From Granulicella sp. (GTDB lineage: Bacteria > Acidobacteriota > Terriglobia > Terriglobales > Acidobacteriaceae), in contig DAHXNO010000172.1 in NCBI GenBank assembly GCA_027365345.1, positions 1 through 63,462 on the forward strand: 63,462 bases of DNA, in the 5' to 3' direction. The position numbers and the translations under genes were made by a program. Below are positions 1 through 63,462 of this stretch, one piece after another. The stretch's first letter is position 1. Every line of letters begins with the position of its first letter. Below the pieces are notes generated by a model, which saw nothing but the letters and a program-made list of their open reading frames with translations, made no database searches and had not been told where the DNA came from.

Positions 1-329
1 TTCACATTCTGTATTTCGTCCAGAAGATAGAATTCAGAAGGTCCATACTCTGTGTGAAACACTTCATCAAGTTTTTCAAAATCACCCGATTCAAAATTAA
101 TAAGCCTGGTATCCTCAAAATTAAGATAATAATAATTCGGAAGTTCCAGAGACTGGACCCGCCGCGCGCGATCAGCGTCGGCTCGCTTCGCCTCAGCCCG
201 CTTAGCCTCGGAAGTCAGATCAGAGGTGGAAAGATCTGCGCCGGAGGGCACGTCTCGTTTCGACTCGGTCCTGCGCTCAGCCTCTGCCTGCTGCTCTTCA
301 GTGACCTTTGATTCCCAACCTTTGGACAT
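1..329 (-). pseudogene. Chimeric fragment of an AAA_14-type ATPase, cut by the window edge
   Basis: Read on the minus strand, an open frame starts at an ATG (329-327) and runs off the left edge without a stop (about 109 codons). Its last 55 or so residues contain YYYLNFEDTRL, then DFEKLDEVFH, then FYLLDEIQNV. This is the middle of the AAA_14 ATPase core (often paired with DUF4143), including the Walker B motif. The Walker A loop that should precede it is missing. In its place is a charged, Ala/Glu/Arg-rich stretch starting MSKGWESKV, which I recall as the start of an unrelated small acidobacterial protein. GC content drops sharply where the ATPase part begins (near base 165). I infer an in-frame fusion of two gene pieces. 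The family assignment rests on motif memory only. Confidence 0.5.
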
Positions 330-546
330 TCCTAAATTTTACGCCTAATCCAGCTTCAAGAGGCTTTACCCCTCCTACAGCCGGAATCTGTCCTGGAAAC
401 GAGCCACGCAAAACCGTTCGCCAGAGATGGACCACCGTAGCGCTGGAACTGCGGTCGCACGGAAAGCTTCGCCCGAGTCCACCGATCCATAGCGGAGCCC
501 CGGCTGGCTTGCCATGCTTTCCGCGCACACTCGCTCCGGAATCGTT

Positions 547-1284
547 CTAGCGCCGTCCGAAGCGGTACAGAACACCGACATTGACACCTATATTGTTCTG
601 AAGACTGGATCCGGTCGGACCGATAAAGGTAGTTCCAACCCAGGTCGGAGTAACCCGCAGAGCCCAATTGGGAGCCAGATTGTAGTCCAGGCTAACCCCG
701 CCGGAGAAGGCCGGGCGCTGGTTGCTCTGCCAAAGGCCCAAAAGAGTCGCGGGGATACCTTTGCTGCCGCCACTGAAGACCCCCCAGGCATCTCCCCCGA
801 GCGCCTGAACGCTCACAGCGTACCTCTCCTGAGCGTAGAAGCGGTAGCTTACCCCACCCATAAAGGTGTACTCGTTGATCTGGGGCCGGTAAACGCCGTA
901 AGGGTTTCCAATGCCCGTATAGGCGCGAGCGTTGCCGAACGAGCCGCGAGAGTCGCCCACCAAGGCCAGTTTCCGGCTTAAATAATAGTTAAATGCAGCA
1001 GCCCACGTAACCTGATTGCTTTTCTGAAGATACTCACCGTTGCGGAAGCGAAGAAAGCCACCCCCGCCGATAATCTCATAGCGATAGGAGTATGTCTGCA
1101 CCGTGGTGCGGCGAATGAGCTCAAGTCGAGTCGCGTTCGTCTCGTGACGGACGTAACTCTCCTGTTTCTTCTTCTTCTTCCGGGTTTGAGTCTGGGCTGT
1201 CGCCGGAACAAACGCTCCAGCCAGCAGACAGGCTGCCACACTCGATAGAACCAACTTTACTGTCAATCTCCGCACATCAAACAT
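547..1284 (-). CDS. Outer-membrane beta-barrel protein
   Basis: 245 residues. A signal peptide (about residues 1-30, ending near PATAQ) is followed by a basic KKKKKQ stretch and then alternating aromatic/polar strands rich in Gly, Tyr and Phe, for example GGGFLRFRNGEYLQ and GGVSYRFYAQ. The C-terminus, GVLYRFGRR, ends in a beta strand with a near-terminal Phe, typical of barrels inserted by the BAM complex. An AGGAG lies 10 bases before the ATG, which supports this start. It probably belongs to the OmpW/OprF-like porin fold with about eight strands. The substrate is unknown. It has no operon partner: the next minus-strand gene starts further right after a 277-base gap. Confidence 0.7.
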   Translation of the reverse strand: MFDVRRLTVKLVLSSVAACLLAGAFVPATAQTQTRKKKKKQESYVRHETNATRLELIRRTTVQTYSYRYEIIGGGGFLRFRNGEYLQKSNQVTWAAAFNYYLSRKLALVGDSRGSFGNARAYTGIGNPYGVYRPQINEYTFMGGVSYRFYAQERYAVSVQALGGDAWGVFSGGSKGIPATLLGLWQSNQRPAFSGGVSLDYNLAPNWALRVTPTWVGTTFIGPTGSSLQNNIGVNVGVLYRFGRR

Positions 1285-1561
1285 CGAATCTTAACTCCTG
1301 AAGATCCACTGCTAGGCCCGAGTCCCCACCTCACTGTCCCCAACAAGCGCTGCTTGCCGATTGGGACGATGCGGACAATCTTTGGCCGCCGGGGTGCTAG
1401 GCATGCATCCATTCATTAGAACATCGCGGGCTGTTTGCACCTATATGCCATTAGAACATCTCAGGCCCCCCGGAGGGAGCCAGCCGTGGATGCCGCCCTG
1501 AGGACGCGCTCAACCAGCAGTCCGCTTTGCCCCAGGACCCCTGCACTGCCAGCCCATAACC

Positions 1562-2803
1562 CTACGGAAGAACGTAGGTCACCCCGGTAATGAACTGGAA
1601 GGAGTTCTTCTGGTAGTACTGCGCCGGATCGTTGAGGAAGCCGTCATCCACTGAAACCGTCGCGCTAAGCCGCTTGAAGACTGGCATGGTGAGCGCCGCA
1701 GTCAGGTTGGCCGAATAATCGGCCAGGATATTCCACGCAGGCAGAAGACTAAGCGACTCAGTGAACAGAACCTTGTGCGGCAGGTGACGGGTGTAAGCCT
1801 CAGACAACGTCGATCCAATGATGTTCACCGACGGAGTGGTTGAGATCACTCCGTTGCTGATAGAGGAGAAATATTGCTGCTCCTCATATTGCATGTCCGC
1901 GTTGAAATCGAGCTCCTGCTTGGCGTTCTTTACAGCCGTGTAACCGACCCCGCCGCCATAGATCTGCTGTAGCTCCAGACCTTGTCCGAAGTTGTGGTCA
2001 AAGGAGATATGCCCCAATAGAAAGAGCCGGGGACTCACGTACTCGTCCCGCTGCAAACCCGCATGGAAGATACTGGTCACCACCACGCTGACCGGCGAGG
2101 GTGGGGTGGTGGGCGGAATGATCGGCGTGGAGAGCTTGCCGTAACTTTCATTGATGTTGACCAGCGTCCGATTGGTCGGATCCATCCACGGAACCCCTGG
2201 AATGGCTCGAACCAGTGCCGCGCTGGCGTTCATGGTGGTGCCACTGGTCGTGGACCGCTCCACGCTGGCGCCGCCAGTAAGGGTGCCCGTCCATGCGCTG
2301 AAGATACCCGGCTGCCGGCCAATCGTCTTGTCAAACGAGGCACGATCGATCACATAGTTCACCTGGCTGGCTGGAACAACTGCCGGAGCCTGCCCCTGTG
2401 CCGGCGTCAGCTTCACATTGCCGCCGGCTACTTCAATAGACCCTTCCGGAACCGCCTGCTTTTTGACAATCACCCCTTTGCGGAGAAGAGCGAATTGACC
2501 GCCCGAACTCAAGCTCTTGATCTTTTCGATGGAGATCGTCACCTTGCCCGCCATATCACTATCGAAGACAACATTTCCAGCGGTCACGCTCTCCAGCTTG
2601 CCGGTGAGACGGTCGCCATTCGCAAAGGTCAGAACATCGGATGGACTTGTGGCCGCAGCCTTCGCCGTGGTCTTGGTTGCCGGCTTCGCCGGAGCTTGAG
2701 CCAGCACCAAATGAGCCACAAGCAAGGGCTGGAGAAGAAAAAGCTGGGGCAACGATCTTCGCAAAGGATGTTCCTTAGAAACCTGGAGTGGGAAACGGGT
2801 CAC
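1562..2803 (-). CDS. DUF481-family outer-membrane protein
   Basis: Up to 413 residues. After a signal peptide ending near LVLAQA comes the pattern DVLTFANGDRLTGKLESV, followed by a segment (TISIEKIKSLSS) seen at the N-terminus of DUF481 proteins. The rest is an outer-membrane barrel of about 240 residues, including YEEQQYFSS. The family includes the salt-stress protein YdiY; its function is poorly known. The first possible start is a GTG at 2803 without a ribosome site. A TTG at 2764, preceded by AAGGAA at 7 bases and leading straight into the signal peptide, is an attractive alternative. It is divergent from the gene at 3006. Confidence 0.75.
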   Translation of the reverse strand: MTRFPLQVSKEHPLRRSLPQLFLLQPLLVAHLVLAQAPAKPATKTTAKAAATSPSDVLTFANGDRLTGKLESVTAGNVVFDSDMAGKVTISIEKIKSLSSGGQFALLRKGVIVKKQAVPEGSIEVAGGNVKLTPAQGQAPAVVPASQVNYVIDRASFDKTIGRQPGIFSAWTGTLTGGASVERSTTSGTTMNASAALVRAIPGVPWMDPTNRTLVNINESYGKLSTPIIPPTTPPSPVSVVVTSIFHAGLQRDEYVSPRLFLLGHISFDHNFGQGLELQQIYGGGVGYTAVKNAKQELDFNADMQYEEQQYFSSISNGVISTTPSVNIIGSTLSEAYTRHLPHKVLFTESLSLLPAWNILADYSANLTAALTMPVFKRLSATVSVDDGFLNDPAQYYQKNSFQFITGVTYVLP

Positions 2804-3005
2804 GAGCAGGCCGCCGGACAGATCGATCGAACAGGCAAGAGGCCCGGCGAAGGAAAAGAGTACATTCGTAGAGGTTCGTGATCAAGGATACCGGGTGGGA
2901 CGTCCCAATAGTATAAATCAAAAGCACAAAGGGCCCCGCGACGCCAGACCCACGGTGATTCCAGGCTTGCCTCATGCAACATCCAGCGTCTACCCTGAAA
3001 GGGTC

Positions 3006-3452
3006 ATGTATGAAGATTTTATAGCGACCGACCGCTGGACCGCAGAAAAGTTGCACTGCGTATGGAAGGGCACCGTAGTAGCCATTGCCACCCGCCACGC
3101 AGATGCCACAGACATACGCTTTGCCGTAAATGGAAAACCGCTCTGGATCGCTATGCCGAACCAAGCCTGGGTGGAACAGAAGCGCTCCAGTGGCAAGGTG
3201 ATTACGGACTACCTGGCCGCGCAAGCCGCTGGCCGATACCTGAAACAGGCCATTGAGAGCGGGTATGACAACGGCCGTGAAATGTATACCATGAGCGTCG
3301 ATGAGGTGCTGCGTCAGGTGGCCGCCGTGATGGAAGAGGCCGGCCATACCTCCAATCTTCCATCTCTGCCGGTCGTCGGGGGCAAAACGAATCCCGAAGA
3401 GTTCGACTCCAAACTGCCTGGCGAGCCACAGGCGCTTGCCCAGACCCTTTAA
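3006..3452 (+). CDS. Conserved hypothetical protein, 148 residues
   Basis: I do not recognise this gene. The start chosen is the ATG at 3006, preceded by GAAAGG; a longer frame from 2895 lacks a ribosome site. The protein begins MYEDFIATDRW and has a compact, mixed alpha/beta composition with no signal peptide or membrane segment. Its middle (KVITDYLAAQAAGRYLKQAI) looks helical and the C-terminal 30 residues are Pro/Gly-rich and probably disordered. The lactonase-family gene follows 58 bases later on the same strand, so the two could be cotranscribed. Confidence 0.5.
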   Translation: MYEDFIATDRWTAEKLHCVWKGTVVAIATRHADATDIRFAVNGKPLWIAMPNQAWVEQKRSSGKVITDYLAAQAAGRYLKQAIESGYDNGREMYTMSVDEVLRQVAAVMEEAGHTSNLPSLPVVGGKTNPEEFDSKLPGEPQALAQTL

Positions 3453-3510
3453 TCCAAGCTCCGCTTCCTGGCCAAGCTCTGCCCGGAGACTCTCAGGAGG
3501 TACAGACCGG

Positions 3511-4686
3511 ATGCAATCTCGATCCACGCGACGGCAGATCCTGCGTTCCTTTCCTCCTCTTCCCTTCGCTCTGCGGGCCATGGCGCAATCCGTAGCCAGC
3601 CCCATCCCGGCAGTTCCGCGATGGATTCTGATAGGTTCAGAAACCACCAAGGGAATCTTTCGAGCAACCTGGGACCCCGAACTCGGAGAACTGCAATCCA
3701 TTCAGGCAGTGGCGGTTACTGATCATCCCACTTACCTGGCCCTGCACCCCCGGTTCCCCATTCTGTATGCCGTCAATGAGGTTCCCTCGGGCGATGGTGC
3801 GCTGTGCAGCTTCCATTTGGACCCAACAAATGCGGCCCTGACCCCATTGGCCAGGGTGAGCAGTGACGGGAATGCACCTTGCTTTGTCTCCGTGGACCAG
3901 ACAGGGCAACTTGCATTTGTCGCCAACTACGGCGGCGGCAGCTTTGCCGCCTTCCGCCTGGACGATGAGGGAGCGATGCGCAACGCCGCATTCTTCACCT
4001 GCGAAAAGAATCCTGCCTGCGCTCTTCCAGGGCAGAACCCGGACCGCCAGGACCAGGCCCACCTCCACTCGGCGACCGTCTCACCCGATAACCGCTTTGT
4101 GCTCGTCTGTAACCTGGGCGAAGACGCCATTGAGATATTCCCCATCCATCCCAGCGCGCCTCAACCCATCGAGGCCCCGGTGCGGGTCGCCACCCGGACA
4201 GGTTCGGGCCCGCGGCACCTTGCCTTCCATCCCAATGGATTGTGGCTCTACTGCATCCATGAGTTGGATTGCACCATCGACCTGTACGACTGGAACGTCA
4301 GCAATGGCGTACCCGCCCCGGTGCTGCGCAAGGATAGTTCCATCTCCACCCTGGCCTCACCGGCTGCCCTGCCAGGGAGCACGGCCTGCGAGATCTCCGT
4401 CAGCCCGGATGGCCGATTTGTTTACGCCAATACCCGTGGCGAGAACTCGCTGGTGGTGTACCGCGTGAATGCATCCACAGGTCTGCTCACCGAAGCGCAG
4501 CGCGTCTTCACCGGTGGTGGCGTCACGCGGTACTTCACCTTTGATCCGTCGCGACGCTGGCTGCTGTGCGCCAATCAAGGCACATCCACAGTGACCGTCT
4601 TCGCCCATGATCCATCCACCGGACGCTTGGCGAACGCACCCAAAGCCTTCGTCGTCGACCATCCGATGTTTCTTCAGTTCATTTAG
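3511..4686 (+). CDS. Lactonase-family seven-bladed beta-propeller, probably Tat-exported
   Basis: 391 residues. The start at 3511 is fixed by AGGAGG ten bases upstream (3495-3500); a longer frame from 3436 is not needed. The N-terminus STRRQILRS followed by a weakly hydrophobic stretch and AMAQ matches a twin-arginine signal. The body has the repeated blade pattern of the YbhE/6-phosphogluconolactonase-like family: GIFRATWDPELGEL, HPTYLALHP, HLHSATVSPDNRFVLVCNLG, GPRHLAFHPNGLW, TACEISVSPDGRFVYANTRG. The cytosolic relative Pgl hydrolyses 6-phosphogluconolactone. Exported members act on other lactones or are uncharacterised, so the substrate is open. A small gene follows 16 bases downstream. 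Confidence 0.8.
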   Translation: MQSRSTRRQILRSFPPLPFALRAMAQSVASPIPAVPRWILIGSETTKGIFRATWDPELGELQSIQAVAVTDHPTYLALHPRFPILYAVNEVPSGDGALCSFHLDPTNAALTPLARVSSDGNAPCFVSVDQTGQLAFVANYGGGSFAAFRLDDEGAMRNAAFFTCEKNPACALPGQNPDRQDQAHLHSATVSPDNRFVLVCNLGEDAIEIFPIHPSAPQPIEAPVRVATRTGSGPRHLAFHPNGLWLYCIHELDCTIDLYDWNVSNGVPAPVLRKDSSISTLASPAALPGSTACEISVSPDGRFVYANTRGENSLVVYRVNASTGLLTEAQRVFTGGGVTRYFTFDPSRRWLLCANQGTSTVTVFAHDPSTGRLANAPKAFVVDHPMFLQFI

Positions 4687-4702
4687 ACCGCCCAAGGACC
4701 CA

Positions 4703-4963
4703 ATGTTCGAACGCAGAGTGCTCGTCGAGTATGGGACAGGGGAAGACAACCTGACGCCATGCCCTATCCATTGGCTGGACAACTTCGCCATGCGCAACTT
4801 CACCAACGATGCCGTCTTTGACGACACGCTGCCGGCTGCCGATGGCGTGCTGGAGATTGGCAACCGCGTTCCCCTGGAGCGGCTCTCCGCCGCCATGGAG
4901 GATTGGTTCCGCAAGAAGGGTTATCTGCAGCCGACAGACGCGCTGCGTATCCAGTTCAAGTAA
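4703..4963 (+). CDS. Small hypothetical protein, 86 residues
   Basis: I do not recognise the family. An ATG at 4703 follows the lactonase stop by 16 bases, so it is likely in the same transcript. The product begins MFERRVLVEYGTGED and ends QPTDALRIQFK. It has no signal peptide or membrane segment and a moderately acidic, foldable composition (AMEDWFRKKGYLQ). Support is limited to codon-like composition, tight spacing and an uninterrupted frame. Confidence 0.45.
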   Translation: MFERRVLVEYGTGEDNLTPCPIHWLDNFAMRNFTNDAVFDDTLPAADGVLEIGNRVPLERLSAAMEDWFRKKGYLQPTDALRIQFK

Positions 4964-4988
4964 ATCGGGCCCGCAGGCCATCCCGCAA

Positions 4989-5099
4989 AATCTGCTACTT
5001 GCGCGCAATCGCGCAAACTACCGGACCGGGATTGGCCCGAACCCTGGAACCCCAAGAGAGCCGCATGTACCCGTAAAGATAGGCTGTGTCCGGAGTCCT
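4989..5099. repeat. Diverged intergenic repeat, copy 1 of 2
   Basis: About 110 bases that align over their whole length with 7835-7937. Shared blocks are CTGCTAC-TGCGC, ATCGC-CA, GATTGG, TACCCGTAAA-ATA and TGTG-GGAGT-CT. Both copies lie just beyond the stop codon of a minus-strand gene (here 30 bases past the GH3 stop) in the same orientation. No long inverted repeat was seen inside. Confidence 0.6.
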
Positions 5100-5128
5100 G
5101 ATTACTACTCGTCTGCCTGGGAAGGCTC

Positions 5129-7231
5129 TTACGGCATCGTGATCGTGCTCTTCAGCGGCGTGTTCGCTGACGAATCACCGACCATCACCTGAAACTCGCC
5201 CGGCGCAACCTCCCACGCATGCGATTTCACTGACCAGTAGGAAAACGAAGGCACGCCGAGTTTCAGCTCCACACTCTTCGTTTCGCCTGGATTCAGCGTG
5301 ATTTTGCGGAAGCCTTCTAACTGAATTGGCGGCTCGTTGCCTTCGGCAATCTTCGGGAAACCCAGATAAAGCTGAGCCACTTCAGCGCCCGCTGCCTTAC
5401 CGGTGTTCGTCACCTTGAAGCTGACGGTTGCGTCATGGCTGCCCGCCGCGTGCTTCACCGTCAGACCCTGAAAGCTGAATGTTGTGTACGACAGCCCGAA
5501 GCCAAACGGGAACAGCGGCGCTTCGTGGTTCGCCATGTATCCGCGATAACCCACATCCAGCCCCTCGGTGTAGCGCACCGTTCCGTCCATACCCGGATAC
5601 TGCTCGGGATTCTTTGCCAGCGTCTGATCGAGGCTCGCCGGAAATGTGATCGGCAGCTTGCCGGAAGGGTCCACCTTGCCCGTGAGCACGTCTGCCACGG
5701 CGTCGCCATCTTCTTCGCCGGGATACCAGGCCTCGAGCACTGCCGGCGTCTCATCGATCCACGGCATCAGAACCGCCGAACCGCTCTTCACCACCACAAT
5801 TGTTTTGGGATTGGCTTGGGCAACCGCTTGAATCAGCTTGTCCTGTCCCTCGGGCAAGGTGATCGGGTGATCGCGTCCTTCGGTATTCTCGTCGCCCACC
5901 ATCACAATCACAATCTGCGCGCGCTTTGCGGCCGCCACGGCGGCGTCCACATCGCTGCCATCCAGCACCGTAATGCGGCCCTCTATCGCGGCTTGCAGGC
6001 CATCGTAAGGCGTAATCGTGTACAGCGGAATCACATGCGAACTTCCGCCTCCGCCGCTATCGGGCCGTACCGCGTAAGGACCGATGAGCGCGATCGAACG
6101 GTACTCTCCGATTCCCAGCGGCAAAAGGTTGCCGTCGTTCTTCAGCAGCACAATCCCCTCGTCGGCAATCGTGCGCGCTACCTCGCCGTGCGCGAATGCC
6201 GGAATCGGTGTAATCGCCGGCGCCGGGCCCCATGTGCCAAACTGCATCATCTTCGCGAATCGGCGCACCAGCTTGTCGTCGATCACGGACATCGGTACCT
6301 GGCCCGATTCAACCGCCTGCTTCAAAGCATCGTTGAAGTACCGGCCCGTAGGCATCTCCAGATCGAGGCCCGCCAGCGCACTGGGCACGGTGCTGTGCGT
6401 CGCTCCCCAGTCTGACATCACAAAGCCGTCATACTTCCACTCCTTCTTCAGCGTATCCTCCAGCAGCGGAGTGTTTTCGCAGTTAAACGCCCCGTTCACC
6501 TTGTTGTAAGCGCACATCACGGACGCCGAATGTCCTTCCAGCACCGCAGCTTTGAAGGCAGGCATGTAGAGTTCCCTTAATGCCCGCTCGCCCACAATTT
6601 CATCCACATTGAACCGATTCGACTCCTGGTTATTGGCGATATAGTGCTTCACGGTGGCCATAATGCCCGTACTCTGAATGCCTTCGATATTCGCCACCGC
6701 CATCCGCGCATCCAGATAAGGATCTTCGCCCAAGCCCTCAAAGGTGCGTCCGTTCTGAGGAATGCGCGCGATATTCACGTCTGGCCCTTCCAGCAGAGTA
6801 TTGCCCGTCGACCGCGTCTCCTCGCCGGCAATCTTGCCGTACTCATAAGCCATGCTCGGATTCCACGTGGCGGCCAGCAGCAGCGGTGAAGGCAAAGCCG
6901 TAGCTCGCTTCTGGGGGCCAGCGCCGCCAGGCCCCACTCCGGCCGGGCCATTGGTCATCTGCAGCGGAGGAATCCCCAACCGCGGTACCCCGGGAATATA
7001 GCGATAGAGTGTCGGCGTTTGGATTCCATGCAACTCGGTGATCTTTTCATCCAGAGTCATTTTGGCCACCACGGCCCTGGCCCGTTGAACAGCCTGCGCA
7101 TAGTTCATCGCCGCCTGCTGTGCTCCAGCCGGAGCCGCGCCCAAGGCGGCGAGTAGCATCGCCGGCAACAGAGAAGAAAACAGCAAAAGGAAAATTCGTA
7201 ACTTCGAGCAGCAGGAAGAATCTGTATTCAT
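5129..7231 (-). CDS. Glycoside hydrolase family 3 beta-glucosidase, secreted
   Basis: 700 residues. A signal peptide (residues about 10-38, ending GAQQA) is followed by the GH3 N-terminal TIM barrel, the C-terminal alpha/beta sandwich and a fibronectin-III-like tail. Recognisable landmarks are MTNGPAGVG (92-100), the substrate-contacting KHYIANNQE (195-203), and GFVMSDWGATHS with the catalytic nucleophile at D274. The start ATG has AAAGG at 9 bases. The family cleaves terminal non-reducing beta-D-glucosyl (or xylosyl) residues. Together with the neighbouring propeller and the GH27 enzyme at 16.4 kb it suggests polysaccharide scavenging; exact specificity cannot be read from the sequence. Confidence 0.92.
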   Translation of the reverse strand: MNTDSSCCSKLRIFLLLFSSLLPAMLLAALGAAPAGAQQAAMNYAQAVQRARAVVAKMTLDEKITELHGIQTPTLYRYIPGVPRLGIPPLQMTNGPAGVGPGGAGPQKRATALPSPLLLAATWNPSMAYEYGKIAGEETRSTGNTLLEGPDVNIARIPQNGRTFEGLGEDPYLDARMAVANIEGIQSTGIMATVKHYIANNQESNRFNVDEIVGERALRELYMPAFKAAVLEGHSASVMCAYNKVNGAFNCENTPLLEDTLKKEWKYDGFVMSDWGATHSTVPSALAGLDLEMPTGRYFNDALKQAVESGQVPMSVIDDKLVRRFAKMMQFGTWGPAPAITPIPAFAHGEVARTIADEGIVLLKNDGNLLPLGIGEYRSIALIGPYAVRPDSGGGGSSHVIPLYTITPYDGLQAAIEGRITVLDGSDVDAAVAAAKRAQIVIVMVGDENTEGRDHPITLPEGQDKLIQAVAQANPKTIVVVKSGSAVLMPWIDETPAVLEAWYPGEEDGDAVADVLTGKVDPSGKLPITFPASLDQTLAKNPEQYPGMDGTVRYTEGLDVGYRGYMANHEAPLFPFGFGLSYTTFSFQGLTVKHAAGSHDATVSFKVTNTGKAAGAEVAQLYLGFPKIAEGNEPPIQLEGFRKITLNPGETKSVELKLGVPSFSYWSVKSHAWEVAPGEFQVMVGDSSANTPLKSTITMP

Positions 7232-7439
7232 CGGCGGAACCTTTCCAGGAAATTCAGCGGAATTTTACTGTTCACATCCCTCCCCCGTCAGCAACATTCT
7301 TTTCCACTGGAAAAATAGGGCCTTTTCTCGAAGTGCTTCAGACCGTGGGCGCCCTCGTGACCCGCACCCAGTGTTTCCGTCTGTCGCAAGCGTTAGCCGT
7401 CTCGGATCTCCAGATAGACAAGTGCGCCGTTTCAGGCCG

Positions 7440-7683
7440 TACCGTCCAACTGGGCGGAGAATTCCATGCGGCCGAACTGCTCTTGGATGGTGGGGCTGTC
7501 TGCACATCGGCAGCAAAGAAGCGGTCCCAATCACCGCCGCCATCCTCTCGATCGTCGAAACCTGCCGCAAGCTCGGCGGGCCATCTGCAAGCGTCTGGCC
7601 GAGGTGCTGCCCGGCATGGCTAACCGCTCCATCCCATGCAGGCCCTGGCCTAGCTCACTCCTGCGGCCTGCGTCACCCGCTGA
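7440..7683 (+). pseudogene. Relic of an IS66-family transposase C-terminus
   Basis: Three reading frames together spell the C-terminal third of an IS66 transposase. SNWAENSMRP (7445-7474) contains the final acidic residue of the DDE triad in its usual setting. It is followed, after a frame change, by ALGWW then LHIGSKEA, then ITAAILSIVETCRKLG. After another frame change comes LAEVLPGMANRS, and finally ALA-stop-LTPAA, ending at the TGA at 7681-7683. Intact family members read roughly NSMRP-ALGRKNWLHIGSKEA in one frame. At least three frame or stop lesions make this an old remnant. No terminal inverted repeats could be placed. Confidence 0.7.
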
Positions 7684-7834
7684 CCATCCTCTATGCGCAA
7701 GCAAAAGCGCCTATGGATCGCCGCAATGCCCGGCGAGTGATTGCGGTCAGCCCCACGGCTAGCTGGCCGTTCTTGCTCGCAACCAACATCGGACAGGTTT
7801 GGGTCCGCAACAATCCCCCTGAACCATCCTCCAA

Positions 7835-7937
7835 CATCTGCTACGTGCGCTCGATCGCACAGAACTACCATACAGAGATTGGTCTGAGCCCAAAGCCCCA
7901 AATTTACCCGTAAAAATACGCTTGTGTCAGGAGTTCT
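7835..7937. repeat. Diverged intergenic repeat, copy 2 of 2
   Basis: This is the partner of 4989-5099, about 103 bases in the same orientation. It ends directly against the stop codon of the alcohol dehydrogenase gene (7938). It also lies 150 bases right of the IS66 relic, so a link to that element or a 3'-UTR role are both possible. Confidence 0.6.
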
Positions 7938-8981
7938 CTATTTCTTCAAGGTCTTGCCATCCAGGACAAAGCGATACTTCACATCCCCTTTGACCACTCG
8001 GGCATAAGCCTCCTCCAGGCGATCGTAGCCGATCAGCTCAATGTCTGAAACGATCTTCTTCTCCGCGCAGTAATCCAGCATCTCCTGCGTCTCTTTCATG
8101 CCCCCGATCATGGAGCCGGAGAGCGATCGGCGGTTCGTCACCACAGAAAACGGCCAGACCACCGGAGGATCTTCGGGCAAGCCAACCAGGCATAGCGTTC
8201 CGTCCAGCCGCAACAGGTTCAGATAAGCGTTGATGTCGTGCTGTGCGGACACACAATCCAGGATGAAGTCAAAGCTGCTTGCATGCCGGGCCATAGCCGA
8301 TGCGTCCTTGCTGATCACCACCTCATCCGCTCCAAGCCGCCGCGCATCGGCTGCCTTGCTCTCCGAAGTGGTGAACTGGACTACGTGCGCTCCCATAGCG
8401 TGCGCGAACTTCAGCCCCATGTGACCTAGACCTCCAAGCCCAACCACTCCCACCTTCTTGTTGGGTCCCACCTTCCAGTGGCGTAGAGGAGAGTAGGTAG
8501 TGATGCCCGCGCAGAGCAGCGGAGCCACCGCAGCCAGATCCAGCTCCGGCGAAATGTTGTAAACGTAGTGCTGGGGCGCTACGATGTTGTCCGAGTACCC
8601 TCCGTAGGTCATCTCGCCGGCGTAGGTCTTCGCGTTGTACGTTCCCACCATGCCCTTGGTGCAGTAGGGCTCCGCGCCCGCCTTGCAGTTCTCGCAGGTC
8701 ATGCAGGTCTCAACCGTAACTCCCACTCCCGCCAGATCGCCCGGCTTGAACCGCGTGACCTTTGATCCTACCGCAGAAACCCGGCCGACGATCTCGTGGC
8801 CTGGAACCATGGGATACATCGATTCGCCCCACTCGTCGCGGACTTGATGGATGTCCGAGTGGCAGATGCCGCAGTACTCTATCGCCACGACAACGTCCTC
8901 GGGTCCCGGTTCGCGGCGATCAAAGTGAAAAGGGGTGAGGGGCGAGGTCTTACTCTGCGCTGCATAGCCGAACGATTTCAT
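7938..8981 (-). CDS. NAD(P)-dependent zinc alcohol dehydrogenase (YahK/cinnamyl-type)
   Basis: 347 residues. It is a medium-chain dehydrogenase. The catalytic zinc site is the Cys of GICHSD (C42), the His of PGHE (H64) and C159; the structural zinc loop has C95, C98, C101 and C109. The Rossmann motif GLGGLGHMG is at 183-191 (numbering from a TTG two codons upstream). This matches the YahK/AdhC group, which reduces a wide range of aldehydes with NADPH. The ATG at 8981 is preceded by AGGAG at 11 bases; the TTG at 8987 is possible. It is a single gene. The function is secure at the family level, but the physiological aldehyde is unknown. Confidence 0.9.
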   Translation of the reverse strand: MKSFGYAAQSKTSPLTPFHFDRREPGPEDVVVAIEYCGICHSDIHQVRDEWGESMYPMVPGHEIVGRVSAVGSKVTRFKPGDLAGVGVTVETCMTCENCKAGAEPYCTKGMVGTYNAKTYAGEMTYGGYSDNIVAPQHYVYNISPELDLAAVAPLLCAGITTYSPLRHWKVGPNKKVGVVGLGGLGHMGLKFAHAMGAHVVQFTTSESKAADARRLGADEVVISKDASAMARHASSFDFILDCVSAQHDINAYLNLLRLDGTLCLVGLPEDPPVVWPFSVVTNRRSLSGSMIGGMKETQEMLDYCAEKKIVSDIELIGYDRLEEAYARVVKGDVKYRFVLDGKTLKK

Positions 8982-9185
8982 GTGCAATGATTCTCCTATT
9001 GGATGATCTACCTACAATAGATTAGACCCTGAAGAACAGAGTGGCCAGCGACGGAAAAGACGGAGCACCCGCTGCACCCTGAATGCTGCGTAAGGCTAAG
9101 GGCGATGGACCGCCGCAACTCCGCAGATAAGCCTCGTTCGCAACCCATCGAGCAAAATACGGGAGTGCGGCGCATCGGGAGCCGT

Positions 9186-9593
9186 CTATCTTGCGTCCCC
9201 TTTGCTGTACTGGTGGTCATTCACCGGCTCCAGCCAATCCACGGCCACCCCATCGAGCCTCTCCTGGATGGCAACATGGGTCATGGCCGTCCTGGATGTA
9301 GCGCCATGCCAGTGCTTCTCACCCGGTGCGAACCAAACCACATCCCCGGGACGCAACTCCTCGACTGGACCGCCCTCACGCTGCGCCCAGCCGCAACCGG
9401 TGCTAATCAGAAGGGTCTGCCCCAGGGGATGCGTATGCCAATCCGTCCGAGCGCCCGGCTCAAACGTAACCAATGCGCCCTGCACCCTGGCTGGCTCCGG
9501 CGCCTGGAATAAGGGATCGATCCGTACCGACCCCGTAAACCACTCCGCCGATCCCTTCGTAGAGGGCTGTGCCCCCGCTCGCTGAATCTCCAT
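9186..9593 (-). CDS. Small cupin, close relative of the Mn-dependent hydroxynitrile lyase GtHNL
   Basis: 135 residues, a single cupin domain. GGGAGG lies 8 bases before the ATG at 9593. Metal ligands in this numbering are H53 and H55 (from WHTHP), Q59 (from GQT) and H94 (from KHWHG), the same spacing I remember for the Granulicella tundricola enzyme. A40, V42 and Q110, positions known from engineering of that enzyme, are also wild-type here. GtHNL reversibly splits aromatic cyanohydrins into aldehyde and HCN, but its natural role is unknown, and such cupins are often annotated only as cupin or carboxymuconolactone-associated. An aldehyde-reducing dehydrogenase lies next door. Cupin family: near certain. 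HNL activity: inference. Confidence 0.8.
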
Positions 9594-9641
9594 CAAATCT
9601 ACCTCCCGTTGGCAACGGCATGGCTCGTCCGTACCCCCGCT

Positions 9642-9866
9642 TCATTCACCAGGCGCACTATCCTCCGCCGTCTTCAACTCCTCTTCCGGCCAGAGTGGGG
9701 GCTGGATCGCGCACGTCTTCTCGTACTTCAGGTCAGCCAGGACACGCATCCAGTGCCGGATGCTGCGCTCTGCCTGCATCAGGCGCTTCTGGGCCTCGCG
9801 CAGTCTGCGCTCTGCGTTGCGCATGCGCCGCCGCCGCGCTGGATCGAGCTTGTCATCGGAGGTCAT
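9642..9866 (-). CDS. Small charged coiled-coil protein
   Basis: 74 residues from an ATG at 9866, preceded by GGGAGCTAAGG. The middle (PARRRRMRNAERRLREAQ) is a strongly basic amphipathic helix with heptad-like spacing, likely a coiled coil, followed by an acidic Pro-rich tail. I do not recognise the family. The gene begins 48 bases before the cupin start on the same strand and could be cotranscribed with it. A longer frame upstream is Arg/Pro-rich and unlikely to be coding. Confidence 0.4.
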   Translation of the reverse strand: MTSDDKLDPARRRRMRNAERRLREAQKRLMQAERSIRHWMRVLADLKYEKTCAIQPPLWPEEELKTAEDSAPGE

Positions 9867-10756
9867 TCGCCTTAGCTCCCAGAATAATCGAACTGCGGGG
9901 TGGTGCGCCTTCGCACTTGCTTCTCGAAGACGGCCCCATCTGCTCCCGGCGCAGCGGCAGCCAAGCTGCACCCCGCGCTCCATTCGTCCCATCCCTCCGC
10001 ACAAGAGAAGACCGACGGCCGCAGACCACGCCCCCGGCGACCATACCGGCCTGCGATAAAAGAGATGTCAATCTTTCCGCTCCTGTATCCAGGTGCACGC
10101 CTGCTCCGTCAGAGTCCGTTCGTCCCAGTACCCTCACCAACTCGGTAGAAGGAACGCTGGGCTGGTACACGAACGCTGCCTGCATCCGTAGGACAATCCT
10201 GTCCCGAATCCAGATGCCCGCCATACCGTGGGATCTCCTCAGCTACCAAGGTTCAAGAAGATGAATTTGCCAAAAACCGTATCCCCGCACCCGTGCAGAA
10301 GCGTCCATAACGGTAGAATCATGGTATCGATAGACATTGGAATCTTCCATTCGCTACGCTCCATCGAAGCTCTTTCGCTGGGCAAAAATGAACTTTCGGC
10401 ATGCAACGCACTCTCAATCTTCAGTCGAGCTGGGTCGATCCCCTGCATGGCGTTCGACCGGCTGAACACCTCTCTTCTGAATCCAACCCATCACCAAAAC
10501 CGCAGACAGGCCGAGGCATGGCGCAAACCACACGCCTGCCGACCCTCCGCACAGCCGGCGGCCTGGCGATCGATGCCCCAATCGGGAGGCACAGGAGGCA
10601 CACCCTTTCTCATCTATTCTTAAGGTCTCGACCTCCAATCGACTGGCCCCACCCTCCGCCGCAGGACTGATTCCCGCCCCGGCCCCCGCTCGATTCCAAC
10701 CCTCTTCCATCTCTCTCTTCCCGTCCGCGCCGCGCCTGCGGCGTAAAGGCACTGTT
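9867..10756. other. Intergenic, no gene recognised
   Basis: About 890 bases. Several overlapping frames of 70-130 codons exist on both strands, but all have low-complexity Pro/Arg/Ser composition and none has a recognisable motif or ribosome site. The right end must hold the promoter of the efflux operon; no clear -35/-10 pair was identified. Confidence 0.5.
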
Positions 10757-12058
10757 ATGAAACGAACCTTTTCTTCCGTTGCCTTCAGGCTCTCGCTGGT
10801 TCCCGGAACAATCGCTGTAGTCCTGGCGATGGCGCCCTGTTGCGCGAACGCTCAAGCGGGGCTTACCTGGGACCAGGTGAAGGCGCGTTTTGAGGCCACC
10901 AATCCGGCGCTCCGGGCCGATGCGGACAACGTCGACGAGATGCGCGCCGAGGAAACTACGGCCGATCTGCGGCCGAACCCTCAACTATCCATCACCGTCG
11001 ACGGAACCCAGATTGCGCCCAATCAGGGAGTGATTGAACCCATGTCGGGCACCTTTGTGCAGACCGGCGTCAGCTACTTGCACGAGCGCGATCACAAGCG
11101 CGAACTGCGCCTGAAGAGCGCGCAGCAGGGCACTCGCATCACCGAATCCCAGCACCAGGACCTCAAGCGCACCATGGAGTTTACCCTCCGCAGCGCCTTC
11201 GTTCAGACCCTCGAAGCCAAGGACGTGCTGGAGATGGCCCAGGCCGATCTGGCCTACTACGACCACATCATCGCCATCAGCCAGGAACGCCTGAAGGCTG
11301 GCGACATCGCCCAGATCGACTTCGATCGCATCGAACTCTTGCGGGTACAGTACGAATCGGAACTGGAGACGGCGATCGTAAACCTCCGCACCGCCAAGAT
11401 TCAGCTTCTGCAGATGCTCAACCAGCAAACGCCTGTAGACCAGTTTGACGTGACCGGTCCATTCGATTTCAGCAACAACCTGGAACCCCTGCAAACCTAT
11501 CGCGACGCCGCGTCTGCCGCGCGGCCCGACCTTCGCGCCGCCCTGCAGACGATCCAGCAGTCCAAAACCAACCACAAGCTGGCCGTCTCCAACGGCTCGA
11601 CCGATCCGACCCTCGGAGCCTGGTGGACCTGGAACAACGCGCCTACCAGCAACGAAATCGCAACCAACACCCTGGGCTTCAACGTGAGCATCCCACTGCG
11701 GGTCTTTGACCGCAACCAGGGCGAGAAGCAGCGCACCCAGATTGACATCGACCGCGCCCAGCAAGCGAGGGATGCTGAACAGGCACAGGTATTCAGCGAT
11801 GTGGATACAGCCTACGAACTGGTGCGCAGCAACATCGACCTGCTAAGACCCTACAAGGACAAATACTATACCGAAGCGCTCCATGTTCGTGACACGGTCA
11901 GCTACGCTTACCTGCACGGCGGAGCCTCGCTGATGGACTTTCTGAGCGCGCAAAGCGACTACCGGCAAGTGCAACTGGCCTACGCGCAACTGATCGGCGC
12001 CTACATGACGGCGGCGGCACAACTCAATATGGCTGTGGGACGCGAGGTGATCCAATGA
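10757..12058 (+). CDS. TolC-family outer-membrane efflux channel (CzcC/CusC type)
   Basis: 433 residues. The start has AAAGG at about 8 bases. A signal peptide (residues 1-33, ending CANAQA) precedes two outer-membrane-efflux repeats. The long helical hairpins include LRSAFVQTLEAKDVLEMAQADL in the first half and AYAQLIGAYMTAAAQLNMAVG at the end, the usual end of the second helix pair. It forms the trimeric duct of a tripartite exporter. The stop overlaps the adaptor start (ATGA at 12055-12058), so the three genes are translationally coupled. Confidence 0.9.
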   Translation: MKRTFSSVAFRLSLVPGTIAVVLAMAPCCANAQAGLTWDQVKARFEATNPALRADADNVDEMRAEETTADLRPNPQLSITVDGTQIAPNQGVIEPMSGTFVQTGVSYLHERDHKRELRLKSAQQGTRITESQHQDLKRTMEFTLRSAFVQTLEAKDVLEMAQADLAYYDHIIAISQERLKAGDIAQIDFDRIELLRVQYESELETAIVNLRTAKIQLLQMLNQQTPVDQFDVTGPFDFSNNLEPLQTYRDAASAARPDLRAALQTIQQSKTNHKLAVSNGSTDPTLGAWWTWNNAPTSNEIATNTLGFNVSIPLRVFDRNQGEKQRTQIDIDRAQQARDAEQAQVFSDVDTAYELVRSNIDLLRPYKDKYYTEALHVRDTVSYAYLHGGASLMDFLSAQSDYRQVQLAYAQLIGAYMTAAAQLNMAVGREVIQ

Positions 12059-13194
12059 TCAGAACTTCTGCTTTGACAACCGCCTGCTGTGTGGCTGCAT
12101 TGCTGGCGCAGACGGGATGCAACGGGAAGTTCAATCCCGCCAGCGGAGCAGTTCCCCGCGCGCAGGTCATAGAGACAAGCAATGCTGGCATCGTCTCCGT
12201 AGCTCACCCTGACCAGTACCCCACGTTGGCCGTGGGCAGTATCGACGAACCAGAGAGATTGGATGTAACCGGCGCGGTCTACCCGGACATCTCGCGTGAA
12301 ATTCCCGTAATCTCCATGGCCAACGGCCGCGTCGTCGATATTCGCGCTCGGCTGGATGACAGCGTGAAGAAGGGTCAGTTGCTCTTTAGCGTGCTCAGCC
12401 CGGACATCAGCTCCGCCTTCGATACCTACGTCAAGGCCGCGGCCGACGAACAACTCGCCAAGAAGCAATACCTCCGATCTGAAGATCTCTATCAACACGG
12501 AGCCATCTCGCAGTCCATGCTGGAGCAAGCGGCGGACAGCGAGCAGGACGCCAAAGCAGATCTCTCCGCCGCCGAGCAGCAATTGAAGATCTTCGGCGTC
12601 AACAAAAACCATCCCAGCCCCATCGTGAACGTCTTCGCACCCGCCTCGGGGGTGATCGTCGCGCAGAACATCACCCAGGCCGCTGCCATCGGCGTCAACC
12701 TCTCTGGCTCGGCCACGGCTTTTACCATCGCGGATCTCAGCCGGGTATGGATCATCTGTGACGTCTACGAGAACGATCTGCCCAAGGTGAGGCTAGGGCA
12801 GCAGGCTGAAATCCACCTGACCGCCTATCCAGACAAACTCCTTACCGGGCGCGTGAGTGACATTGGTCCCGTCCTGGATCCCACCATCCGCACCGCCAAG
12901 GTGCGTATCGAAGTGGCCAATCCCGGCATCCTGCGTCTGGGAATGTTCGTAACGGCAACCCTCACCAGCCGCACCGTAACACCGCATGCGACCGTACCGG
13001 CCAGCGCCATCCTGCATCTGCACGATCGCGACTGGGTCTTTGAACCAGCCGGCCAGGGCGAGTTCAAACGCGTTGCGGTGATCCCTGGAATCACGCTGCC
13101 ACAAGGCCGGCAGGAGATTCTGTCCGGCGTCCAGCCAGGAGAGCAGGTAGTCAAAGACGTTCTCAATCTGCAGGCGACGGCGGAGGCGAAATGA
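12055..13194 (+). CDS. RND efflux periplasmic adaptor (CzcB/CusB type)
   Basis: 379 residues, a membrane-fusion protein. The N-terminus has a hydrophobic segment ending AQTGC, a possible though imperfect lipobox. Then come a barrel-sandwich half (SMANGRVVDIRARLDDSVKKG), a helical hairpin (AAADEQLAKKQYLRSEDLY), the second lipoyl half (VFAPASGVIVAQNI) and the beta-barrel/membrane-proximal domains (VWIICDVYENDLPKVRLGQ). This order matches heavy-metal adaptors that link the CzcA/CusA pump to the outer-membrane channel. It overlaps both neighbours by four bases. Confidence 0.9.
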   Translation: MIRTSALTTACCVAALLAQTGCNGKFNPASGAVPRAQVIETSNAGIVSVAHPDQYPTLAVGSIDEPERLDVTGAVYPDISREIPVISMANGRVVDIRARLDDSVKKGQLLFSVLSPDISSAFDTYVKAAADEQLAKKQYLRSEDLYQHGAISQSMLEQAADSEQDAKADLSAAEQQLKIFGVNKNHPSPIVNVFAPASGVIVAQNITQAAAIGVNLSGSATAFTIADLSRVWIICDVYENDLPKVRLGQQAEIHLTAYPDKLLTGRVSDIGPVLDPTIRTAKVRIEVANPGILRLGMFVTATLTSRTVTPHATVPASAILHLHDRDWVFEPAGQGEFKRVAVIPGITLPQGRQEILSGVQPGEQVVKDVLNLQATAEAK

Positions 13195-16100
13195 TTCGCA
13201 AACTCGTCGATTTCGCCCTCCAGAATCGATTTCTGGTTCTGGCGATTGCCATCCTCTTGTTCGCCTGGGGCATCGTCTCGTTTCACAGCCTTCCCGTCGA
13301 AGCCTATCCCGACGTCGCCAATAACTACGTTGACGTGATCGCACAATGGCCTGGAATCTCCGCTGAGCAGATCGAACAACAAGTCACCATACCGCTGGAG
13401 ATCGTCATGAACGGGATCCCCGGCGTCGTCCATGTCCGCTCGTGGTCTATCTTTGGCCTCTCAACGGTGGAGATGGTCTTTGGCGATGACACCACCGACT
13501 TTGAGAATCGCGAACGTGTCCTCGAAAGGCTCTCCCAGGTAACCCTCCCCAACGGCGTCCAGCCGCAGATGGGAACCGACTGGAGCCCGGTCGGCCAGAT
13601 CTACTGGTGGACCCTCCAGAGCACTAACCCCGAGTACGATGCGATGAACCTCAAGTCGCTCGAAGACTGGACGGTAGACAAATACATCAAATCCGTCCCC
13701 GGTGTCGTCGACGTGAGCCCCTTTGGTGGACCCACCCGCGAGTACGAAGTTCCCCTGGATCCCGACAAACTCGTCGACTATGGGCTCAGCCTTGCCCAGG
13801 TAGAGCAAGCTCTCAGCAACAACAATCTGAACGGAGGCGGCAGCTTCATCCAGGAGGGCCAGCAACAGATCAATGTCCGCGAGGTCGGACTGGATCGCAA
13901 CGTTCAAGACATCGAAAACATCTTCGTCACCGATAAGGGCGGAACATCCATCCAGATCAAAAATCTGGGTATCGTTGCGCAAGGGCCCATGATCCGCCTG
14001 GGCCAGACCGGACTGACGCTGAAGGACCCTGACGGCAGGCTGATCGACAACACCGACGTAGTCTCCGATATTGCGCTGCTGCAAAAGGGCGCGGATGCTG
14101 AGCCGGTGCTCGAAGGCATACAAAAGATGGTCAAAGAGCTCAACCAATCCATCTTGCCCAAGGGCGTCACCATACGGCCCTTCCTGGATCGCAGTGACCT
14201 GGTTCACTTTACAACCCACACCGTGCTGCGCAACCTCACCGACGGCATGATCCTGGTCTCGATCATCCTGTTTCTCTTCCTCGGCAACCTACGTGGTGCG
14301 TTCATCGTCGCCCTCACGATTCCCTTCGCCTTGCTCTTTGCCGCCATCTGCCTGGATTTGAAGCATATTCCAGCCAATCTGCTCTCGCTCGGAGCGTTGG
14401 ACTTCGGCATGGTGGTTGATGGAGCGGTGGTGATGGTGGAAAACATCGTCCGCCATCTCTCCCACGACGGCCATGAGCACCTGACGCCGTTGGAAAAGAT
14501 CAGCGAGGCAGCCCATGAGGTGCAGCGTCCTGTCTTTTACGCCATCGCCATCATCATCACCGCGTATCTACCCATCTTTACCCTTCAGTCCGTGGAAGGC
14601 CGCCTCTTCCGTCCCATGGCGTGGACGGTAGCGGCCGCGCTGCTGGGTGCGCTCTTCTTCTCCATGGTGATTGCGCCTGTACTCTCCAGCCTGTTCTTTA
14701 AGAACGGAGCCAAGGAATGGACCAATCCAGTGATGACGTTCCTCACCCGCCGTTATCGCAAGGGCGTAACCTGGTCCATCCATCACCGCGGTTTCACGGT
14801 GGGCGTAGCAGTCATCAGCCTGTTTCTTGCGTTGTACCTCTGGCTCGGCGGCGTCATCGGTTCAGAGTTTTTACCGCATCTGGACGAGGGCGCTCTCTGG
14901 GTGCGGGGCACGCTGGAACAGAGCGTGGGACCCACCGAAGGCTTGCGGGTCGCCAACCAGGCCAGGATCCTGCTCTGCTCCTATCCTGAGGTCAAACAAT
15001 GCTGGAGCCAGGTAGGACGCCCCGATGATGGAACCGACCATACTGGCTTCTTCAACACAGAGTACTTTGTCGATCTCAAAGAAAGGAGCCTGTGGCGCCC
15101 CGTCTTCAAACAAAATGAAAACGACCTCATCGCCTCCATGCAAGCCCAGCTTGAAAAACAGTTCCCTGGCGTCATCTGGGGCTTTTCTCAACCCATCGAA
15201 GACAATATGGAAGAAGCTGTCTCCGGCGTCAAGGGAGAGTTGGCGACAAAGGTCTACGGCAGCGACCTGCATAAGCTGGAAGACCTGGCCAATCAGATCG
15301 AGACCGTCATGAGCCACGTGCCGGGCATCACGGACATAGGCGTCTTTCAGGTTACGGGCCAGCCGGATCTCAACTTCGTGGTCGATCGCCCGAAGGCTGC
15401 GCGTTGGGGCATCAATGTGGCGGACGTGCAGGATGCAATTCAAACCGCGGTCGGTGGAACCGCACTCACCCAGGTGCTCCGCGGTGAAGAGGCCTACAAT
15501 CTCGTGTTGCGTTACTCGCTTCCCTACCGCAATACGCAACAAGCAATTGAAAACATCCGCCTGCTCTCACCCAGTGGTGAACGCGTCTCGCTAGCGCAGC
15601 TCTGCGACATCCGTGAGGCCGACGAAGGCTCCGAGATCTATCGTGAAAATAATGAGCGTTACGTGGCCATCAAATACAGCGTGCGCGGCCGGGCCATGGG
15701 CGACGCCGTTCGCGAGGCCATCCAAAAGGTAAAGGAGCAGGCGCCGTTGCCGCGCGGCTATCACCTGGGCTGGGAGGGCGAGTACCAGGACGAAGTTCGA
15801 GCCGAGGCCCGCATGGGCGTCATCGTACCCATCACCGTACTGCTGATCTTCATCATCCTTTACACCATGTTTAAATCGTTCAAGTGGGCGATTCTGATTC
15901 TCGTCAACGTCGCCCTGGCGCGCGTTGGCGGCTTGCTCGCGCTCCTGATTACAGGCTCCAACTTCAGCGTCTCTTCCGGCATCGGCTTCCTTGCCCTCTT
16001 TGGCGTCTCAGTGCAGACGGGCGTCATTATGCTGGAGTACATCAACCAGTTGCGCGCGCGGAACCACCATTGAAGCCGCAGCCGTCGAGGGAGCCGTTAT

Positions 16101-16332
16101 GCGCCTTCGTCCCATCATGATGACCATGCTGGTAGCCACGCTCGGCCTCTTGCCGGCTGCTCTCTCCCACGCCATCGGCTCAGATTCCCAGCGCCCATTC
16201 GCTATCGTGATTGTGGGCGGACTGATCACCGACCTCGTCATGAGCATCTTCCTTCTGCCCACCCTCTACGTCTGGATCGCCGGCGAACATGATGTTCTGC
16301 CGAAGGTCGACGACGCCGTAGAGGATTTTTAA
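13191..16332 (+). CDS. Heavy-metal RND pump (CzcA/CusA family), frameshifted
   Basis: The frame from 13191 encodes 960 residues and stops at 16071-16073 after QLRARNHH. The missing C-terminus continues in the +1 frame from about 16060 as GTTIEAAAVEGAVMRLRPIM to a stop at 16332, including the last transmembrane helices. The join gives about 1045 residues, the normal size. The break sits on the alternating GC tract 16052-16060, where loss of one GC unit would explain it. Transmembrane helix 4 carries DFGMVVDGAVVMVEN with D404, D410 and E417, the proton-relay pattern of the heavy-metal RND class. It is the third gene of the coupled operon. The metal is not determinable from sequence alone. Confidence 0.85.
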
Positions 16333-16413
16333 AGCGGAATCTCGCCACATCTTCCATCAGCAAAAGCTGAACTAGACGCTTTGTTGTCAACCAAACAGGC
16401 AGCCGCCTCACTC

Positions 16414-18168
16414 TTACCGGTAACCCGGATCATTGGGCAAAGACCATATCTGCGTAGCGGGAGAATGCCCGCAGGTCTCCACCGTGAGCCCGTTCGCCTT
16501 GTGCCCTGTCAGGCAAAGGTGATTGTTACGGTTGACGAGATCCCCCAACAACGTATACTCCCAGCGCTGCGCATCCGACGACCCGCACGTCTGCATCAGC
16601 ACCTTGCCGTCAACAGCCGCAAGACATCTTCCGGAGGATTCGAGAGCGCCGGAGGAGGTTACGGTCCACCGCTGCCCTTCTGAGGCCGAGCAAGCCTCCA
16701 CATCTCCAGACGACGCCAGGCAGAGCGCATAGCCCTCCACGTCTCGATGGCGTCCGGAGGCCAGGCGCGTGATCACCCCCGTGCGGGCAGGAACACCGCA
16801 GGCCGCGGCAGGCTGGATCTTCCAGATCGCCGTGTCATGCGGCGCAATCTCAGCCTGCAGGCTCAGCGCATCCGGCTCGCGCGTGCCACTCCAAAGATCC
16901 GTCGAAGCAAACCGGCAACCCGCAGGCTCAAATCCCAGATCGCTTGCGTGGAGTTCGACGCGCAACGGCGCGCTGCCACGGTTGAGCACGGCCACCGCAT
17001 AGCGGCCCGCGGCCAGCTCTTTGAATAGAAGATCGGAAGAGGGAGTACGACGGAGCAGCGTCGCCATCCGTCCCAGTGAATCCTGATCGACGCTCAGCAC
17101 AGCTTGATTACTTAGAGCGGAGATGGCTGCCGGACTCAGCATATTCAAATCAGAGCTTAGAATCAACGGCGCCGACATCATCGACCAAAGCGCCATCTGG
17201 CTGCGGGTTTCGGCCAGCGTCACGCCCCCATCGCCTCCAATGAGGAAGTCCGCATCGTTCCAGTTGCCGGGAGATTGAAAGCGCCCCAGAGGCAGGTTGT
17301 AGGCGTAGTTCCACAGTACGCTATGGAAGCGCGGAGCATTGGGAGCCTTGGCGTCGAAAGTCGCAATATCCGAACCCTCGCGCCATAACTGTCCGTAGTG
17401 TCGGACCCAACTCAGCACGTCATACCAGTCCGTGGTGTCCTGAAAGTAGGCGGGGGCCGATTCAGAAAAGATCACAGGCCGCGCCACTTGATGCAGCGCT
17501 GCACTCTGGGCTCGATAGGCCGCGCGGTAAGCTGCATTCTGGCTCTCCCCCTTGGCCGCATACACATTGCATCCGTCAAGCTTCAGATAATCCACACCCC
17601 AGGAGGCAAACAGCTTCGCATCCTGAAGAAAGTGGTCCCTGCCGCCGCCATCCGGTACGCCGCTTCCGGCAAAGCCGCCACAGGTCTGTGAGCCCGCGTC
17701 TTCATAGATGCCAAACTTCAGCCCAAGGGAGTGGACAGCATCTGCCACCGCCTTCATGCCATGCGGAAACCGCTCCGGATCCGCCTGCAGATTCCCATGG
17801 CTGTCACGGTCTTTCAGCATCCAACAGTCGTCTATAGTTACCGTCCGATAGCCACGAGCGGCCAGACCGGTACGCACCAGCGCGTGGGCATTCTCCAGAA
17901 TGGTCTGCGCCGTAAAGTCACACTGATAGTGGGCCCAGTCATTCCAGCCCATAGGCGGGAGCGGCGCGAGAGTTGGCCTGCTTTGAGCAGCACACCATGG
18001 CGCCAGAAGAGCTGTCAACAGCAGCGCCAGGGAACATCGCACCCATCCGCGTCTGTGCCCATCCGCCTTCGCTTGCGGAGCAAAAGCACGCATGGGAACA
18101 ATAGAAGAACCCTCAAACTCAAAGAGGGAGAGCACAACAACCTTAGACATCTTGCCGAGCGATCTCAT
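16414..18168 (-). CDS. GH27 alpha-galactosidase with C-terminal ricin-type lectin domain
   Basis: 584 residues. AGGAG stands 7 bases before the ATG at 18168. A second ATG at 18093 would give a more conventional signal peptide, whose hydrophobic core is about residues 45-60 (ending PWCAAQ). The GH27 barrel shows PPMGWNDW, TIDDCWM, the nucleophile D198 in YLKLDGC and a likely acid/base D267 in WREGSDI, followed by GNWNDADFLIGG. Residues about 450-584 form a beta-trefoil with three QxW-type repeats (QRW, QRW, QIW). It probably releases alpha-galactose from plant or microbial glycans while bound through the lectin. Confidence 0.9.
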   Translation of the reverse strand: MRSLGKMSKVVVLSLFEFEGSSIVPMRAFAPQAKADGHRRGWVRCSLALLLTALLAPWCAAQSRPTLAPLPPMGWNDWAHYQCDFTAQTILENAHALVRTGLAARGYRTVTIDDCWMLKDRDSHGNLQADPERFPHGMKAVADAVHSLGLKFGIYEDAGSQTCGGFAGSGVPDGGGRDHFLQDAKLFASWGVDYLKLDGCNVYAAKGESQNAAYRAAYRAQSAALHQVARPVIFSESAPAYFQDTTDWYDVLSWVRHYGQLWREGSDIATFDAKAPNAPRFHSVLWNYAYNLPLGRFQSPGNWNDADFLIGGDGGVTLAETRSQMALWSMMSAPLILSSDLNMLSPAAISALSNQAVLSVDQDSLGRMATLLRRTPSSDLLFKELAAGRYAVAVLNRGSAPLRVELHASDLGFEPAGCRFASTDLWSGTREPDALSLQAEIAPHDTAIWKIQPAAACGVPARTGVITRLASGRHRDVEGYALCLASSGDVEACSASEGQRWTVTSSGALESSGRCLAAVDGKVLMQTCGSSDAQRWEYTLLGDLVNRNNHLCLTGHKANGLTVETCGHSPATQIWSLPNDPGYR

Positions 18169-18511
18169 TGGAATCTCCTATCCGCGTTCTGCTGGCAGCC
18201 GTTGCATAGCCGCCAAATCGGTAGCGGCAAGTATCGTTTTCTTTCGTTAGAACACGAATATTGCGATAGTCGCCTTTTACAAGGTTAGCTTTGCCATTGT
18301 CAAGGAGCCGCCCCAAACAGCAGCCTCACAAACCCCTCAGACGCCAGCCCTCATCCAGCCGGTCTGCCTCGTCAAAGGCTCAGCGCTGTCTTCCGCCGCT
18401 TGTGACGCGCACCCGCGGCATGGAAAGGAGTCTTTCCACGGCAGACACCATCGCTTCCCCCTTAAAGCAACCTCGGCCCCTTGTGCAACTCCGACCCCTC
18501 GGGTGACGACC
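18169..18511. other. Intergenic between the GH27 gene and bcsC
   Basis: 343 bases. The part nearest 18168 is AT-rich and should hold the GH27 promoter. A short hairpin GGAAAG-GAGT-CTTTCC lies at about 18422-18437, past the bcsC stop. It lacks a T-run on the minus strand, so a terminator is not established. No gene was recognised. Confidence 0.4.
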
Positions 18512-21500
18512 CTACGGAACACGGACAGGCCGGTAACCTGTCGTGGGGAACAGGCCGGTGGGGACCGTTTCCCCGGCGTCATCTTCCGCAGCGAAGACAT
18601 AACGCAGAAAAAAGCCCGCCCGGGACTCAGCGTAGTCACGCGTATTGTTGAAGTCGGCGTAGGTTCCCACATACCAGTGATGGTGGGTGACGTAGGAGAG
18701 TTCTCCATTGAAGTTGTAATTGGCGCTTACCGTAGTGGATGCCGGGAAATACAGATCGCCCTGCGCGCTCTGGATGGCTGGATCCAAGGGAAAGTATGGC
18801 GTGGATGCCTCATAAAACGCCTGCACACCCAGGCTGCCACTCACCTTATAGTGCCAATGCCGCCCGGATCGCCCGGTCAGGTTGACCGGGACACCGGCGA
18901 TCGCAAAGGCTTGCGGGCTGAAATATCCGCCCTGCCCGTAGGTAAAGTCGTACAGATTCCGGTCGTAGTGCATGCCGAAGAAGTTCATGCCGACGGTGAG
19001 GCTTCCCGATGCCGCCCTTCGCCACGCCGTCCAGTAAGCGCCCAGGTCTCCATCGGCGCGCCGGTTGGCAGGCACGTGATGACCGGTGATGTACTGGTAG
19101 CCACCCTGCAGATACCATCCGGACTTTGCCCCACCGGATACGATCTGGAGCTCTCCGCTGTTGGCGATCACCCCACCCCAGATGCTGCCCTGCTGGAGAG
19201 CGCCGGTGCTTCCTTCGTTCCTCAGTCCGGAGTAAGCGAGCTCGGAGTCTTGAATGGGGCTGCGTGCAAGCGTAAGCGTAAAGTGAGCCGATGGCGGTTG
19301 CAGCAACACACCGCCAGTCCAGTGGACCACCGGAAAGCCCCGCGGCGTGGTCCCGAAAGAAGCGGCAAAGTCATCCGCATGGAGTTGCACCTCGCCACCC
19401 ACGCCTGAGGCCGTCTGAGGCGTTGGAATCGCTGTTGCCGGCAAGGTTCCCAGGCGCAACGGCGAGGCAACTTTGGCGGCGCCCGAATCCAGACGGATGG
19501 GACCGGCAATCAGGGTGATCCGCGCCCTGGAGCCAAGCGTTGCAGACTCTTCGCTCTCTGCCGAATACGAGAATAGTTGGTCGTACCCCGGCTGACCGCT
19601 GCGGTAACCGCCGTCTACGGTGGCTCCAATCCACGGGCTGAACTGTGCCTGGATGGCATGCAGTTGTTGGTCGATCTGTTCGCTCAAACTTTCAGGCGGC
19701 TGCGGAGTTGCACTGGAACCGCCTGGGCGCGCTGAGTCTCGGGCTCCCACAGCCTTGTCAGCTACGGCATAGTCTGCGGCAAGCAACCGCAGCAGCGGCT
19801 GCACGTCGCCCACTGGCTGAACCGCCAGACCTGCCGCTTGCCATTGTTGGTAGGATGCATGGCCATCCTGCTCTGTTGCGCCTGCTTGCCGGTTGGCCGC
19901 CGCGCCGCCCTGGGTCGCTACCTGCGCAGGCCGCGCCATGGCACGCAGCGCGGCGCGATAGTAGCGAGCCGCCTGTCCCGAACGGCCAACGGACTGTTCG
20001 TAGTCACCCGCGACCTTCAGGATCTCTGCCTGCTGGGGAAAGCGGGTCACGGCGCTATGCAGCCAGATGGAGGCTTGTTTTGTCTTTCCAGCAGCCATTG
20101 CGGCTCCAATGGCTACCTGGAACTGCGATGGGCTGGCCGTGGTTGCATCCAGCGATTGGTACATCGCAAAGGCGCGTCCTGCCTCTCCGGCTTGCAGATA
20201 GAGTCCCGCCAGCGAGTCCCGGACGCTGGTCTCGCCCGGGAAGGCTTGCGTAGCGGCTTCCAGCAGAGCAATGGCCTGGCGCCGATCCCCGTCCTCTGCC
20301 AGTGCAGATGCCCTGCGCAAGCTCCACACAGTGAGAAGCCGTTGCAAGTCCAGGAGCTGTTGGCCGCTAAGTTGATTTGGATGGCCAACCTGATTCATCA
20401 CGCTGCGCAGCCTGCCGTAATCGTCGGCATCAAGATAGACCCAGCCGGACTGCAGCAGCAGATCCACGGGCTCAGCCTGCCGCTCCGCCGCATACATGCC
20501 AGCCAGCCGATCCAGGGTTCCCACGGCATCCGCAACATGGCCGGTGGAAGCCTGAATCGAGGCCATCGTCGGGAGGAAGCCTTGGTCTGCTTCCAGCCGC
20601 AGGAGAACCGGCCTGGGCATCGCTTGCAACTCGCGTAGAGCCTCTGGCTCACGGCCCGCCTGGTGCAGTGCCGTAAGCAGACTGCTCCACGGAGCGGGGT
20701 CACCGGGATGCTCGAGCACCGCGCGTTGAGCGATCGTCATGGCTTCTTCCAGCCGTCCCAAGGCCAGATCGACATCGGTAAGCTGGAGTTCGAGAGCCTC
20801 CGAGGGAGGCGCAGAAGCAGCGATAGCTCTCTGGAGCCAGCCGCGCGCCGGCGCCCACTGTTTCCGTGACTGGTCGATGGATCCCATCAGCCCCAGAAAC
20901 TCCGGATGATGGCTGAGCTGAGCGAGCACCGTCTGCGGCATGCGTCCTACAGTCGCAAGAACTGCATCGTCGCGCAGGAGTTGATGCTCCGTCAAAATCA
21001 GCAAAAGCCATGCTGAAGCATCTTCTGGCGCAGCGGCAATCATCTGCTGAAGAACCGCGGCCGCGGCGCCGTTTTGATGTAGTTCCACCAGCAGATCGGC
21101 GCATTGCCCCCGGCCTTCCATGGACATGCTCTGAGCTCGCTGTGGGGAGCAGAGTGCAAGAGCCCGCTCGACAACCCCTGGGTCGTCAACCTGACGGCCA
21201 ACCGCAAGCTGGTCTGCGGCCAGCGTGCGCAGATACGCCGGATCGTTCTCCAACCGATCCCGCAGCGGCGGCATCATGTGATCGTTGGTAGCCAGCGCCG
21301 CCAGGAAGTCTCGCGCAGCCGACTGCGTAAGGAACAGACCGCGCCACGCCTCAGCGCGGTCTGGAGCAAGGCGAACCACCTTGGCAAAGACCGCTGCCGC
21401 CGGGCCATTCTCACCCGTCTTCCACAGCGCCCCCGCCAACGCCTGCAACGCATCGGGGTTCGCCGGTTCAAGCACGGTGGCGGCGTGGAGATCTTCGATT

Positions 21501-22639
21501 GCAGCGTCTGTTGCGCCGGCCTTCAGTTCCTCTGCGCCCTTGGTCATGCGCTGCCAGAATCGCGCCTCGGTGATCTTGCCATCCAGCCCACTGGCTCCCC
21601 TCGCTCGCGCACGCGCAAAGGAGTGTTCGGCAGCGGCAAAATCACCTTGCTTCATAAAAACGTAGCCCAAACCAGTCAGCGCGCGTGGATCCGCGGAGTC
21701 CTGCGCCACAAGCTTCTGGAACTGGTCCCGCGCCTGCGCCAGCCTTCCTCGGTTGAGCGCCCGATAGGCGGCCGCAAGCCGGGAGTCTTCTGAGTCCGCC
21801 GTCCTGGCCGCAGCCTCTGCCGCCGTCCGCTGCCATGCCTCGGCCTGTTTCAGCGCACTCTCTGCCGCGGGGATATCAGGGTACCTTTGCAGAAGGGCGA
21901 TGCCCTCCGCTCGGGTAGCTGGGGCGTAGGTGAGCGCGCGTCCCAGCGTGACAGCGTAACGCGGATCGGCAGGAAAGCGCTGCGCCAGGCTGCGCAGACC
22001 TTCCACGCCGCGGTCGTGCTCGGCAGGAATCGCTGCCTCGGTGTCGTCATACGCCAGCGCAATGTCGCCCAGCGGAGGATCATCTCCATACAGCGACCGG
22101 TAGATGCTGAGCGCAGCGGCATACTGGCCCTTGTCTGCCAGTTGCCGGGCAGCTTGCAGACGCTGCGCAGCGGGCTGCCCCTGCGGCATCGACTCAATCT
22201 GCTGAATCAGCTTCGCATCGCCGCCAACGTGGCGCAATCTGCCCAGATAGGCCTCCGCCTGCCGGCGGTGGCCCAGTTGCATCTCAGCGCCGGCAATCCC
22301 CGCCAATGCCTCCTGATTGTCTGGATCGGAGAGCAGCACCTGATTCCAGGCCTGGGCGGCCATATCCAACTGGCTGCGCCCGGCAAACGCCCGTGCCCGC
22401 GCCAGCAGAGCCTGTTCCGCCGGCGAACCTTGCTGCGCCGTAGCGGCGGCGCCTGCGACGGCAACAATGCACAGAACCGAGACGAAGACCCCGCGCAGGA
22501 TTCTGACGCGAAACGTCGTTCTCACGCCAGGCGTTCTTCTCACGCCCATCGCTCCCTCGCAAGTGGTCTTGCCGTTGTGGAGAGGCAGCGTCGTCCCCGA
22601 AAGAAGGGTGTCCATCGCTCTTGAATCGCCGCATTCCAT
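18512..22639 (-). CDS. bcsC: Cellulose export protein BcsC (TPR scaffold plus outer-membrane barrel)
   Basis: 1375 residues. The N-terminus has a signal segment (about residues 48-68). Then come about 900 residues of degenerate tetratricopeptide repeats (for example AWNQVLLSDPDNQEALAGIA), which form a periplasmic solenoid. From about residue 1003 (SPWIGATVDGGYRSG) to the end is the BCSC C-terminal domain, a barrel that lets the glucan cross the outer membrane. It is the last gene of bcsR-like, bcsAB, bcsZ, bcsC, all on the minus strand. An AGGAG lies 13 bases before the chosen ATG; a downstream ATG at codon 9 is possible. Confidence 0.9.
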   Translation of the reverse strand: MECGDSRAMDTLLSGTTLPLHNGKTTCEGAMGVRRTPGVRTTFRVRILRGVFVSVLCIVAVAGAAATAQQGSPAEQALLARARAFAGRSQLDMAAQAWNQVLLSDPDNQEALAGIAGAEMQLGHRRQAEAYLGRLRHVGGDAKLIQQIESMPQGQPAAQRLQAARQLADKGQYAAALSIYRSLYGDDPPLGDIALAYDDTEAAIPAEHDRGVEGLRSLAQRFPADPRYAVTLGRALTYAPATRAEGIALLQRYPDIPAAESALKQAEAWQRTAAEAAARTADSEDSRLAAAYRALNRGRLAQARDQFQKLVAQDSADPRALTGLGYVFMKQGDFAAAEHSFARARARGASGLDGKITEARFWQRMTKGAEELKAGATDAAIEDLHAATVLEPANPDALQALAGALWKTGENGPAAAVFAKVVRLAPDRAEAWRGLFLTQSAARDFLAALATNDHMMPPLRDRLENDPAYLRTLAADQLAVGRQVDDPGVVERALALCSPQRAQSMSMEGRGQCADLLVELHQNGAAAAVLQQMIAAAPEDASAWLLLILTEHQLLRDDAVLATVGRMPQTVLAQLSHHPEFLGLMGSIDQSRKQWAPARGWLQRAIAASAPPSEALELQLTDVDLALGRLEEAMTIAQRAVLEHPGDPAPWSSLLTALHQAGREPEALRELQAMPRPVLLRLEADQGFLPTMASIQASTGHVADAVGTLDRLAGMYAAERQAEPVDLLLQSGWVYLDADDYGRLRSVMNQVGHPNQLSGQQLLDLQRLLTVWSLRRASALAEDGDRRQAIALLEAATQAFPGETSVRDSLAGLYLQAGEAGRAFAMYQSLDATTASPSQFQVAIGAAMAAGKTKQASIWLHSAVTRFPQQAEILKVAGDYEQSVGRSGQAARYYRAALRAMARPAQVATQGGAAANRQAGATEQDGHASYQQWQAAGLAVQPVGDVQPLLRLLAADYAVADKAVGARDSARPGGSSATPQPPESLSEQIDQQLHAIQAQFSPWIGATVDGGYRSGQPGYDQLFSYSAESEESATLGSRARITLIAGPIRLDSGAAKVASPLRLGTLPATAIPTPQTASGVGGEVQLHADDFAASFGTTPRGFPVVHWTGGVLLQPPSAHFTLTLARSPIQDSELAYSGLRNEGSTGALQQGSIWGGVIANSGELQIVSGGAKSGWYLQGGYQYITGHHVPANRRADGDLGAYWTAWRRAASGSLTVGMNFFGMHYDRNLYDFTYGQGGYFSPQAFAIAGVPVNLTGRSGRHWHYKVSGSLGVQAFYEASTPYFPLDPAIQSAQGDLYFPASTTVSANYNFNGELSYVTHHHWYVGTYADFNNTRDYAESRAGFFLRYVFAAEDDAGETVPTGLFPTTGYRPVRVP

Positions 22640-22655
22640 CGCCAGGAAGACTCCT

Positions 22656-23813
22656 CTAACGCCTCCATCGAACCCTCAATCTCCCGTCCGTGGCAAAGTA
22701 AAATCGGTTCTGCTTCCATCCCAGCGCGAATAGCGCCAGATTCTGATCGTAGTAACGTGGATCGGCGTCCAATAGACCGGTGGAGCGATCCACCTGCGCG
22801 TTCACCCTTTCCAGCTCAGCCTCGGCCGCTGCCGGATCTCCCGAACGCAACAGAAAGGGCATCAGCGCCGCCGCAAATCCCACCGGAGAGTTCTGGCTGA
22901 GAACCTCTCCGTCTGGGCTCACCACCTCCGGAGGGCGTTGCCCTTGCGCCAGCAACCGCGCCATTGGGGCAAAGATGGAGAGAATCTTCATCCCGCCCGG
23001 CGTCTTCGGGTCCGTCATGCCCGCCCACAGGTAGACGCGAATCGCGTCGTAGCTCCCATTGCCCTCGCCAACCGCTCCTGCTCCCGCTCCAAGCACGTCA
23101 GGGCCCGCAACCGCAGTAAACCTGCCCGCCGACCACTCCACCCAGTTCATGGCGAAGCCGGACGGGCTGGCCTTCTGGAGCCACAGCGGCAGATCTCTGG
23201 CCATCTGCCGCCACGGTCCTGCGGGGTCAGCCGACGCCGCGGCCAAGAGCAACGGAAGCGGAGCATAGCTTTCATTCAGAATCCAGCGGCCCTGGCCAGA
23301 GAACAGCGGCGTCCGTCCGGGCATCAGCACCACGCCCACGCCGGGCACAGAGGCAACCTCCTCCCGCGCGATCTGCGCCAGCAGCGCCCTTCCGGTCCGC
23401 GTGTAGGCCGTGTTGCGCCAGAGTCTTCCCGCCTCCAACAAACTGTAGGCAATCCAAAGATCCGCGTCAGCGGCGGAGTTCCGATCAAGAACCCCCCACC
23501 CTCCCCGCGCGTCCTTTCCCCAGCTCCAGGCGGGCAGGTTCTCCGCCAGGCTGCCGCTGGCCAGGTTGTCTTCCGTCCACTGCCGGATGCGCTCAAACTC
23601 CTTTGCATCGTCCGCCACCAGGGAGAAGAACAGCGCATAGCTCTGTCCCTCAGAGGTGGTCATGGAGCCGCGGGAGAAGTCCGTGACGCGGCCATCCGGG
23701 CTAATGAAGTGCTGCTGATAACTGGACCAGAAAGGCCACGCGCTCCTGGTCTGGGCGTGCAGCACAGGCTGCAGAACCATCGCCAGTAGCCATACTCCAT
23801 ATCTCCATCTCAT
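22656..23813 (-). CDS. bcsZ: BcsZ periplasmic endoglucanase, GH8
   Basis: 385 residues from the ATG at 23813, which overlaps the bcsAB stop as ATGA; a longer frame into bcsAB is not real. The signal peptide ends VLHAQ. GH8 landmarks are the general acid Glu in TSEGQSYALFF and the Asp in SYDAIRVYLWAGM, with an (alpha/alpha)6 barrel between and after. BcsZ trims nascent beta-1,4-glucan and is required for normal cellulose export. The size is close to the family norm (about 370). Confidence 0.92.
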   Translation of the reverse strand: MRWRYGVWLLAMVLQPVLHAQTRSAWPFWSSYQQHFISPDGRVTDFSRGSMTTSEGQSYALFFSLVADDAKEFERIRQWTEDNLASGSLAENLPAWSWGKDARGGWGVLDRNSAADADLWIAYSLLEAGRLWRNTAYTRTGRALLAQIAREEVASVPGVGVVLMPGRTPLFSGQGRWILNESYAPLPLLLAAASADPAGPWRQMARDLPLWLQKASPSGFAMNWVEWSAGRFTAVAGPDVLGAGAGAVGEGNGSYDAIRVYLWAGMTDPKTPGGMKILSIFAPMARLLAQGQRPPEVVSPDGEVLSQNSPVGFAAALMPFLLRSGDPAAAEAELERVNAQVDRSTGLLDADPRYYDQNLALFALGWKQNRFYFATDGRLRVRWRR

Positions 23814-26800
23814 AGCTTTCCCGCCTCCAGTCTCATCCGTTGGCGGGAATCGAGCCGAGCTTGGATCCAGGGCACGAGAAACAAGGCTAGTAAAAAATTG
23901 AGCAGCACGACGAGCCACGGAAACTCCCGCAGATGGTAGCGGAGGATCTCCCACCACTCCAGCCGGCCCACGGTGTACCTCTGGTCTCCCTCGCGATAAG
24001 AGGAAAACCTGCCCTCGCGTAGCACACTCACAGAATCCGCAAGACCGCTGCGGATTGAGGTCTGCCGAAGGGCGCTCCGCAAAGCTGCCGCGCCACCATC
24101 ATCGCGCAGCTCCATGCTCACAACCGTACGGCCCTTCCCCCAGGGCGACTGAACCTCCTCAATCACGGCCTCGGGAGGTAGCGAGGCATCTGCATCGATT
24201 GGGTCGCGGAGCCTGCCCTCGCCCAACAACGTCTCCAGGGTGCGCCACCACCCCGGCCTCATCTCCGCCAACTGCCATCCCAGGTGCTCACCGGCAGCGA
24301 GGAGACTGCCCCCAGCAACCAGCGAAACGCCGCTGGCGCTCCACGCAACCGGCAGCCGGCCACGCAACTGGGCGAACGCCGGCTGATCGCCGGCTGTTCC
24401 AATCACCAGATCATCGAATGGCCTGCCTTGTATCCCCGACCCGCCGACTCTGACGCGCACAGCCGGAAATCCGGTCTGGCTGCCGAAGGACTCGAGCAGC
24501 ATCAGATAGACAGCGATCTCCCGGTTCGAAGCGTGCTGCGGCAAGACCACTGTGCTCTGCGAAAGATCGGCGTACTGAGTAAAAGGAAAGCCGGCGGCGG
24601 AAAAGAGCTTCAGGTCCGGCAAGATCGCCCAGTGATGCAGCAGCCTCAAGCTGAGAGAAGAGCTGCTGCAGATCGCGCCGTTCAGATCAGCGGGAGGGGT
24701 CAGAACGCAATCGGAAGACTGCGCGAGCGGCGGAAGAAAGCGGAATTCCAGCCTGTTCGCAAACGGCCGCAGGTCTGCAATCGGCACATGGACCACACTG
24801 GAAACCCGCTTGCTCGTCTCCTTGCCCAGCGGCAAAGGCAGATCTTGCACCGTCACGCCGTTCATGGCGATGCGCAGCAACGATCCCGGGGTAGCCCGCG
24901 CCGGGCTGTAGGTGTAATCGGCACGCAGCGTGATGAAGGTGCGGCCGCCGTAGTACAGGTCCGGAGGAAGACGAAAATCGATCACAACCGGGCTGGAACC
25001 ATTGGCCGGCTTCTCCTGTTCGCCAGTGGAGGCCCACAGCGGCACGGTCCGCCCGGTGCTCAACCAGAGTGGAGCGTCGTCGGCCCTGCGCCTGGGGAGC
25101 AGCACGGCGGCAGGAGCCCAGACGCCGCCGGCTTCGCTGATCCTTTCTTCCAGGGCCAAAGCCTGGGCCGCTGCCAGAGTCTCAGCGCCATCCGCGCCCG
25201 CCACAATCAGCACCTTGCCGTAAGGATCGTCCGGATTGGTGCGCTCAGCGACCACTGGTCCGCTCACTGCCAGATCCAGACCTGGGGGTAGAGACGCGGG
25301 ATGATCGGCAAACAGAATCACGTTGCCCTGTGGCAGGTGCGGGCCAACGGACACCGGCAGATCAGGTCGCTGCGATCCAGCGCGAACTCCCAACCAGGAG
25401 GCCACCACTCCAGCGGCCTGCAGCGTCTGTCGATCGGGCGGTGCGAGAAAGGCGAACGGAATGTCTGCCACAGGCCCGCTGACGCCGCCCTCATAGAACG
25501 GTAGCGGCAACTGCTCAAGATCGTTGGCCAGGGGAAGTAAGACTCCGGCAGTCTCCACCGTCGAACTGGCGTCAATGCGCGCCCAGGGTTGGTTGCGAGC
25601 GTGTTCGCAAGGGGCAGGATCATCCCCTGCAAGCTTGAACTCCAGCGTGTTGTTGCGCAGGAACAGATCCCCGGGCAGGGAGAGATCAGTGCTGATGGTT
25701 CGCCCCGCACCGGAACCCTCCGGCGCGGGCAGCGCAGCCACAAGCGTTCCATTCAAAAGCACCTTCAGCAGGCTGCGTCTGGCAATCAGAGTTGTTGCGA
25801 AGCTGTAGCGCAGATGTAACTCGCTCCGCTCCACCACTTCGCCGGATGGCAGATCAAGAGGCACACTTTGCGCCGACTGCGGAGCATCGAACTCAAGTGA
25901 ACCGCCCGGGACCAGGTCCCGGAAGGAAAGCTCACGATCGAAGGTCCCGCTACCGGCTGTACGCTCAGACGAAGCTGGACCAGGAGCCGTGGCCGCAGCC
26001 TGCATGCGGACAGGCAGCCAGAGGGCCAGCAACGCCAGAAGAATCGTTGCGGTCACTGTTGCCCGATCCGTTCCCCGGCGCCCCTTCTGCTTTCGCGCGA
26101 GCGATCTCAAAGCAAACCCTACGCCGCGAATCGATAGCCTCACAAGCTGGCCGAAGCTTTGCATCGGCCGGTCAGATCGACGATCCTCCATCCGATTGAG
26201 CCACGTATCCGCGCCGGAGAAAAGCACCAGCGTGAGCATCTCTTCCTGCTCAAGCGTCAGCTTGTCATATTGAATGCGTACCGTCTGCGCGTCCCCGCTC
26301 ACCACCGTGGCCTTGAAGCCCGCTTGCTGGCCCCGCAGCGGATAGAACACCTCCAACTCCACCCCGGGCGGCAGATCAAGCGGTTGGTCCAGCCGCAAGG
26401 AGGCGCCGCCGAGAGACATATCCACCGATTCGCCAAACGCTGGCCGCTTCCCCGGCAGATGAATCTCCATGGGGAGGCTCATATCCAGGCGAACGTCCTT
26501 GCGTAGTTGCTTGTTCTCCATGGCCACGCCGGCCGCCGTGCCCAGAAGAACGGTGTTGAACAGGATCCAGAGCACGTTGATCATCACCGTGCTCGGTTCC
26601 ACGGTGGCTTGATAAAAAATATGGATTGGCGCGCTCGCCAGGGCCAGCAGATTCAGCAGAATCAGAACAACGTACGGAAGCGCTATATCAAAATCAAAAA
26701 ACGACTCCGCGACGATGCCGCCCTTCGCAGTCACTTTGAACTTGCCCAGCTTCGGGTTCACCAACGCCAGCAGGGTAGGAGCCAGAATGTAAGGTGCGAG

Positions 26801-28252
26801 GATGGTCTCATACACCTCATTCCAAAACGAGAAGCGATGCCGGCCCTGAATGCGGAAGTTCGTAAGGTTAGAGAGAAAGAGATGGGGTAACGCATAGGCC
26901 AGCACGGCGCCCCAGAAGCCGGGAATGCAGGTTCGGCCAAAGAGCATGTAGACCAGCGGAGCCAGGAGAAACACCAGACGCGGCCCAGCATACAGATAGT
27001 GGATCATCGAGTTGAAATAACACAGGCGCTGCGGCCATTTGAGCCCTCTCACAAAGAGTGGGCAATCGGTGCGCAGGATCTGCGTCATGCCGCGAGCCCA
27101 GCGAATCCTCTGTCCGATGTGGCTGGAGAGACTCTCCGTGGCAAGACCGGCGGCCTGAGGAATGTTGATATACGCCGTACCCCATCCACGCATCTGCATG
27201 CGCAGAGACGTGTGCGCATCTTCGGTTACCGTCTCCGTCGCAACCCCTCCGATCTCATCCAGCGCGGAGCGCCGCAGAATCGCGCAGGATCCGCAAAAGA
27301 AGGTCGCATTCCATAAATCGTTCACATCCTGCAGAACTCCGTAAAACAGCTCGCCCTCGTTGGGAACCTCCTTGAACTGGTCCAGATTTCGCTCAAAAGG
27401 ATCGGGCGAATAATAGAAGTGTGGCGTCTGCAGCAAGCCCAGCCGCTGGTCTTTGAGCAGCCATCCCAGCGTTACCTGCAAAAAGCTCCGGGTCGGAACA
27501 TGATCGCAGTCGAAGATAGCCACATAGGGCGAATGCAGGCTTTGAAGCGCACGGTTGATATTCCCCGCTTTGGCATGCTGGTTGTCGCTCCGGCCCATGT
27601 AGCCAATGCCCATCTCAGCGCAAAACTGCTCAAAGTGCCCGCGCCGACCATCATCGAGGATATAAACATGGAGCTTCTCCGGAGGGTAATCGATGTTCAG
27701 CGCTGCGAACGCCGTCGACCGAACCACGGACAAGGGCTCGTTATACGTGGGAATCAGAACGTCTACATGCGGCCACTGCTCAACCTCCAAAGGCAGAGGG
27801 ACCGGGGCGCGGCGCAACGGCCGAACTGACTGCACGTAGCCGAGATAGAGAATCATCCAGGCATAGATCTCCGCCAGCAGCAGAATCAGAATGCACAGGA
27901 TGTCGATCACGCCAAAATGGTTGTTGGATATCCTCAGGGCGCGATACACGCTAAGGCAACGCCAATAGGCGTAGCGGGCAGTGGCTAACATCGAAGCCAG
28001 CATCAGAACCAGCGTCACCGCTTCAGACCCGGAGCCGGCGTGCAAGGCATAGGCGATCGCCATGGTCAGCGCCCCTAGCGCCAATTGCTGCTGCCAGTTG
28101 AAATCGAGCGTGACGAACTCAAAGGCGAAAAACAGCAACCAACCGAATACAGCGATGCGAATGACGCTTGCAAACGGCCCGGAAGAGACTCCCAGTTGCC
28201 TCCATCTTTCAAACAGTTTCTTCATACCTTCTGCCTGCGGCTTCCACCCCAT
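23810..28252 (-). CDS. bcsAB: Fused cellulose synthase BcsA-BcsB
   Basis: About 1480 residues. The N-terminal membrane helices are followed by a processive GT2 domain with LDDGRR, DCDHV, TEDAH and the QRIRW signature (about residue 395). A PilZ domain near 580-620 has RKDVR (RxxxR) and DMSLGG, so c-di-GMP activation is expected. After a linker and a hydrophobic segment (about 725-745) the BcsB periplasmic domains run to a C-terminal anchor (LVVLLNFLLALFLVPW). In most bacteria bcsA and bcsB are separate; fusion is known in some acetic-acid bacteria and other lineages. The start is uncertain: TTG 28294, ATG 28252 or ATG 28225, none with an ideal ribosome site. Confidence 0.88.
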   Translation of the reverse strand: MGWKPQAEGMKKLFERWRQLGVSSGPFASVIRIAVFGWLLFFAFEFVTLDFNWQQQLALGALTMAIAYALHAGSGSEAVTLVLMLASMLATARYAYWRCLSVYRALRISNNHFGVIDILCILILLLAEIYAWMILYLGYVQSVRPLRRAPVPLPLEVEQWPHVDVLIPTYNEPLSVVRSTAFAALNIDYPPEKLHVYILDDGRRGHFEQFCAEMGIGYMGRSDNQHAKAGNINRALQSLHSPYVAIFDCDHVPTRSFLQVTLGWLLKDQRLGLLQTPHFYYSPDPFERNLDQFKEVPNEGELFYGVLQDVNDLWNATFFCGSCAILRRSALDEIGGVATETVTEDAHTSLRMQMRGWGTAYINIPQAAGLATESLSSHIGQRIRWARGMTQILRTDCPLFVRGLKWPQRLCYFNSMIHYLYAGPRLVFLLAPLVYMLFGRTCIPGFWGAVLAYALPHLFLSNLTNFRIQGRHRFSFWNEVYETILAPYILAPTLLALVNPKLGKFKVTAKGGIVAESFFDFDIALPYVVLILLNLLALASAPIHIFYQATVEPSTVMINVLWILFNTVLLGTAAGVAMENKQLRKDVRLDMSLPMEIHLPGKRPAFGESVDMSLGGASLRLDQPLDLPPGVELEVFYPLRGQQAGFKATVVSGDAQTVRIQYDKLTLEQEEMLTLVLFSGADTWLNRMEDRRSDRPMQSFGQLVRLSIRGVGFALRSLARKQKGRRGTDRATVTATILLALLALWLPVRMQAAATAPGPASSERTAGSGTFDRELSFRDLVPGGSLEFDAPQSAQSVPLDLPSGEVVERSELHLRYSFATTLIARRSLLKVLLNGTLVAALPAPEGSGAGRTISTDLSLPGDLFLRNNTLEFKLAGDDPAPCEHARNQPWARIDASSTVETAGVLLPLANDLEQLPLPFYEGGVSGPVADIPFAFLAPPDRQTLQAAGVVASWLGVRAGSQRPDLPVSVGPHLPQGNVILFADHPASLPPGLDLAVSGPVVAERTNPDDPYGKVLIVAGADGAETLAAAQALALEERISEAGGVWAPAAVLLPRRRADDAPLWLSTGRTVPLWASTGEQEKPANGSSPVVIDFRLPPDLYYGGRTFITLRADYTYSPARATPGSLLRIAMNGVTVQDLPLPLGKETSKRVSSVVHVPIADLRPFANRLEFRFLPPLAQSSDCVLTPPADLNGAICSSSSLSLRLLHHWAILPDLKLFSAAGFPFTQYADLSQSTVVLPQHASNREIAVYLMLLESFGSQTGFPAVRVRVGGSGIQGRPFDDLVIGTAGDQPAFAQLRGRLPVAWSASGVSLVAGGSLLAAGEHLGWQLAEMRPGWWRTLETLLGEGRLRDPIDADASLPPEAVIEEVQSPWGKGRTVVSMELRDDGGAAALRSALRQTSIRSGLADSVSVLREGRFSSYREGDQRYTVGRLEWWEILRYHLREFPWLVVLLNFLLALFLVPWIQARLDSRQRMRLEAGKL

Positions 28253-28477
28253 CCGCAGCACGCCGGCAATGGCGGCAAGCGCGGTTTTGGGCAATCCATC
28301 AGCGCAAGGGGCCAGCGCCTCTGTCAGCAGAGACTCGCCTCTCGCAGCCCTTCATTCTGGCTGGCTCTCAGCAATCACCTTTTGGGAATCTCTCCCCAAG
28401 CCGGCGCCGGGAGTCTCTTCGCCGACATGCTCAGGGATCTGGAGATGCGCGCACTTCGGATTTGGATCCGGTCGTTC

Positions 28478-28807
28478 TCAATGGGAGTCTCTCTCAGCCT
28501 CCCTGGCCGAGGCGATGGAATACGGCGCTGCACGCAAGCGTGGCGTCCCCCGTCGTTCGGCCGCGGCAGGATGGCTGTCTATCGACGTGGCATCCGAGAG
28601 GCCGTTCGCCGCAGCTCGCGCCGCCATGCCCAAAGTCTCGGCGTCGCATGCGACTGCTCTATCCGATCCCCCGGCTTGATCGGCCTCTGCCGTCTCCAAC
28701 TTCGGCAACGGCTGTTTGGATCGCCGCCGATGCAAGTGGAAGAACTCCCGGTAGGGCGCGTCCTCCACATTTGCCCAGGAGTAAAGGCGAGCGATATCTT
28801 TCGACAT
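28478..28807 (-). CDS. BcsR/BcsP-like short protein of the cellulose operon
   Basis: 109 residues from an ATG at 28807 with AAGGAG at a short, good spacing. The N-terminus SKDIARLYSWANVEDAPYREF fits the short family pattern D-I-x2-L-Y ... Y-x-E/D-F seen in BcsR/BcsP proteins. In E. coli, BcsR partners BcsQ to organise the synthase. The remaining 85 residues are low-complexity, charged and probably disordered. It precedes bcsAB by about 200 bases on the same strand and is the likely first gene of the operon. No BcsQ-like ATPase gene is next to it. The family call rests on one short motif. Confidence 0.55.
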   Translation of the reverse strand: MSKDIARLYSWANVEDAPYREFFHLHRRRSKQPLPKLETAEADQAGGSDRAVACDAETLGMAARAAANGLSDATSIDSHPAAAERRGTPRLRAAPYSIASAREAERDSH

Positions 28808-30122
28808 TCGCTCCTTTGAGCTCCGCCCTGTTTTCCCATTTTCCTCACGGTTCTCCATCCCATCCTCCACACAACACAGCTTCCGCGGGCACTCTCTTCC
28901 ATCCTCCCAGCAGCGTGCGGGCAAGCCCGGAGGCTCTGTGCTGGCCCGAACCCGGCGCTGCCGCCCACCGCGGATGGCTTCTGTCGGCATGTTGCAGATC
29001 TTCCCGGCGCCAAAGAAGATCACTCGATCGCCGGCCAATGGGATCAAGGGCCTCCGTCTCGATATGCGGATCTGTGGCGCCCTTTCCGCCCAACTCCATG
29101 CTCGTGCTGACCTCTTCTCCGCCTCATACTCTGTCTATCGGCCAAGGAATGCTCAAACTTGATATCCCAGCGTGCCTATCGAAGAACATGCCTTAGGCAG
29201 AAGAAATTCATGGATAAGCCACTCGCCCAGCGATCCATCCGGAATCCATGGACATCGATCTGGTGCGCGTTTCACGGTGACGCTGCATCGAGTGAAAACT
29301 TCAGCTCTTCCTCAAGGCCTCTCCATCCGCCGCTTCCCAAGGATCTCTGACGCCCTGTAACGGAGACTCCGTAATTTCATCTCCCGTTCATTTCACTTTC
29401 ATCATTCCCTCCAGCCTCCAATGTTCAGATAGCAACAGATCGCATTCCGACGCTAAGGCAATTCCCTGACGATGATCCATCACAGACACGCCACGCGCCG
29501 CTTTTGCTCCTCCGTTGGCGTCATCGTGCTTCTAGGTGCGGTCATTGCCTGGAGCCTCCTCTACAGAATTCGGCTTAGTCTCAAACATCGCGAAGCCCGC
29601 ATCTCCATCTCCCTTTCTCCTGCGAAGTTTCTTACGGAGACAAACCGCAATTCTGCGTCAAAGACAATCGCTTCTTCGTCCCTCTCCAGCACCGCCAAGG
29701 TCGCAACGCTCCAAATGTTGTCGGCACTTTGCGTCTTCCATCCGGTGAGCACCCTCAGAACTCGTTATTCGGAATTGCATACCCGTTCGCTTGTACGGCG
29801 AAGGGACTGGAGACCGCCGCCTCGTTCCCCGCCTCGACTTGGTCTGCGAGTCGTCAGCGCATAGAAAACGTGCGGCTGGACGCTGCAACGCCTCACAAGA
29901 ACCTCCGCTCATTCACCTGTCGGCATTTACCTGGGTCTTCCCGGGGCTGTGCCTGCCTGTGCTCTTTCGCCTTCTACCACCGCTCCCAATCCTGAAGTCT
30001 GGCCCGAGTGAAAGCCAGGCCAATCGCGGAGCAAACGCATCTCGCACGGAACCGTCCCGCTCCTTTGTCCTTTGCCTGCTGTTCAACAGATCGATAGCGC
30101 CAATACCTTACGGAGTCCCATA
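28808..30122. other. Large intergenic region between divergent cellulose and TonB-receptor genes
   Basis: About 1.3 kb. Only weak frames are present. One at 29472-29864 (+) starts MIHHRHATRRF with one clear hydrophobic segment (VGVIVLLGAVIAWSLLY), but its tail is low-complexity and a neighbouring frame is equally open; it is either a small anchored protein or a decayed gene. The promoters of both divergent transcripts must lie here. No clear promoter pair, RNA gene or element copy was seen. Confidence 0.4.
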
Positions 30123-32918
30123 ATGAAATATCTACTTCGCCAGATCCTTACGCTCGCACTTCTTTCCACCGCTGTGTTTTGCGCCTCTGCAAGCGCCCAA
30201 AGCATTGCGGGAGTGATGGGGAAGGTTGCCGATCCCAGCGGCGCCGCGATCAGCAGAGCGGTGGTGTCGCTGACGAACTTAACGACGAACACGGCATACA
30301 GCACGACAACCAACGCAAGGGGTGAGTTCTCCTTTGTTCGCGTACCGCTTGGCCCGCAGTTGGTCACCGTGACCAAAGCAGGATTTGAACCGTTCACTCA
30401 GCGCGTTTCTCTCTCCAGGCAGGCGGCCCGGGTGAGCGTGAACGCGACGCTGAAGGTGGCCAGCATGGCAGAGAACGTTGAGGTTCGGGGCACGGTGGAT
30501 CCGGAGGCCCGGCCTGTACCCACCCGGGATGATGTGATGATGATGCCGGATACGGTGCGCGTTCTCGATCGGCAACAACTGGATGAAGGCGGACCGTTGG
30601 CCGGAGGAGCCCAGATGATTCAATCAACTCCCGGAGCCAATGTGGTGGGCTACGGTGAGACGGGCGCAACCAAATACACGATCATCCTGAACGGAATTCA
30701 GCAAGGATATGGGGGTGAAGCCACAAGTTTCACTGGGCCGGGCTCACTGGGCATCACCTTTGACGGGATACCGGTAGCCGATCCGGCGACGGGACTGTGG
30801 CAGTCCGCCACGCTGCCACAAAATCTGGTGATGCAGAATCTGGAGACGACCTACGGTCCCGGTCTGGCGGCGGATCGCGGATACACCGATGTGGGCGGGC
30901 GGGTTGAGTTCACGCCCATTCAGCCTACGGTGGACCAGCACCTCGCGCTGGCGATCACCGACGGTCCGTGGGGGCAGCAGAACTTTGCTTTTGTGGGCAA
31001 CACAGGTATGTTCTATGGATGGTCAACCGTTCTGGGTGGTGGTTTGGGACGGGGAGACGACTATCGTCCCGCTCCGGACGGCTTCAATGATCCGGCGAAG
31101 AATGGATCCGCCTTTGGCAAAACGGTGAAGTCTTTCTCGACCGGCAGTATCGCCATCGGCATGATGTACTCCAAGGCAGGCGGCTATCGCCCCCAGGTAA
31201 TTCCCACCACCAATGTGGGCCTTTCTGAAGGTTCTTCCGGGGTTGACTACAGCCAGCCGACGAGCGGCTTTTTGAGCTCTCTGCCGTTTGCGGATTACAA
31301 CAAATACGACACCAATGAGATGTTTCTTGGCTATGGCCGCGAGCGGTTTGCTCCCACCTCTACGACCACGATCGACAACTCGACGTGGTACAACCACATT
31401 CGCCGCTTTCACCGCAGAAACACCGATGCCCTGGCGGGCGGCGCGCAGGAAGACGAGTGGAACAATCCGCATAGCGACATCTTCGGCGACGAGGTAGGGC
31501 TATCCCAGGTCTTCCCGCTGAACACCCTGAAACTTGGCTCTTACTATATTCGCGAGATCTACAACACCCGCAACATCTTCTATAACCCGGTCGACGGCGG
31601 CAGCGGCGCTCAGCAGACTGTGGGTGCGGGGTCGAAGTTCCGCTCTGGCTACTTCACCCAGGACGACGTCGTCTTCTATGCGCAGGACGACTTTCACCCG
31701 ACTCCGCGGATTCACATCATTCCCAGCGTGCGTTTGGATGGCTTCCGCACCGGATACACCGACGAGGCGTCACACGACTTCTCCTTCTCTCCCATGATGG
31801 ACTATGCCGTCAACGCGCAGGGCAATCCTGTCGCCACCTCCTACCCCGTTTATGAGACGCATTGCGCATTGGATCCGGCGGGCAGTGATCCATACAACAA
31901 CATCTTTGGAACGCCCGTCGCCACTCCGGATGGCAGCAAGGCCAAGGATCAGGGCTCGATCTGCGGCGGGCATGAGAGCCGCTCCGCTGTGGAGACGGGC
32001 ATTGACGGCTCCTACACGCCGAAGGACTGGCTTACCCTCTATGGCGGCTATGACACCATCTACCGCACTCCGTCCTTTGGCGGTGGTGGCGGGCTGTTCC
32101 AATCGGTCAACCCCCACTATTACCTGCTGGCCGAAGGAAAGTACGCCCAGTTTGGAGGCAAAGTACACTTCACCAACGCGCCGGTCCTGAAGAACTTTAT
32201 TGCAGGCGTCAACTACTTTCACCTGAATTACGACAACCAGGAGATCGACGTCGAAACGGCAACCGGCATTGAAGAGACCAGCGGAGGCAGCTCCGCATAC
32301 CACGGTATGGATCTGTTCCTTGACGCCGATCCGCAGTCGAACCTCCACATCATGGTGAATATGTCCGCAGAGGCTTCCGACTTTACCACCTACGTTACCG
32401 GTGGACCGCTCTCCGAGTGCGGATCCTCATCCAACTCTGCGGGTCTTGCCCTCGGATGCCAGTATTACAACAATCTTCCCGTATCCTACGTCCCCAAGGT
32501 CACCCTGAACGCCGGCGTGTACTACGGCATTGAGTATCACGGCCGTGTAGTGGTTGAGCCGCGCTTCTGGCTCAACTACTCCGGCACGCAGGACCTTTGG
32601 ACGAACTGCGGCACGCTGGTAGGGGGAGTCTGCCAGGACAACGGCCAGCCGACGACTCAATCCATGCCGTCCTACGCCACGGCCAATCTGGCGTTCAACG
32701 CTCCGTTCAAGTTCCGTCGATTCAACAATCAATCGTTCAATCTCGAAGTGGACATGATGAACATCACCAACTCGATGTACAACGAGTGGGAGTACATTTC
32801 CAGCGGTGGATACTTTGCGGCCCTCGCTCCCAACCCGAACAACGCTCCGGGCGGCTATATCAATGCGTATCCGGGAGCGCCCCGCACCATCTACGGCACC
32901 ATCTCCTACCAGTTCTAG
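30123..32918 (+). CDS. TonB-dependent receptor with N-terminal carboxypeptidase-regulatory domain
   Basis: 931 residues from the ATG at 30123, with GGAG 9 bases upstream; a longer frame from 30072 lacks a signal peptide. The signal ends ASASAQ. Residues about 28-112 are a CarboxypepD_reg-like beta-sandwich (GKVADPSGAAISRAVVSLTN ... GEFSFVRVPLGP). This is followed by a plug domain (TKYTIILNGIQQGYGG, GITFDGIPVADP) and a 22-strand-type barrel ending GTISYQF. Such receptors are expanded in Acidobacteria and usually import glycans or siderophores. No substrate-specific neighbour is obvious, so the ligand is unknown. Confidence 0.9.
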   Translation: MKYLLRQILTLALLSTAVFCASASAQSIAGVMGKVADPSGAAISRAVVSLTNLTTNTAYSTTTNARGEFSFVRVPLGPQLVTVTKAGFEPFTQRVSLSRQAARVSVNATLKVASMAENVEVRGTVDPEARPVPTRDDVMMMPDTVRVLDRQQLDEGGPLAGGAQMIQSTPGANVVGYGETGATKYTIILNGIQQGYGGEATSFTGPGSLGITFDGIPVADPATGLWQSATLPQNLVMQNLETTYGPGLAADRGYTDVGGRVEFTPIQPTVDQHLALAITDGPWGQQNFAFVGNTGMFYGWSTVLGGGLGRGDDYRPAPDGFNDPAKNGSAFGKTVKSFSTGSIAIGMMYSKAGGYRPQVIPTTNVGLSEGSSGVDYSQPTSGFLSSLPFADYNKYDTNEMFLGYGRERFAPTSTTTIDNSTWYNHIRRFHRRNTDALAGGAQEDEWNNPHSDIFGDEVGLSQVFPLNTLKLGSYYIREIYNTRNIFYNPVDGGSGAQQTVGAGSKFRSGYFTQDDVVFYAQDDFHPTPRIHIIPSVRLDGFRTGYTDEASHDFSFSPMMDYAVNAQGNPVATSYPVYETHCALDPAGSDPYNNIFGTPVATPDGSKAKDQGSICGGHESRSAVETGIDGSYTPKDWLTLYGGYDTIYRTPSFGGGGGLFQSVNPHYYLLAEGKYAQFGGKVHFTNAPVLKNFIAGVNYFHLNYDNQEIDVETATGIEETSGGSSAYHGMDLFLDADPQSNLHIMVNMSAEASDFTTYVTGGPLSECGSSSNSAGLALGCQYYNNLPVSYVPKVTLNAGVYYGIEYHGRVVVEPRFWLNYSGTQDLWTNCGTLVGGVCQDNGQPTTQSMPSYATANLAFNAPFKFRRFNNQSFNLEVDMMNITNSMYNEWEYISSGGYFAALAPNPNNAPGGYINAYPGAPRTIYGTISYQF

Positions 32919-33251
32919 CAGCTCGCTGTACCGCTGATTTCATAGGCGTTATGGGCACACTACCGGTTCCCGCCAGGCAATTCCACTTGCAGGCCTATCC
33001 GTTTGATTCCAGGCTGGTGAACATGCGAAATCAACGCCCATCCTCCTCGCCATGGTGGAACCCTGGCAGATGGCCGTAGAGGTAATAAATCGTGCCCAAC
33101 TCCCTTTGCACGGCGATCGGAGAGTTGATCTCTGTCACTCCGGCGGGAGATATGGGGTAGTTGAAGCTGAGGCATGATCTCCCTTCTATCAACCCTCCCC
33201 ACGGAAAGGAAGCCCTTGCGGGATCATTCCGTTTTCCGGCACATTCCCCAT
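32919..33251. other. Intergenic between convergent genes
   Basis: 333 bases between two convergent stops. No gene, clear hairpin-plus-T-run terminator or repeat copy was identified. Confidence 0.4.
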
Positions 33252-34178
33252 TCACCGGGCGAGATCAGGAGTCCTGCCCGTTACCAACTGCTCATACGCC
33301 GGATAACCATGCAGACTAGCGAGCTGTTGGTCCTGCTCAATCATCTGTATATTCCGGAACCCTTCGCCGAACGCCTTGCGAATGTATACCATCGCCTCCT
33401 CCTTCATCCCGGCGCGGGCGTAGATCTCAGCAAAGGAGAGGTACAGCCGCGCCAGAACCTTTGGAGACTCGTTGTCGTGCAGTCCATTCAGTTCGATCTC
33501 CGCGATGATGTCTGGATCCAATTTGAAGGCGTGCTGAAAGGCCTCGATAGCGTCGCTGTACTGCTTCTTTGCCAGATAGAGCATCCCCAGGTTGCCCCAG
33601 AAGGCCGCCTCGCCGGCATCCAGCCGGATCGACTTCTTGTACAACCGTTTGGCCTTCTTGTTTTCCTTCTCCTGGAAGTAAATGGTTCCCAGATTGTTGT
33701 AAGCCGCAGCGAACCTGCGGTCGGTGGCCATGGCTTGCTCATAGTAGTCAATGGCCGCATCGTCGTCGTTCAGGTGTTGATACGCTACGCCAATTTTGTT
33801 CTCAATCTCGGCTGTCTGCGGCCGGATCTTGCGGTAAATCGCAATGGCCTCCTGATACCTCTCCCGCGCCATCAGCGTGTCCGCGCGCAACTCTGGCGTA
33901 ATCACCAGGGCTGGTGCGGTCTGCGCAGCGGAGGAAGACTGCTGCGGCCCATCGGTCGCTGCCTCGCGGGCATGCAACGGAGCGCCGTATCCATACTCCC
34001 CTGCCGCTCCCCCCGCCGCGGCAGCGGCCAAGGGTCCGCCTGAACCGGCATCTGCCAGCGTGGTATGCTGCCCAATCGCCGCGCCCCCAGCAAGAAGGAC
34101 GCAGCCAGAGACAACCCCCGCCGCGACGGTCCGGCGAAGGAGACGGATTCCAGGATAGGTACTCGAAGACGACTTCAT
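33252..34178 (-). CDS. Exported TPR-repeat protein
   Basis: 308 residues from the ATG at 34178, preceded by GGGAGGTGG; a GTG two codons earlier is less likely. A signal or anchor segment (about residues 14-36, VAAGVVSGCVLLAGGAAIG) is followed by an Ala/Gly-rich linker. Then come at least four tetratricopeptide repeats, for example IGVAYQHLNDDDAAIDYYEQ, YNNLGTIYFQEKENKKAKRL and WGNLGMLYLAKKQYSDAIEA. Such proteins are periplasmic scaffolds. The partner is unknown, although it converges on the TonB receptor gene. Confidence 0.8.
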   Translation of the reverse strand: MKSSSSTYPGIRLLRRTVAAGVVSGCVLLAGGAAIGQHTTLADAGSGGPLAAAAAGGAAGEYGYGAPLHAREAATDGPQQSSSAAQTAPALVITPELRADTLMARERYQEAIAIYRKIRPQTAEIENKIGVAYQHLNDDDAAIDYYEQAMATDRRFAAAYNNLGTIYFQEKENKKAKRLYKKSIRLDAGEAAFWGNLGMLYLAKKQYSDAIEAFQHAFKLDPDIIAEIELNGLHDNESPKVLARLYLSFAEIYARAGMKEEAMVYIRKAFGEGFRNIQMIEQDQQLASLHGYPAYEQLVTGRTPDLAR

Positions 34179-34565
34179 GACCACCTCCCGCTCGAAATAG
34201 AACCTGCTCTTTTGACCCGAATCGGACCAGTCAGCGAAGCAACTGATCGTCTATTCCCGTCCGCCAGAACCGCTAACCTTGCGGACGGCCTTCCAGCCAG
34301 CCTCCAGTGCTTCGGCGCTGGCCGCGCTCCAGCACAACCGCCAGGCATTCGCCACGCATTCTCCCTACCGGGGGCGCGGCAACGCCGGGGTCTGGATCGC
34401 GCCCGGAGGGCTGGACCCAGAGAGCATTCGCGTTTAGCATCATCCCAATTGGTTCGGCTGGGAAGTCCCACTTAGGCGAGTTTCACCAGACCACTTCTTC
34501 GCCATCCCTCCCCGGGGAGGCCCAGGGCCGGAACCAACCAAGCGGCCAGTGGCCAGGAGCAGTCA
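34179..34565. other. Intergenic between divergent TPR and MocR genes
   Basis: 387 bases upstream of both genes. MocR regulators often bind direct repeats near their own promoters, but no convincing repeat or -35/-10 pair was picked out by eye. Confidence 0.35.
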
Positions 34566-36173
34566 ATGGCGCGGCAGTCCTCCAGCTTCGAGTGGATCCT
34601 TCCGCCCCGGCCGGAGGGTGTCTCCGCCTTCCGCTGGTTGCGCAACGCGCTGCGCGATGAGATCCTCACCGGACGCATCCTGCCGGGCTCGCGTCTGCCC
34701 TCCAGCCGTGAACTGGCGCGCCAGTACCATCTTTCGCGGGCCACCATTCTAGCCGCGCTCGAAGAGTTGCAGGCGGAAGGCTATCTGGAGGGCCGCCGCG
34801 GCTCCGGCACCTACGTTTCAGAGCAGCTTCTCCAGCTCCCGACGCGGGCCGTAGCCCCTCCGCGGTCTTCGCCCGGCCGGCCGCCCGTGCCGCCGCCAGG
34901 GAGCGCCGCCGCGTCCAGCCGCCCGCGCATGTCCTCCCTCGCGGCGCGGGTGCAACCGCTGGTCATGGCCGTCAAGCCGGGGAACCGCGCCTTTCGCACC
35001 AACCTTCCCGCCCTGGATCTGTTCCCCACCACGCTGTGGGCGCAGGTGGCCGCGCGCCGCATGCGTTCGGCCACTGCGGCGGACTTGCTGGGCTGCGATG
35101 CGGCCGGCTACCTGCCCTTGCGTCAGGCCATCGCCGCCTATACTCACCAATCCCGCGGCGTCCGCTGCTCGGCAGAGCAGATCGTGATCGTCTCCGGCGT
35201 ACAGGAGGGGCTGGATCTCAGCGCGCGGCTGTTGGTCGATCCGGGCGATCCGGTGCTCTTGGAAGACCCCGGATACCAGGGCGCGCACGCTCTCTTCCAG
35301 GCCATGGGAGCGCGCATCGTCTCCATGCCGCTGGACGCCGAGGGAGCCGCGCCTTCGGAACCAGACTTCCGCGCCTGCCGGCTCGTCTACGTCACCCCCG
35401 GCCATCAATATCCGGCCGGCATGACTATGAGTCTGCCCCGCCGTCTCCAGTTGCTCGCCTGGGCCGGCACGTACAACGTTCCCATCTTCGAGGACGACTA
35501 CGACAGCGAGTTCCGCTTCGCCGGTCGTCCCATCCCGGCAGTGCAGGGCCTGGATCAGGGCGGCAAGGTGATCTTCTGCGGCAGCTTCAACAAGACCATG
35601 TTCCCTTCCCTGCGTCTGGGCTATCTGGTGCTGCCGCAGACTCTGCTTGACCCGTTTCTCCGCGCCAAGGCCATGACCACCCGCCACCACTCCATCCTGC
35701 TTCAGGCGCCGTTGTGCGACTTCATCGAGCTGGGGCATCTCGGCCGCCACCTGCGCCGCATGCGCAAGATCTACGCCGAACGCTTCGCGCTGCTATGCCA
35801 GAGCGCCGAGCAGTATCTGGCTGAGTATTTGGAGATCGCCCCCATCGAGGCCGGTCTGCAGACCATCGCCCACCTGCGCAGCGGCCTTACCACGCTGGGG
35901 ATCACGGCGGAACAGGTTGCCCATCGTGCGGCCCAGCAGGGCATCGATGTGGTTCCGCTCAGCTTTTACTGCCACAACGTGCAGGCCCCCGAGGCTCTGC
36001 AGATAGGCTTCGCCGCGGTCGAGGAACGCGAGATCCGCATCGGGGCGCAGAGGCTGGCTCATGTGCTGGAGCATCTCTGCGCCCAAGCCCGTAGCCAGGC
36101 CCGTATCCAGCTCCCCACCCAGCCCCGTACTGCCCAGCCCAGCTCGCCGGGCCGGAATCACCCGGAACGATAG
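34566..36173 (+). CDS. MocR-family transcriptional regulator (GntR HTH plus aminotransferase domain)
   Basis: 535 residues; AGGAG lies 6 bases before the ATG. Residues 15-85 are a GntR-type winged helix (DEILTGRILPGSRLPSSREL ... GYLEGRRGSGTYV). After a Pro/Ser linker, residues 140-510 are a fold-type-I PLP domain with FEDDYDSEFRF and GSFNKTMFPSLRLGY, where K343 should carry the PLP. MocR proteins sense PLP or amino compounds; PdxR is one example. No pyridoxal or GABA gene lies beside it, so its target is unknown. The C-terminal 25 residues are Arg/Pro/Gln-rich and probably disordered. Confidence 0.9.
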   Translation: MARQSSSFEWILPPRPEGVSAFRWLRNALRDEILTGRILPGSRLPSSRELARQYHLSRATILAALEELQAEGYLEGRRGSGTYVSEQLLQLPTRAVAPPRSSPGRPPVPPPGSAAASSRPRMSSLAARVQPLVMAVKPGNRAFRTNLPALDLFPTTLWAQVAARRMRSATAADLLGCDAAGYLPLRQAIAAYTHQSRGVRCSAEQIVIVSGVQEGLDLSARLLVDPGDPVLLEDPGYQGAHALFQAMGARIVSMPLDAEGAAPSEPDFRACRLVYVTPGHQYPAGMTMSLPRRLQLLAWAGTYNVPIFEDDYDSEFRFAGRPIPAVQGLDQGGKVIFCGSFNKTMFPSLRLGYLVLPQTLLDPFLRAKAMTTRHHSILLQAPLCDFIELGHLGRHLRRMRKIYAERFALLCQSAEQYLAEYLEIAPIEAGLQTIAHLRSGLTTLGITAEQVAHRAAQQGIDVVPLSFYCHNVQAPEALQIGFAAVEEREIRIGAQRLAHVLEHLCAQARSQARIQLPTQPRTAQPSSPGRNHPER

Positions 36174-36303
36174 CGCCGGTTCGTCTGGCGAAGCCAGATC
36201 CATAGGCGAAGCCCGGTTCGGCCGGCCAAGCTCGTTCCGCAGCAGAAGCGGAGCGCGCTGGCGAAGCTGTTCTCGCCGGAGCATAGGATAAGAGCAGCGG
36301 AGA

Positions 36304-36642
36304 ATGGCTATGAGTGTGAACCCCATTCCAAACCAGCAGCTCACGCGCTTCCGCATCGCCCTGCTTGCCGCCATAGCAGCCGACCTTCTGCAGTTCCTCT
36401 TTCTCCCTCTGCTGGTGGAAGGAGCCGATTCCCCGCCCGACGACGTCATCGATCTGGCCGTCGGCGCTCTGATGATCTACCTGCTGGGCTTTCACTGGGA
36501 GTTCCTTCCCTCCTTTGCGGCCAAGCTGGTGCCGGGGGTCGATCTGGCCCCTTTGTGGACCCTGTCGGTAGCCAACGTCTACCGCAAGACCAAGCGTCTG
36601 GCCGCCAGCCAGGCGCAGGACCAGGGCTCCATGGAGTCCTGA
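36304..36642 (+). CDS. Small membrane protein, unknown function
   Basis: 112 residues (110 if the second ATG at 36310 is used; GGAG at 7 bases favours that one). There are two hydrophobic segments, FRIALLAAIAADLLQFLFLP and AVGALMIYLLGFHWEFLPSF, separated by an acidic loop (EGADSPPDDVIDL), then a cytoplasmic basic tail. I do not recognise a named family. It lies 130 bases after the MocR gene on the same strand and could be part of its regulon. Confidence 0.6.
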   Translation: MAMSVNPIPNQQLTRFRIALLAAIAADLLQFLFLPLLVEGADSPPDDVIDLAVGALMIYLLGFHWEFLPSFAAKLVPGVDLAPLWTLSVANVYRKTKRLAASQAQDQGSMES

Positions 36643-36828
36643 CGGTGCCTCGCCGGACCCCTTGATGGAGTCCTGAGGTAACCCTGCCGGCCCGCTTAAA
36701 AAACTCCCGGCGCAACCGCGCCTCTGTTGGCCTCCACGGCGGCACACGCTTCTCAGGCAGCGCGGCATCCCTCCCTCGGCCGGGCGTGGCGAAAAGCAAT
36801 CGCCAACAGGAAGCTTAAATATAGATCC

Positions 36829-37410
36829 ATGAGCGACCTGAATCTTGACCCCAGCACAACGGCTGTCGTCGTCATCGATCTACAGAAGGGCATCCTCTCC
36901 ATGCCCGGCAGCAGTCCCTACACCCCCCAGGAGGTGCTTGCCCGCGCGGTGCAACTGCTGGATGCGGGCCGCGCCGCCGGAGCGCAAGCGGTGCTGGTGC
37001 GTGTAGGCCGCTCGCCAGACGGCCGCGACGCCCTGCAGACGCCGGTGGACAACCCCTGGCGCTCCACGGCGACGCCCCCGCCAGACTGGGCCGAGCTGCA
37101 CCCGGATCTGAACCCGCAGCCCGGCGATGTGCTCATCCTCAAGCGCCAGTGGGGAGCCTTCTACGGCACCGACCTGGACCTGCAACTCCGCCGGCGCGGC
37201 ATTCGCACGGTGATTCTGTGCGGCATCGCCACCGAGTTTGGCGTGGAGAGCACGGCGCGCGCCGCCCATGAGCACGGCTATGCCGTGGTGCTGGCCCACG
37301 ACGCTATGACCGGCCGCAACGCCCATCAGAACTCCATCCAGAACATCTTTCCGCTCCTGGGACGGGTACGCAGTACGGAGCAGATCGTCAAAGCGCTGGG
37401 CAAAGCCTGA
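36829..37410 (+). CDS. Isochorismatase-fold hydrolase lacking the usual nucleophilic cysteine
   Basis: 193 residues from the ATG at 36829; an in-frame extension from 36727 looks non-coding. The fold is clear: D17 in VVVIDLQKGIL, K105 in LILKRQWGAFYGT, and the third-motif segment CGIATEFGVESTARAA. In nicotinamidase-type members the last segment carries Cys (TxxCVEAT); here the aligned residue is G138. A Gly at this place is known in true isochorismatases such as EntB. The protein may therefore act on a vinyl ether or be a non-cysteine hydrolase. No siderophore genes are nearby. The substrate is unknown. Confidence 0.85.
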   Translation: MSDLNLDPSTTAVVVIDLQKGILSMPGSSPYTPQEVLARAVQLLDAGRAAGAQAVLVRVGRSPDGRDALQTPVDNPWRSTATPPPDWAELHPDLNPQPGDVLILKRQWGAFYGTDLDLQLRRRGIRTVILCGIATEFGVESTARAAHEHGYAVVLAHDAMTGRNAHQNSIQNIFPLLGRVRSTEQIVKALGKA

Positions 37411-37658
37411 AGCCGTCGCCGGCCGTAACCCGCGAACCAACTCCAGCTATACCAGCGAAGCCGCCGCTGATCGTAAAATCGGGTGGTTTGGAAAGTTTCG
37501 TCAGGCTTGGAGTTTGCAGTTGCTTCGGCTCCGCTCGGCGCTCACAGGTGCATTGTGTGTTGGAATCCATCACAACTTTCCCACCGATCCTGGGTTGGAG
37601 AAGGCTGGACCTTAAGATCATCTGCAACTGCGCCGATAGAACCTCTTTGGAGATCAAC

Positions 37659-38054
37659 GTGAAACAGAACCATCAGGAACAAGATCAGGAACAGGGTACG
37701 TCCAGGGTGCCGCGAGACGGCGTCCCTTTTTTGGGGGTTTTCAAGGTATTCTCTCGGCGATCGCGGAGCGAGCTGGTTCGTCTCCAGTCTGGGACGGGCA
37801 ATGGGACCGCTCAAGGAGCCGCGCGTGGGCTCGCCTATAGCCTTGTCACCGCGGCTTTCTGTTTCAGCCTTTGCCTCAGCACGGAGCAGCGAGCCTACGC
37901 CTACGTCGACCCCGGCTCCGGCCTGCTGATACTGCAAGCCGCCGGAGCCCTCTTTACGGGTGCTCTCTTCACCCTCCGCAAGCGCCTCAAGACTCTCTGG
38001 ACAAAGAACAAGACTGTGGAACCCAAGGCCATGGGCCGGAACCCGGAGGCATGA
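37659..38054 (+). CDS. Small single-pass protein with a YVDPGSG motif
   Basis: 131 residues from a GTG at 37659 with GGAG at 7 bases; a longer frame from 37488 lacks a ribosome site. A hydrophilic N-terminus leads to a hydrophobic segment (GLAYSLVTAAFCFSLCL), then the distinctive AYAYVDPGSGLLILQAAGAL, a second short hydrophobic stretch (FTGALF), and a basic tail. I recall the YVDPGSG-hydrophobic pattern in short proteins near polysaccharide genes in this phylum, with no assigned role. It lies just left of the glycan island. Confidence 0.55.
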   Translation: MKQNHQEQDQEQGTSRVPRDGVPFLGVFKVFSRRSRSELVRLQSGTGNGTAQGAARGLAYSLVTAAFCFSLCLSTEQRAYAYVDPGSGLLILQAAGALFTGALFTLRKRLKTLWTKNKTVEPKAMGRNPEA

Positions 38055-38246
38055 TCGGTAGTCATCGCCTCAGGCGGGTTGGGGCCCGGAGCAAACCTCG
38101 CCGCATCCCCACCGCCCGGAACTCCAGACAGACCCACTCCCCAACGCGCCCAACGTCACGCGCGCTCCCGGCCATCCAACGGACCACTCCGTCCGCACCC
38201 AGCGCCGGCCCAGGCGCCAGCCTCGCCCGTCCGGCAGCGCCATCCA

Positions 38247-38358
38247 GAGCATTTTCCCCGTTGATGGGTGTCCAAAAGCGATTGTGCAGTGGCGTTTTCA
38301 TTGGGGAAAACGCCCATACCTCTCAATCTGCTGGACTACACCTACGGGGAAAATGCTC
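38247..38358 (+). repeat. 112-bp nested-hairpin repeat, copy A (forward)
   Basis: This copy defines the element. Perfect 15-base terminal arms GAGCATTTTCCCCGT (38247-38261) and ACGGGGAAAATGCTC (38344-38358) enclose an inner perfect hairpin GGCGTTTTC (38291-38299) with GAAAACGCC (38306-38314). It sits 42 bases past the rmlD stop. Copy B at the far end of the rml operon is in the opposite orientation. Confidence 0.9.
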
Positions 38359-38400
38359 CAGCCCAAAGCAGATCGCGCCGACGCAGCCCACAGCTACATC

Positions 38401-39321
38401 TCAACCGCCAACTTCGGCCGCCAGCTCAACCATCACCTCATCCAGCGCGCTCTGCCACGCCGAGAGCCGGACTCCGAAGCGCGCTGCCAGCAGCTCATTC
38501 GATAGCACCGAGTTGCGCGGCCGCCGGGCCGGCGTGGGGTACATGCTGGAGGGGATAGGCGTCAGCACCGGGCTCGGCTGCTCCAGCCGCACCGCCGTCC
38601 GCTTGAAGATCGCCTCTGCGAAGCCATACCAGCTCGTCGCGCCCGAACAGGTCATGTGGTAGCAGCCGGCCCAGGTCTCCGCCTGGCCGTACTTCCCGGC
38701 CAGAATCCCCAGGACGATCGCCTGCGTCGCCTGCGCCAGCTCCCGGGAGCTGGTGGGAGCCCCAAACTGATCGTCCACAATAGACAACCGCTCGCGCTCC
38801 CGCCCCAGGCGCAACATGGTCAGCAGAAAGTTCTTCCCGTGCGGGCCATAGACCCAGCTTGTGCGGAAGATCAAATACCGCCCGCCCACCTGCCGCATCG
38901 CCTCTTCGCCGGCCAGCTTGGTCGCCCCATACACGCTCAGCGGGTGGGGCGTATCCGTCTCCGTCCAGGGCCCCTGCCTGCTCCCATCAAACACGTAGTC
39001 GGTGGAGTAGTGCACCAGCAGCGCCTTCAGGCGCAACGCCTCCTCGGCCAGAATCCGCGGAGCGTGCCCGTTGATGGCCATCGCCGCCTCCCGCTCGGAC
39101 TCGGCTCGATCCACGGCCGTGTACGCGGAAGCATTCAGGATCACCTCCGGCGCAATCTGCCGCACGGCTGCGCGAACCTTCTCCGCAGCGGAGAGGTCCA
39201 GCTCCTGCCGCGTAAGCGCCGTCACCTCCGCCCGGTCTGCAAAGCTCCGTTGCAGCTCCACGCCCACCTGCCCGGCTGCGCCCAGGATCAGGACACGCGG
39301 CAATCCATCCCGGCCGCTCAC
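38401..39321 (-). CDS. rmlD: dTDP-4-dehydrorhamnose reductase
   Basis: 306 residues, an extended short-chain dehydrogenase. The N-terminal NADPH motif is VLILGAAGQVG. The active-site segment YGATKLAGE holds the Tyr/Lys pair, with STDYVFDG upstream. It reduces dTDP-4-keto-L-rhamnose to dTDP-L-rhamnose, the last step of the pathway. Its start overlaps the rmlC stop by four bases. It is the final gene of rmlB-rmlA-rmlC-rmlD. Confidence 0.95.
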   Translation of the reverse strand: MSGRDGLPRVLILGAAGQVGVELQRSFADRAEVTALTRQELDLSAAEKVRAAVRQIAPEVILNASAYTAVDRAESEREAAMAINGHAPRILAEEALRLKALLVHYSTDYVFDGSRQGPWTETDTPHPLSVYGATKLAGEEAMRQVGGRYLIFRTSWVYGPHGKNFLLTMLRLGRERERLSIVDDQFGAPTSSRELAQATQAIVLGILAGKYGQAETWAGCYHMTCSGATSWYGFAEAIFKRTAVRLEQPSPVLTPIPSSMYPTPARRPRNSVLSNELLAARFGVRLSAWQSALDEVMVELAAEVGG

Positions 39322-39863
39322 GCAAACGTCTCCGCGTCGCGCAGCAGCGCGCCCCGCCGATCCTTCTCAGAGACGATCACCTCCGCCGGATCCACCGGCC
39401 ACGGAATGGCGAGATCCGGGTCATTCCACTGGATGGTCCGCTCACCCGCTGCCGAGTAGTAATCCGTCACCTTATAGGCAAAGCCCACCGTCTCAGTGAG
39501 GGCCAGAAAGGCGTGGCCAAAGCCCACGGGAATCCAAAGCATCTGGGCATTCTCCTCGCTCAGCTCCACGGCCACATGCTGTCCAAAGGTGGGCGAGCTG
39601 CGCCGCAGGTCCACAGCCACATCCAGCACCGCTCCGCCGGCCACGCGCACCAGCTTGCCCTGCGGCTGGATCACCTGGTAGTGAATCCCGCGCAGCACAT
39701 GCCGTCTGGAGACGGAGAAGTTGTCCTGCACCCAGTTCGCAGGCAGGCCGGCCTCCGCCATCCGCCGCTGGTTCCATGTCTCCAGAAAAGCGCCACGGTC
39801 GTCACGGTAAACGGAGGGAGTCAGGATCAGCACGCCCGGTAGCTTGGTTTCGGTAATCTTCAT
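39318..39863 (-). CDS. rmlC: dTDP-4-dehydrorhamnose 3,5-epimerase
   Basis: 181 residues, the usual length. The cupin-like jelly roll shows the signatures ETWNQRRM, VQDNFSVSRRHVLRGIHYQ (with the catalytic His in RGIHYQ) and IPVGFGHAFLAL. It epimerises C3 and C5 of dTDP-4-keto-6-deoxyglucose. It overlaps rmlD and is separated from rmlA by about 97 bases of short degenerate repeats. Confidence 0.95.
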   Translation of the reverse strand: MKITETKLPGVLILTPSVYRDDRGAFLETWNQRRMAEAGLPANWVQDNFSVSRRHVLRGIHYQVIQPQGKLVRVAGGAVLDVAVDLRRSSPTFGQHVAVELSEENAQMLWIPVGFGHAFLALTETVGFAYKVTDYYSAAGERTIQWNDPDLAIPWPVDPAEVIVSEKDRRGALLRDAETFA

Positions 39864-39960
39864 TTTAAGAACTCAGCCAGAAAGGTTAAAAAACTCAGCA
39901 AGGTAAGTTCAAGAGAACTCAACAAGAAAGCTAGCCAAGATCAGCCAGCCGGAAAGATCG
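39864..39960. repeat. Degenerate short repeats between rmlA and rmlC
   Basis: The gap is built from loose copies of a motif of about 15-18 bases, AACTCAGCCAGAAAG, AACTCAGCAAGGTAAG, AACTCAACAAGAAAG, ATCAGCCAGCCGGAAAG and AGTCAGCCGGAAAG. The strand that carries the genes therefore has a CTTTC-rich leader before rmlC. Confidence 0.55.
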
Positions 39961-40851
39961 TCACGACAAGTCAGCCGGAAAGTAAGGTTCGCGCAGCAGG
40001 TCCAGCAGGTACTGTCCGTACCCGCTCTTGCGGATCGGCTGGGCCAGAGCCTCCAGTTGCTCTGCGCTGATGTACCTCAGCCGGTACGCCACCTCTTCCG
40101 GGCAGGCGATCTTCAGCCCCTGGCGCCGCTCCACGGTCTGGATGAACTGTCCGGCCTCAAACAGCGAATCATGCGTTCCCGTGTCCAGCCACGCCATTCC
40201 ACGGCCCATAATCTGCACCTTCAGCCGTCCAGCCTCCAGATAGCGCCGATTCAAATCCGTAATCTCCAGCTCGCCGCGGGGCGAGGGCTGCAAGGACTCC
40301 GCCAGCTCCACCACCTGCTGATCGTAAAAGTACAACCCCGTCACGGCATAATGAGACTTGGGCTGCGCGGGCTTCTCCTCCAGGCTCACCGCGCGGCCGC
40401 CGGCGTCGAACTCCACCACCCCATAGCGCTCCGGATCGTTCACCGCATAGGCAAACACCGTGGCACCCTCTTTCAGCGCCGCGGCTCTCTGGAGCTGCCT
40501 GGAAAACGACTGGCCATAAAAGATGTTGTCGCCCAGGATCAGCGCGCTCGCATCGCCACCCAGAAACTCCTTGCCGATCAGAAACGCCTGCGCCAGCCCA
40601 TCCGGGCTTGGCTGCACCGCATACTGAATCTCAATGCCCCAGCGCTTGCCGTCGCCCAGCAGTTCGGCGAACCGTCCCGTATCCTGCGGTGTGGAGATTA
40701 CCAGAATCTCCCGCAGTCCGGCCAGCATCAACGTGCTCAGCGGGTAATAGATCATCGGCTTGTCATACACCGGCAGCAGTTGTTTGGAGACAACGTGCGT
40801 CACCGGGTACAGCCGTGTGCCGGACCCGCCGGCCAGAATGATCCCCTTCAT
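39961..40851 (-). CDS. rmlA: Glucose-1-phosphate thymidylyltransferase
   Basis: 296 residues. The nucleotidyltransferase signature [20 protein letters not shown] is at residues 8-27 and is followed by the [14 protein letters not shown] segment. LGDNIFYG and EEKPAQPKS are typical of the short RmlA class. It makes dTDP-glucose from dTTP and glucose-1-phosphate, the first step. Its start overlaps the rmlB stop (ATGA). Confidence 0.95.
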
Positions 40852-41933
40852 CGCGCCAGCCGCTCCGCGTAGTTCGCCTCAATCCACTTCAGGTACTCGC
40901 CAGAGCGGATCTGCTCCACCCACTCCAGATGATCCAGATACCAGCGTACCGTACGCCTTAGCCCCCGCTCAAACGTCTCCGCCGGGGTCCAGCCCAGCTC
41001 GCGGGCAATCTTAGCGCTGTCAATGGCATAGCGCTGATCGTGGCCGGGACGATCCTTCACAAAGGTAATCAGCCGCCGGCGCGATCCCTGGGCCGGGTCA
41101 GGCTGCATCTCATCCACCAGGTCGCAGAGGGTGGTCACCACCTCCAGGTTCCTTCTCTCGCTCCGCCCGCCGATGTTGTAGGTCTCTCCCGGCCGGCCAC
41201 GTTCCAGCACGGCGCGGATCGCCGCGCAATGATCCTCCACAAACAGCCAGTCGCGCACGTTGCTGCCGTCTCCGTACACCGGCAGGGGCTTGCCCTCCAG
41301 CGCATGCAGAATCATCAGCGGAATCAGCTTCTCCGGAAACTGAAACGGACCGTAGTTGTTGGAGCAGTTGGTAGTCAGCGTAGGCAGGCCAAAGGTGTGG
41401 TGGTAGGCGCGGACCAGATGATCCGAGGCGGCCTTGGACGCCGAATACGGACTGTTGGGCGCATAGGCCGTCGTCTCACAGAACGCTGGATCGTTGGGGC
41501 CCAGCGACCCGTACACCTCGTCCGTGGAAACGTGCAGAAAGCGGAACGCCCGGCGATCGCTCTCCTCCAGCCCCAGCCAGTACGCCCTGGCTCGCTCCAG
41601 CAGGGTAAAGGTGCCTTCAATGTTGGTGCGCAGAAACGCATCGGGAGCCACAATGGAGCGGTCCACATGGCTCTCCGCGGCAAAGTGAACCATGGCCCGC
41701 GGCCGGTGTTCCCGCAGCAAAGCGGCTACCAGGTCACCGTCGCAGATGTCGCCGCGCACCAGCCGGTGGCGGGCGTCGCCCTCCATCGCTGCAAGGTTGG
41801 CGGGATTCCCGGCGTAGGTAAGCAGGTCCAGATTCAGCAGCGGCGTGCCTGCGTTCTCCATCCAGCTCAGCACAAAGTTCGAGCCGATAAATCCGGCCCC
41901 ACCCGTAACCAGAACGGTATCAGTAAATTTCAT
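40848..41933 (-). CDS. rmlB: dTDP-glucose 4,6-dehydratase
   Basis: 361 residues, an extended short-chain dehydrogenase. [13 protein letters not shown] binds NAD near the N-terminus. The catalytic [12 protein letters not shown] supplies Tyr and Lys, and [12 protein letters not shown] carries the Thr/Asp/Glu of the dehydratase site. It is the first gene of the operon. Its upstream region holds two blocks of short tandem repeats and then repeat copy B. Confidence 0.95.
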
Positions 41934-41963
41934 AAAAGACTGCGGCTCAATCCTGTAGTCATC

Positions 41964-42040
41964 TCATCCGCCGGATCCGGGCATCTTGTCATCCGCCGGA
42001 TCCGGGCATCTTGTCATCCTCCGGATCCCGAATCATCTCA
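41964..42040. repeat. 25-bp tandem repeat in the rmlB leader
   Basis: The unit TCATCCGCCGGATCCGGGCA plus TCTTG occurs exactly twice (41964-41988 and 41989-42013) and a third diverged copy follows to about 42040. Each unit holds the palindrome CCGGATCCGG or a close relative. It lies 30-110 bases before the rmlB start, in the presumed 5' leader. Confidence 0.75.
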
Positions 42041-42095
42041 ATCCACTGGATCCTGACAGCGGGTCGATTCAGTGGACCTGAACTCATCTTACCGG

Positions 42096-42150
42096 TTTGC
42101 TGTCGAGGTTGCTGTCGATGTCGGATTCGAGGTTGCTGTCGAGGTTGAAG
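42096..42150. repeat. 12-bp tandem repeat upstream of rmlB
   Basis: Four loose copies of GTTGCTGTCGAG (or close variants such as GATTCGAG). The reading frame through it would give only a Ser/Thr-rich low-complexity peptide, so it is treated as a non-coding repeat. Confidence 0.6.
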
Positions 42151-42297
42151 TCCCTATTGCCGTTGAGCTTCCCCACGGTGCGGAAGCTCGTCCCAGCGAG
42201 GATACCATAGGCCCGGCCGTGCCCCCGCTGGAGTGAATCGGCTCGGGGCACACGAGACAAAGATGGAAACCCGCGGAAATCCGAAGAAAAGCGGCTA

Positions 42298-42411
42298 GAG
42301 AATATTTCCCGTAGGTGTAGTCCGGCAGATTGAGAGGTATGGGCGTTTCCCCCAATGAAAACACCCCTGTACTATCGCTTTTGGATACCCATCAACGGGG
42401 AAGATGCTCTC
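42298..42411 (-). repeat. 112-bp nested-hairpin repeat, copy B (reverse)
   Basis: This copy is opposite to copy A. Arms GAGAATATTTCCCGT and ACGGGGAAGATGCTC retain most pairing. The inner hairpin (GGCGTTTCC against GAAAACACC) is the most degraded of the six. It sits between the rmlB leader and the TumE promoter. Confidence 0.85.
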
Positions 42412-42628
42412 AACCTGGGCCCACCGCTGCTCCAGACAGGAACGCTCGCATTGCGAAAGCGCGATCCCGTCGCAGGCCGGCCCGCCGTGCAAAAGCAGCG
42501 GCAATTTGCACCGGCCCGACGCGAATCATCCCAAGGGCGCATAGGGGACGCGGCAGCGGGCTCTTACGCGGGCCGCTGGGCACCCCGCCGAGCGACCGCC
42601 TCGCGACTGAGCGCCGACTTCGCGGCAT

Positions 42629-42674
42629 GTTGGAGTATTTGACAACATCTGCCCTTGTTGGTATAAACTCCAAC
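42629..42674 (+). promoter_or_regulatory. Promoter and likely operator of tumE-tumA
   Basis: TTGACA (42639-42644) and TATAAA (42662-42667) are separated by 17 bases, a near-consensus sigma-70 promoter. The expected start of transcription falls at about 42674, next to the ATG at 42675, so the message may be leaderless. A perfect 8-base inverted repeat GTTGGAGT (42629-42636) and ACTCCAAC (42667-42674) brackets the promoter, as expected for autoregulation by the HTH antitoxin. Confidence 0.7.
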
Positions 42675-42962
42675 ATGGACGCCGACCTGCTGTTTCGAAA
42701 GCGCCTTGGGCTGTCAGAGACGGCGTTCGTCGAAATGGTGATTTGGCGGGTGCCAAAACCCATGCACGGCAGCGCGCACAGGTTTAAGTACCGCCTGGCT
42801 CTGGTGACGGCAGGCGTCTGTGTGCTTCGCTATGACAACGAAGCCGGTAAGGGCGACCACAAGCACGTTGGGGAACGCGAGGCGGCCTATCACTTCGTTG
42901 ACCTGGACAGGCTACAAACTGATTTTTGGCAAGACGTTGAGAACTGGAGCAAAAAACAATGA
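42675..42962 (+). CDS. tumE: TumE-family toxin (DUF6516)
   Basis: 95 residues beginning MDADLLFRKRLGLSETAFVE, with HRFKYRLALVTAGVCVLRYDN and GKGDHKHVGE. These match my memory of the TumE/DUF6516 toxin family, small proteins paired with a downstream helix-turn-helix antitoxin. The stop overlaps the next start (ATGA). The start at 42675 is set by the near-consensus promoter ending right before it; a longer upstream frame crosses repeat copy B and is spurious. The mode of toxicity is not visible from the sequence. Confidence 0.8.
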   Translation: MDADLLFRKRLGLSETAFVEMVIWRVPKPMHGSAHRFKYRLALVTAGVCVLRYDNEAGKGDHKHVGEREAAYHFVDLDRLQTDFWQDVENWSKKQ

Positions 42963-43303
42963 GAACCGTAACGCTGGGAGTCTCCTCAACCCTGGACACA
43001 CAAAAACAACTGGGCGCCGCCTTTCGTGGCGAGTGTGCTGGGGAGTTCCTCAGCTTTGCCACAGTGGAACTGCTATGGAAGGTGCTCACAGCCAAGCGCT
43101 GGGAGATCCTGCAAGCAATGACCGGGGAAGGCGAGATGACCATCCGCGAGATTGCCCGCCGGATTGGCCGCGACGTGAAGGCCGTGCATGGCGACGTGCA
43201 GGCTCTCCTTCTGGCCGGCGTGCTGGATCGCGCCGACACCGGACGCGTCGTCTTTCCTTACGACGCCGTCCGCGTCGACTTCACGTTGCACAAAGCTGCC
43301 TGA
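42959..43303 (+). CDS. tumA: TumA-family antitoxin (HTH, HVO_A0114-like)
   Basis: 114 residues. The C-terminal half is a winged helix-turn-helix (KRWEILQAMTGEGEMTIREI followed by ARRIGRDVKAVHGDVQALL). This is the HVO_A0114-type DNA-binding domain that accompanies TumE toxins. It overlaps TumE by four bases. It should neutralise TumE and repress the operon through the inverted repeat at 42629-42674 (inferred). Confidence 0.82.
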   Translation: MRTVTLGVSSTLDTQKQLGAAFRGECAGEFLSFATVELLWKVLTAKRWEILQAMTGEGEMTIREIARRIGRDVKAVHGDVQALLLAGVLDRADTGRVVFPYDAVRVDFTLHKAA

Positions 43304-43391
43304 CCCACCTCCATGTCACGCACGTCCTCTGCCCTCACGCTGCGTGCGGCCAACGCCTGCCTCGCGCACGGCGCAGATCACTACGGGGCGC

Positions 43392-43503
43392 GAGCATTTT
43401 TCCCGTAGGTGCAGCCCGGCAGATTGAGATGGATGGGCATTTTCCCCAATGAAAATGCCACTGCAACATCGCTTTTGGATACCCGTCGACGGGGAAGATG
43501 CTC
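43392..43503 (-). repeat. 112-bp nested-hairpin repeat, copy C (reverse)
   Basis: Arms GAGCATTTTTCCCGT and ACGGGGAAGATGCTC. The inner hairpin here is GGCATTTTC (43436-43444) with GAAAATGCC (43451-43459). Relative to copy A both sides have changed together (G:C to A:T) and the stem remains perfect. With copy B, in the same orientation, it brackets tumE-tumA. Confidence 0.9.
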
Positions 43504-43550
43504 TCGACTGCCCTTCACTTGCTCCCGACGGCAGTTCTCGCTGCCGGCTG

Positions 43551-43596
43551 CTGTTTCCTCTGGCTGATGGCTCCTGTTTCCTCTGGCTGATGGCTC
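43551..43596. repeat. Exact 23-bp tandem duplication
   Basis: CTGTTTCCTCTGGCTGATGG plus CTC is repeated head to tail (43551-43573, 43574-43596) directly beyond the stop of the TPR gene at 43600. The exact identity points to a recent duplication. Confidence 0.8.
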
Positions 43597-43599
43597 CTG

Positions 43600-44643
43600 T
43601 CAGTTGACCCTTCGGATGCTCTGCACCTTTCCGCCTCCGCGTTTCGGCGGGGTGGGAGCCGCATGTTCCAGGATCTCCCCCAGCAACCACAGCAGCGCCT
43701 TGGGATGCGCTGCCCACGCTGCCGCCAGGCTCTCCACGGCGATCATCGCCTCCTCTTCGCTGCCGATAACGTAAGCATCCGGCATCTCATCGGGCAACTC
43801 CCGCTGGGTCGTAAGGTACTGCTCCACAAAGCGATTTTCCTTCCGAGCTTGCTTCAGCAGCCGCGCGGCCTCTTCCATCTCCCCGGCCAGGAACCTCTCC
43901 AGCACGCTCCCCCATGCAAAGCTGGCGGAGCCGTCCTCTTCGTACTGTTTCAGCAGCTTTCCCGCAGCGTCCAGATCGCCAATCTGCAGATACAGGGCCA
44001 GCAGCGGCTCACGCACCCCCTGGTTGTCATTCGGATTCAGATCCAGCATGGCTTCAAAGTGCGCAATCGCATCCTTGTATCGCCCCATCTGGCGCAACGT
44101 GTCGGCCAGCTCCTGCCGCGCCCGCATATACGGCCGTGTCTCCAGCAATCCCCAGAAGTGGCCCTTGTTCTTCTGGAAGAACGCCTCACCCAGGGAACGC
44201 TCGCCGGCCAGAACGGCCCTCTGCAGGCCCTCGACCAGCTCCTGCGCAGACTTGGAGTCCAGGCCCGTCAGCAGCGTCAGAGCGTCCACGCAATCGGCGT
44301 CCTTCAGCAGCGCAAGCTGCGCCAGCTTCCGCGCCTTCGCCGCGCTGGGAGCCTCCAGCGCCTGCCAGGCCAGCTCCTGCGCCTCCTCCTTCGCTGTCGG
44401 GGCAGGCGCATGGGCCACCGCCTTTTGCAGGCCGTTGCCGGTCAGTGTCGCCAAAAAGGAGTTCATCTCCTCCATGCTGCCAAAATTCTTGTTCCGCAGC
44501 ACCTTCTCCAGATCGCGAAGGGTCTGCTCCGCTCCAAACGGCGGCTGGATTTTGCCTGCTCCAGAACCACCTGGAGTTCCGCTGGGCGTTCTGCCGGGCG
44601 ATCCAAGGGGCGATCTGCGCTGGTCGGACTTTTTATTCGACAT
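43600..44643 (-). CDS. Cytoplasmic TPR-like protein
   Basis: 347 residues from the ATG at 44643, preceded by GAGGTGA; a GTG two codons upstream is less likely. A disordered Gly/Pro/Ser N-terminus (about 35 residues) is followed by a helical repeat protein with TPR-like units, for example ELADTLRQMGRYKDAIAHFE and LLALYLQIGDLDAAGKLLKQ. It has no signal peptide. I recall similar proteins annotated only as tetratricopeptide. It does not belong to an operon. Confidence 0.65.
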   Translation of the reverse strand: MSNKKSDQRRSPLGSPGRTPSGTPGGSGAGKIQPPFGAEQTLRDLEKVLRNKNFGSMEEMNSFLATLTGNGLQKAVAHAPAPTAKEEAQELAWQALEAPSAAKARKLAQLALLKDADCVDALTLLTGLDSKSAQELVEGLQRAVLAGERSLGEAFFQKNKGHFWGLLETRPYMRARQELADTLRQMGRYKDAIAHFEAMLDLNPNDNQGVREPLLALYLQIGDLDAAGKLLKQYEEDGSASFAWGSVLERFLAGEMEEAARLLKQARKENRFVEQYLTTQRELPDEMPDAYVIGSEEEAMIAVESLAAAWAAHPKALLWLLGEILEHAAPTPPKRGGGKVQSIRRVN

Positions 44644-44696
44644 CTTCACCTCGGGAGTGCTGTTGGGACAGCGGCTGGGCGTTGGGTTATGAAGCT

Positions 44697-44790
44697 AGCT
44701 ACAAAAATCAGCTACAGAAGTCAGAGAGAGATACCTACAGCAGCCGGCTACCGAATCAGCTACAGAAGCCGGCGAGAGAAACCAGCTCCG
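44697..44790. repeat. Degenerate short repeats upstream of the TPR gene
   Basis: Loose copies of a motif of about 16 bases, AATCAGCTACAGAAG, are spread with variants (AAGTCAGAGAGAG, AATCAGCTACAGAAGCC, GGCGAGAGAAACCAG) over about 95 bases. They lie 50-150 bases before the start of the minus-strand gene, as in the rml leaders. Confidence 0.5.
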
Positions 44791-44950
44791 GATCTGGCGG
44801 CGGAACTGCCTGTCGGCGCAGCGACCCGGGCCGGCGTCCGCCCAAACTGTCGCCTGCCCGCTCCCTTCCGCGCTGCACTAAATTGTATCCTCTCAACGCC
44901 CTTGCCGCGCTCCTCTGTCGCCGCTGCGGGGCAGTCGCGGCGGCATCAGC

Positions 44951-46426
44951 CTAAGCCCCGGCGGGCACCGCTGCCCGCGCAATCAGTTTGGTAGTGCTGA
45001 AGCCTTCAACGACCGGGACAATCTTCACCCGCCCGCCCCAGGACCGCGCCTCTTTCGCTCCCACCACGGTCTCCTCGCTGTAATCCCCGCCCTTCACGAT
45101 CACGTCTGGCCGAAGAGCCTCGATCAGGCGCAGCGGCGTCGGCTCGTCGAAGGCCACCACCGCGTCCACAACCGCCAGCGCCGCCAGAATCCGAGCGCGC
45201 TCACGCTCCCCGACAATGGGCCGCGACGGCCCCTTCAGTCCCTGCACGGAAGCGTCACTATTGATGGCAACCACCAGACGGTCGCCCTCTCGGCGGGCAT
45301 CCTCCAGCAGGGTAATGTGGCCGATGTGCAGCAGGTCAAAACACCCGTTGGTGAAAACTACAGTCTCGCCTGCCGAGCGCCATGCGGCCACCCGCGCTCC
45401 CAGGTCTTCAGGTGGCAGCACCTTCTCCTGCGCCTGCAAATCCATCTGCGGCATCAGGCTCATCAGCAGCTCTTCGCGCGTCACCGGGACGGTTCCGACC
45501 TTGCCCACCACAACCCCTGCGGCCACATTCGCCAGTTGCACTGCGGATTCAACATCCAGCCCGGCAGCTAACGCCAATCCCAAGGTCGCGATCACGGTGT
45601 CTCCTGCGCCCGATACATCAAACACCTGGCGAGCAACCGCCGGCGCAATCCATCTCGACGACGGACGAAGCAGAGCGATCCCCTTCTCGCTCAGGGTGGC
45701 CGTCAGGTACTCAAGACCAAGATCCTCCACCAGCCTTTGTCCGGCGGATAGCAGTTCGTCCAGTGGCCCGGCAGGCAGCCCGGTCGCTGCGCAAAGTTCG
45801 ATTAAATTTGGGCAGATCGTGGTCGCGCCGGCGTACCGCGTCAGATCGCGCTGCTTCGGATCAACCAGAACCGGGATCTTACGCGTCCGGGCAGATCGAA
45901 TCACCGCTTGGCAGACCTCAACGCTGAGAACCCCCTTCGCGTAGTCCGAAAGAACCAGGGCATCCGCGCTGCCAAGCACAGACTCAAGTTTCTCAAGAAG
46001 CGCCGTATAAGCCTCGGGCGGATAGCCGTCAGTCCGCTCCGTGTCCAGGCGGAGCATCTGCTGCCTCCCGCCGATGATCCGGAGCTTGGAGGTGGTCGGA
46101 TGGCTTGGGACGACGACCGTGGCGGAGCTGATCCCTGAGCTGGCCAGGATATCGTCAAGATCCTTGCCCTCCCCGTCAACGCCGCAAAAACCGCAGAGCG
46201 TCGCCCGCGCGCCCAGGCTGGCGATATTCATCGCCACATTGGCTGCGCCGCCGGGCCGCGCAGTCCTGTGAGCGGCGCGGACCACCGGAACCGGCGCTTC
46301 CGGGGAGATTCGCTCTACGTCGCCCCAAATATAGCGATCAAGCATAACGTCGCCAACCACAAGAACGTGCTTGCCCCGCCAATCGCCCTCAACCAGTTGA
46401 GCTACCCGATGCAGATCCTTGATCAT
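44951..46426 (-). CDS. hldE: Bifunctional heptose-7-phosphate kinase / heptose-1-phosphate adenylyltransferase
   Basis: 491 residues. The N-terminal PfkB/ribokinase domain begins [20 protein letters not shown] and ends with the catalytic signature [15 protein letters not shown]. The C-terminal nucleotidyltransferase has [18 protein letters not shown] with the HxGH-type motif. The fusion makes ADP-heptose precursors for LPS inner core. The start overlaps the gmhA stop (ATGA). Length and domain order match the E. coli enzyme (477 residues). Confidence 0.95.
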
Positions 46427-47040
46427 CGCTGGGAGGCCTCCGACGGCAGGGCCGATCTCTCAACCACGCTTAGCTCCACCCAGTCGCACAGCATATGCCC
46501 GCACAAGATGTGGCCCTCCTGAATGCGAGCAGTGTCCCTGGTCGGGATGCACAAGGCTGCGTGCGCCATTCCGGCCATGGCTCCGCCCCCTTCCCCAGTG
46601 AAGGCTACCGTAAAGGCACCGAGTTGGCGCGCCGCCTCCATCGCCAGGCAAACGTTCTTGCTGTTCCCTGAGGTTGAAATGCCCACGAGGATGTCTCCTT
46701 CGTTGCAGAGCGCCTCAACCTGTCGTCTGAAGACGTGTTCGTATCCGTAGTCATTGCCAATCGAGGTCAGCGCGGAGGTGTCCGTGGTCAGCGCAAGGGA
46801 TGCAAGCCCCCGCCGCTCGCGTCGAAAACGCCCTACAAGCTCCGCAGCCAGGTGCTGCGAGTCAGCCGCGCTCCCTCCGTTGCCGCACCACATCAACTTG
46901 TTACCCGCAAGGAGCGCACGCGTCATCTCGGCGGCGATGCGTTGAAGAATTGGGAGTTGGGCGGGGAGGCCCGCGATGACGCGCAAATGTTCCTCGATCG
47001 CGCGGTCGAAAACTGAGGCTGGATCTGGCGACGCTGACAT
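46423..47040 (-). CDS. gmhA: Sedoheptulose-7-phosphate isomerase
   Basis: 205 residues from an ATG at 47040 with GAGAAG upstream; an ATG six codons earlier is possible. The SIS domain has the family motif [20 protein letters not shown] and [11 protein letters not shown]. It converts sedoheptulose-7-phosphate to D-glycero-D-manno-heptose-7-phosphate, the substrate of the kinase domain encoded by the overlapping hldE. Confidence 0.95.
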
Positions 47041-47484
47041 GGGCGAATCTTCTCGCATGGTTTTAATCGGCGGGCAAAGGAGCCAGCTCGCCTATCATGA
47101 TACCGCTGCGACCACGTGTTCCTATGAATCGACGCTTGCCAGACACGCTGCCCCTTCGACAGATTCAGCAAGCCCCCCGGGTCGCAACGGAGGGATCCAT
47201 CGGGAAGCCGCCGCAGCGTAACGCCTTGGGCGACGGAGCAAGGCGTCGTTCTACGCGTGGTCATGTAGGGTAGGCGCGTGGCGGACGCCGCGGCGGGAAC
47301 GGTTACCCGACCGGCCGCGGCGCACCGGCCCCGCCGGTTTCGGCACCAAGCGCCCCCCAGCTCTTCCGTCCGGCACGATCTAATCCGTGAAATACTGTCC
47401 TTGGCCGTCGGCGGTCTGCCCGCGATCTCAAGGCCGCCGCAAGGACCAGCGGATCCGCCCGGCTAAGGGGAACCCAGGGGCAAA
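47041..47484. other. Intergenic between divergent gmhA and GT9 genes
   Basis: About 444 GC-rich bases upstream of both genes. No gene, element copy or clear promoter was recognised. Confidence 0.4.
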
Positions 47485-48801
47485 GTGCGACTCCAAATGC
47501 GTCAGATCACCTATCGATATCGCTTTCTTCACGCCATACTCGATAGGCTTGTGGGCTTGCTGCCGGCCAGCCGCGTTCCGGGGGCCTGCCAGCCACTGCG
47601 CTCCAGCCCCCAAAGCCTGCTCGTATTGAAATTTGGCGGGATGGGCGAAGCTGTCTTGGCCGGCTCACTATTGAGGACCTTGAAGGAGCGGCACCCGTCT
47701 CTTCGGATCGATTTCCTCATCGAGGACCGCGTGGACGGGGTGGTAAATGCTCCCGCCGCCGGGGAGACATATTCTTACCATCCTCGCAAAGACGGACTCC
47801 GGAGGGCGCTCAGGATATTGCGGCAGGTACGACAGGCCCGATACGGTGCCGTTATTGACTTCGAACAGCAGTCCCTGCTGACCGCCCTATTCGTGCGCAT
47901 GACAGGGATTCCGGCGCGGCTTGGGTTCTCTCCCGCCGTCCCAAGCCCACGCGCCCGCATGTTCACGCATCTCGTCCAGCTCCGCGAGGGCGAATCCATG
48001 TGGCATTCATTCCTCCAGCTTTCCAGAATCATTGACCCCGGAATTCCGGAATCCCTTCAGACCGTGCCCCTGCCCTGTTCCGAGCAGAAATTGGATTGGC
48101 TAAAGACATGGCGGCGCACACGCGGCATCGGCGACCCGGCCACGCGTATGGTTGCACTGCATTTAGGCGTAGGGCCAAGCGCCCAATATCGCCGTTGGCC
48201 GCTGGAGCGGTTCCAGGATTTAGCTTCTGCTCTTGCTCGCCAGTTCCCCGACATCGTTTTCGTGCTCACCGGGTCCAACGCGGAAAAACACCTGGCCCGC
48301 CGGTTCGGGGAGCATCTTCCGGGTAGAAGCGTCGACGCGTCCGACCTGGGCGACATCCAAAGCACAGCCGCCCTGCTTGGTCAATGCGATCTCTTAATCA
48401 GCGCAGATACCGGAATTATGCATCTCGCGGCGGCAATGGGAACGCCCACGGTCGGCCTTTTCGGTCCCAATACCCCACGTTGTTGGGCGCCAGTGGGGCC
48501 CCGAGCCACCTATGTCTACGTTACCCGCCAGAAATGCAGCCCCTGCATCAATAGCTACAGGCGGCAAATCCCTGAGACCTGCGTCGCAGCCGAGGAAAGT
48601 GCCTGTATGTGGGACATTTCGGTGGAAGATGTCCTCCGGGCGGCCGCCAGCGTTGCGGACCCTCGCAGGCTTGGGTCGCTCCTTCCGCAGCCCGGCGGCC
48701 CCGACGCAGGAACGTTCCCAATCCACCAAGCCGCGCCGCCAGGCCCCCGGGCGGACCTTGGCGGCAGCAAGCGGCCCGACCCCTCAGCACTCCGCGGGTA
48801 G
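47485..48801 (+). CDS. GT9 family glycosyltransferase (ADP-heptose:LPS heptosyltransferase-like)
   Basis: 438 residues from a GTG at 47485 with AGGGG nearby; an ATG at codon 5 (47497) is an alternative. The N-terminal Rossmann half carries SLLVLKFGGMGEAVLAGSLL, the typical GT9 start. The C-terminal half has ALHLGVGPSAQYRRWPLERF and LLISADTGIMHLAAAMGTPT, then GLFGPNTPRCW, for nucleotide-sugar binding. The last 65 or so residues (after RAAASVADPRR) are Pro/Gly-rich and unlike the family. They overlap the truncated GT4 remnant on the other strand, so the 3' end may be a rearrangement junction. Confidence 0.85.
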   Translation: MRLQMRQITYRYRFLHAILDRLVGLLPASRVPGACQPLRSSPQSLLVLKFGGMGEAVLAGSLLRTLKERHPSLRIDFLIEDRVDGVVNAPAAGETYSYHPRKDGLRRALRILRQVRQARYGAVIDFEQQSLLTALFVRMTGIPARLGFSPAVPSPRARMFTHLVQLREGESMWHSFLQLSRIIDPGIPESLQTVPLPCSEQKLDWLKTWRRTRGIGDPATRMVALHLGVGPSAQYRRWPLERFQDLASALARQFPDIVFVLTGSNAEKHLARRFGEHLPGRSVDASDLGDIQSTAALLGQCDLLISADTGIMHLAAAMGTPTVGLFGPNTPRCWAPVGPRATYVYVTRQKCSPCINSYRRQIPETCVAAEESACMWDISVEDVLRAAASVADPRRLGSLLPQPGGPDAGTFPIHQAAPPGPRADLGGSKRPDPSALRG

Positions 48802-49218
48802 CAAGGAAGAGAGTCGCTGTCGCGCTCCTGCCCTCGCTTGGATCGACGCCAGCTTGCCCCGGAGCGGCCAAGCCCGCCGACTAGCCAACCTCCTTTCCGG
48901 GGCAAATGCCGCCCCCGGATTCGGAGCGTGCAGATGCACCAGGTCGGCAGGCGAGTCGCGTATCGCCGCCGTAAGCCCGGGGCAGACTGGCATGGAGGCA
49001 ATCGTGGTTAGCCGACCCACCCGCGTGACGTTCACTCGCTCCATCAATGCCTGCTCATGCCGGCGCGCAGCGTTGGCAACGACCACGCTCACATGCGCTC
49101 GGACCGTCTGCCGAACGGCAAGATCCCTAAGGTGCGTCTCCATACCCCCGCTGTGGGGAGGGTAAAATTTCCCCAGGTGGAGAATCGAATGTCTGCCACG
49201 CCCAGCTCCCCCGCTCAT
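48784..49218 (-). pseudogene. GT4 glycosyltransferase cut to its N-terminal half
   Basis: 144 residues. The first 110 or so follow the N-terminal Rossmann domain of GT4 enzymes: ILHLGKFYPPHSGGMETHL, VTRVGRLTTIASMPVCPGL and DLVHLHAPNPGA. After about 48890 the sequence becomes Arg/Ala-rich with no family similarity and stops. The donor-binding C-terminal half (about 230 residues) is absent. It overlaps the end of the convergent GT9 gene by 18 bases. Confidence 0.75.
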
Positions 49219-49276
49219 TCACACACCCGGCCTCGGACCACTGAAGCCCCTTCCCTGTCGGGAACAAATTCCATCC

Positions 49277-50407
49277 ATGACTAATTCGCGCGCAGCCGTC
49301 CGGTCAATCGCCGTTAATGGCAGATTCCTCTCCCAGCCGGTTACCGGCGTGCAGCGGTATGCATTCGAGCTGCTCAACGCGCTCGACTCCCTGTTAGATG
49401 CCGGGTCCATAGAACCGGTGCCCCTCACTGTTCTCGTCCCCCCGGACGCCGTAAATCTCCCCCAATGGCCCTCCATCAGAATCCAGCGGGTTGGGCGGTT
49501 CACCGGACAGCTTTGGGAACAGCTTGATCTGCCCATACATGCGCACGGAACTCTCTTGTTCACCCCCTGCGGCGGCGCTCCCATCGTACATCGGCCGCAC
49601 GTCATCACTATCCACGACGCAGGTGTGTTCAGCACTCCCACCGCCTACACCGTTGCCTACAGAAATTACTACAAGGCCCTCCAGCGGGTTCTTAGCGCCA
49701 CGGCAAGCCATATCCTTACAGTATCTGAATTCTCCAGACGCGAGCTCATCGCTGCGCTGCACCTTCCCGCCGCCAAGATCACGGCTATCCCCCTTTCGGG
49801 GGAGCACATCCTCCGCTGTAGGCCAGATGAGGGGGTCTTGCCCCGGAATGGCCTCCGCCCGGGCCGGTATATCGTCGGCGTAGGCTCGCGCAATCCAAAC
49901 AAGAACCTCAAAGGGCTCATCGACGCCGCAGCCTTTTTCCCACCCTCCTCGCTTGAACTCGTTGTCGCCGGTGGAGGGAACCGCAGCATTTTCTCAGACG
50001 AACAAATCGCCTCAGCGAGGGTAAGAAGCCTCGGCTTCGTAAACGACAATGAGTTGCGGGCCCTCTATGAGAATGCCGCGTGTTTCGCATTTCCCTCATT
50101 TTACGAGGGATTTGGGCTGCCTCCGCTGGAGGCGTTGACCCTGGGCTGCCCCGTGGTGGTTTCAAACGCGGCATCTCTGCCCGAAATCTTCGGAGAGGCC
50201 GCCGCCTATTGTGACCCCCATTCGCCCGAGGATATCGCTCGCCAGATACAAAGAGCATGCGAGGGAGGGAATGCCGACCGGGAACGACGCTACGCGCGGG
50301 CGTCCTCGTTCACCTGGAATGCCTGCGCCAGGGAAACGTGGTCCATCTTCGAGCGAATAATACGCGATCCACAACGGCGTCGCCGAAGGGGCAACCCAGC
50401 CTTTTAG
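49277..50407 (+). CDS. GT4 family glycosyltransferase
   Basis: 376 residues. The N-terminus has VNGRFLSQPVTGVQRYAFEL and ITIHDAGVFSTPTAYTVAY. The donor domain shows VGVGSRNPNKNLKGLID and the E-x7-E segment in FPSFYEGFGLPPLEALTLG. It resembles mannosyl- and rhamnosyltransferases of O-antigen clusters (WbaZ-like). The TAG stop (50405-50407) is shared with the first base of repeat copy D. The acceptor is unknown. Confidence 0.88.
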   Translation: MTNSRAAVRSIAVNGRFLSQPVTGVQRYAFELLNALDSLLDAGSIEPVPLTVLVPPDAVNLPQWPSIRIQRVGRFTGQLWEQLDLPIHAHGTLLFTPCGGAPIVHRPHVITIHDAGVFSTPTAYTVAYRNYYKALQRVLSATASHILTVSEFSRRELIAALHLPAAKITAIPLSGEHILRCRPDEGVLPRNGLRPGRYIVGVGSRNPNKNLKGLIDAAAFFPPSSLELVVAGGGNRSIFSDEQIASARVRSLGFVNDNELRALYENAACFAFPSFYEGFGLPPLEALTLGCPVVVSNAASLPEIFGEAAAYCDPHSPEDIARQIQRACEGGNADRERRYARASSFTWNACARETWSIFERIIRDPQRRRRRGNPAF

Positions 50408-50518
50408 AGCATTTATCCCGTAGGTGTAGCCCAGCGGATTGAGATTGATGGGCGTTTTCCCCAATGAAAACGCCACTGCACAATCGCCTTTGGATACCCG
50501 TGAACGGGGAAAATGCTC
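50407..50518 (-). repeat. 112-bp nested-hairpin repeat, copy D (reverse)
   Basis: Arms GAGCATTTATCCCGT and ACGGGGAAAATGCTC with a perfect inner hairpin (GGCGTTTTC, GAAAACGCC). It begins on the stop codon of the GT4 gene. TA occurs on both sides (TTTTA before, TAAG after), possibly a 2-bp target duplication, though other copies do not show it. Confidence 0.9.
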
Positions 50519-50833
50519 TAAGAATTGACGCAAGAAGCATGCACCCCCTCCGAGCCAAGACCGTAACGTGGCAACGTGTCCTCAAGCCGCTGGCCTCCGA
50601 CACCGGACTCTGGCCCGGCGCCCCCCATATGGAGTTGAGGAAGAAGGGCCAGCAGCCCGAGAAGCCCCCGCTCCGAGTCCCGCTGGAGGCCGCATCGTCG
50701 GAGAAGCCCCCTCCTCCGTGTTAAGGTTCACCAAGCCGCGCTGGCCGGGGGCTCCACGTCGGCACCTCGCTGGGGCATCGCGGGCGAGGCGCGGGAGGTG
50801 GATGGAATGTCAGAGCGCGGCTCGCGCAATGCC
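50519..50833. other. Intergenic, no gene recognised
   Basis: 315 bases between copy D and the stop of the next gene (convergent). Composition is GC-rich with Pro/Arg-type frames only. A few short inverted runs (GGAGAAGCCCC region) are too weak to name. Confidence 0.4.
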
Positions 50834-52000
50834 TCAACGCCCCTCGAATAGTCCGGCCCTCTCACGCAACTGTTTCACGAACTCACAACCCACGCTCCCC
50901 GGAGAATGCCTTGCCCTGATCGAGTCGTACAGGAGGTCGTCAACTGTGGGTGGACCGTGAGCAAGCCAGCCCCGCAAGACCCCCTCGACCTGATCCAGGT
51001 CTTTGATCCACACGACGCAGTCGCCGGAAGCGTCGCGTAGAACCCATTCAAAGTACTCATTTCTGGTCGCTAGGATAGGTTTGTTGAACCTGATAGCGTC
51101 AAACAGGGAGCCGCTCGCCGTTAGCTGGTAGGAATCTTCCGGGTAACAGTACAAAACCGCGTCGAGAGCACGGACCTCGCGATCAAAGGCTTCCCTATCA
51201 TAGAATACCTGTGGGTCGCGAAACTGGACGAGCGGGTTGAGGTATGGCTCCATGCTCGGATCCAGCCTCCCGACGACCTTGAAGCAAATGCGGCCTGCCT
51301 CGACCTCATCTTTAAAACGCTCGGCGAGACGAAAAATAAGCTCCGACCCCTTCGCGACCGAGGCGACTCCTACGCTGCCAATCGATAGATATGGCTTAGC
51401 TTGGCGGCGCGTTGCGCCTGGGGCAAGGAATGAATATGGATGTTCAATCGCGATCCAATCCCTTGCCCGGCCGCTCATCGCCTCCATTTTGGACCTGATG
51501 TTGTTCCCCAAAACAACCGGATAGAGATTTTTCACCTTGATGCCCAGCGACATTGGGAACCAGAAAGGCAGCTTCCAGAAGCGCCTTTCCACTTTAACGA
51601 CCGATTCGAGCTCACCATGAATGCACAACAATATAGGACAGCCCGGGGGCAGGGCCTTCAATAGGACCCTGGCAAAGTTGTGGGAGAGAGGAGAGACATT
51701 GAGGATGTGCAGGAGCGTTGCTCGGTTCCTCTTTGCGTGGATAAACACTCGCATGAGTCGAAGAATCGTTGCCACTTCGAGCAGGTACATCCTGACTATC
51801 CTGCTCTTGGAGTACGGCCGATAGAACAGGAATGGCGCTCCCCTGTCGATCGGGCACGCCTCTTGGAGCGCGGACAGGTGCCCGCGCTCAGCGAAGACAT
51901 GCACGGCCTGCCCCAACCTGCTCTTATAAAGGTCCACGTAAAACCTGTTGATCTCGAAATGAAATGCATCTGTCGAACGGAAATCGGCCAAGACAACCAT
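50834..52000 (-). CDS. Glycosyltransferase of the O-antigen cluster (GT-B type)
   Basis: About 388 residues from an ATG at 52000, placed 30 bases after the polymerase stop with GGGAG close upstream; the frame stays open to 52132 within the previous gene. It begins MVVLADFRSTDAFHFEINR, has a central LLCIHGELESVVKVERRFW and a donor-side half with LSIGSVGVASVAKGSELIF and ASGSLFDAIRFNKPILATRN. The pattern is that of a GT4-like enzyme, but the classical E-x7-E is weak. The sugar is unknown. Confidence 0.65.
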   Translation of the reverse strand: MVVLADFRSTDAFHFEINRFYVDLYKSRLGQAVHVFAERGHLSALQEACPIDRGAPFLFYRPYSKSRIVRMYLLEVATILRLMRVFIHAKRNRATLLHILNVSPLSHNFARVLLKALPPGCPILLCIHGELESVVKVERRFWKLPFWFPMSLGIKVKNLYPVVLGNNIRSKMEAMSGRARDWIAIEHPYSFLAPGATRRQAKPYLSIGSVGVASVAKGSELIFRLAERFKDEVEAGRICFKVVGRLDPSMEPYLNPLVQFRDPQVFYDREAFDREVRALDAVLYCYPEDSYQLTASGSLFDAIRFNKPILATRNEYFEWVLRDASGDCVVWIKDLDQVEGVLRGWLAHGPPTVDDLLYDSIRARHSPGSVGCEFVKQLRERAGLFEGR

Positions 52001-52029
52001 GCTCCCACCCCACGCCTTCCTGCTAAATA

Positions 52030-53142
52030 TTAAGGTAGCGGCACCATATAGAAATTGAACGGTACGAACAAATCGTGATACGACGAGAACAAGGCTTGAT
52101 AGAGGCTCACGAAGCAGTAGCCTACAAGACAATACGCAAAGAGCGCCTTGCCTAGCCGCTCATGGGACGACAACGCAATGGGGAACAACAATATCTCAAA
52201 CACAGTAAAGTAGGTCGAGAACCTAATCAACACAAACGCTGTCAGCGAAAACGCACATACGAGCAAAGTTCCGTAAAACTGCGCCTGTAGCAACCTGGAA
52301 TATAAAGGCGCAAAACGCTGGCCCACGTGTTTTGCCCGCGCGAAGAAATAGACATAGATAACTGTATCTTTGAAAATCCGAAGCCCGTCTTGCAGCTTCG
52401 AGTCGGCTTGGCCACCGGTACCATTCCGAAGGATATAGTTATTGACCTTGTCGCCCAGGAATAGAAAGGTTGAGGAAACCTCCAACGACGACAAATACGC
52501 GCCTAACGCCTTCCACAGTGCAACTGAGGCAGACAAGATCAGCACCGCCGCGGCCAGATCCCGACCGATGGAACGCTGCTTCCGAGGGCGGGACAGTATT
52601 AGCGGCACGAAAATAATTGCTGAAATGTGGATCGCTACCGCCGCAAGCACGAGAGAATAGGACCATTTTCTATAGCCTCTATACGAGAGCCAAAGCGCCA
52701 GGAAACAGAAAGAGATCGCTATGGATTGTCTGACAAAAAATATGTCTCCTAGCATGGTGCAGAAATACACTAAGAAGGCGACGGAGATATATGGCGATTC
52801 GCGGAGGACCGGCAGCAATTTAGGGACGAATACGAGAAGACCAAGAGCTGCTAAAAATAAATGGTATGAGGCGAAGAAGCCGAACAGGTAGTTCAGAAAT
52901 AGATATCCCGGCTCCATAGACCCGCTGAAGACGGCTGCGAAGGAGCGGGCCCCGACGAATGATTCATATAACGAGTGGTACGACTCCCAATCCGTTCCGT
53001 TCTTCCACCTGGAAAAGGATAGGACCCAGAAGGTGCCCCCCAAAATAATGGTCAAAGCTGAGCGATCTATCCTCCGGATTGGGAAGACCTCAAGCAGAGA
53101 GAGGGCACAGAGCACAAGCAACAAAGTTAGGTAGAGAGTCAC
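52030..53142 (-). CDS. Wzy-like O-antigen/EPS polymerase (EpsG family)
   Basis: 370 residues, mostly membrane-embedded with about 10-11 segments (for example LYLTLLLVLCALSLLEV, YHLFLAALGLLVFVPKLL). The motif FSRWKNGTDWESYHSLYESF near residues 43-62 is typical of EpsG-like polymerases, as is the later FFVRQSIAISFCFLALWLSY. The GTG start directly abuts the TAA of the upstream gene (TAAGTG). It should join repeat units in the periplasm, with the flippase at 55741 as partner. GC is lower than in the flanking core genes. Confidence 0.8.
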   Translation of the reverse strand: MTLYLTLLLVLCALSLLEVFPIRRIDRSALTIILGGTFWVLSFSRWKNGTDWESYHSLYESFVGARSFAAVFSGSMEPGYLFLNYLFGFFASYHLFLAALGLLVFVPKLLPVLRESPYISVAFLVYFCTMLGDIFFVRQSIAISFCFLALWLSYRGYRKWSYSLVLAAVAIHISAIIFVPLILSRPRKQRSIGRDLAAAVLILSASVALWKALGAYLSSLEVSSTFLFLGDKVNNYILRNGTGGQADSKLQDGLRIFKDTVIYVYFFARAKHVGQRFAPLYSRLLQAQFYGTLLVCAFSLTAFVLIRFSTYFTVFEILLFPIALSSHERLGKALFAYCLVGYCFVSLYQALFSSYHDLFVPFNFYMVPLP

Positions 53143-54063
53143 TTAGTTTCCTGACGGGGGAGTAGGATCGTGAGCTTCCGGTCCGCAGCGAGCGAGTTGC
53201 CGACCCTCTTTTGCTGCCGCTCGCCGTAGGTTCCACTTCGCCCGAGTGTTGCGCCCGACCAGGTAGGCTAAGAGGGAGCGCGCTTGAGCATAGCCATACC
53301 AGCAAAGGGCGAGCCAGCCAGGCAGATGCTTATGCTGAAAATATATCGCATTTCGCGTCTGGTACCGGAGAGAAAATGTCGACAAATCTCCGCCTGTCAA
53401 CGCGCTGACCTTATGCCAGAGCCTTGCCTCCGGCACACACCAGAGCGACAGTCCCTGCTTCAGACAGCGGTACATAAAATCCACGTCCTCAGTATAGGTA
53501 AAGTACCGCTCATCGAGCAGGCCCACGCGGTCGAAGACCTCCTTGCGTATCAGGACGCAGCACAGTGGGGCAAAGGTGACCCGGCAGGCAACATTATATT
53601 GCCCGTTGTCCGTCTCGCCCCCGCCGCGGTGCTTGTTACGGTAGCCCAGCCACGGCTGCAGGCTGCCCCCGGCGGCCCAGATGCGGTCCTTTGGCTCAAA
53701 ATAGTACATCAGGGGGGCCGTCATGCCGCATTTGTATTGGTCGAGCGCGCCTGCCAGCCGCTCCAGCAACTCCGGCCCAAAAACGACGTCGTTGTTCAGG
53801 GCAAGAATTGCCGTGCAGCCATCCCGTAAAGCGGCCCGAATGCCTTGGTTTGTCCCAGCGGCAAACCCTATGTTTTCAGAATTTTGCAAAAATGCACAGC
53901 CCTCCGGCATGCGGGCCTGGACAAAGGCGGCGGTGTCATCGGTCGAGCCGCTATCGACGATGTATAGGGCATGGTCCGTGTGGGTCTGCTTCTCCAGCGA
54001 GGCGAAGAAGTCCTCCAGCACGCTGCGGCTGTTATACGTGACCGTGACAATCCCAATCTTCAT
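53143..54063 (-). CDS. GT2 family glycosyltransferase (rhamnosyltransferase-like)
   Basis: 306 residues, GT-A fold: IGIVTVTYNSRSVLEDFFAS, IVDSGSTDDTAAFV, NIGFAAGTNQGIRAAL and the metal-binding LALNNDVVFG. ERYFTYTEDVDFMYRCLKQG contains the ED motif of WbbL-like enzymes. The membrane-associated C-terminus ends in a basic segment. With dTDP-rhamnose made by the rml operon 12 kb away, a rhamnosyl transfer is plausible (inference). The start overlaps the previous gene's stop (ATGA). Confidence 0.88.
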   Translation of the reverse strand: MKIGIVTVTYNSRSVLEDFFASLEKQTHTDHALYIVDSGSTDDTAAFVQARMPEGCAFLQNSENIGFAAGTNQGIRAALRDGCTAILALNNDVVFGPELLERLAGALDQYKCGMTAPLMYYFEPKDRIWAAGGSLQPWLGYRNKHRGGGETDNGQYNVACRVTFAPLCCVLIRKEVFDRVGLLDERYFTYTEDVDFMYRCLKQGLSLWCVPEARLWHKVSALTGGDLSTFSLRYQTRNAIYFQHKHLPGWLALCWYGYAQARSLLAYLVGRNTRAKWNLRRAAAKEGRQLARCGPEAHDPTPPSGN

Positions 54064-54891
54064 ACGTGTTTAGGGTTTATTTTCCACCCTGGACCATCTA
54101 TTGGAACTTTATCCACGACGGCTAATATTGATCTAAGAATCATGCGTTTTGCCGTATCTTTCCACAATCGTATAGGACATGAACTGTTCTCATTGTCGGG
54201 ATGGACATATATCGCTCTGCGATAGGTTGCTCTTAGACGGCGGTGGCACCGCATGTATGCATCTACGCGCTGCTCGAATATGGGTGAGACGTATGACAGC
54301 GGATCGCGAAGCGAGGCAGGCGCAAAGTAGCGAAAAACAGGCCGCGCAAATTCAGAAATTCTTAATAAGTACACCTGATCATTAAATCTATATCCGATTG
54401 AGAAGTCCCCATGAGTTAATATAGTTTCTCCGTCCAGGCCCCCTTTCCACCAGTTTGGATTGGCAACTGCGACCCTACTGTCTTCTTTCATAAGATTTAT
54501 TGATGGTGATACCCAATCAAAGGGATTCTTTAAGCGAACCTCTGGGTCCCGATGACACATCCAAGGCGCAGATCCCGGTAAAAAGAGGGCGACAATTGCC
54601 CAGTCGGAATAATGCGCAACTGCTCCCACGTCATTTCGGGTAGGTCCGGATTTTAACAATGCTTCGTCAAGCAGGTCTTGTACAAAATAATATGCGCCGA
54701 TTCCCCCTTTGCTCTAAGACATTTGCATGTTGTCGGGCGTCTCCGAGGCTATTTACGTTATTGATAGGTAAGACAACTTAATTAAACTCAAATGCGTTGC
54801 ATTTCACAGTTGTACTCATCTATCCAAGCCCAAGCACATTTCTATATGTTGCTCCGCAAACGTTTATTATCAGGTCGACCTTATCTTTCAT
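54060..54891 (-). pseudogene. Frameshifted, decaying gene of the glycan cluster
   Basis: The ATG at 54891 overlaps the end of the upstream GT2 gene and starts MKDKVDLIINVCGATYRN, then meets a stop near 54830. In other frames, LPINNVNSLGDARQHANVLE and then IGAYYFVQDLLDEALLKSG follow, which reads as one protein broken by two or more frameshifts. From 54659 a clean 199-residue frame (HYSDWAIVALFLPGSAPWMC ... GPGWKINPKHV) runs to a TGA that overlaps the next start. The region is AT-rich compared with its neighbours. The parent family may be a glycosyltransferase-like protein, but I cannot name it. Confidence 0.65.
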
Positions 54892-55744
54892 CGCGGAGAC
54901 TCCCTTCATCATAACCTGCAGCCAATTCTTCGGCCACGCGATGGTATCTTGCGATTATTTCGTTTTTTCCACCTGTGGAGTGGAGCTCCTGCAATTTTGC
55001 GTAGGTGGCCCAACGGTACATGGCCATGAATCCAGATAGATAGAAACCGCGCCAGCCGTCCCGGTAGCCCTGTTTGCGGAGATAGCGATCTACAAACTCA
55101 AATACAGCGCGCAGCGCGGCCCTGGTCATGCTGGCATGTTCCCCACGCTCAAATGCTTGCTGCGCCTCAATGCTGGTATAACGGTTCAGCTTCTCAAGGA
55201 AGTGCGCGCAGTCCGCATAATTGAAATGGTGAAAAGCCATCTTTCCCTGATACGGCAGGGTCAGCACCCGCGCACCGGGAACGGGATGAATAAAGCCATG
55301 AATCCGTGGATTGAGGTGGATCTTGTCTTTTTTGAAAAAGCGAGGGTGCTGGTCTTGGTGCGGCCCCCAACCTGTATGCAAGAGCGGGCCGCCTAACAGG
55401 TAGTTTAGCCATGAAATGGTGACAACGTCCGCGGTATCGTCTGAGGCAAGCTGCATCAGCTTCACGGTCAATGGCTGCGGTATCATCTCGTCCGCGTCGA
55501 GGAGAAGGACCCAATCTCCGGTGGCCTGGCTGACAGCGAAGGCCCGCGCTGGTTCAGAAAATCCCATACGTTCGTGAAAATACACCGTGGCCCCGTACTC
55601 GCGTGCAATTTCGACGGTCCGGTCTTCGCTGTGCATGTCCACAACGATGACCTCGTCTGCCCAGGTGCGAACGGAGCGCAGGGCATACGGCAGGTTCTTC
55701 TCTTCGTTGAGTGTGTTGACGACGACGGAGATGCGCGGTTTCAT
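54881..55744 (-). CDS. GT2 glycosyltransferase (WaaE/KdtX-like)
   Basis: 287 residues from the ATG at 55744, which overlaps the flippase stop (ATGA); an upstream extension lies inside the flippase gene. Motifs: ISVVVNTLNEEKNLPYALRS, EVIVVDMHSEDRTVEIAREY, and the metal site LLLDADEMIP. Its C-terminal half (HFNYADCAHFLEKLNRYTSI, GWRGFYLSGFMAMYRWATY) matches the WaaE/KdtX subgroup, which adds glucose to LPS core. Function is inferred from subgroup only. Confidence 0.88.
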   Translation of the reverse strand: MKPRISVVVNTLNEEKNLPYALRSVRTWADEVIVVDMHSEDRTVEIAREYGATVYFHERMGFSEPARAFAVSQATGDWVLLLDADEMIPQPLTVKLMQLASDDTADVVTISWLNYLLGGPLLHTGWGPHQDQHPRFFKKDKIHLNPRIHGFIHPVPGARVLTLPYQGKMAFHHFNYADCAHFLEKLNRYTSIEAQQAFERGEHASMTRAALRAVFEFVDRYLRKQGYRDGWRGFYLSGFMAMYRWATYAKLQELHSTGGKNEIIARYHRVAEELAAGYDEGSLRDER

Positions 55745-57201
55745 GCTGCTCCCTTGAGTGCAGACCATACAGCGTTCATCTTGCCTTTATAGAAACGGAA
55801 CAGGCCCAAACCGTATATGAGCGTACCACAAATCCCATAGAGTCCTGCATTTAAGATATGAAGAGGGGGACGCATGCGATATAGGAAATAGGTGAAGATA
55901 CCGCTGGCAGCCGCGATGGCCCAGACTGGAGTAATCACGGACAGTATGCGGAATGGTACTTCCCGCTGCGCGGCCCTGAATAGCCAGAAATTGCTAAATT
56001 GCACGACGAAGCCGGCGATAGCGAACCCGATGGCGCCAAAGAGCAGGATGAGGGGTACTCCGATGAGCCACGTGCCAGCCATCCATATTATTGCAAACAG
56101 AAGGGCGGTTCTCGATTTCCCCAACGCGTTGAGCATACTCATGGCAGGAGTCGCCGTGGGCACAAAGAGGTTTGCGCTCCAAAGGAGATAAAAGTAGGGC
56201 AGGGCCACAAGCCACTTTGCCCCATAAATTAGGGTGGTGATGGGGACGATCATCACCAGGGTCAGAACGGAGAGCGGAGCAGCGATGGCGTTGGTGGCCC
56301 AGACCACATTTTCCGCCAGCGCGACAAGTTGAACGCGATGGTTTTGCAGCCGGGCGAAGGCGGGCATATAGAGGCGCTGCAGGACAAACAAGACAAGCAC
56401 TGGATACGCCGCAACCATGCCTGCCCATGTGATGTACCCCACGTCGGCAGTGCCGAGAAGAAGCCCGATAAAAATGGGCGTGATGCTGTCTTTTAGCAGG
56501 GAGGTCACCTGAATTCCCTGGTACGAGAGGCCAAAGGACAAGTGCGCTCGTATTAGTGTCCAATCCCAATACCAGCCAATCCGCCAAGGGCTGATCCAGT
56601 TGGCAAGTACAGTCCCGACCAGAGAGCGAAGAAGCATGGCCCATACGAACGCATACGCTCCCATGCCACGCCAGGCGAAATAGACGGCCAAGACGTTAAA
56701 GACAACGGCCTGCGCCGATTCAACGACAGCAACCTTATGGAAGGCGAGATGACGTTCCAGACGGACGAGCGGGACCACCATGAAGGACGTTGTGAAAAAT
56801 GAGAGCGCCACCAGACGGAAGAGCCATGCGTCCTGTATTTTCAAGTGATATTTCGATGCAATTAACGGGGCAGCGGGCCACATCGACAGCGTGATGACAA
56901 GGACCAAAATCTGCTGGATGGTAAAGACGGCCCGGTATTCGGCGGTCTGTGGCTCCTCATGCTGGCGGACCAAACTGGCCGCGAGACCAGCGTCGCCGAA
57001 TGCCGTCAGAAATGTCTGGAGGTACAGGACAATGGCATAGATCCCAAACTGGCCCGGAGTCAAGAGACGGGCAAGGAAGATGCCGCCTAAGACTCTCGTT
57101 CCTTGGACAAGAACTTGACGAATACCCAGCGCAAATGCGCCATGCACGGTTTTTTGCGCAACCCCCTGCGGGGCGAGAGGAACGGACCCAGGGCCGCTCA
57201 T
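55741..57201 (-). CDS. Wzx-like oligosaccharide flippase
   Basis: 486 residues with about 12-14 membrane segments, MOP superfamily. The N-terminus GIRQVLVQGTRVLGGIFLAR and LLTPGQFGIYAIVLYLQTFL is characteristic of lipopolysaccharide flippases of the WzxC kind. It would move undecaprenyl-linked repeat units to the periplasm for the EpsG-like polymerase. It is the first gene of a minus-strand run in which most stops overlap the next start. Confidence 0.85.
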   Translation of the reverse strand: MSGPGSVPLAPQGVAQKTVHGAFALGIRQVLVQGTRVLGGIFLARLLTPGQFGIYAIVLYLQTFLTAFGDAGLAASLVRQHEEPQTAEYRAVFTIQQILVLVITLSMWPAAPLIASKYHLKIQDAWLFRLVALSFFTTSFMVVPLVRLERHLAFHKVAVVESAQAVVFNVLAVYFAWRGMGAYAFVWAMLLRSLVGTVLANWISPWRIGWYWDWTLIRAHLSFGLSYQGIQVTSLLKDSITPIFIGLLLGTADVGYITWAGMVAAYPVLVLFVLQRLYMPAFARLQNHRVQLVALAENVVWATNAIAAPLSVLTLVMIVPITTLIYGAKWLVALPYFYLLWSANLFVPTATPAMSMLNALGKSRTALLFAIIWMAGTWLIGVPLILLFGAIGFAIAGFVVQFSNFWLFRAAQREVPFRILSVITPVWAIAAASGIFTYFLYRMRPPLHILNAGLYGICGTLIYGLGLFRFYKGKMNAVWSALKGAA

Positions 57202-57360
57202 AAATGCAGCCCCGCGTCATGGAAGAATTTCTGGAAAGGATCCTTCGATGCAGTCCGGCAGGAACGGGTCACTTGGCGTCTTCCATCTTTCCAGAGTAAA
57301 GCATCTCATGCAGGACAGTGGAGGGGGGAGCACTGCCGCTCTGGCGTGCGCCCCGCGTCG

Positions 57361-59919
57361 TCAGCTTTGGCCCGCCCCTCCAACCGCGGTCCCCGCCTTT
57401 CCGAATGCCGTCAGCAATGCGGAGATCGCCCCCGCAATCCGCTCCTCGCTCACCGTCTCGGGCAAAGGAATCGTCAAGGCCGGCCCGCCTGTACGGGCAT
57501 CTCGCGTAAACAGCCCGGATAGCGTGTGATCCAATCGCCTGGAAGGCGCGTCGGCCCTTCCGTTGGCCGCGTCCCCCGCCATCGATTCGATCAGCTTCAG
57601 TCCCGCCTCCAGAAACGCCGCCGCAGCAAATCCAATGCCGTTGCCGCCCGGCGCAGGCGTGGTCGCCGCCGCAGCCGTGGACGCCGGCTCCGCCCCAGCC
57701 GCGTTCGACCCTCCAGCCCCAGCAGCTTTCGACCCTCCAGCCCCAGCAGCTTCTATCCCTTTAGCCCCAGCAGCTTCCAGACCCTTTGCCCTATCAGCTT
57801 CCGGCCCCTTGGCAGCAGCCTCCCTGGGAGCCTCCACCGCAGCATCCGCCTGCGCCGCCATCACCACCAGCGGCAGCGGCGGAGCATGCTCCACCACCGG
57901 CTTTGGCCTGCCCGGCTGTTCGGCGAAGATCTCCTTCACCGCCTGCAACACCGTCTTCCGGCCCAGCTTCTCAAAGCTCACCTCGCCGGTGGGCGAATCG
58001 AACACCCCAGCAAACAGCGATCGCTTAAGCTGCAGCGTCTCCCACACCCGCTCTTCAATGCTCTTCTCCGTCAGCATGTGGATCACATGCACCGGCCGCG
58101 ACTGGCCCAGCCGATGAACACGGCCAATCCGTTGTTCCAGCCGCGCCGGGTTCCATGGCGGCTCAAAGTTCACCACCACCGAGGCGGATTGCAGGTTCAG
58201 CCCAACGCCGCCTGCGTCGGTTGAAAGAAAGACCTTGCACGCCGGGTCCTTGCGGAACTCTTCCATCAACGCGCCACGTTTCCGTGAAGGCACGCCGCCG
58301 TGCAGGGACACAAACCCGATGCCCAGCTTGCGCAACTCCTCGCCGGCAAGATAGGTCATCCGCTCAAACTCGCTGAACACCACCGCCTTGCGCCCCTCTT
58401 CCAGCACCAGATCGGTGATGATCTCGCGGAACTCCTGGAGCTTGGGCGAGTGATGCGTCTTCTTGTCGAACAGGAAGGTTGAGTTGCACAACATCCGCAT
58501 GTTCTGAATGCAGCACAGGATGCGCTTCTGATCGAGCTCCGAGAGCCAGCCCTGCTGCTCCCAGCGGCGCATCAGCGCGGCAAGGATGTCGCTCTGCTCG
58601 TAGTACGGCTCCGCCTGCCGGCTGGTGAGCGGCACACGGAACACCTTCTCTGTCCGCTCCGGCAGCTCCTTGAGCACCTCCGGGCGCGTGCGCCGCAGCA
58701 GGATGGGAGCAAGCTGCTGGTGGATGCGGTCCAGGCCACGATAGCCGATCAGCCGGCCCTTTTCGCCCATCATGCGATGCTCGTCCAGAAAGCGGAAGGC
58801 CGGCCCCAGCCTGCGGCCATCCACAAACTCCACCACGGAAAACAGCTCCTCCAGCTTGTTCTCCAGCGGCGTTCCGGTCAGCACCAGGGCATAGCGGCTC
58901 TTCAGTTGCTTGATGGTGCGCGCCGTCGCCGTCGTCCAGTTCCGGATCCGCTGCGCCTCGTCCAGGATGATCAGGTCCGGCCGCAACTCCTGCATGGAGC
59001 GGATATCCTTCAGCACCAGCTCATAACTGGTCAGATTGAAGAACGCCGGAGCGGCATACATCGCCTTGCGGCGCGGCAGAAAGCCGTCAATCACCTGGGC
59101 AGAGCGACTGGTGAACCGCTCAATCTCGGTCTTCCACTGATACTTCACCGACGCGGGAGCAACCACCAGCACCCGCTCGATGCCGCGCCGCCGGCTCAGC
59201 AGCTCGGTCATCGCCAGCGCCTGCACCGTCTTGCCCAGACCCATGTCATCGGCCAGCACCACCCGCCCGCGGCAGGCTGCAAAGATGGCCCCGCGGGCCT
59301 GGTAGGGCAAAAGGCTGGTCTTCAAAAGGCCTGCCGTGGGATCCTGTCCCCGTTTCAGCCTGGCGAGCAGATCTTTCTCCCACTGCAGGCCCTCCAGCAG
59401 CTCGTTCTCCCAGCCCACGTACTCCAGAACATCGCTGTACACCACCGCATCGCCGTCGGCGTTGCGCAGCGCCTCCAGCACCTCGGCCAAGCGCGGGTAA
59501 TCCTCGCGCCGCAGGATCCCGCCGGCGTCAAAGAACTTTTTGGCGATCCTGCGCAGCGTTGGGGAGGGCGTTGCCGGCAGGCGCAGCCGCACTTCCACGG
59601 TGTCGCCGTATTGCAGGGAGATGGAGGCGCGCGTGCGCTTGTACTGCGCCGTCTCCAGCGTCCGCCGGTGACGCTTCCGCAGTTGCAGCAGAAGCGCCTC
59701 GATATGCTTGCAGGTGCCCAGCGTATTCAGGGCGAAGTCCGGGCAGGAGCAGTAATTCTCAAACAGGCTCAGGCCGCGAATCGCTATCCGGTAGCTCCGC
59801 CCGCTCCCGGACTGGATGGTGTAATCCCCATAAGGCCCGCCAACTGGCCGCTTCAGCACTTTGAGTGGCGTAGCCGCGGCTCTCTCTCTCCGCTCGGCGA
59901 TCTGTTGTTCGATCAGCAT
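57361..59919 (-). CDS. SNF2-family ATPase with N-terminal SWIM zinc finger
   Basis: 852 residues from an ATG at 59919 with GAGAGG 10 bases upstream; a frame from 60018 lacks support. The SWIM finger is C57-x-C59 and C70-x-H72 (YCSCPDF ... GTCKHIEAL). The SNF2 core has Walker A DDMGLGKT (224-231), LDEAQRI (DEAQ at 320-323), LTGTPLEN, STDAGGVGLNLQSA and QRIGRVHRLGQ. After about 650 the tail is Ala/Gly-rich with an eight-residue repeat (AAGAKGIE, AAGAGGSK). It likely remodels DNA-protein complexes. A second SNF2 helicase is divergent 2 kb away. Confidence 0.9.
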   Translation of the reverse strand: MLIEQQIAERRERAAATPLKVLKRPVGGPYGDYTIQSGSGRSYRIAIRGLSLFENYCSCPDFALNTLGTCKHIEALLLQLRKRHRRTLETAQYKRTRASISLQYGDTVEVRLRLPATPSPTLRRIAKKFFDAGGILRREDYPRLAEVLEALRNADGDAVVYSDVLEYVGWENELLEGLQWEKDLLARLKRGQDPTAGLLKTSLLPYQARGAIFAACRGRVVLADDMGLGKTVQALAMTELLSRRRGIERVLVVAPASVKYQWKTEIERFTSRSAQVIDGFLPRRKAMYAAPAFFNLTSYELVLKDIRSMQELRPDLIILDEAQRIRNWTTATARTIKQLKSRYALVLTGTPLENKLEELFSVVEFVDGRRLGPAFRFLDEHRMMGEKGRLIGYRGLDRIHQQLAPILLRRTRPEVLKELPERTEKVFRVPLTSRQAEPYYEQSDILAALMRRWEQQGWLSELDQKRILCCIQNMRMLCNSTFLFDKKTHHSPKLQEFREIITDLVLEEGRKAVVFSEFERMTYLAGEELRKLGIGFVSLHGGVPSRKRGALMEEFRKDPACKVFLSTDAGGVGLNLQSASVVVNFEPPWNPARLEQRIGRVHRLGQSRPVHVIHMLTEKSIEERVWETLQLKRSLFAGVFDSPTGEVSFEKLGRKTVLQAVKEIFAEQPGRPKPVVEHAPPLPLVVMAAQADAAVEAPREAAAKGPEADRAKGLEAAGAKGIEAAGAGGSKAAGAGGSNAAGAEPASTAAAATTPAPGGNGIGFAAAAFLEAGLKLIESMAGDAANGRADAPSRRLDHTLSGLFTRDARTGGPALTIPLPETVSEERIAGAISALLTAFGKAGTAVGGAGQS

Positions 59920-60196
59920 AGAAAAGAACCTCTCAAGCAGGCGGTGGCGCAACCGGCAGTTCTTCTTGCCTGCATGCTGCGGCTCGCCGGCCCCTGTGCC
60001 GAGCGCCGTGCCGAGCACCGCCTTTCCAAAGTCAGTCTACCCGCTCGGCCCGCATCTACCCGCTCGCCCGGCATCTGCCCCGCCACCATTTTGCTCGCAC
60101 CATTTCGCCCGCACTCAGTCGCTCCAGAATCGCTTTGCTTATCGCCCCTTCCGCCGAGCGTCGCGCTCCAGGAAAAAATCCAACAGCCGATTGCCG

Positions 60197-60308
60197 GGGC
60201 ATTTTCCCCATTGATGGGTATCCAAAAGCGATTGTGCCGTGGCGTCTTCATTGGGGAAAGCGCCCATACCTCTCAATCTGCAGGGCTACACCTACGGGGA
60301 AAATGCTT
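60197..60308 (+). repeat. 112-bp nested-hairpin repeat, copy E (forward)
   Basis: Arms GGGCATTTTCCCCAT and ACGGGGAAAATGCTT; the substitutions at the tip are G-T pairs, so pairing in RNA would persist. The inner hairpin has two changes (GGCGTCTTC, GAAAGCGCC). It is forward, opposite to copy F, and the two flank the AAA ATPase gene. Confidence 0.9.
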
Positions 60309-60353
60309 AGCCGGAATACGTCCGTGGCGTATCCTAAGCCGTTATACCGACCC

Positions 60354-60422
60354 TGTGTAGAACTTCCTACACAAGCAAGATATATCGTTTATGTATAATT
60401 TACATTACACGTTGGCGATATA
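60354..60422 (+). promoter_or_regulatory. Promoter region of the AAA ATPase gene with two inverted repeats
   Basis: The stretch is AT-rich relative to its surroundings. TATAAT (60394-60399) is a consensus -10; the matching -35 (near 60371) is poor. A perfect 7-base inverted repeat TGTGTAG/CTACACA (60354-60360, 60367-60373) covers the -35 region. A second, TATATCG/CGATATA (60381-60387, 60416-60422), surrounds the -10. Both are candidate operators. AGGAG at 60439-60443 serves the ATG at 60453. Confidence 0.55.
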
Positions 60423-60452
60423 CCGCGGCTTTGTGGTCAGGAGTAAGGCTCT

Positions 60453-61589
60453 ATGAATAATCCCTTTGAATATGGCGCCGCCGTCTCCGGTTCGGCTTTC
60501 TGTAACCGCACCACGGAAACCGCCGATCTCATGAGCGCCATCCATAATTCGCAGCGCGCCTTCCTTTATTCGGAGCGCATGATGGGCAAAACCTCGCTCG
60601 TGCGCCGCGTGCTGGCGGGCCTGGACCCTGAAAAATATGTGGCTGTCTACATTGACCTGTGGGCGACCGACGACGAGGCATCCTTTATCACCACCACCGC
60701 GAGAGAGATCTCTCAGGCGATGGGCTCCGATGCGAGTCGTGTCCTAGAGGTCGCGAAGCGGCTCTTTTCGCGTTTTTCCCCGAAGGTCTCGCTGGATGAC
60801 AACGGCATTCCGAAGGTCAGCTTCGAATACAACCCTACGGCCGAGCAGGCGCGCCAGAGCCTTGAAGAAGTCCTCGCGGCGCCCCAGCGTATGGCTACCG
60901 AATCCGGGAAGAAGGTTGCGATCGTCTTCGATGAGTTGCAACGCATCCTGGAGTACGGGGACGACCATGTCGAACGTTTGCTGCGCAGCATCATCCAGAT
61001 GCAGCGCAACGTCTCCTACATCTTCCTCGGAAGCCGGAAGCATCTTCTTCAGGATATGTTTCTCAATCGCAAACGGCCGCTTTACAGCGCGGCGGATCAC
61101 TTCCCGCTCGGGCCGATCAAAGTCGAACACTGGCTGCCCTTCATCCAGCAGAAGTTCGAAACGACGGGCCGGCAGATCAGCAAGCAGGTGACGGAGCAGA
61201 TCTGCCTGCTCACCCAAGGGCACCCGTTCTACACCCAGCACCTCTGCCATGCAATCTGGGAGAAACTGGCGGCGGGGGAAGAGGCCACGGAACTGGACAT
61301 CCAGCGGGGTTTGCAGGTTCTGCTGGCTCGGGAGACCGGCGCGTATTCCACGCTGTGGGAATCGCTTACCGTCAACCAGCGCAGGTTTCTGTACGGGCTT
61401 GCCGTTGAGGACCACCCTGTCTCCCTGTACAGCCGTGCCTTCGTGCAGAAGTACAGGCTAGGCAATCCCTCAGCAATTCAGCGCCTGAGCGGCGCGCTAC
61501 TCAAGCGCGACGTGATCGACCGGGATGCGCGCTCGTTTGTTATCTCCGATCGCTTCTTCCGTCTTTGGATACGCGAACGAGAGGACTAG
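60453..61589 (+). CDS. Archaeal-type AAA ATPase with C-terminal winged helix
   Basis: 378 residues. It starts NPFEYGAAVSGSAFCNRTTE, the usual opening of this ATPase_2 group. Walker A is a variant, SERMMGKTSLV with GKT at 45-47. Walker B is VAIVFDELQ (D160, E161), followed by FLGSRKHLL (sensor-1 region). The C-terminus (SAIQRLSGALLKRDVIDRDA ... ISDRFFRLWI) is a winged helix as in archaeal ATPases. Relatives act as signalling ATPases or accompany toxin-like partners; none is adjacent. The gene has its own promoter, stands alone and is flanked by inverted repeat copies E and F. Its stop lies on the first bases of copy F. Confidence 0.85.
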   Translation: MNNPFEYGAAVSGSAFCNRTTETADLMSAIHNSQRAFLYSERMMGKTSLVRRVLAGLDPEKYVAVYIDLWATDDEASFITTTAREISQAMGSDASRVLEVAKRLFSRFSPKVSLDDNGIPKVSFEYNPTAEQARQSLEEVLAAPQRMATESGKKVAIVFDELQRILEYGDDHVERLLRSIIQMQRNVSYIFLGSRKHLLQDMFLNRKRPLYSAADHFPLGPIKVEHWLPFIQQKFETTGRQISKQVTEQICLLTQGHPFYTQHLCHAIWEKLAAGEEATELDIQRGLQVLLARETGAYSTLWESLTVNQRRFLYGLAVEDHPVSLYSRAFVQKYRLGNPSAIQRLSGALLKRDVIDRDARSFVISDRFFRLWIRERED

Positions 61590-61697
61590 CATTTTTCCCG
61601 TAGGCGTAGTCCAGCAGATTGAGAGGTATGGGCGTTTTCCCCGATGAAAACGCCACTGCACAATCGCTTTTGAATACCCATCCACGGGAAAATGCGC
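61587..61697 (-). repeat. 112-bp nested-hairpin repeat, copy F (reverse)
   Basis: Arms TAGCATTTTTCCCGT and ACGGGAAAATGCGC with a perfect inner hairpin (GGCGTTTTC, GAAAACGCC) and one base shorter than the others. The TAG at its left edge is the stop codon of the AAA ATPase. It is reverse, mirroring copy E. Confidence 0.9.
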
Positions 61698-61920
61698 TGG
61701 ATGCCTCGCGTCGGCAATGGTATCAGGCTCCGAACGATCTTTGCGATTCGCTTGAGGGACGGGTGTGCGGCGTGTCGTCTCCGCTGCAGGGCTCGCCCTT
61801 CGGGTCGTTCCTGAGAGTCAGCTTGCGAGGCGGTGAACTTCGCGCCCCTGGTCTCCCAAGCCAGGATTTCCAGAGGCTGTCGAATGGCCTTGTCCATCAT
61901 CTTGTGAATAATGCAGGTGT

Positions 61921-63462
61921 ATGCCTCCGTCGGCGTTCGCTCCCGTTCTCACTCCTCATGGACGCCTCTCGCTGGCACAGGAGGATGACGCCCTTCCGCT
62001 CGACGCGGAGGTAGCGCAGCGCCTGCAGGCAGCGTTTGCGCGCGGCGCGGGCCACGGACTGCTGCAACTGGGAGCCGGCGAAGTCGGTACAGCGCTGCCC
62101 GCCGTCTTCTCCTACTGGCGCGAGTTCTCCGCCCGCTATGTCACCGCGCTTTGCACGCACCCAGATCTCTCCGCGGCCGCGCCTGACCCAAAAGCTGCGC
62201 CCGAACCAAAGACGGTGGCGGCCGTGGCGCCACCGCCCGACGCGGAGCTGGAGTGGCTGGCCATGTCCGCGCCTCCCATCACCGGGGCGGAATATCTCAC
62301 CGCGCAAGTCCTGCGCGCCCTGTGGCAGGAGACGGACCAGGCCCTGCGGCTGGAGCTGTCAGAGGCGCGCTGCGGCGTGCAGGAGTTTCTCAAGCTCCGC
62401 AACCCGGCGTGGAACCTGGTGGGCAGGGTCTGCTTCCATCTGGCGGAGAACCGCGCCGACCTGGAGTCGCCCTTTGCCTTCCTGGCCACCTACACCGTGC
62501 GCCTGTCAGCGCACGCCAAGGCGCAGCATCTGCCGCTGGGCCAGGCTCTGCGTGAGTATGAGGGGCCGACCAACCGCGATCGCCTGTTGTCCCTGCTGCT
62601 GCCCGTGCAGCGAGCCGCGGAGAGCTGCGCGTGGCTCAAGTCCATGGTGGAGGCGGGCGAAATCTATCACCCGCTGCGCTGGACCCCAGCCGAAGCCTCG
62701 CAGTTCCTGCGCGACTGCCCGCAACTGGAGCAGGCGGGCATCGTCATCCGCATGCCGGCTGCGTGGCCGGCGCATCGCCCACCCCGGCCCCGCGTTACGG
62801 CCAGCGTGGGCAGCGTGGCCCCGGCGCAGGTCGGCCAGGACGCGCTGCTCGACTTCCACATGGACGTCACGCTGGACGGCGAGTCGCTGACCGCCGCGGA
62901 AATTCGCAAGCTGCTGGCTGCCACAGAGGGACTGGCGCTGGTGCGAGGGCGCTGGGTCGAGGTGGATCGCGGCCAACTCAGCCGCATGATCGACCGCTTT
63001 CGCCAGGCCGAACAAACAGCGGCGCGCGACGGCCTCAGCTTTGCCGAAGCCATGCGCCTGGTGGCTGGCGCACAGCTTGGACCCGAGGACGCGCCCAGCG
63101 AGGTGGAAGCTGATTGGGCGCAGGTTACCGCCGGCCCCTGGCTGGCTCAGACCCTGAAGGGGCTGCGCAGCCAGCAGGGGCTGGAGGCCATCGATCCCGG
63201 CAAAGCGCTGCATGGCGCTCTGCGTCCTTACCAGCAGGTGGGTATGCGCTGGCTCTATCTGCTGGCCAGGCTCCGGCTGGGCGCGTGTCTGGCCGACGAC
63301 ATGGGACTGGGCAAGACCATTCAAGTGCTCTCGCTGCTGCTGGTGCTCAAGAACCAATCTACGCAGCAGGGCAAGCCCAGCCTGCTGGTGGCGCCTGCGT
63401 CGCTGCTGGCCAACTGGGCCGCGGAACTGGAGCGCTTTGCGCCCAGCCTGAAGGCCCTGGTC
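61921..63462 (+). CDS. SNF2-family helicase, 3' end beyond the window
   Basis: 514 codons are present, open to the last base. The ATG at 61921 (MPPSAFAPVLTPHGRLSLAQ) follows a weak GCAGGTG. The N-terminal 430 residues are the SNF2-helicase-associated region (HGLLQLGAGEVGTALPAVF, WNLVGRVCFHLAE, FLRDCPQLEQAGIVIRMPAA). The ATPase core begins LRPYQQVGMRWLYLLARL and reaches Walker A DDMGLGKT at 459-466, then LLVAPASLLANWAAELERF. In relatives I recall, this helicase neighbours a SWIM-domain protein; here the SWIM-SNF2 gene is divergent and separated by the ATPase cassette. Confidence 0.88.
   Translation, partial: MPPSAFAPVLTPHGRLSLAQEDDALPLDAEVAQRLQAAFARGAGHGLLQLGAGEVGTALPAVFSYWREFSARYVTALCTHPDLSAAAPDPKAAPEPKTVAAVAPPPDAELEWLAMSAPPITGAEYLTAQVLRALWQETDQALRLELSEARCGVQEFLKLRNPAWNLVGRVCFHLAENRADLESPFAFLATYTVRLSAHAKAQHLPLGQALREYEGPTNRDRLLSLLLPVQRAAESCAWLKSMVEAGEIYHPLRWTPAEASQFLRDCPQLEQAGIVIRMPAAWPAHRPPRPRVTASVGSVAPAQVGQDALLDFHMDVTLDGESLTAAEIRKLLAATEGLALVRGRWVEVDRGQLSRMIDRFRQAEQTAARDGLSFAEAMRLVAGAQLGPEDAPSEVEADWAQVTAGPWLAQTLKGLRSQQGLEAIDPGKALHGALRPYQQVGMRWLYLLARLRLGACLADDMGLGKTIQVLSLLLVLKNQSTQQGKPSLLVAPASLLANWAAELERFAPSLKALV

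Follow-up and report, generated by a model that had tools for sequence, protein, structure and literature searches.

A dispersed palindromic repeat of Granulicella keeps its arms and inner hairpin paired across lineages and is probably an IS630-type MITE

The outer arms and the inner hairpin of a short dispersed repeat of Granulicella and related Acidobacteriaceae keep their pairing by matched changes across lineages. The copy that drew attention to this repeat, copy C (43390–43505, +), lies in the window, the whole stretch of 63,462 nt of Granulicella DNA analysed here, and we give a probability of about 0.58 to its being a degenerating copy of a non-autonomous MITE of the IS630 type, which would be mobilised by a transposase and would need a fold of its DNA for this step. 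The pairing most likely matters for mobilisation, as DNA, and the inner hairpin may take part in it. The paired base change of copy C alone carries no evidential weight.

Copy C belongs to a dispersed, imperfectly palindromic repeat and spans 116 bases together with its flanking dinucleotides. These are degenerate (GC and TC instead of TA), and the R1 model matched the copy at 43389–43504 with 112.7 bits. Its left outer arm GAGCATTTTTCCCGT (43392–43406, +), an IS630-like terminal inverted repeat (TIR), faces the right outer arm ACGGGGAAGATGCTC (43489–43503, +), and the inner hairpin between them consists of the 5′ stem side GGCATTTTC (43436–43444, +), the loop CCCAAT (43445–43450, +) and the 3′ stem side GAAAATGCC (43451–43459, +). 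Copies A, D and F read GGCGTTTTC/GAAAACGCC in the stem; relative to the other copies, copy C has G to A on the 5′ side and C to T on the 3′ side, and the sequence of this G:C to A:T exchange is as the earlier note had described it. A typical copy starts with TA, the 15-base outer arm GAGCATTTTCCCCGT and a middle part with GGTGTAG, continues with the inner hairpin (GGCGTTTTC, loop CCCAAT, GAAAACGCC) and, after another middle part, closes with the right arm ACGGGGAAAATGCTC and TA.

Six core matches were found in the window, where 0.38 were expected. Copy A (38246–38361, −; 129.8 bits) is the best paired of them, with a fold z of −8.0 under DNA parameters; folding was also scored for copies D (50405–50520, +; z −5.3) and F (about 61585–61699, +; z −4.7, with the loop CCCGAT), copy C (z −2.7) and copy B (42296–42411, +; z −0.82). 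Inner pairs are broken in two of the six: the stem of copy B, GGCGTTTCC/GAAAACACC, has two C.A cells, and the damaged stem of copy E (about 60196–60311, −, between divergent ORFs), GGCGCTTTC/GAAGACGCC, has one C.A and one T.G. In the right arm of copy E a C-to-T change makes a G-T pair, in agreement with the G-T pairing previously reported for its terminal arms.

The repeat is abundant in its own genome (4.2 Mb in 208 contigs), which gave 33 BLAST matches, 30 of them full-length, as well as weaker, more divergent matches to the model. With a length of 114–116 bp, no coding capacity, many copies and paired terminal arms, it has the features of an IS630-derived MITE. A covariance model built from 30 copies and used for the genome searches detected the element in 22 of 28 same-genus genomes and BLAST in 17 of the 28, while none of 33 genomes outside the genus had a BLAST match. 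Order-wide, it was present in 31 of 120 genomes and in 10 of 38 genera. A scan of species genomes yielded at least 80 stretches; 79 of those listed are titled Acidobacteria, Acidobacteriales, Acidobacteriaceae (the family to which Granulicella belongs), Granulicella, Terriglobus or Bryocella, and one listed stretch is titled Pseudomonadota, perhaps through misbinning. Named isolates with the element are Granulicella mallensis, Terriglobus albidus and Bryocella elongata. The copy numbers from the genome searches, which draw on up to 150 matches per search, are lower bounds for the richest, under-sampled genomes, and alignment A3 takes in 150 of the 181 matches of one copy collection. We found no description of this repeat in open-licence papers.

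Sequence comparison shows that the ends of the element, a probable MITE of 114–116 bp, resemble those of IS630-family transposons of the same genus in sequence, place and polarity. At 9 of 22 tested PF13358 loci, from six genomes of the genus, a similar end follows the domain match at a nearly constant distance of about 103–115 bases; five of these nine ends score at least 10 against the element end profile, and the other four score low and rest on their place. Two complete transposons of about 1.03 kb (L280 in genome G014 and L281 in genome G012) have TA and these repeats at both ends, and their transposase is made up of two overlapping reading frames, the second of which is above the NF033545 (IS630 family) cut-off in both transposons, with the first frame of L281 matching below it. 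The left end (...GTGTAG) differs from the right end (...GTTACTGTGG) in the short element just as it does in the transposons. Six IS630 ends shared a median of 14–16 of 27 positions with 372 element ends, compared with 8–9 for 2005 other.TAGA sites. The best single matches, such as the 23 of 27 identical positions between the right end of L281 and an element right end of G009, overlap chance (20–23 of 27 for element ends, 18–21 for unrelated.TAGA sites); several IS630 ends agree with their best element end at 20–21 of 27 positions, which hardly exceeds, if at all, the 19–21 reached by the best unrelated.TAGA site.

The own genome had no intact transposase of this IS630 subgroup, only two weak PF13358 fragments, and the copy-rich genomes G002, G009, G023 and G027 had no PF13358 match at E ≤ 0.001. 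The lack of an intact transposase in the own genome and of such a match in several copy-rich genomes speaks against the IS630-type explanation. Three other possibilities were considered. A tyrosine transposase (RAYT/TIRYT) origin, suggested by PMC3733652, was rejected: 50 fetched Y1 loci, a part of all Y1 genes found, contained 4 arm-like matches against 10 in reversed sequence, and 30 Y1 loci gave no R1 match. Acidobacteria are reported to have tyrosine transposases (excerpt of PMC3733652), and in keeping with this 26 of the 28 same-genus genomes have matches to Y1 (RAYT-like) transposases. An IS5/DUF4096 parent, suggested by a short IS5-type ORF next to a partial copy at C37, did not prove general; three strong arm matches, all right ends, lay in loci with short IS5-type ORFs (L348, L352 and L349), and the family was absent at E ≤ 1e-5 from 14 of 28 genomes, including G002, G009 and G027. 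Element right ends share loci with IS5-family (DUF4096) ORFs in three genomes (L074, 3297–3810, on G000:C37 of the own genome; L349; L352), the ORF of the own genome measuring only 94 aa. In 1.35 Mb of loci and window, a search for long autonomous versions bracketed by the element's ends found 12 cases of two similar ends separated by more than 200 bases, none of which was such a version: 11 were the ends of two separate short copies, with some entries repeating one place, and the remaining pair, L114, is an unrelated short repeat.

The ends were resolved for 125 of 268 copies, 110 of them distinct, and TA flanks both ends in 57 of these 110, consistent with duplication of a TA target. A filled copy, L158, aligns without gaps to an empty relative, L115, when one TA is counted, with 23 of 32 flanking bases identical, although L115 is diverged and reads CA, not TA, at the site. 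The possibility that L115 is an IS66 fragment was dropped, as Pfam gave no match. A second candidate for an empty site, L374 compared with L222, was not counted because a residue of 8–9 bases is present. This residue (about 3052–3059 of L374, in genome G022, related to the G009 that has the element at L222, 852–967) is like the right tip and is perhaps the footprint of an imprecise excision.

Among 240 copies with distinct flanks, 234 lie between ORF calls, which were made by a codon-usage heuristic instead of a gene finder, four partly overlap a call and two lie inside one. For the 199 copies with both neighbours, the genes are convergent in 88 cases, tandem in the same sense as the element in 60, tandem in the opposite sense in 38 and divergent in 13. 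A stop codon coincides with at least one end in 92 of these 199 copies and with both ends in 10, while the background over stop codons is 51 of 231 for non-coding CTAG and 308 of 5205 for non-coding TA. Where frames of at least 120 codons run into the element end, the TA starts a codon in 44 of 57 cases (a third expected, P = 1.5e-11), and the far TA, analysed at the 151 of 480 ends that were resolved, is followed by A or G in 43 of those 44 in-frame cases, compared with 39% for all TA. At ends without a frame of 60 codons running in, the far TA is likewise mostly followed by A or G (51 of 59); hence the case for stop codons rests on the reading frame, and the A or G is partly a matter of target taste. 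The element thus appears to have entered TAA or TAG stop codons, with its own first G remaking TAG. Both window copies D and F are such cases: the first TAG of copy D is the stop codon of a glycosyltransferase ORF (49277–50407), and the TAG at 61587–61589 of copy F is that of an ATPase ORF (60453–61589).

The double change of copy C does not exceed chance. Over the nine inner pairs of the 30 full-length own-genome copies there was one compensated double, against a mean of 0.44 when the 3′ letters were exchanged among the copies (P = 0.38, at least one double arising in 38% of the shuffles), and over the outer arms there were two, against 1.26 (P = 0.37); 18 inner cells of the same copies are non-Watson-Crick (6 G-U, 11 A-C, 1 other). 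For copy C taken alone, we therefore lean slightly towards two independent transitions in a decaying copy, as 0.44 such events are expected per 30 copies and the copy is otherwise degraded, with both flanking TA gone and the fold z of only −2.7. Two points speak against chance hits: the compensation is complete, and another genome has an A:T pair at the same place (GTATTTTC/GAAAATGC, L070). A CpG hot-spot as the origin of the change was not favoured on inspection by eye.

The evidence for kept pairing comes from a larger alignment. A first set of 268 copies, 237 of them distinct, was aligned with MAFFT without structure (mean identity 65%) and a tree was built; copies outside about 95–125 bases and reverse-strand matches of the palindrome were dropped before counting. 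By parsimony we counted the branches where the two partners change together and one Watson-Crick pair replaces another, and compared the counts with a null in which the tree and the changes in each column were held fixed in number (300 runs). The collection leans to paired copies, having been gathered in part with a model that takes structure into account and with a pattern in which the loop and the inner stem's outer GG/CC are fixed. In it, the 14 pairs of the outer arms showed 62.8 compensated doubles against 4.81 (sd 2.35, maximum 13) and the nine pairs of the inner hairpin 10.0 against 1.51 (sd 1.20, maximum 7). Sliding the partners by −4 to +2 columns reduced the counts from 62.0 to 1.0–7.5 in the outer arms and from 11.2 to 0–5 in the inner hairpin. 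A second set of 46 distinct copies (37 from other genera of the family and 9 from the same-genus genome G002, none identical to the first set) is a second sample instead of an independent lineage, G002 and G140 being already in the first set; it gave 10.9 doubles against 0.89 in the outer arms (maximum 4, 400 runs) and, in weak agreement, 1.7 against 0.22 in the inner hairpin (P = 0.02).

When all column pairs were scored by a G-test with APC against the tree null, five structural pairs ranked top, E being below 0.05 for two outer pairs only and 0.117 for the best inner pair. Covarying pairs beyond a phylogenetic null, as sought in structured RNAs, are thus present in outer arms and inner hairpin by the count of independent events, with pairwise significance confined to the two outer pairs. 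The earlier note had named covariation in a larger alignment as the check on its proposal that folding matters to the element; the proposal holds for the kept pairing in that alignment, to the extent just given, and copy C fails as its proof (P = 0.38).

Matched changes were also visible by eye in the inner stems of subfamilies (GCTGTTTTT/AAAAACAGC, GTCGTTTTT/AAAAACGAC, GTGGTTTTC/GAAAACCAC and GGCACTTTTC/GAAAAGTGCC) and in their outer arms (for example GAGCAGTTCCCGTAT/ATACGGGAACTGCTC). The TTT/AAA core of the inner stem is nearly invariant, and the inner loop is conserved and asymmetric. A constant pairing scheme was sought in the middle of the element as well and discarded, no column pairing standing out there. 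The doubles are distributed unevenly over the tree. In the outer arms they number 37.4 against about 30 one-sided changes on internal branches and 24.6 against about 238 on terminal branches; the corresponding figures for the inner hairpin are 7.2 against 24 and 4.0 against 84. Relative to one-sided changes, doubles are thus commoner on internal than on terminal branches, suggesting selection on the copies that move and decay after landing.

The reading that we prefer combines these observations with the ends and the insertion sites. An IS630-type transposase would cut both ends of the element and insert it into TA, with a preference for CTAG and for the TA inside TAA or TAG stop codons, and the element's first G would rebuild a TAG stop, leaving the host gene unharmed. 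The covariation of the outer arms can be explained without a fold, since both ends would have to be recognised by a single transposase. More is needed to account for the inner hairpin, which does not form an end, has a conserved and asymmetric loop and varies in its stem by matched changes; it may be kept because a DNA fold, cruciform or single-stranded hairpin, is needed during mobilisation and could join the ends of so short an element (about 115 bp). Resident copies such as copy C would decay without repair after landing, and the A:T pair that replaces G:C in copy C may have arisen by two chance hits. We know of no property of IS630 transposition that requires an internal hairpin.

An alternative, which we consider unlikely, is that transcribed copies fold and affect the stability, termination or processing of neighbouring mRNAs, so that selection on RNA keeps the stems. 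Strong single-strand folds of some copies (A, D and F, with z of −8.0, −5.3 and −4.7 under DNA parameters) would fit it, as would the position at the 3′ ends of genes, a same-strand gene lying upstream in 148 of 199 copies, and the orientation bias in tandem gene pairs (60 against 38, P = 0.033). The bias extends to stop codons, which coincide with the ends for 66 of 148 upstream and 36 of 126 downstream genes (P = 0.004 for the raw 66 against 36). On terminal branches G-U is mildly commoner than A-C in the outer arms (81 against 56, P = 0.04), and in copies co-directional with both neighbours inner G-U outnumber A-C by 24 to 12, though these copies are more decayed overall. The one-sided changes of the inner stem speak against this alternative, G-U and A-C being equally frequent (terminal branches, 30.6 against 31.4; internal branches, 10.0 against 6.4), and so does the decay of the stems, of which 9.6% of the cells are non-Watson-Crick in copies co-directional with both neighbours against 3.4% in the reverse class (P = 0.007, confounded by relatedness). 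If resident copies acted as RNA, G-U would be expected to be tolerated better than A-C and co-directional copies to be better preserved, and the inner stem on the whole shows neither. Rfam 15, whose structured RNA families likewise comprise hairpins with covariation, gave no match at the gathering threshold in the window and none at E ≤ 1 over copy C, and in the one place scanned the sole terminator-like site (43529–43546) lies 24 bases beyond copy C, not inside it. Resident copies hence give no clear sign of acting as RNA. The choice between folding in RNA and folding as a single-stranded DNA hairpin, left open when the change in copy C was first pointed out, is half answered: the outer arms are explicable as TIRs, and the inner hairpin lacks a clear RNA signature.

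It is similarly improbable that template switching or gene conversion copied mutations from one arm of a quasi-palindrome into the other and so produced the matched changes without any selection for folding; gene conversion had been named at the outset as what might explain copy C. Long imperfect palindromes are a sequence class with known arm-to-arm correction; the element is one, and compensations occur in both its helices. Internal branches may also give slow correction by template switching the time to act, a point that weakens the reading in terms of mobility. On the other hand, mismatches persist in resident copies: on terminal branches about 238 outer changes are one-sided and 24.6 are doubles, and 84 inner changes are one-sided and 4.0 are doubles, so that arm correction is not efficient. 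Correction between arms also sits poorly with the middle of the element, which has no consistent column pairing, and with the inner-hairpin loop, which is conserved and not symmetric. Least probable of all is an inner stem that forms no hairpin and is bound as a double-stranded palindrome by a dimer of the transposase or of a host factor: a two-fold site would also be expected to show symmetric double changes and the TTT/AAA core hardly varies, but the pairs beside the core take several Watson-Crick types (G-C 161, C-G 40 and T-A 16 of 236 at the variable pair, columns 49–70) and the conserved loop is not symmetric.

Set beside known systems, the element comes nearest in kind to RUP of Streptococcus pneumoniae, a 107-bp repeat with ends like those of IS630-Spn1 (excerpt of PMC3049150). 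The two are alike in size, IS630-like ends, high copy number and a tight fold that pairs the terminal repeats, and they differ in that the hosts are unrelated and the base composition is another; the excerpted text of PMC3049150 contains neither a covarying inner hairpin with a conserved loop nor a stop-codon preference for RUP. The covarying inner hairpin and the stop-codon habit appear novel among IS630-type MITEs. ERIC, Correia/NEMIS and Nezha are small palindromic elements with inverted-repeat ends. They and other bacterial MITEs, which are among those listed in an excerpt of PMC3733652, resemble the element in these respects, live in different hosts and were compared by description only. 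Compensatory hairpin changes are reported to be common in REPINs, which belong to tyrosine transposases (excerpt of PMC3116915), GTAG REP ends are said to provide TAG stop codons often, and TIR-flanked tyrosine transposases have been reported in G. mallensis and other Acidobacteria (both from excerpts of PMC3733652). On these partial accounts, REPIN, RAYT and TIRYT elements share with ours palindromic mobile DNA, hairpin formation, compensatory changes and the supply of TAG, whereas the ends of our element are of the DDE type beside TA and no local REP hairpin was seen in its arms. Hairpin-forming MITEs have been compared with Correia elements, and TATA ends are described as common in MITEs (excerpt of PMC4853749); the main text of the MITE review PMC10969869 does not contain the terms stop codon, IS630, hairpin or compensatory.

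What had been one suggestive base pair has become a tested pattern with a testable mechanism, in a large family with many compensated subfamilies that is present in named isolates and whose insertion into stop codons would be an example of nearly harmless integration. More tentatively, and on balance doubtfully, the family may represent a class of IS630-type MITEs in which a folded inner hairpin, in addition to the terminal repeats, is required, co-evolves and is used as DNA in transposition, and which insert into stop codons and rebuild them; if so, copies could spread at gene ends at little cost. Tyrosine-transposase elements are usually regarded as needing an internal fold, and DDE-type MITEs are not.

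Several features of the neighbourhoods are worth recording. Copies B and C, both on the + strand (42296–43505), bracket a two-gene unit at about 42630–43303 encoding a TumE-type toxin (PF20126) and an HVO_A0114/HTH partner (PF25212), likely a toxin-antitoxin pair, and copies E (−) and F (+) bracket a single ORF for a 378-aa ATPase (PF01637; 60196–61699). Pairs of copies 1.0–1.6 kb apart also occur in L043, L085, L124, L132 and L220, an arrangement that might allow composite movement. Beyond copy C, the terminator-like stem-loop at 43529–43546 is followed by a perfect tandem pair of 23-base units (43551–43596). Elsewhere in the window, a head-to-tail pair of 34-base direct repeats, 74% alike, is located at 36631–36698, and a pair of 30-base direct repeats, 48 bases apart and 87% alike, at 44706–44783.
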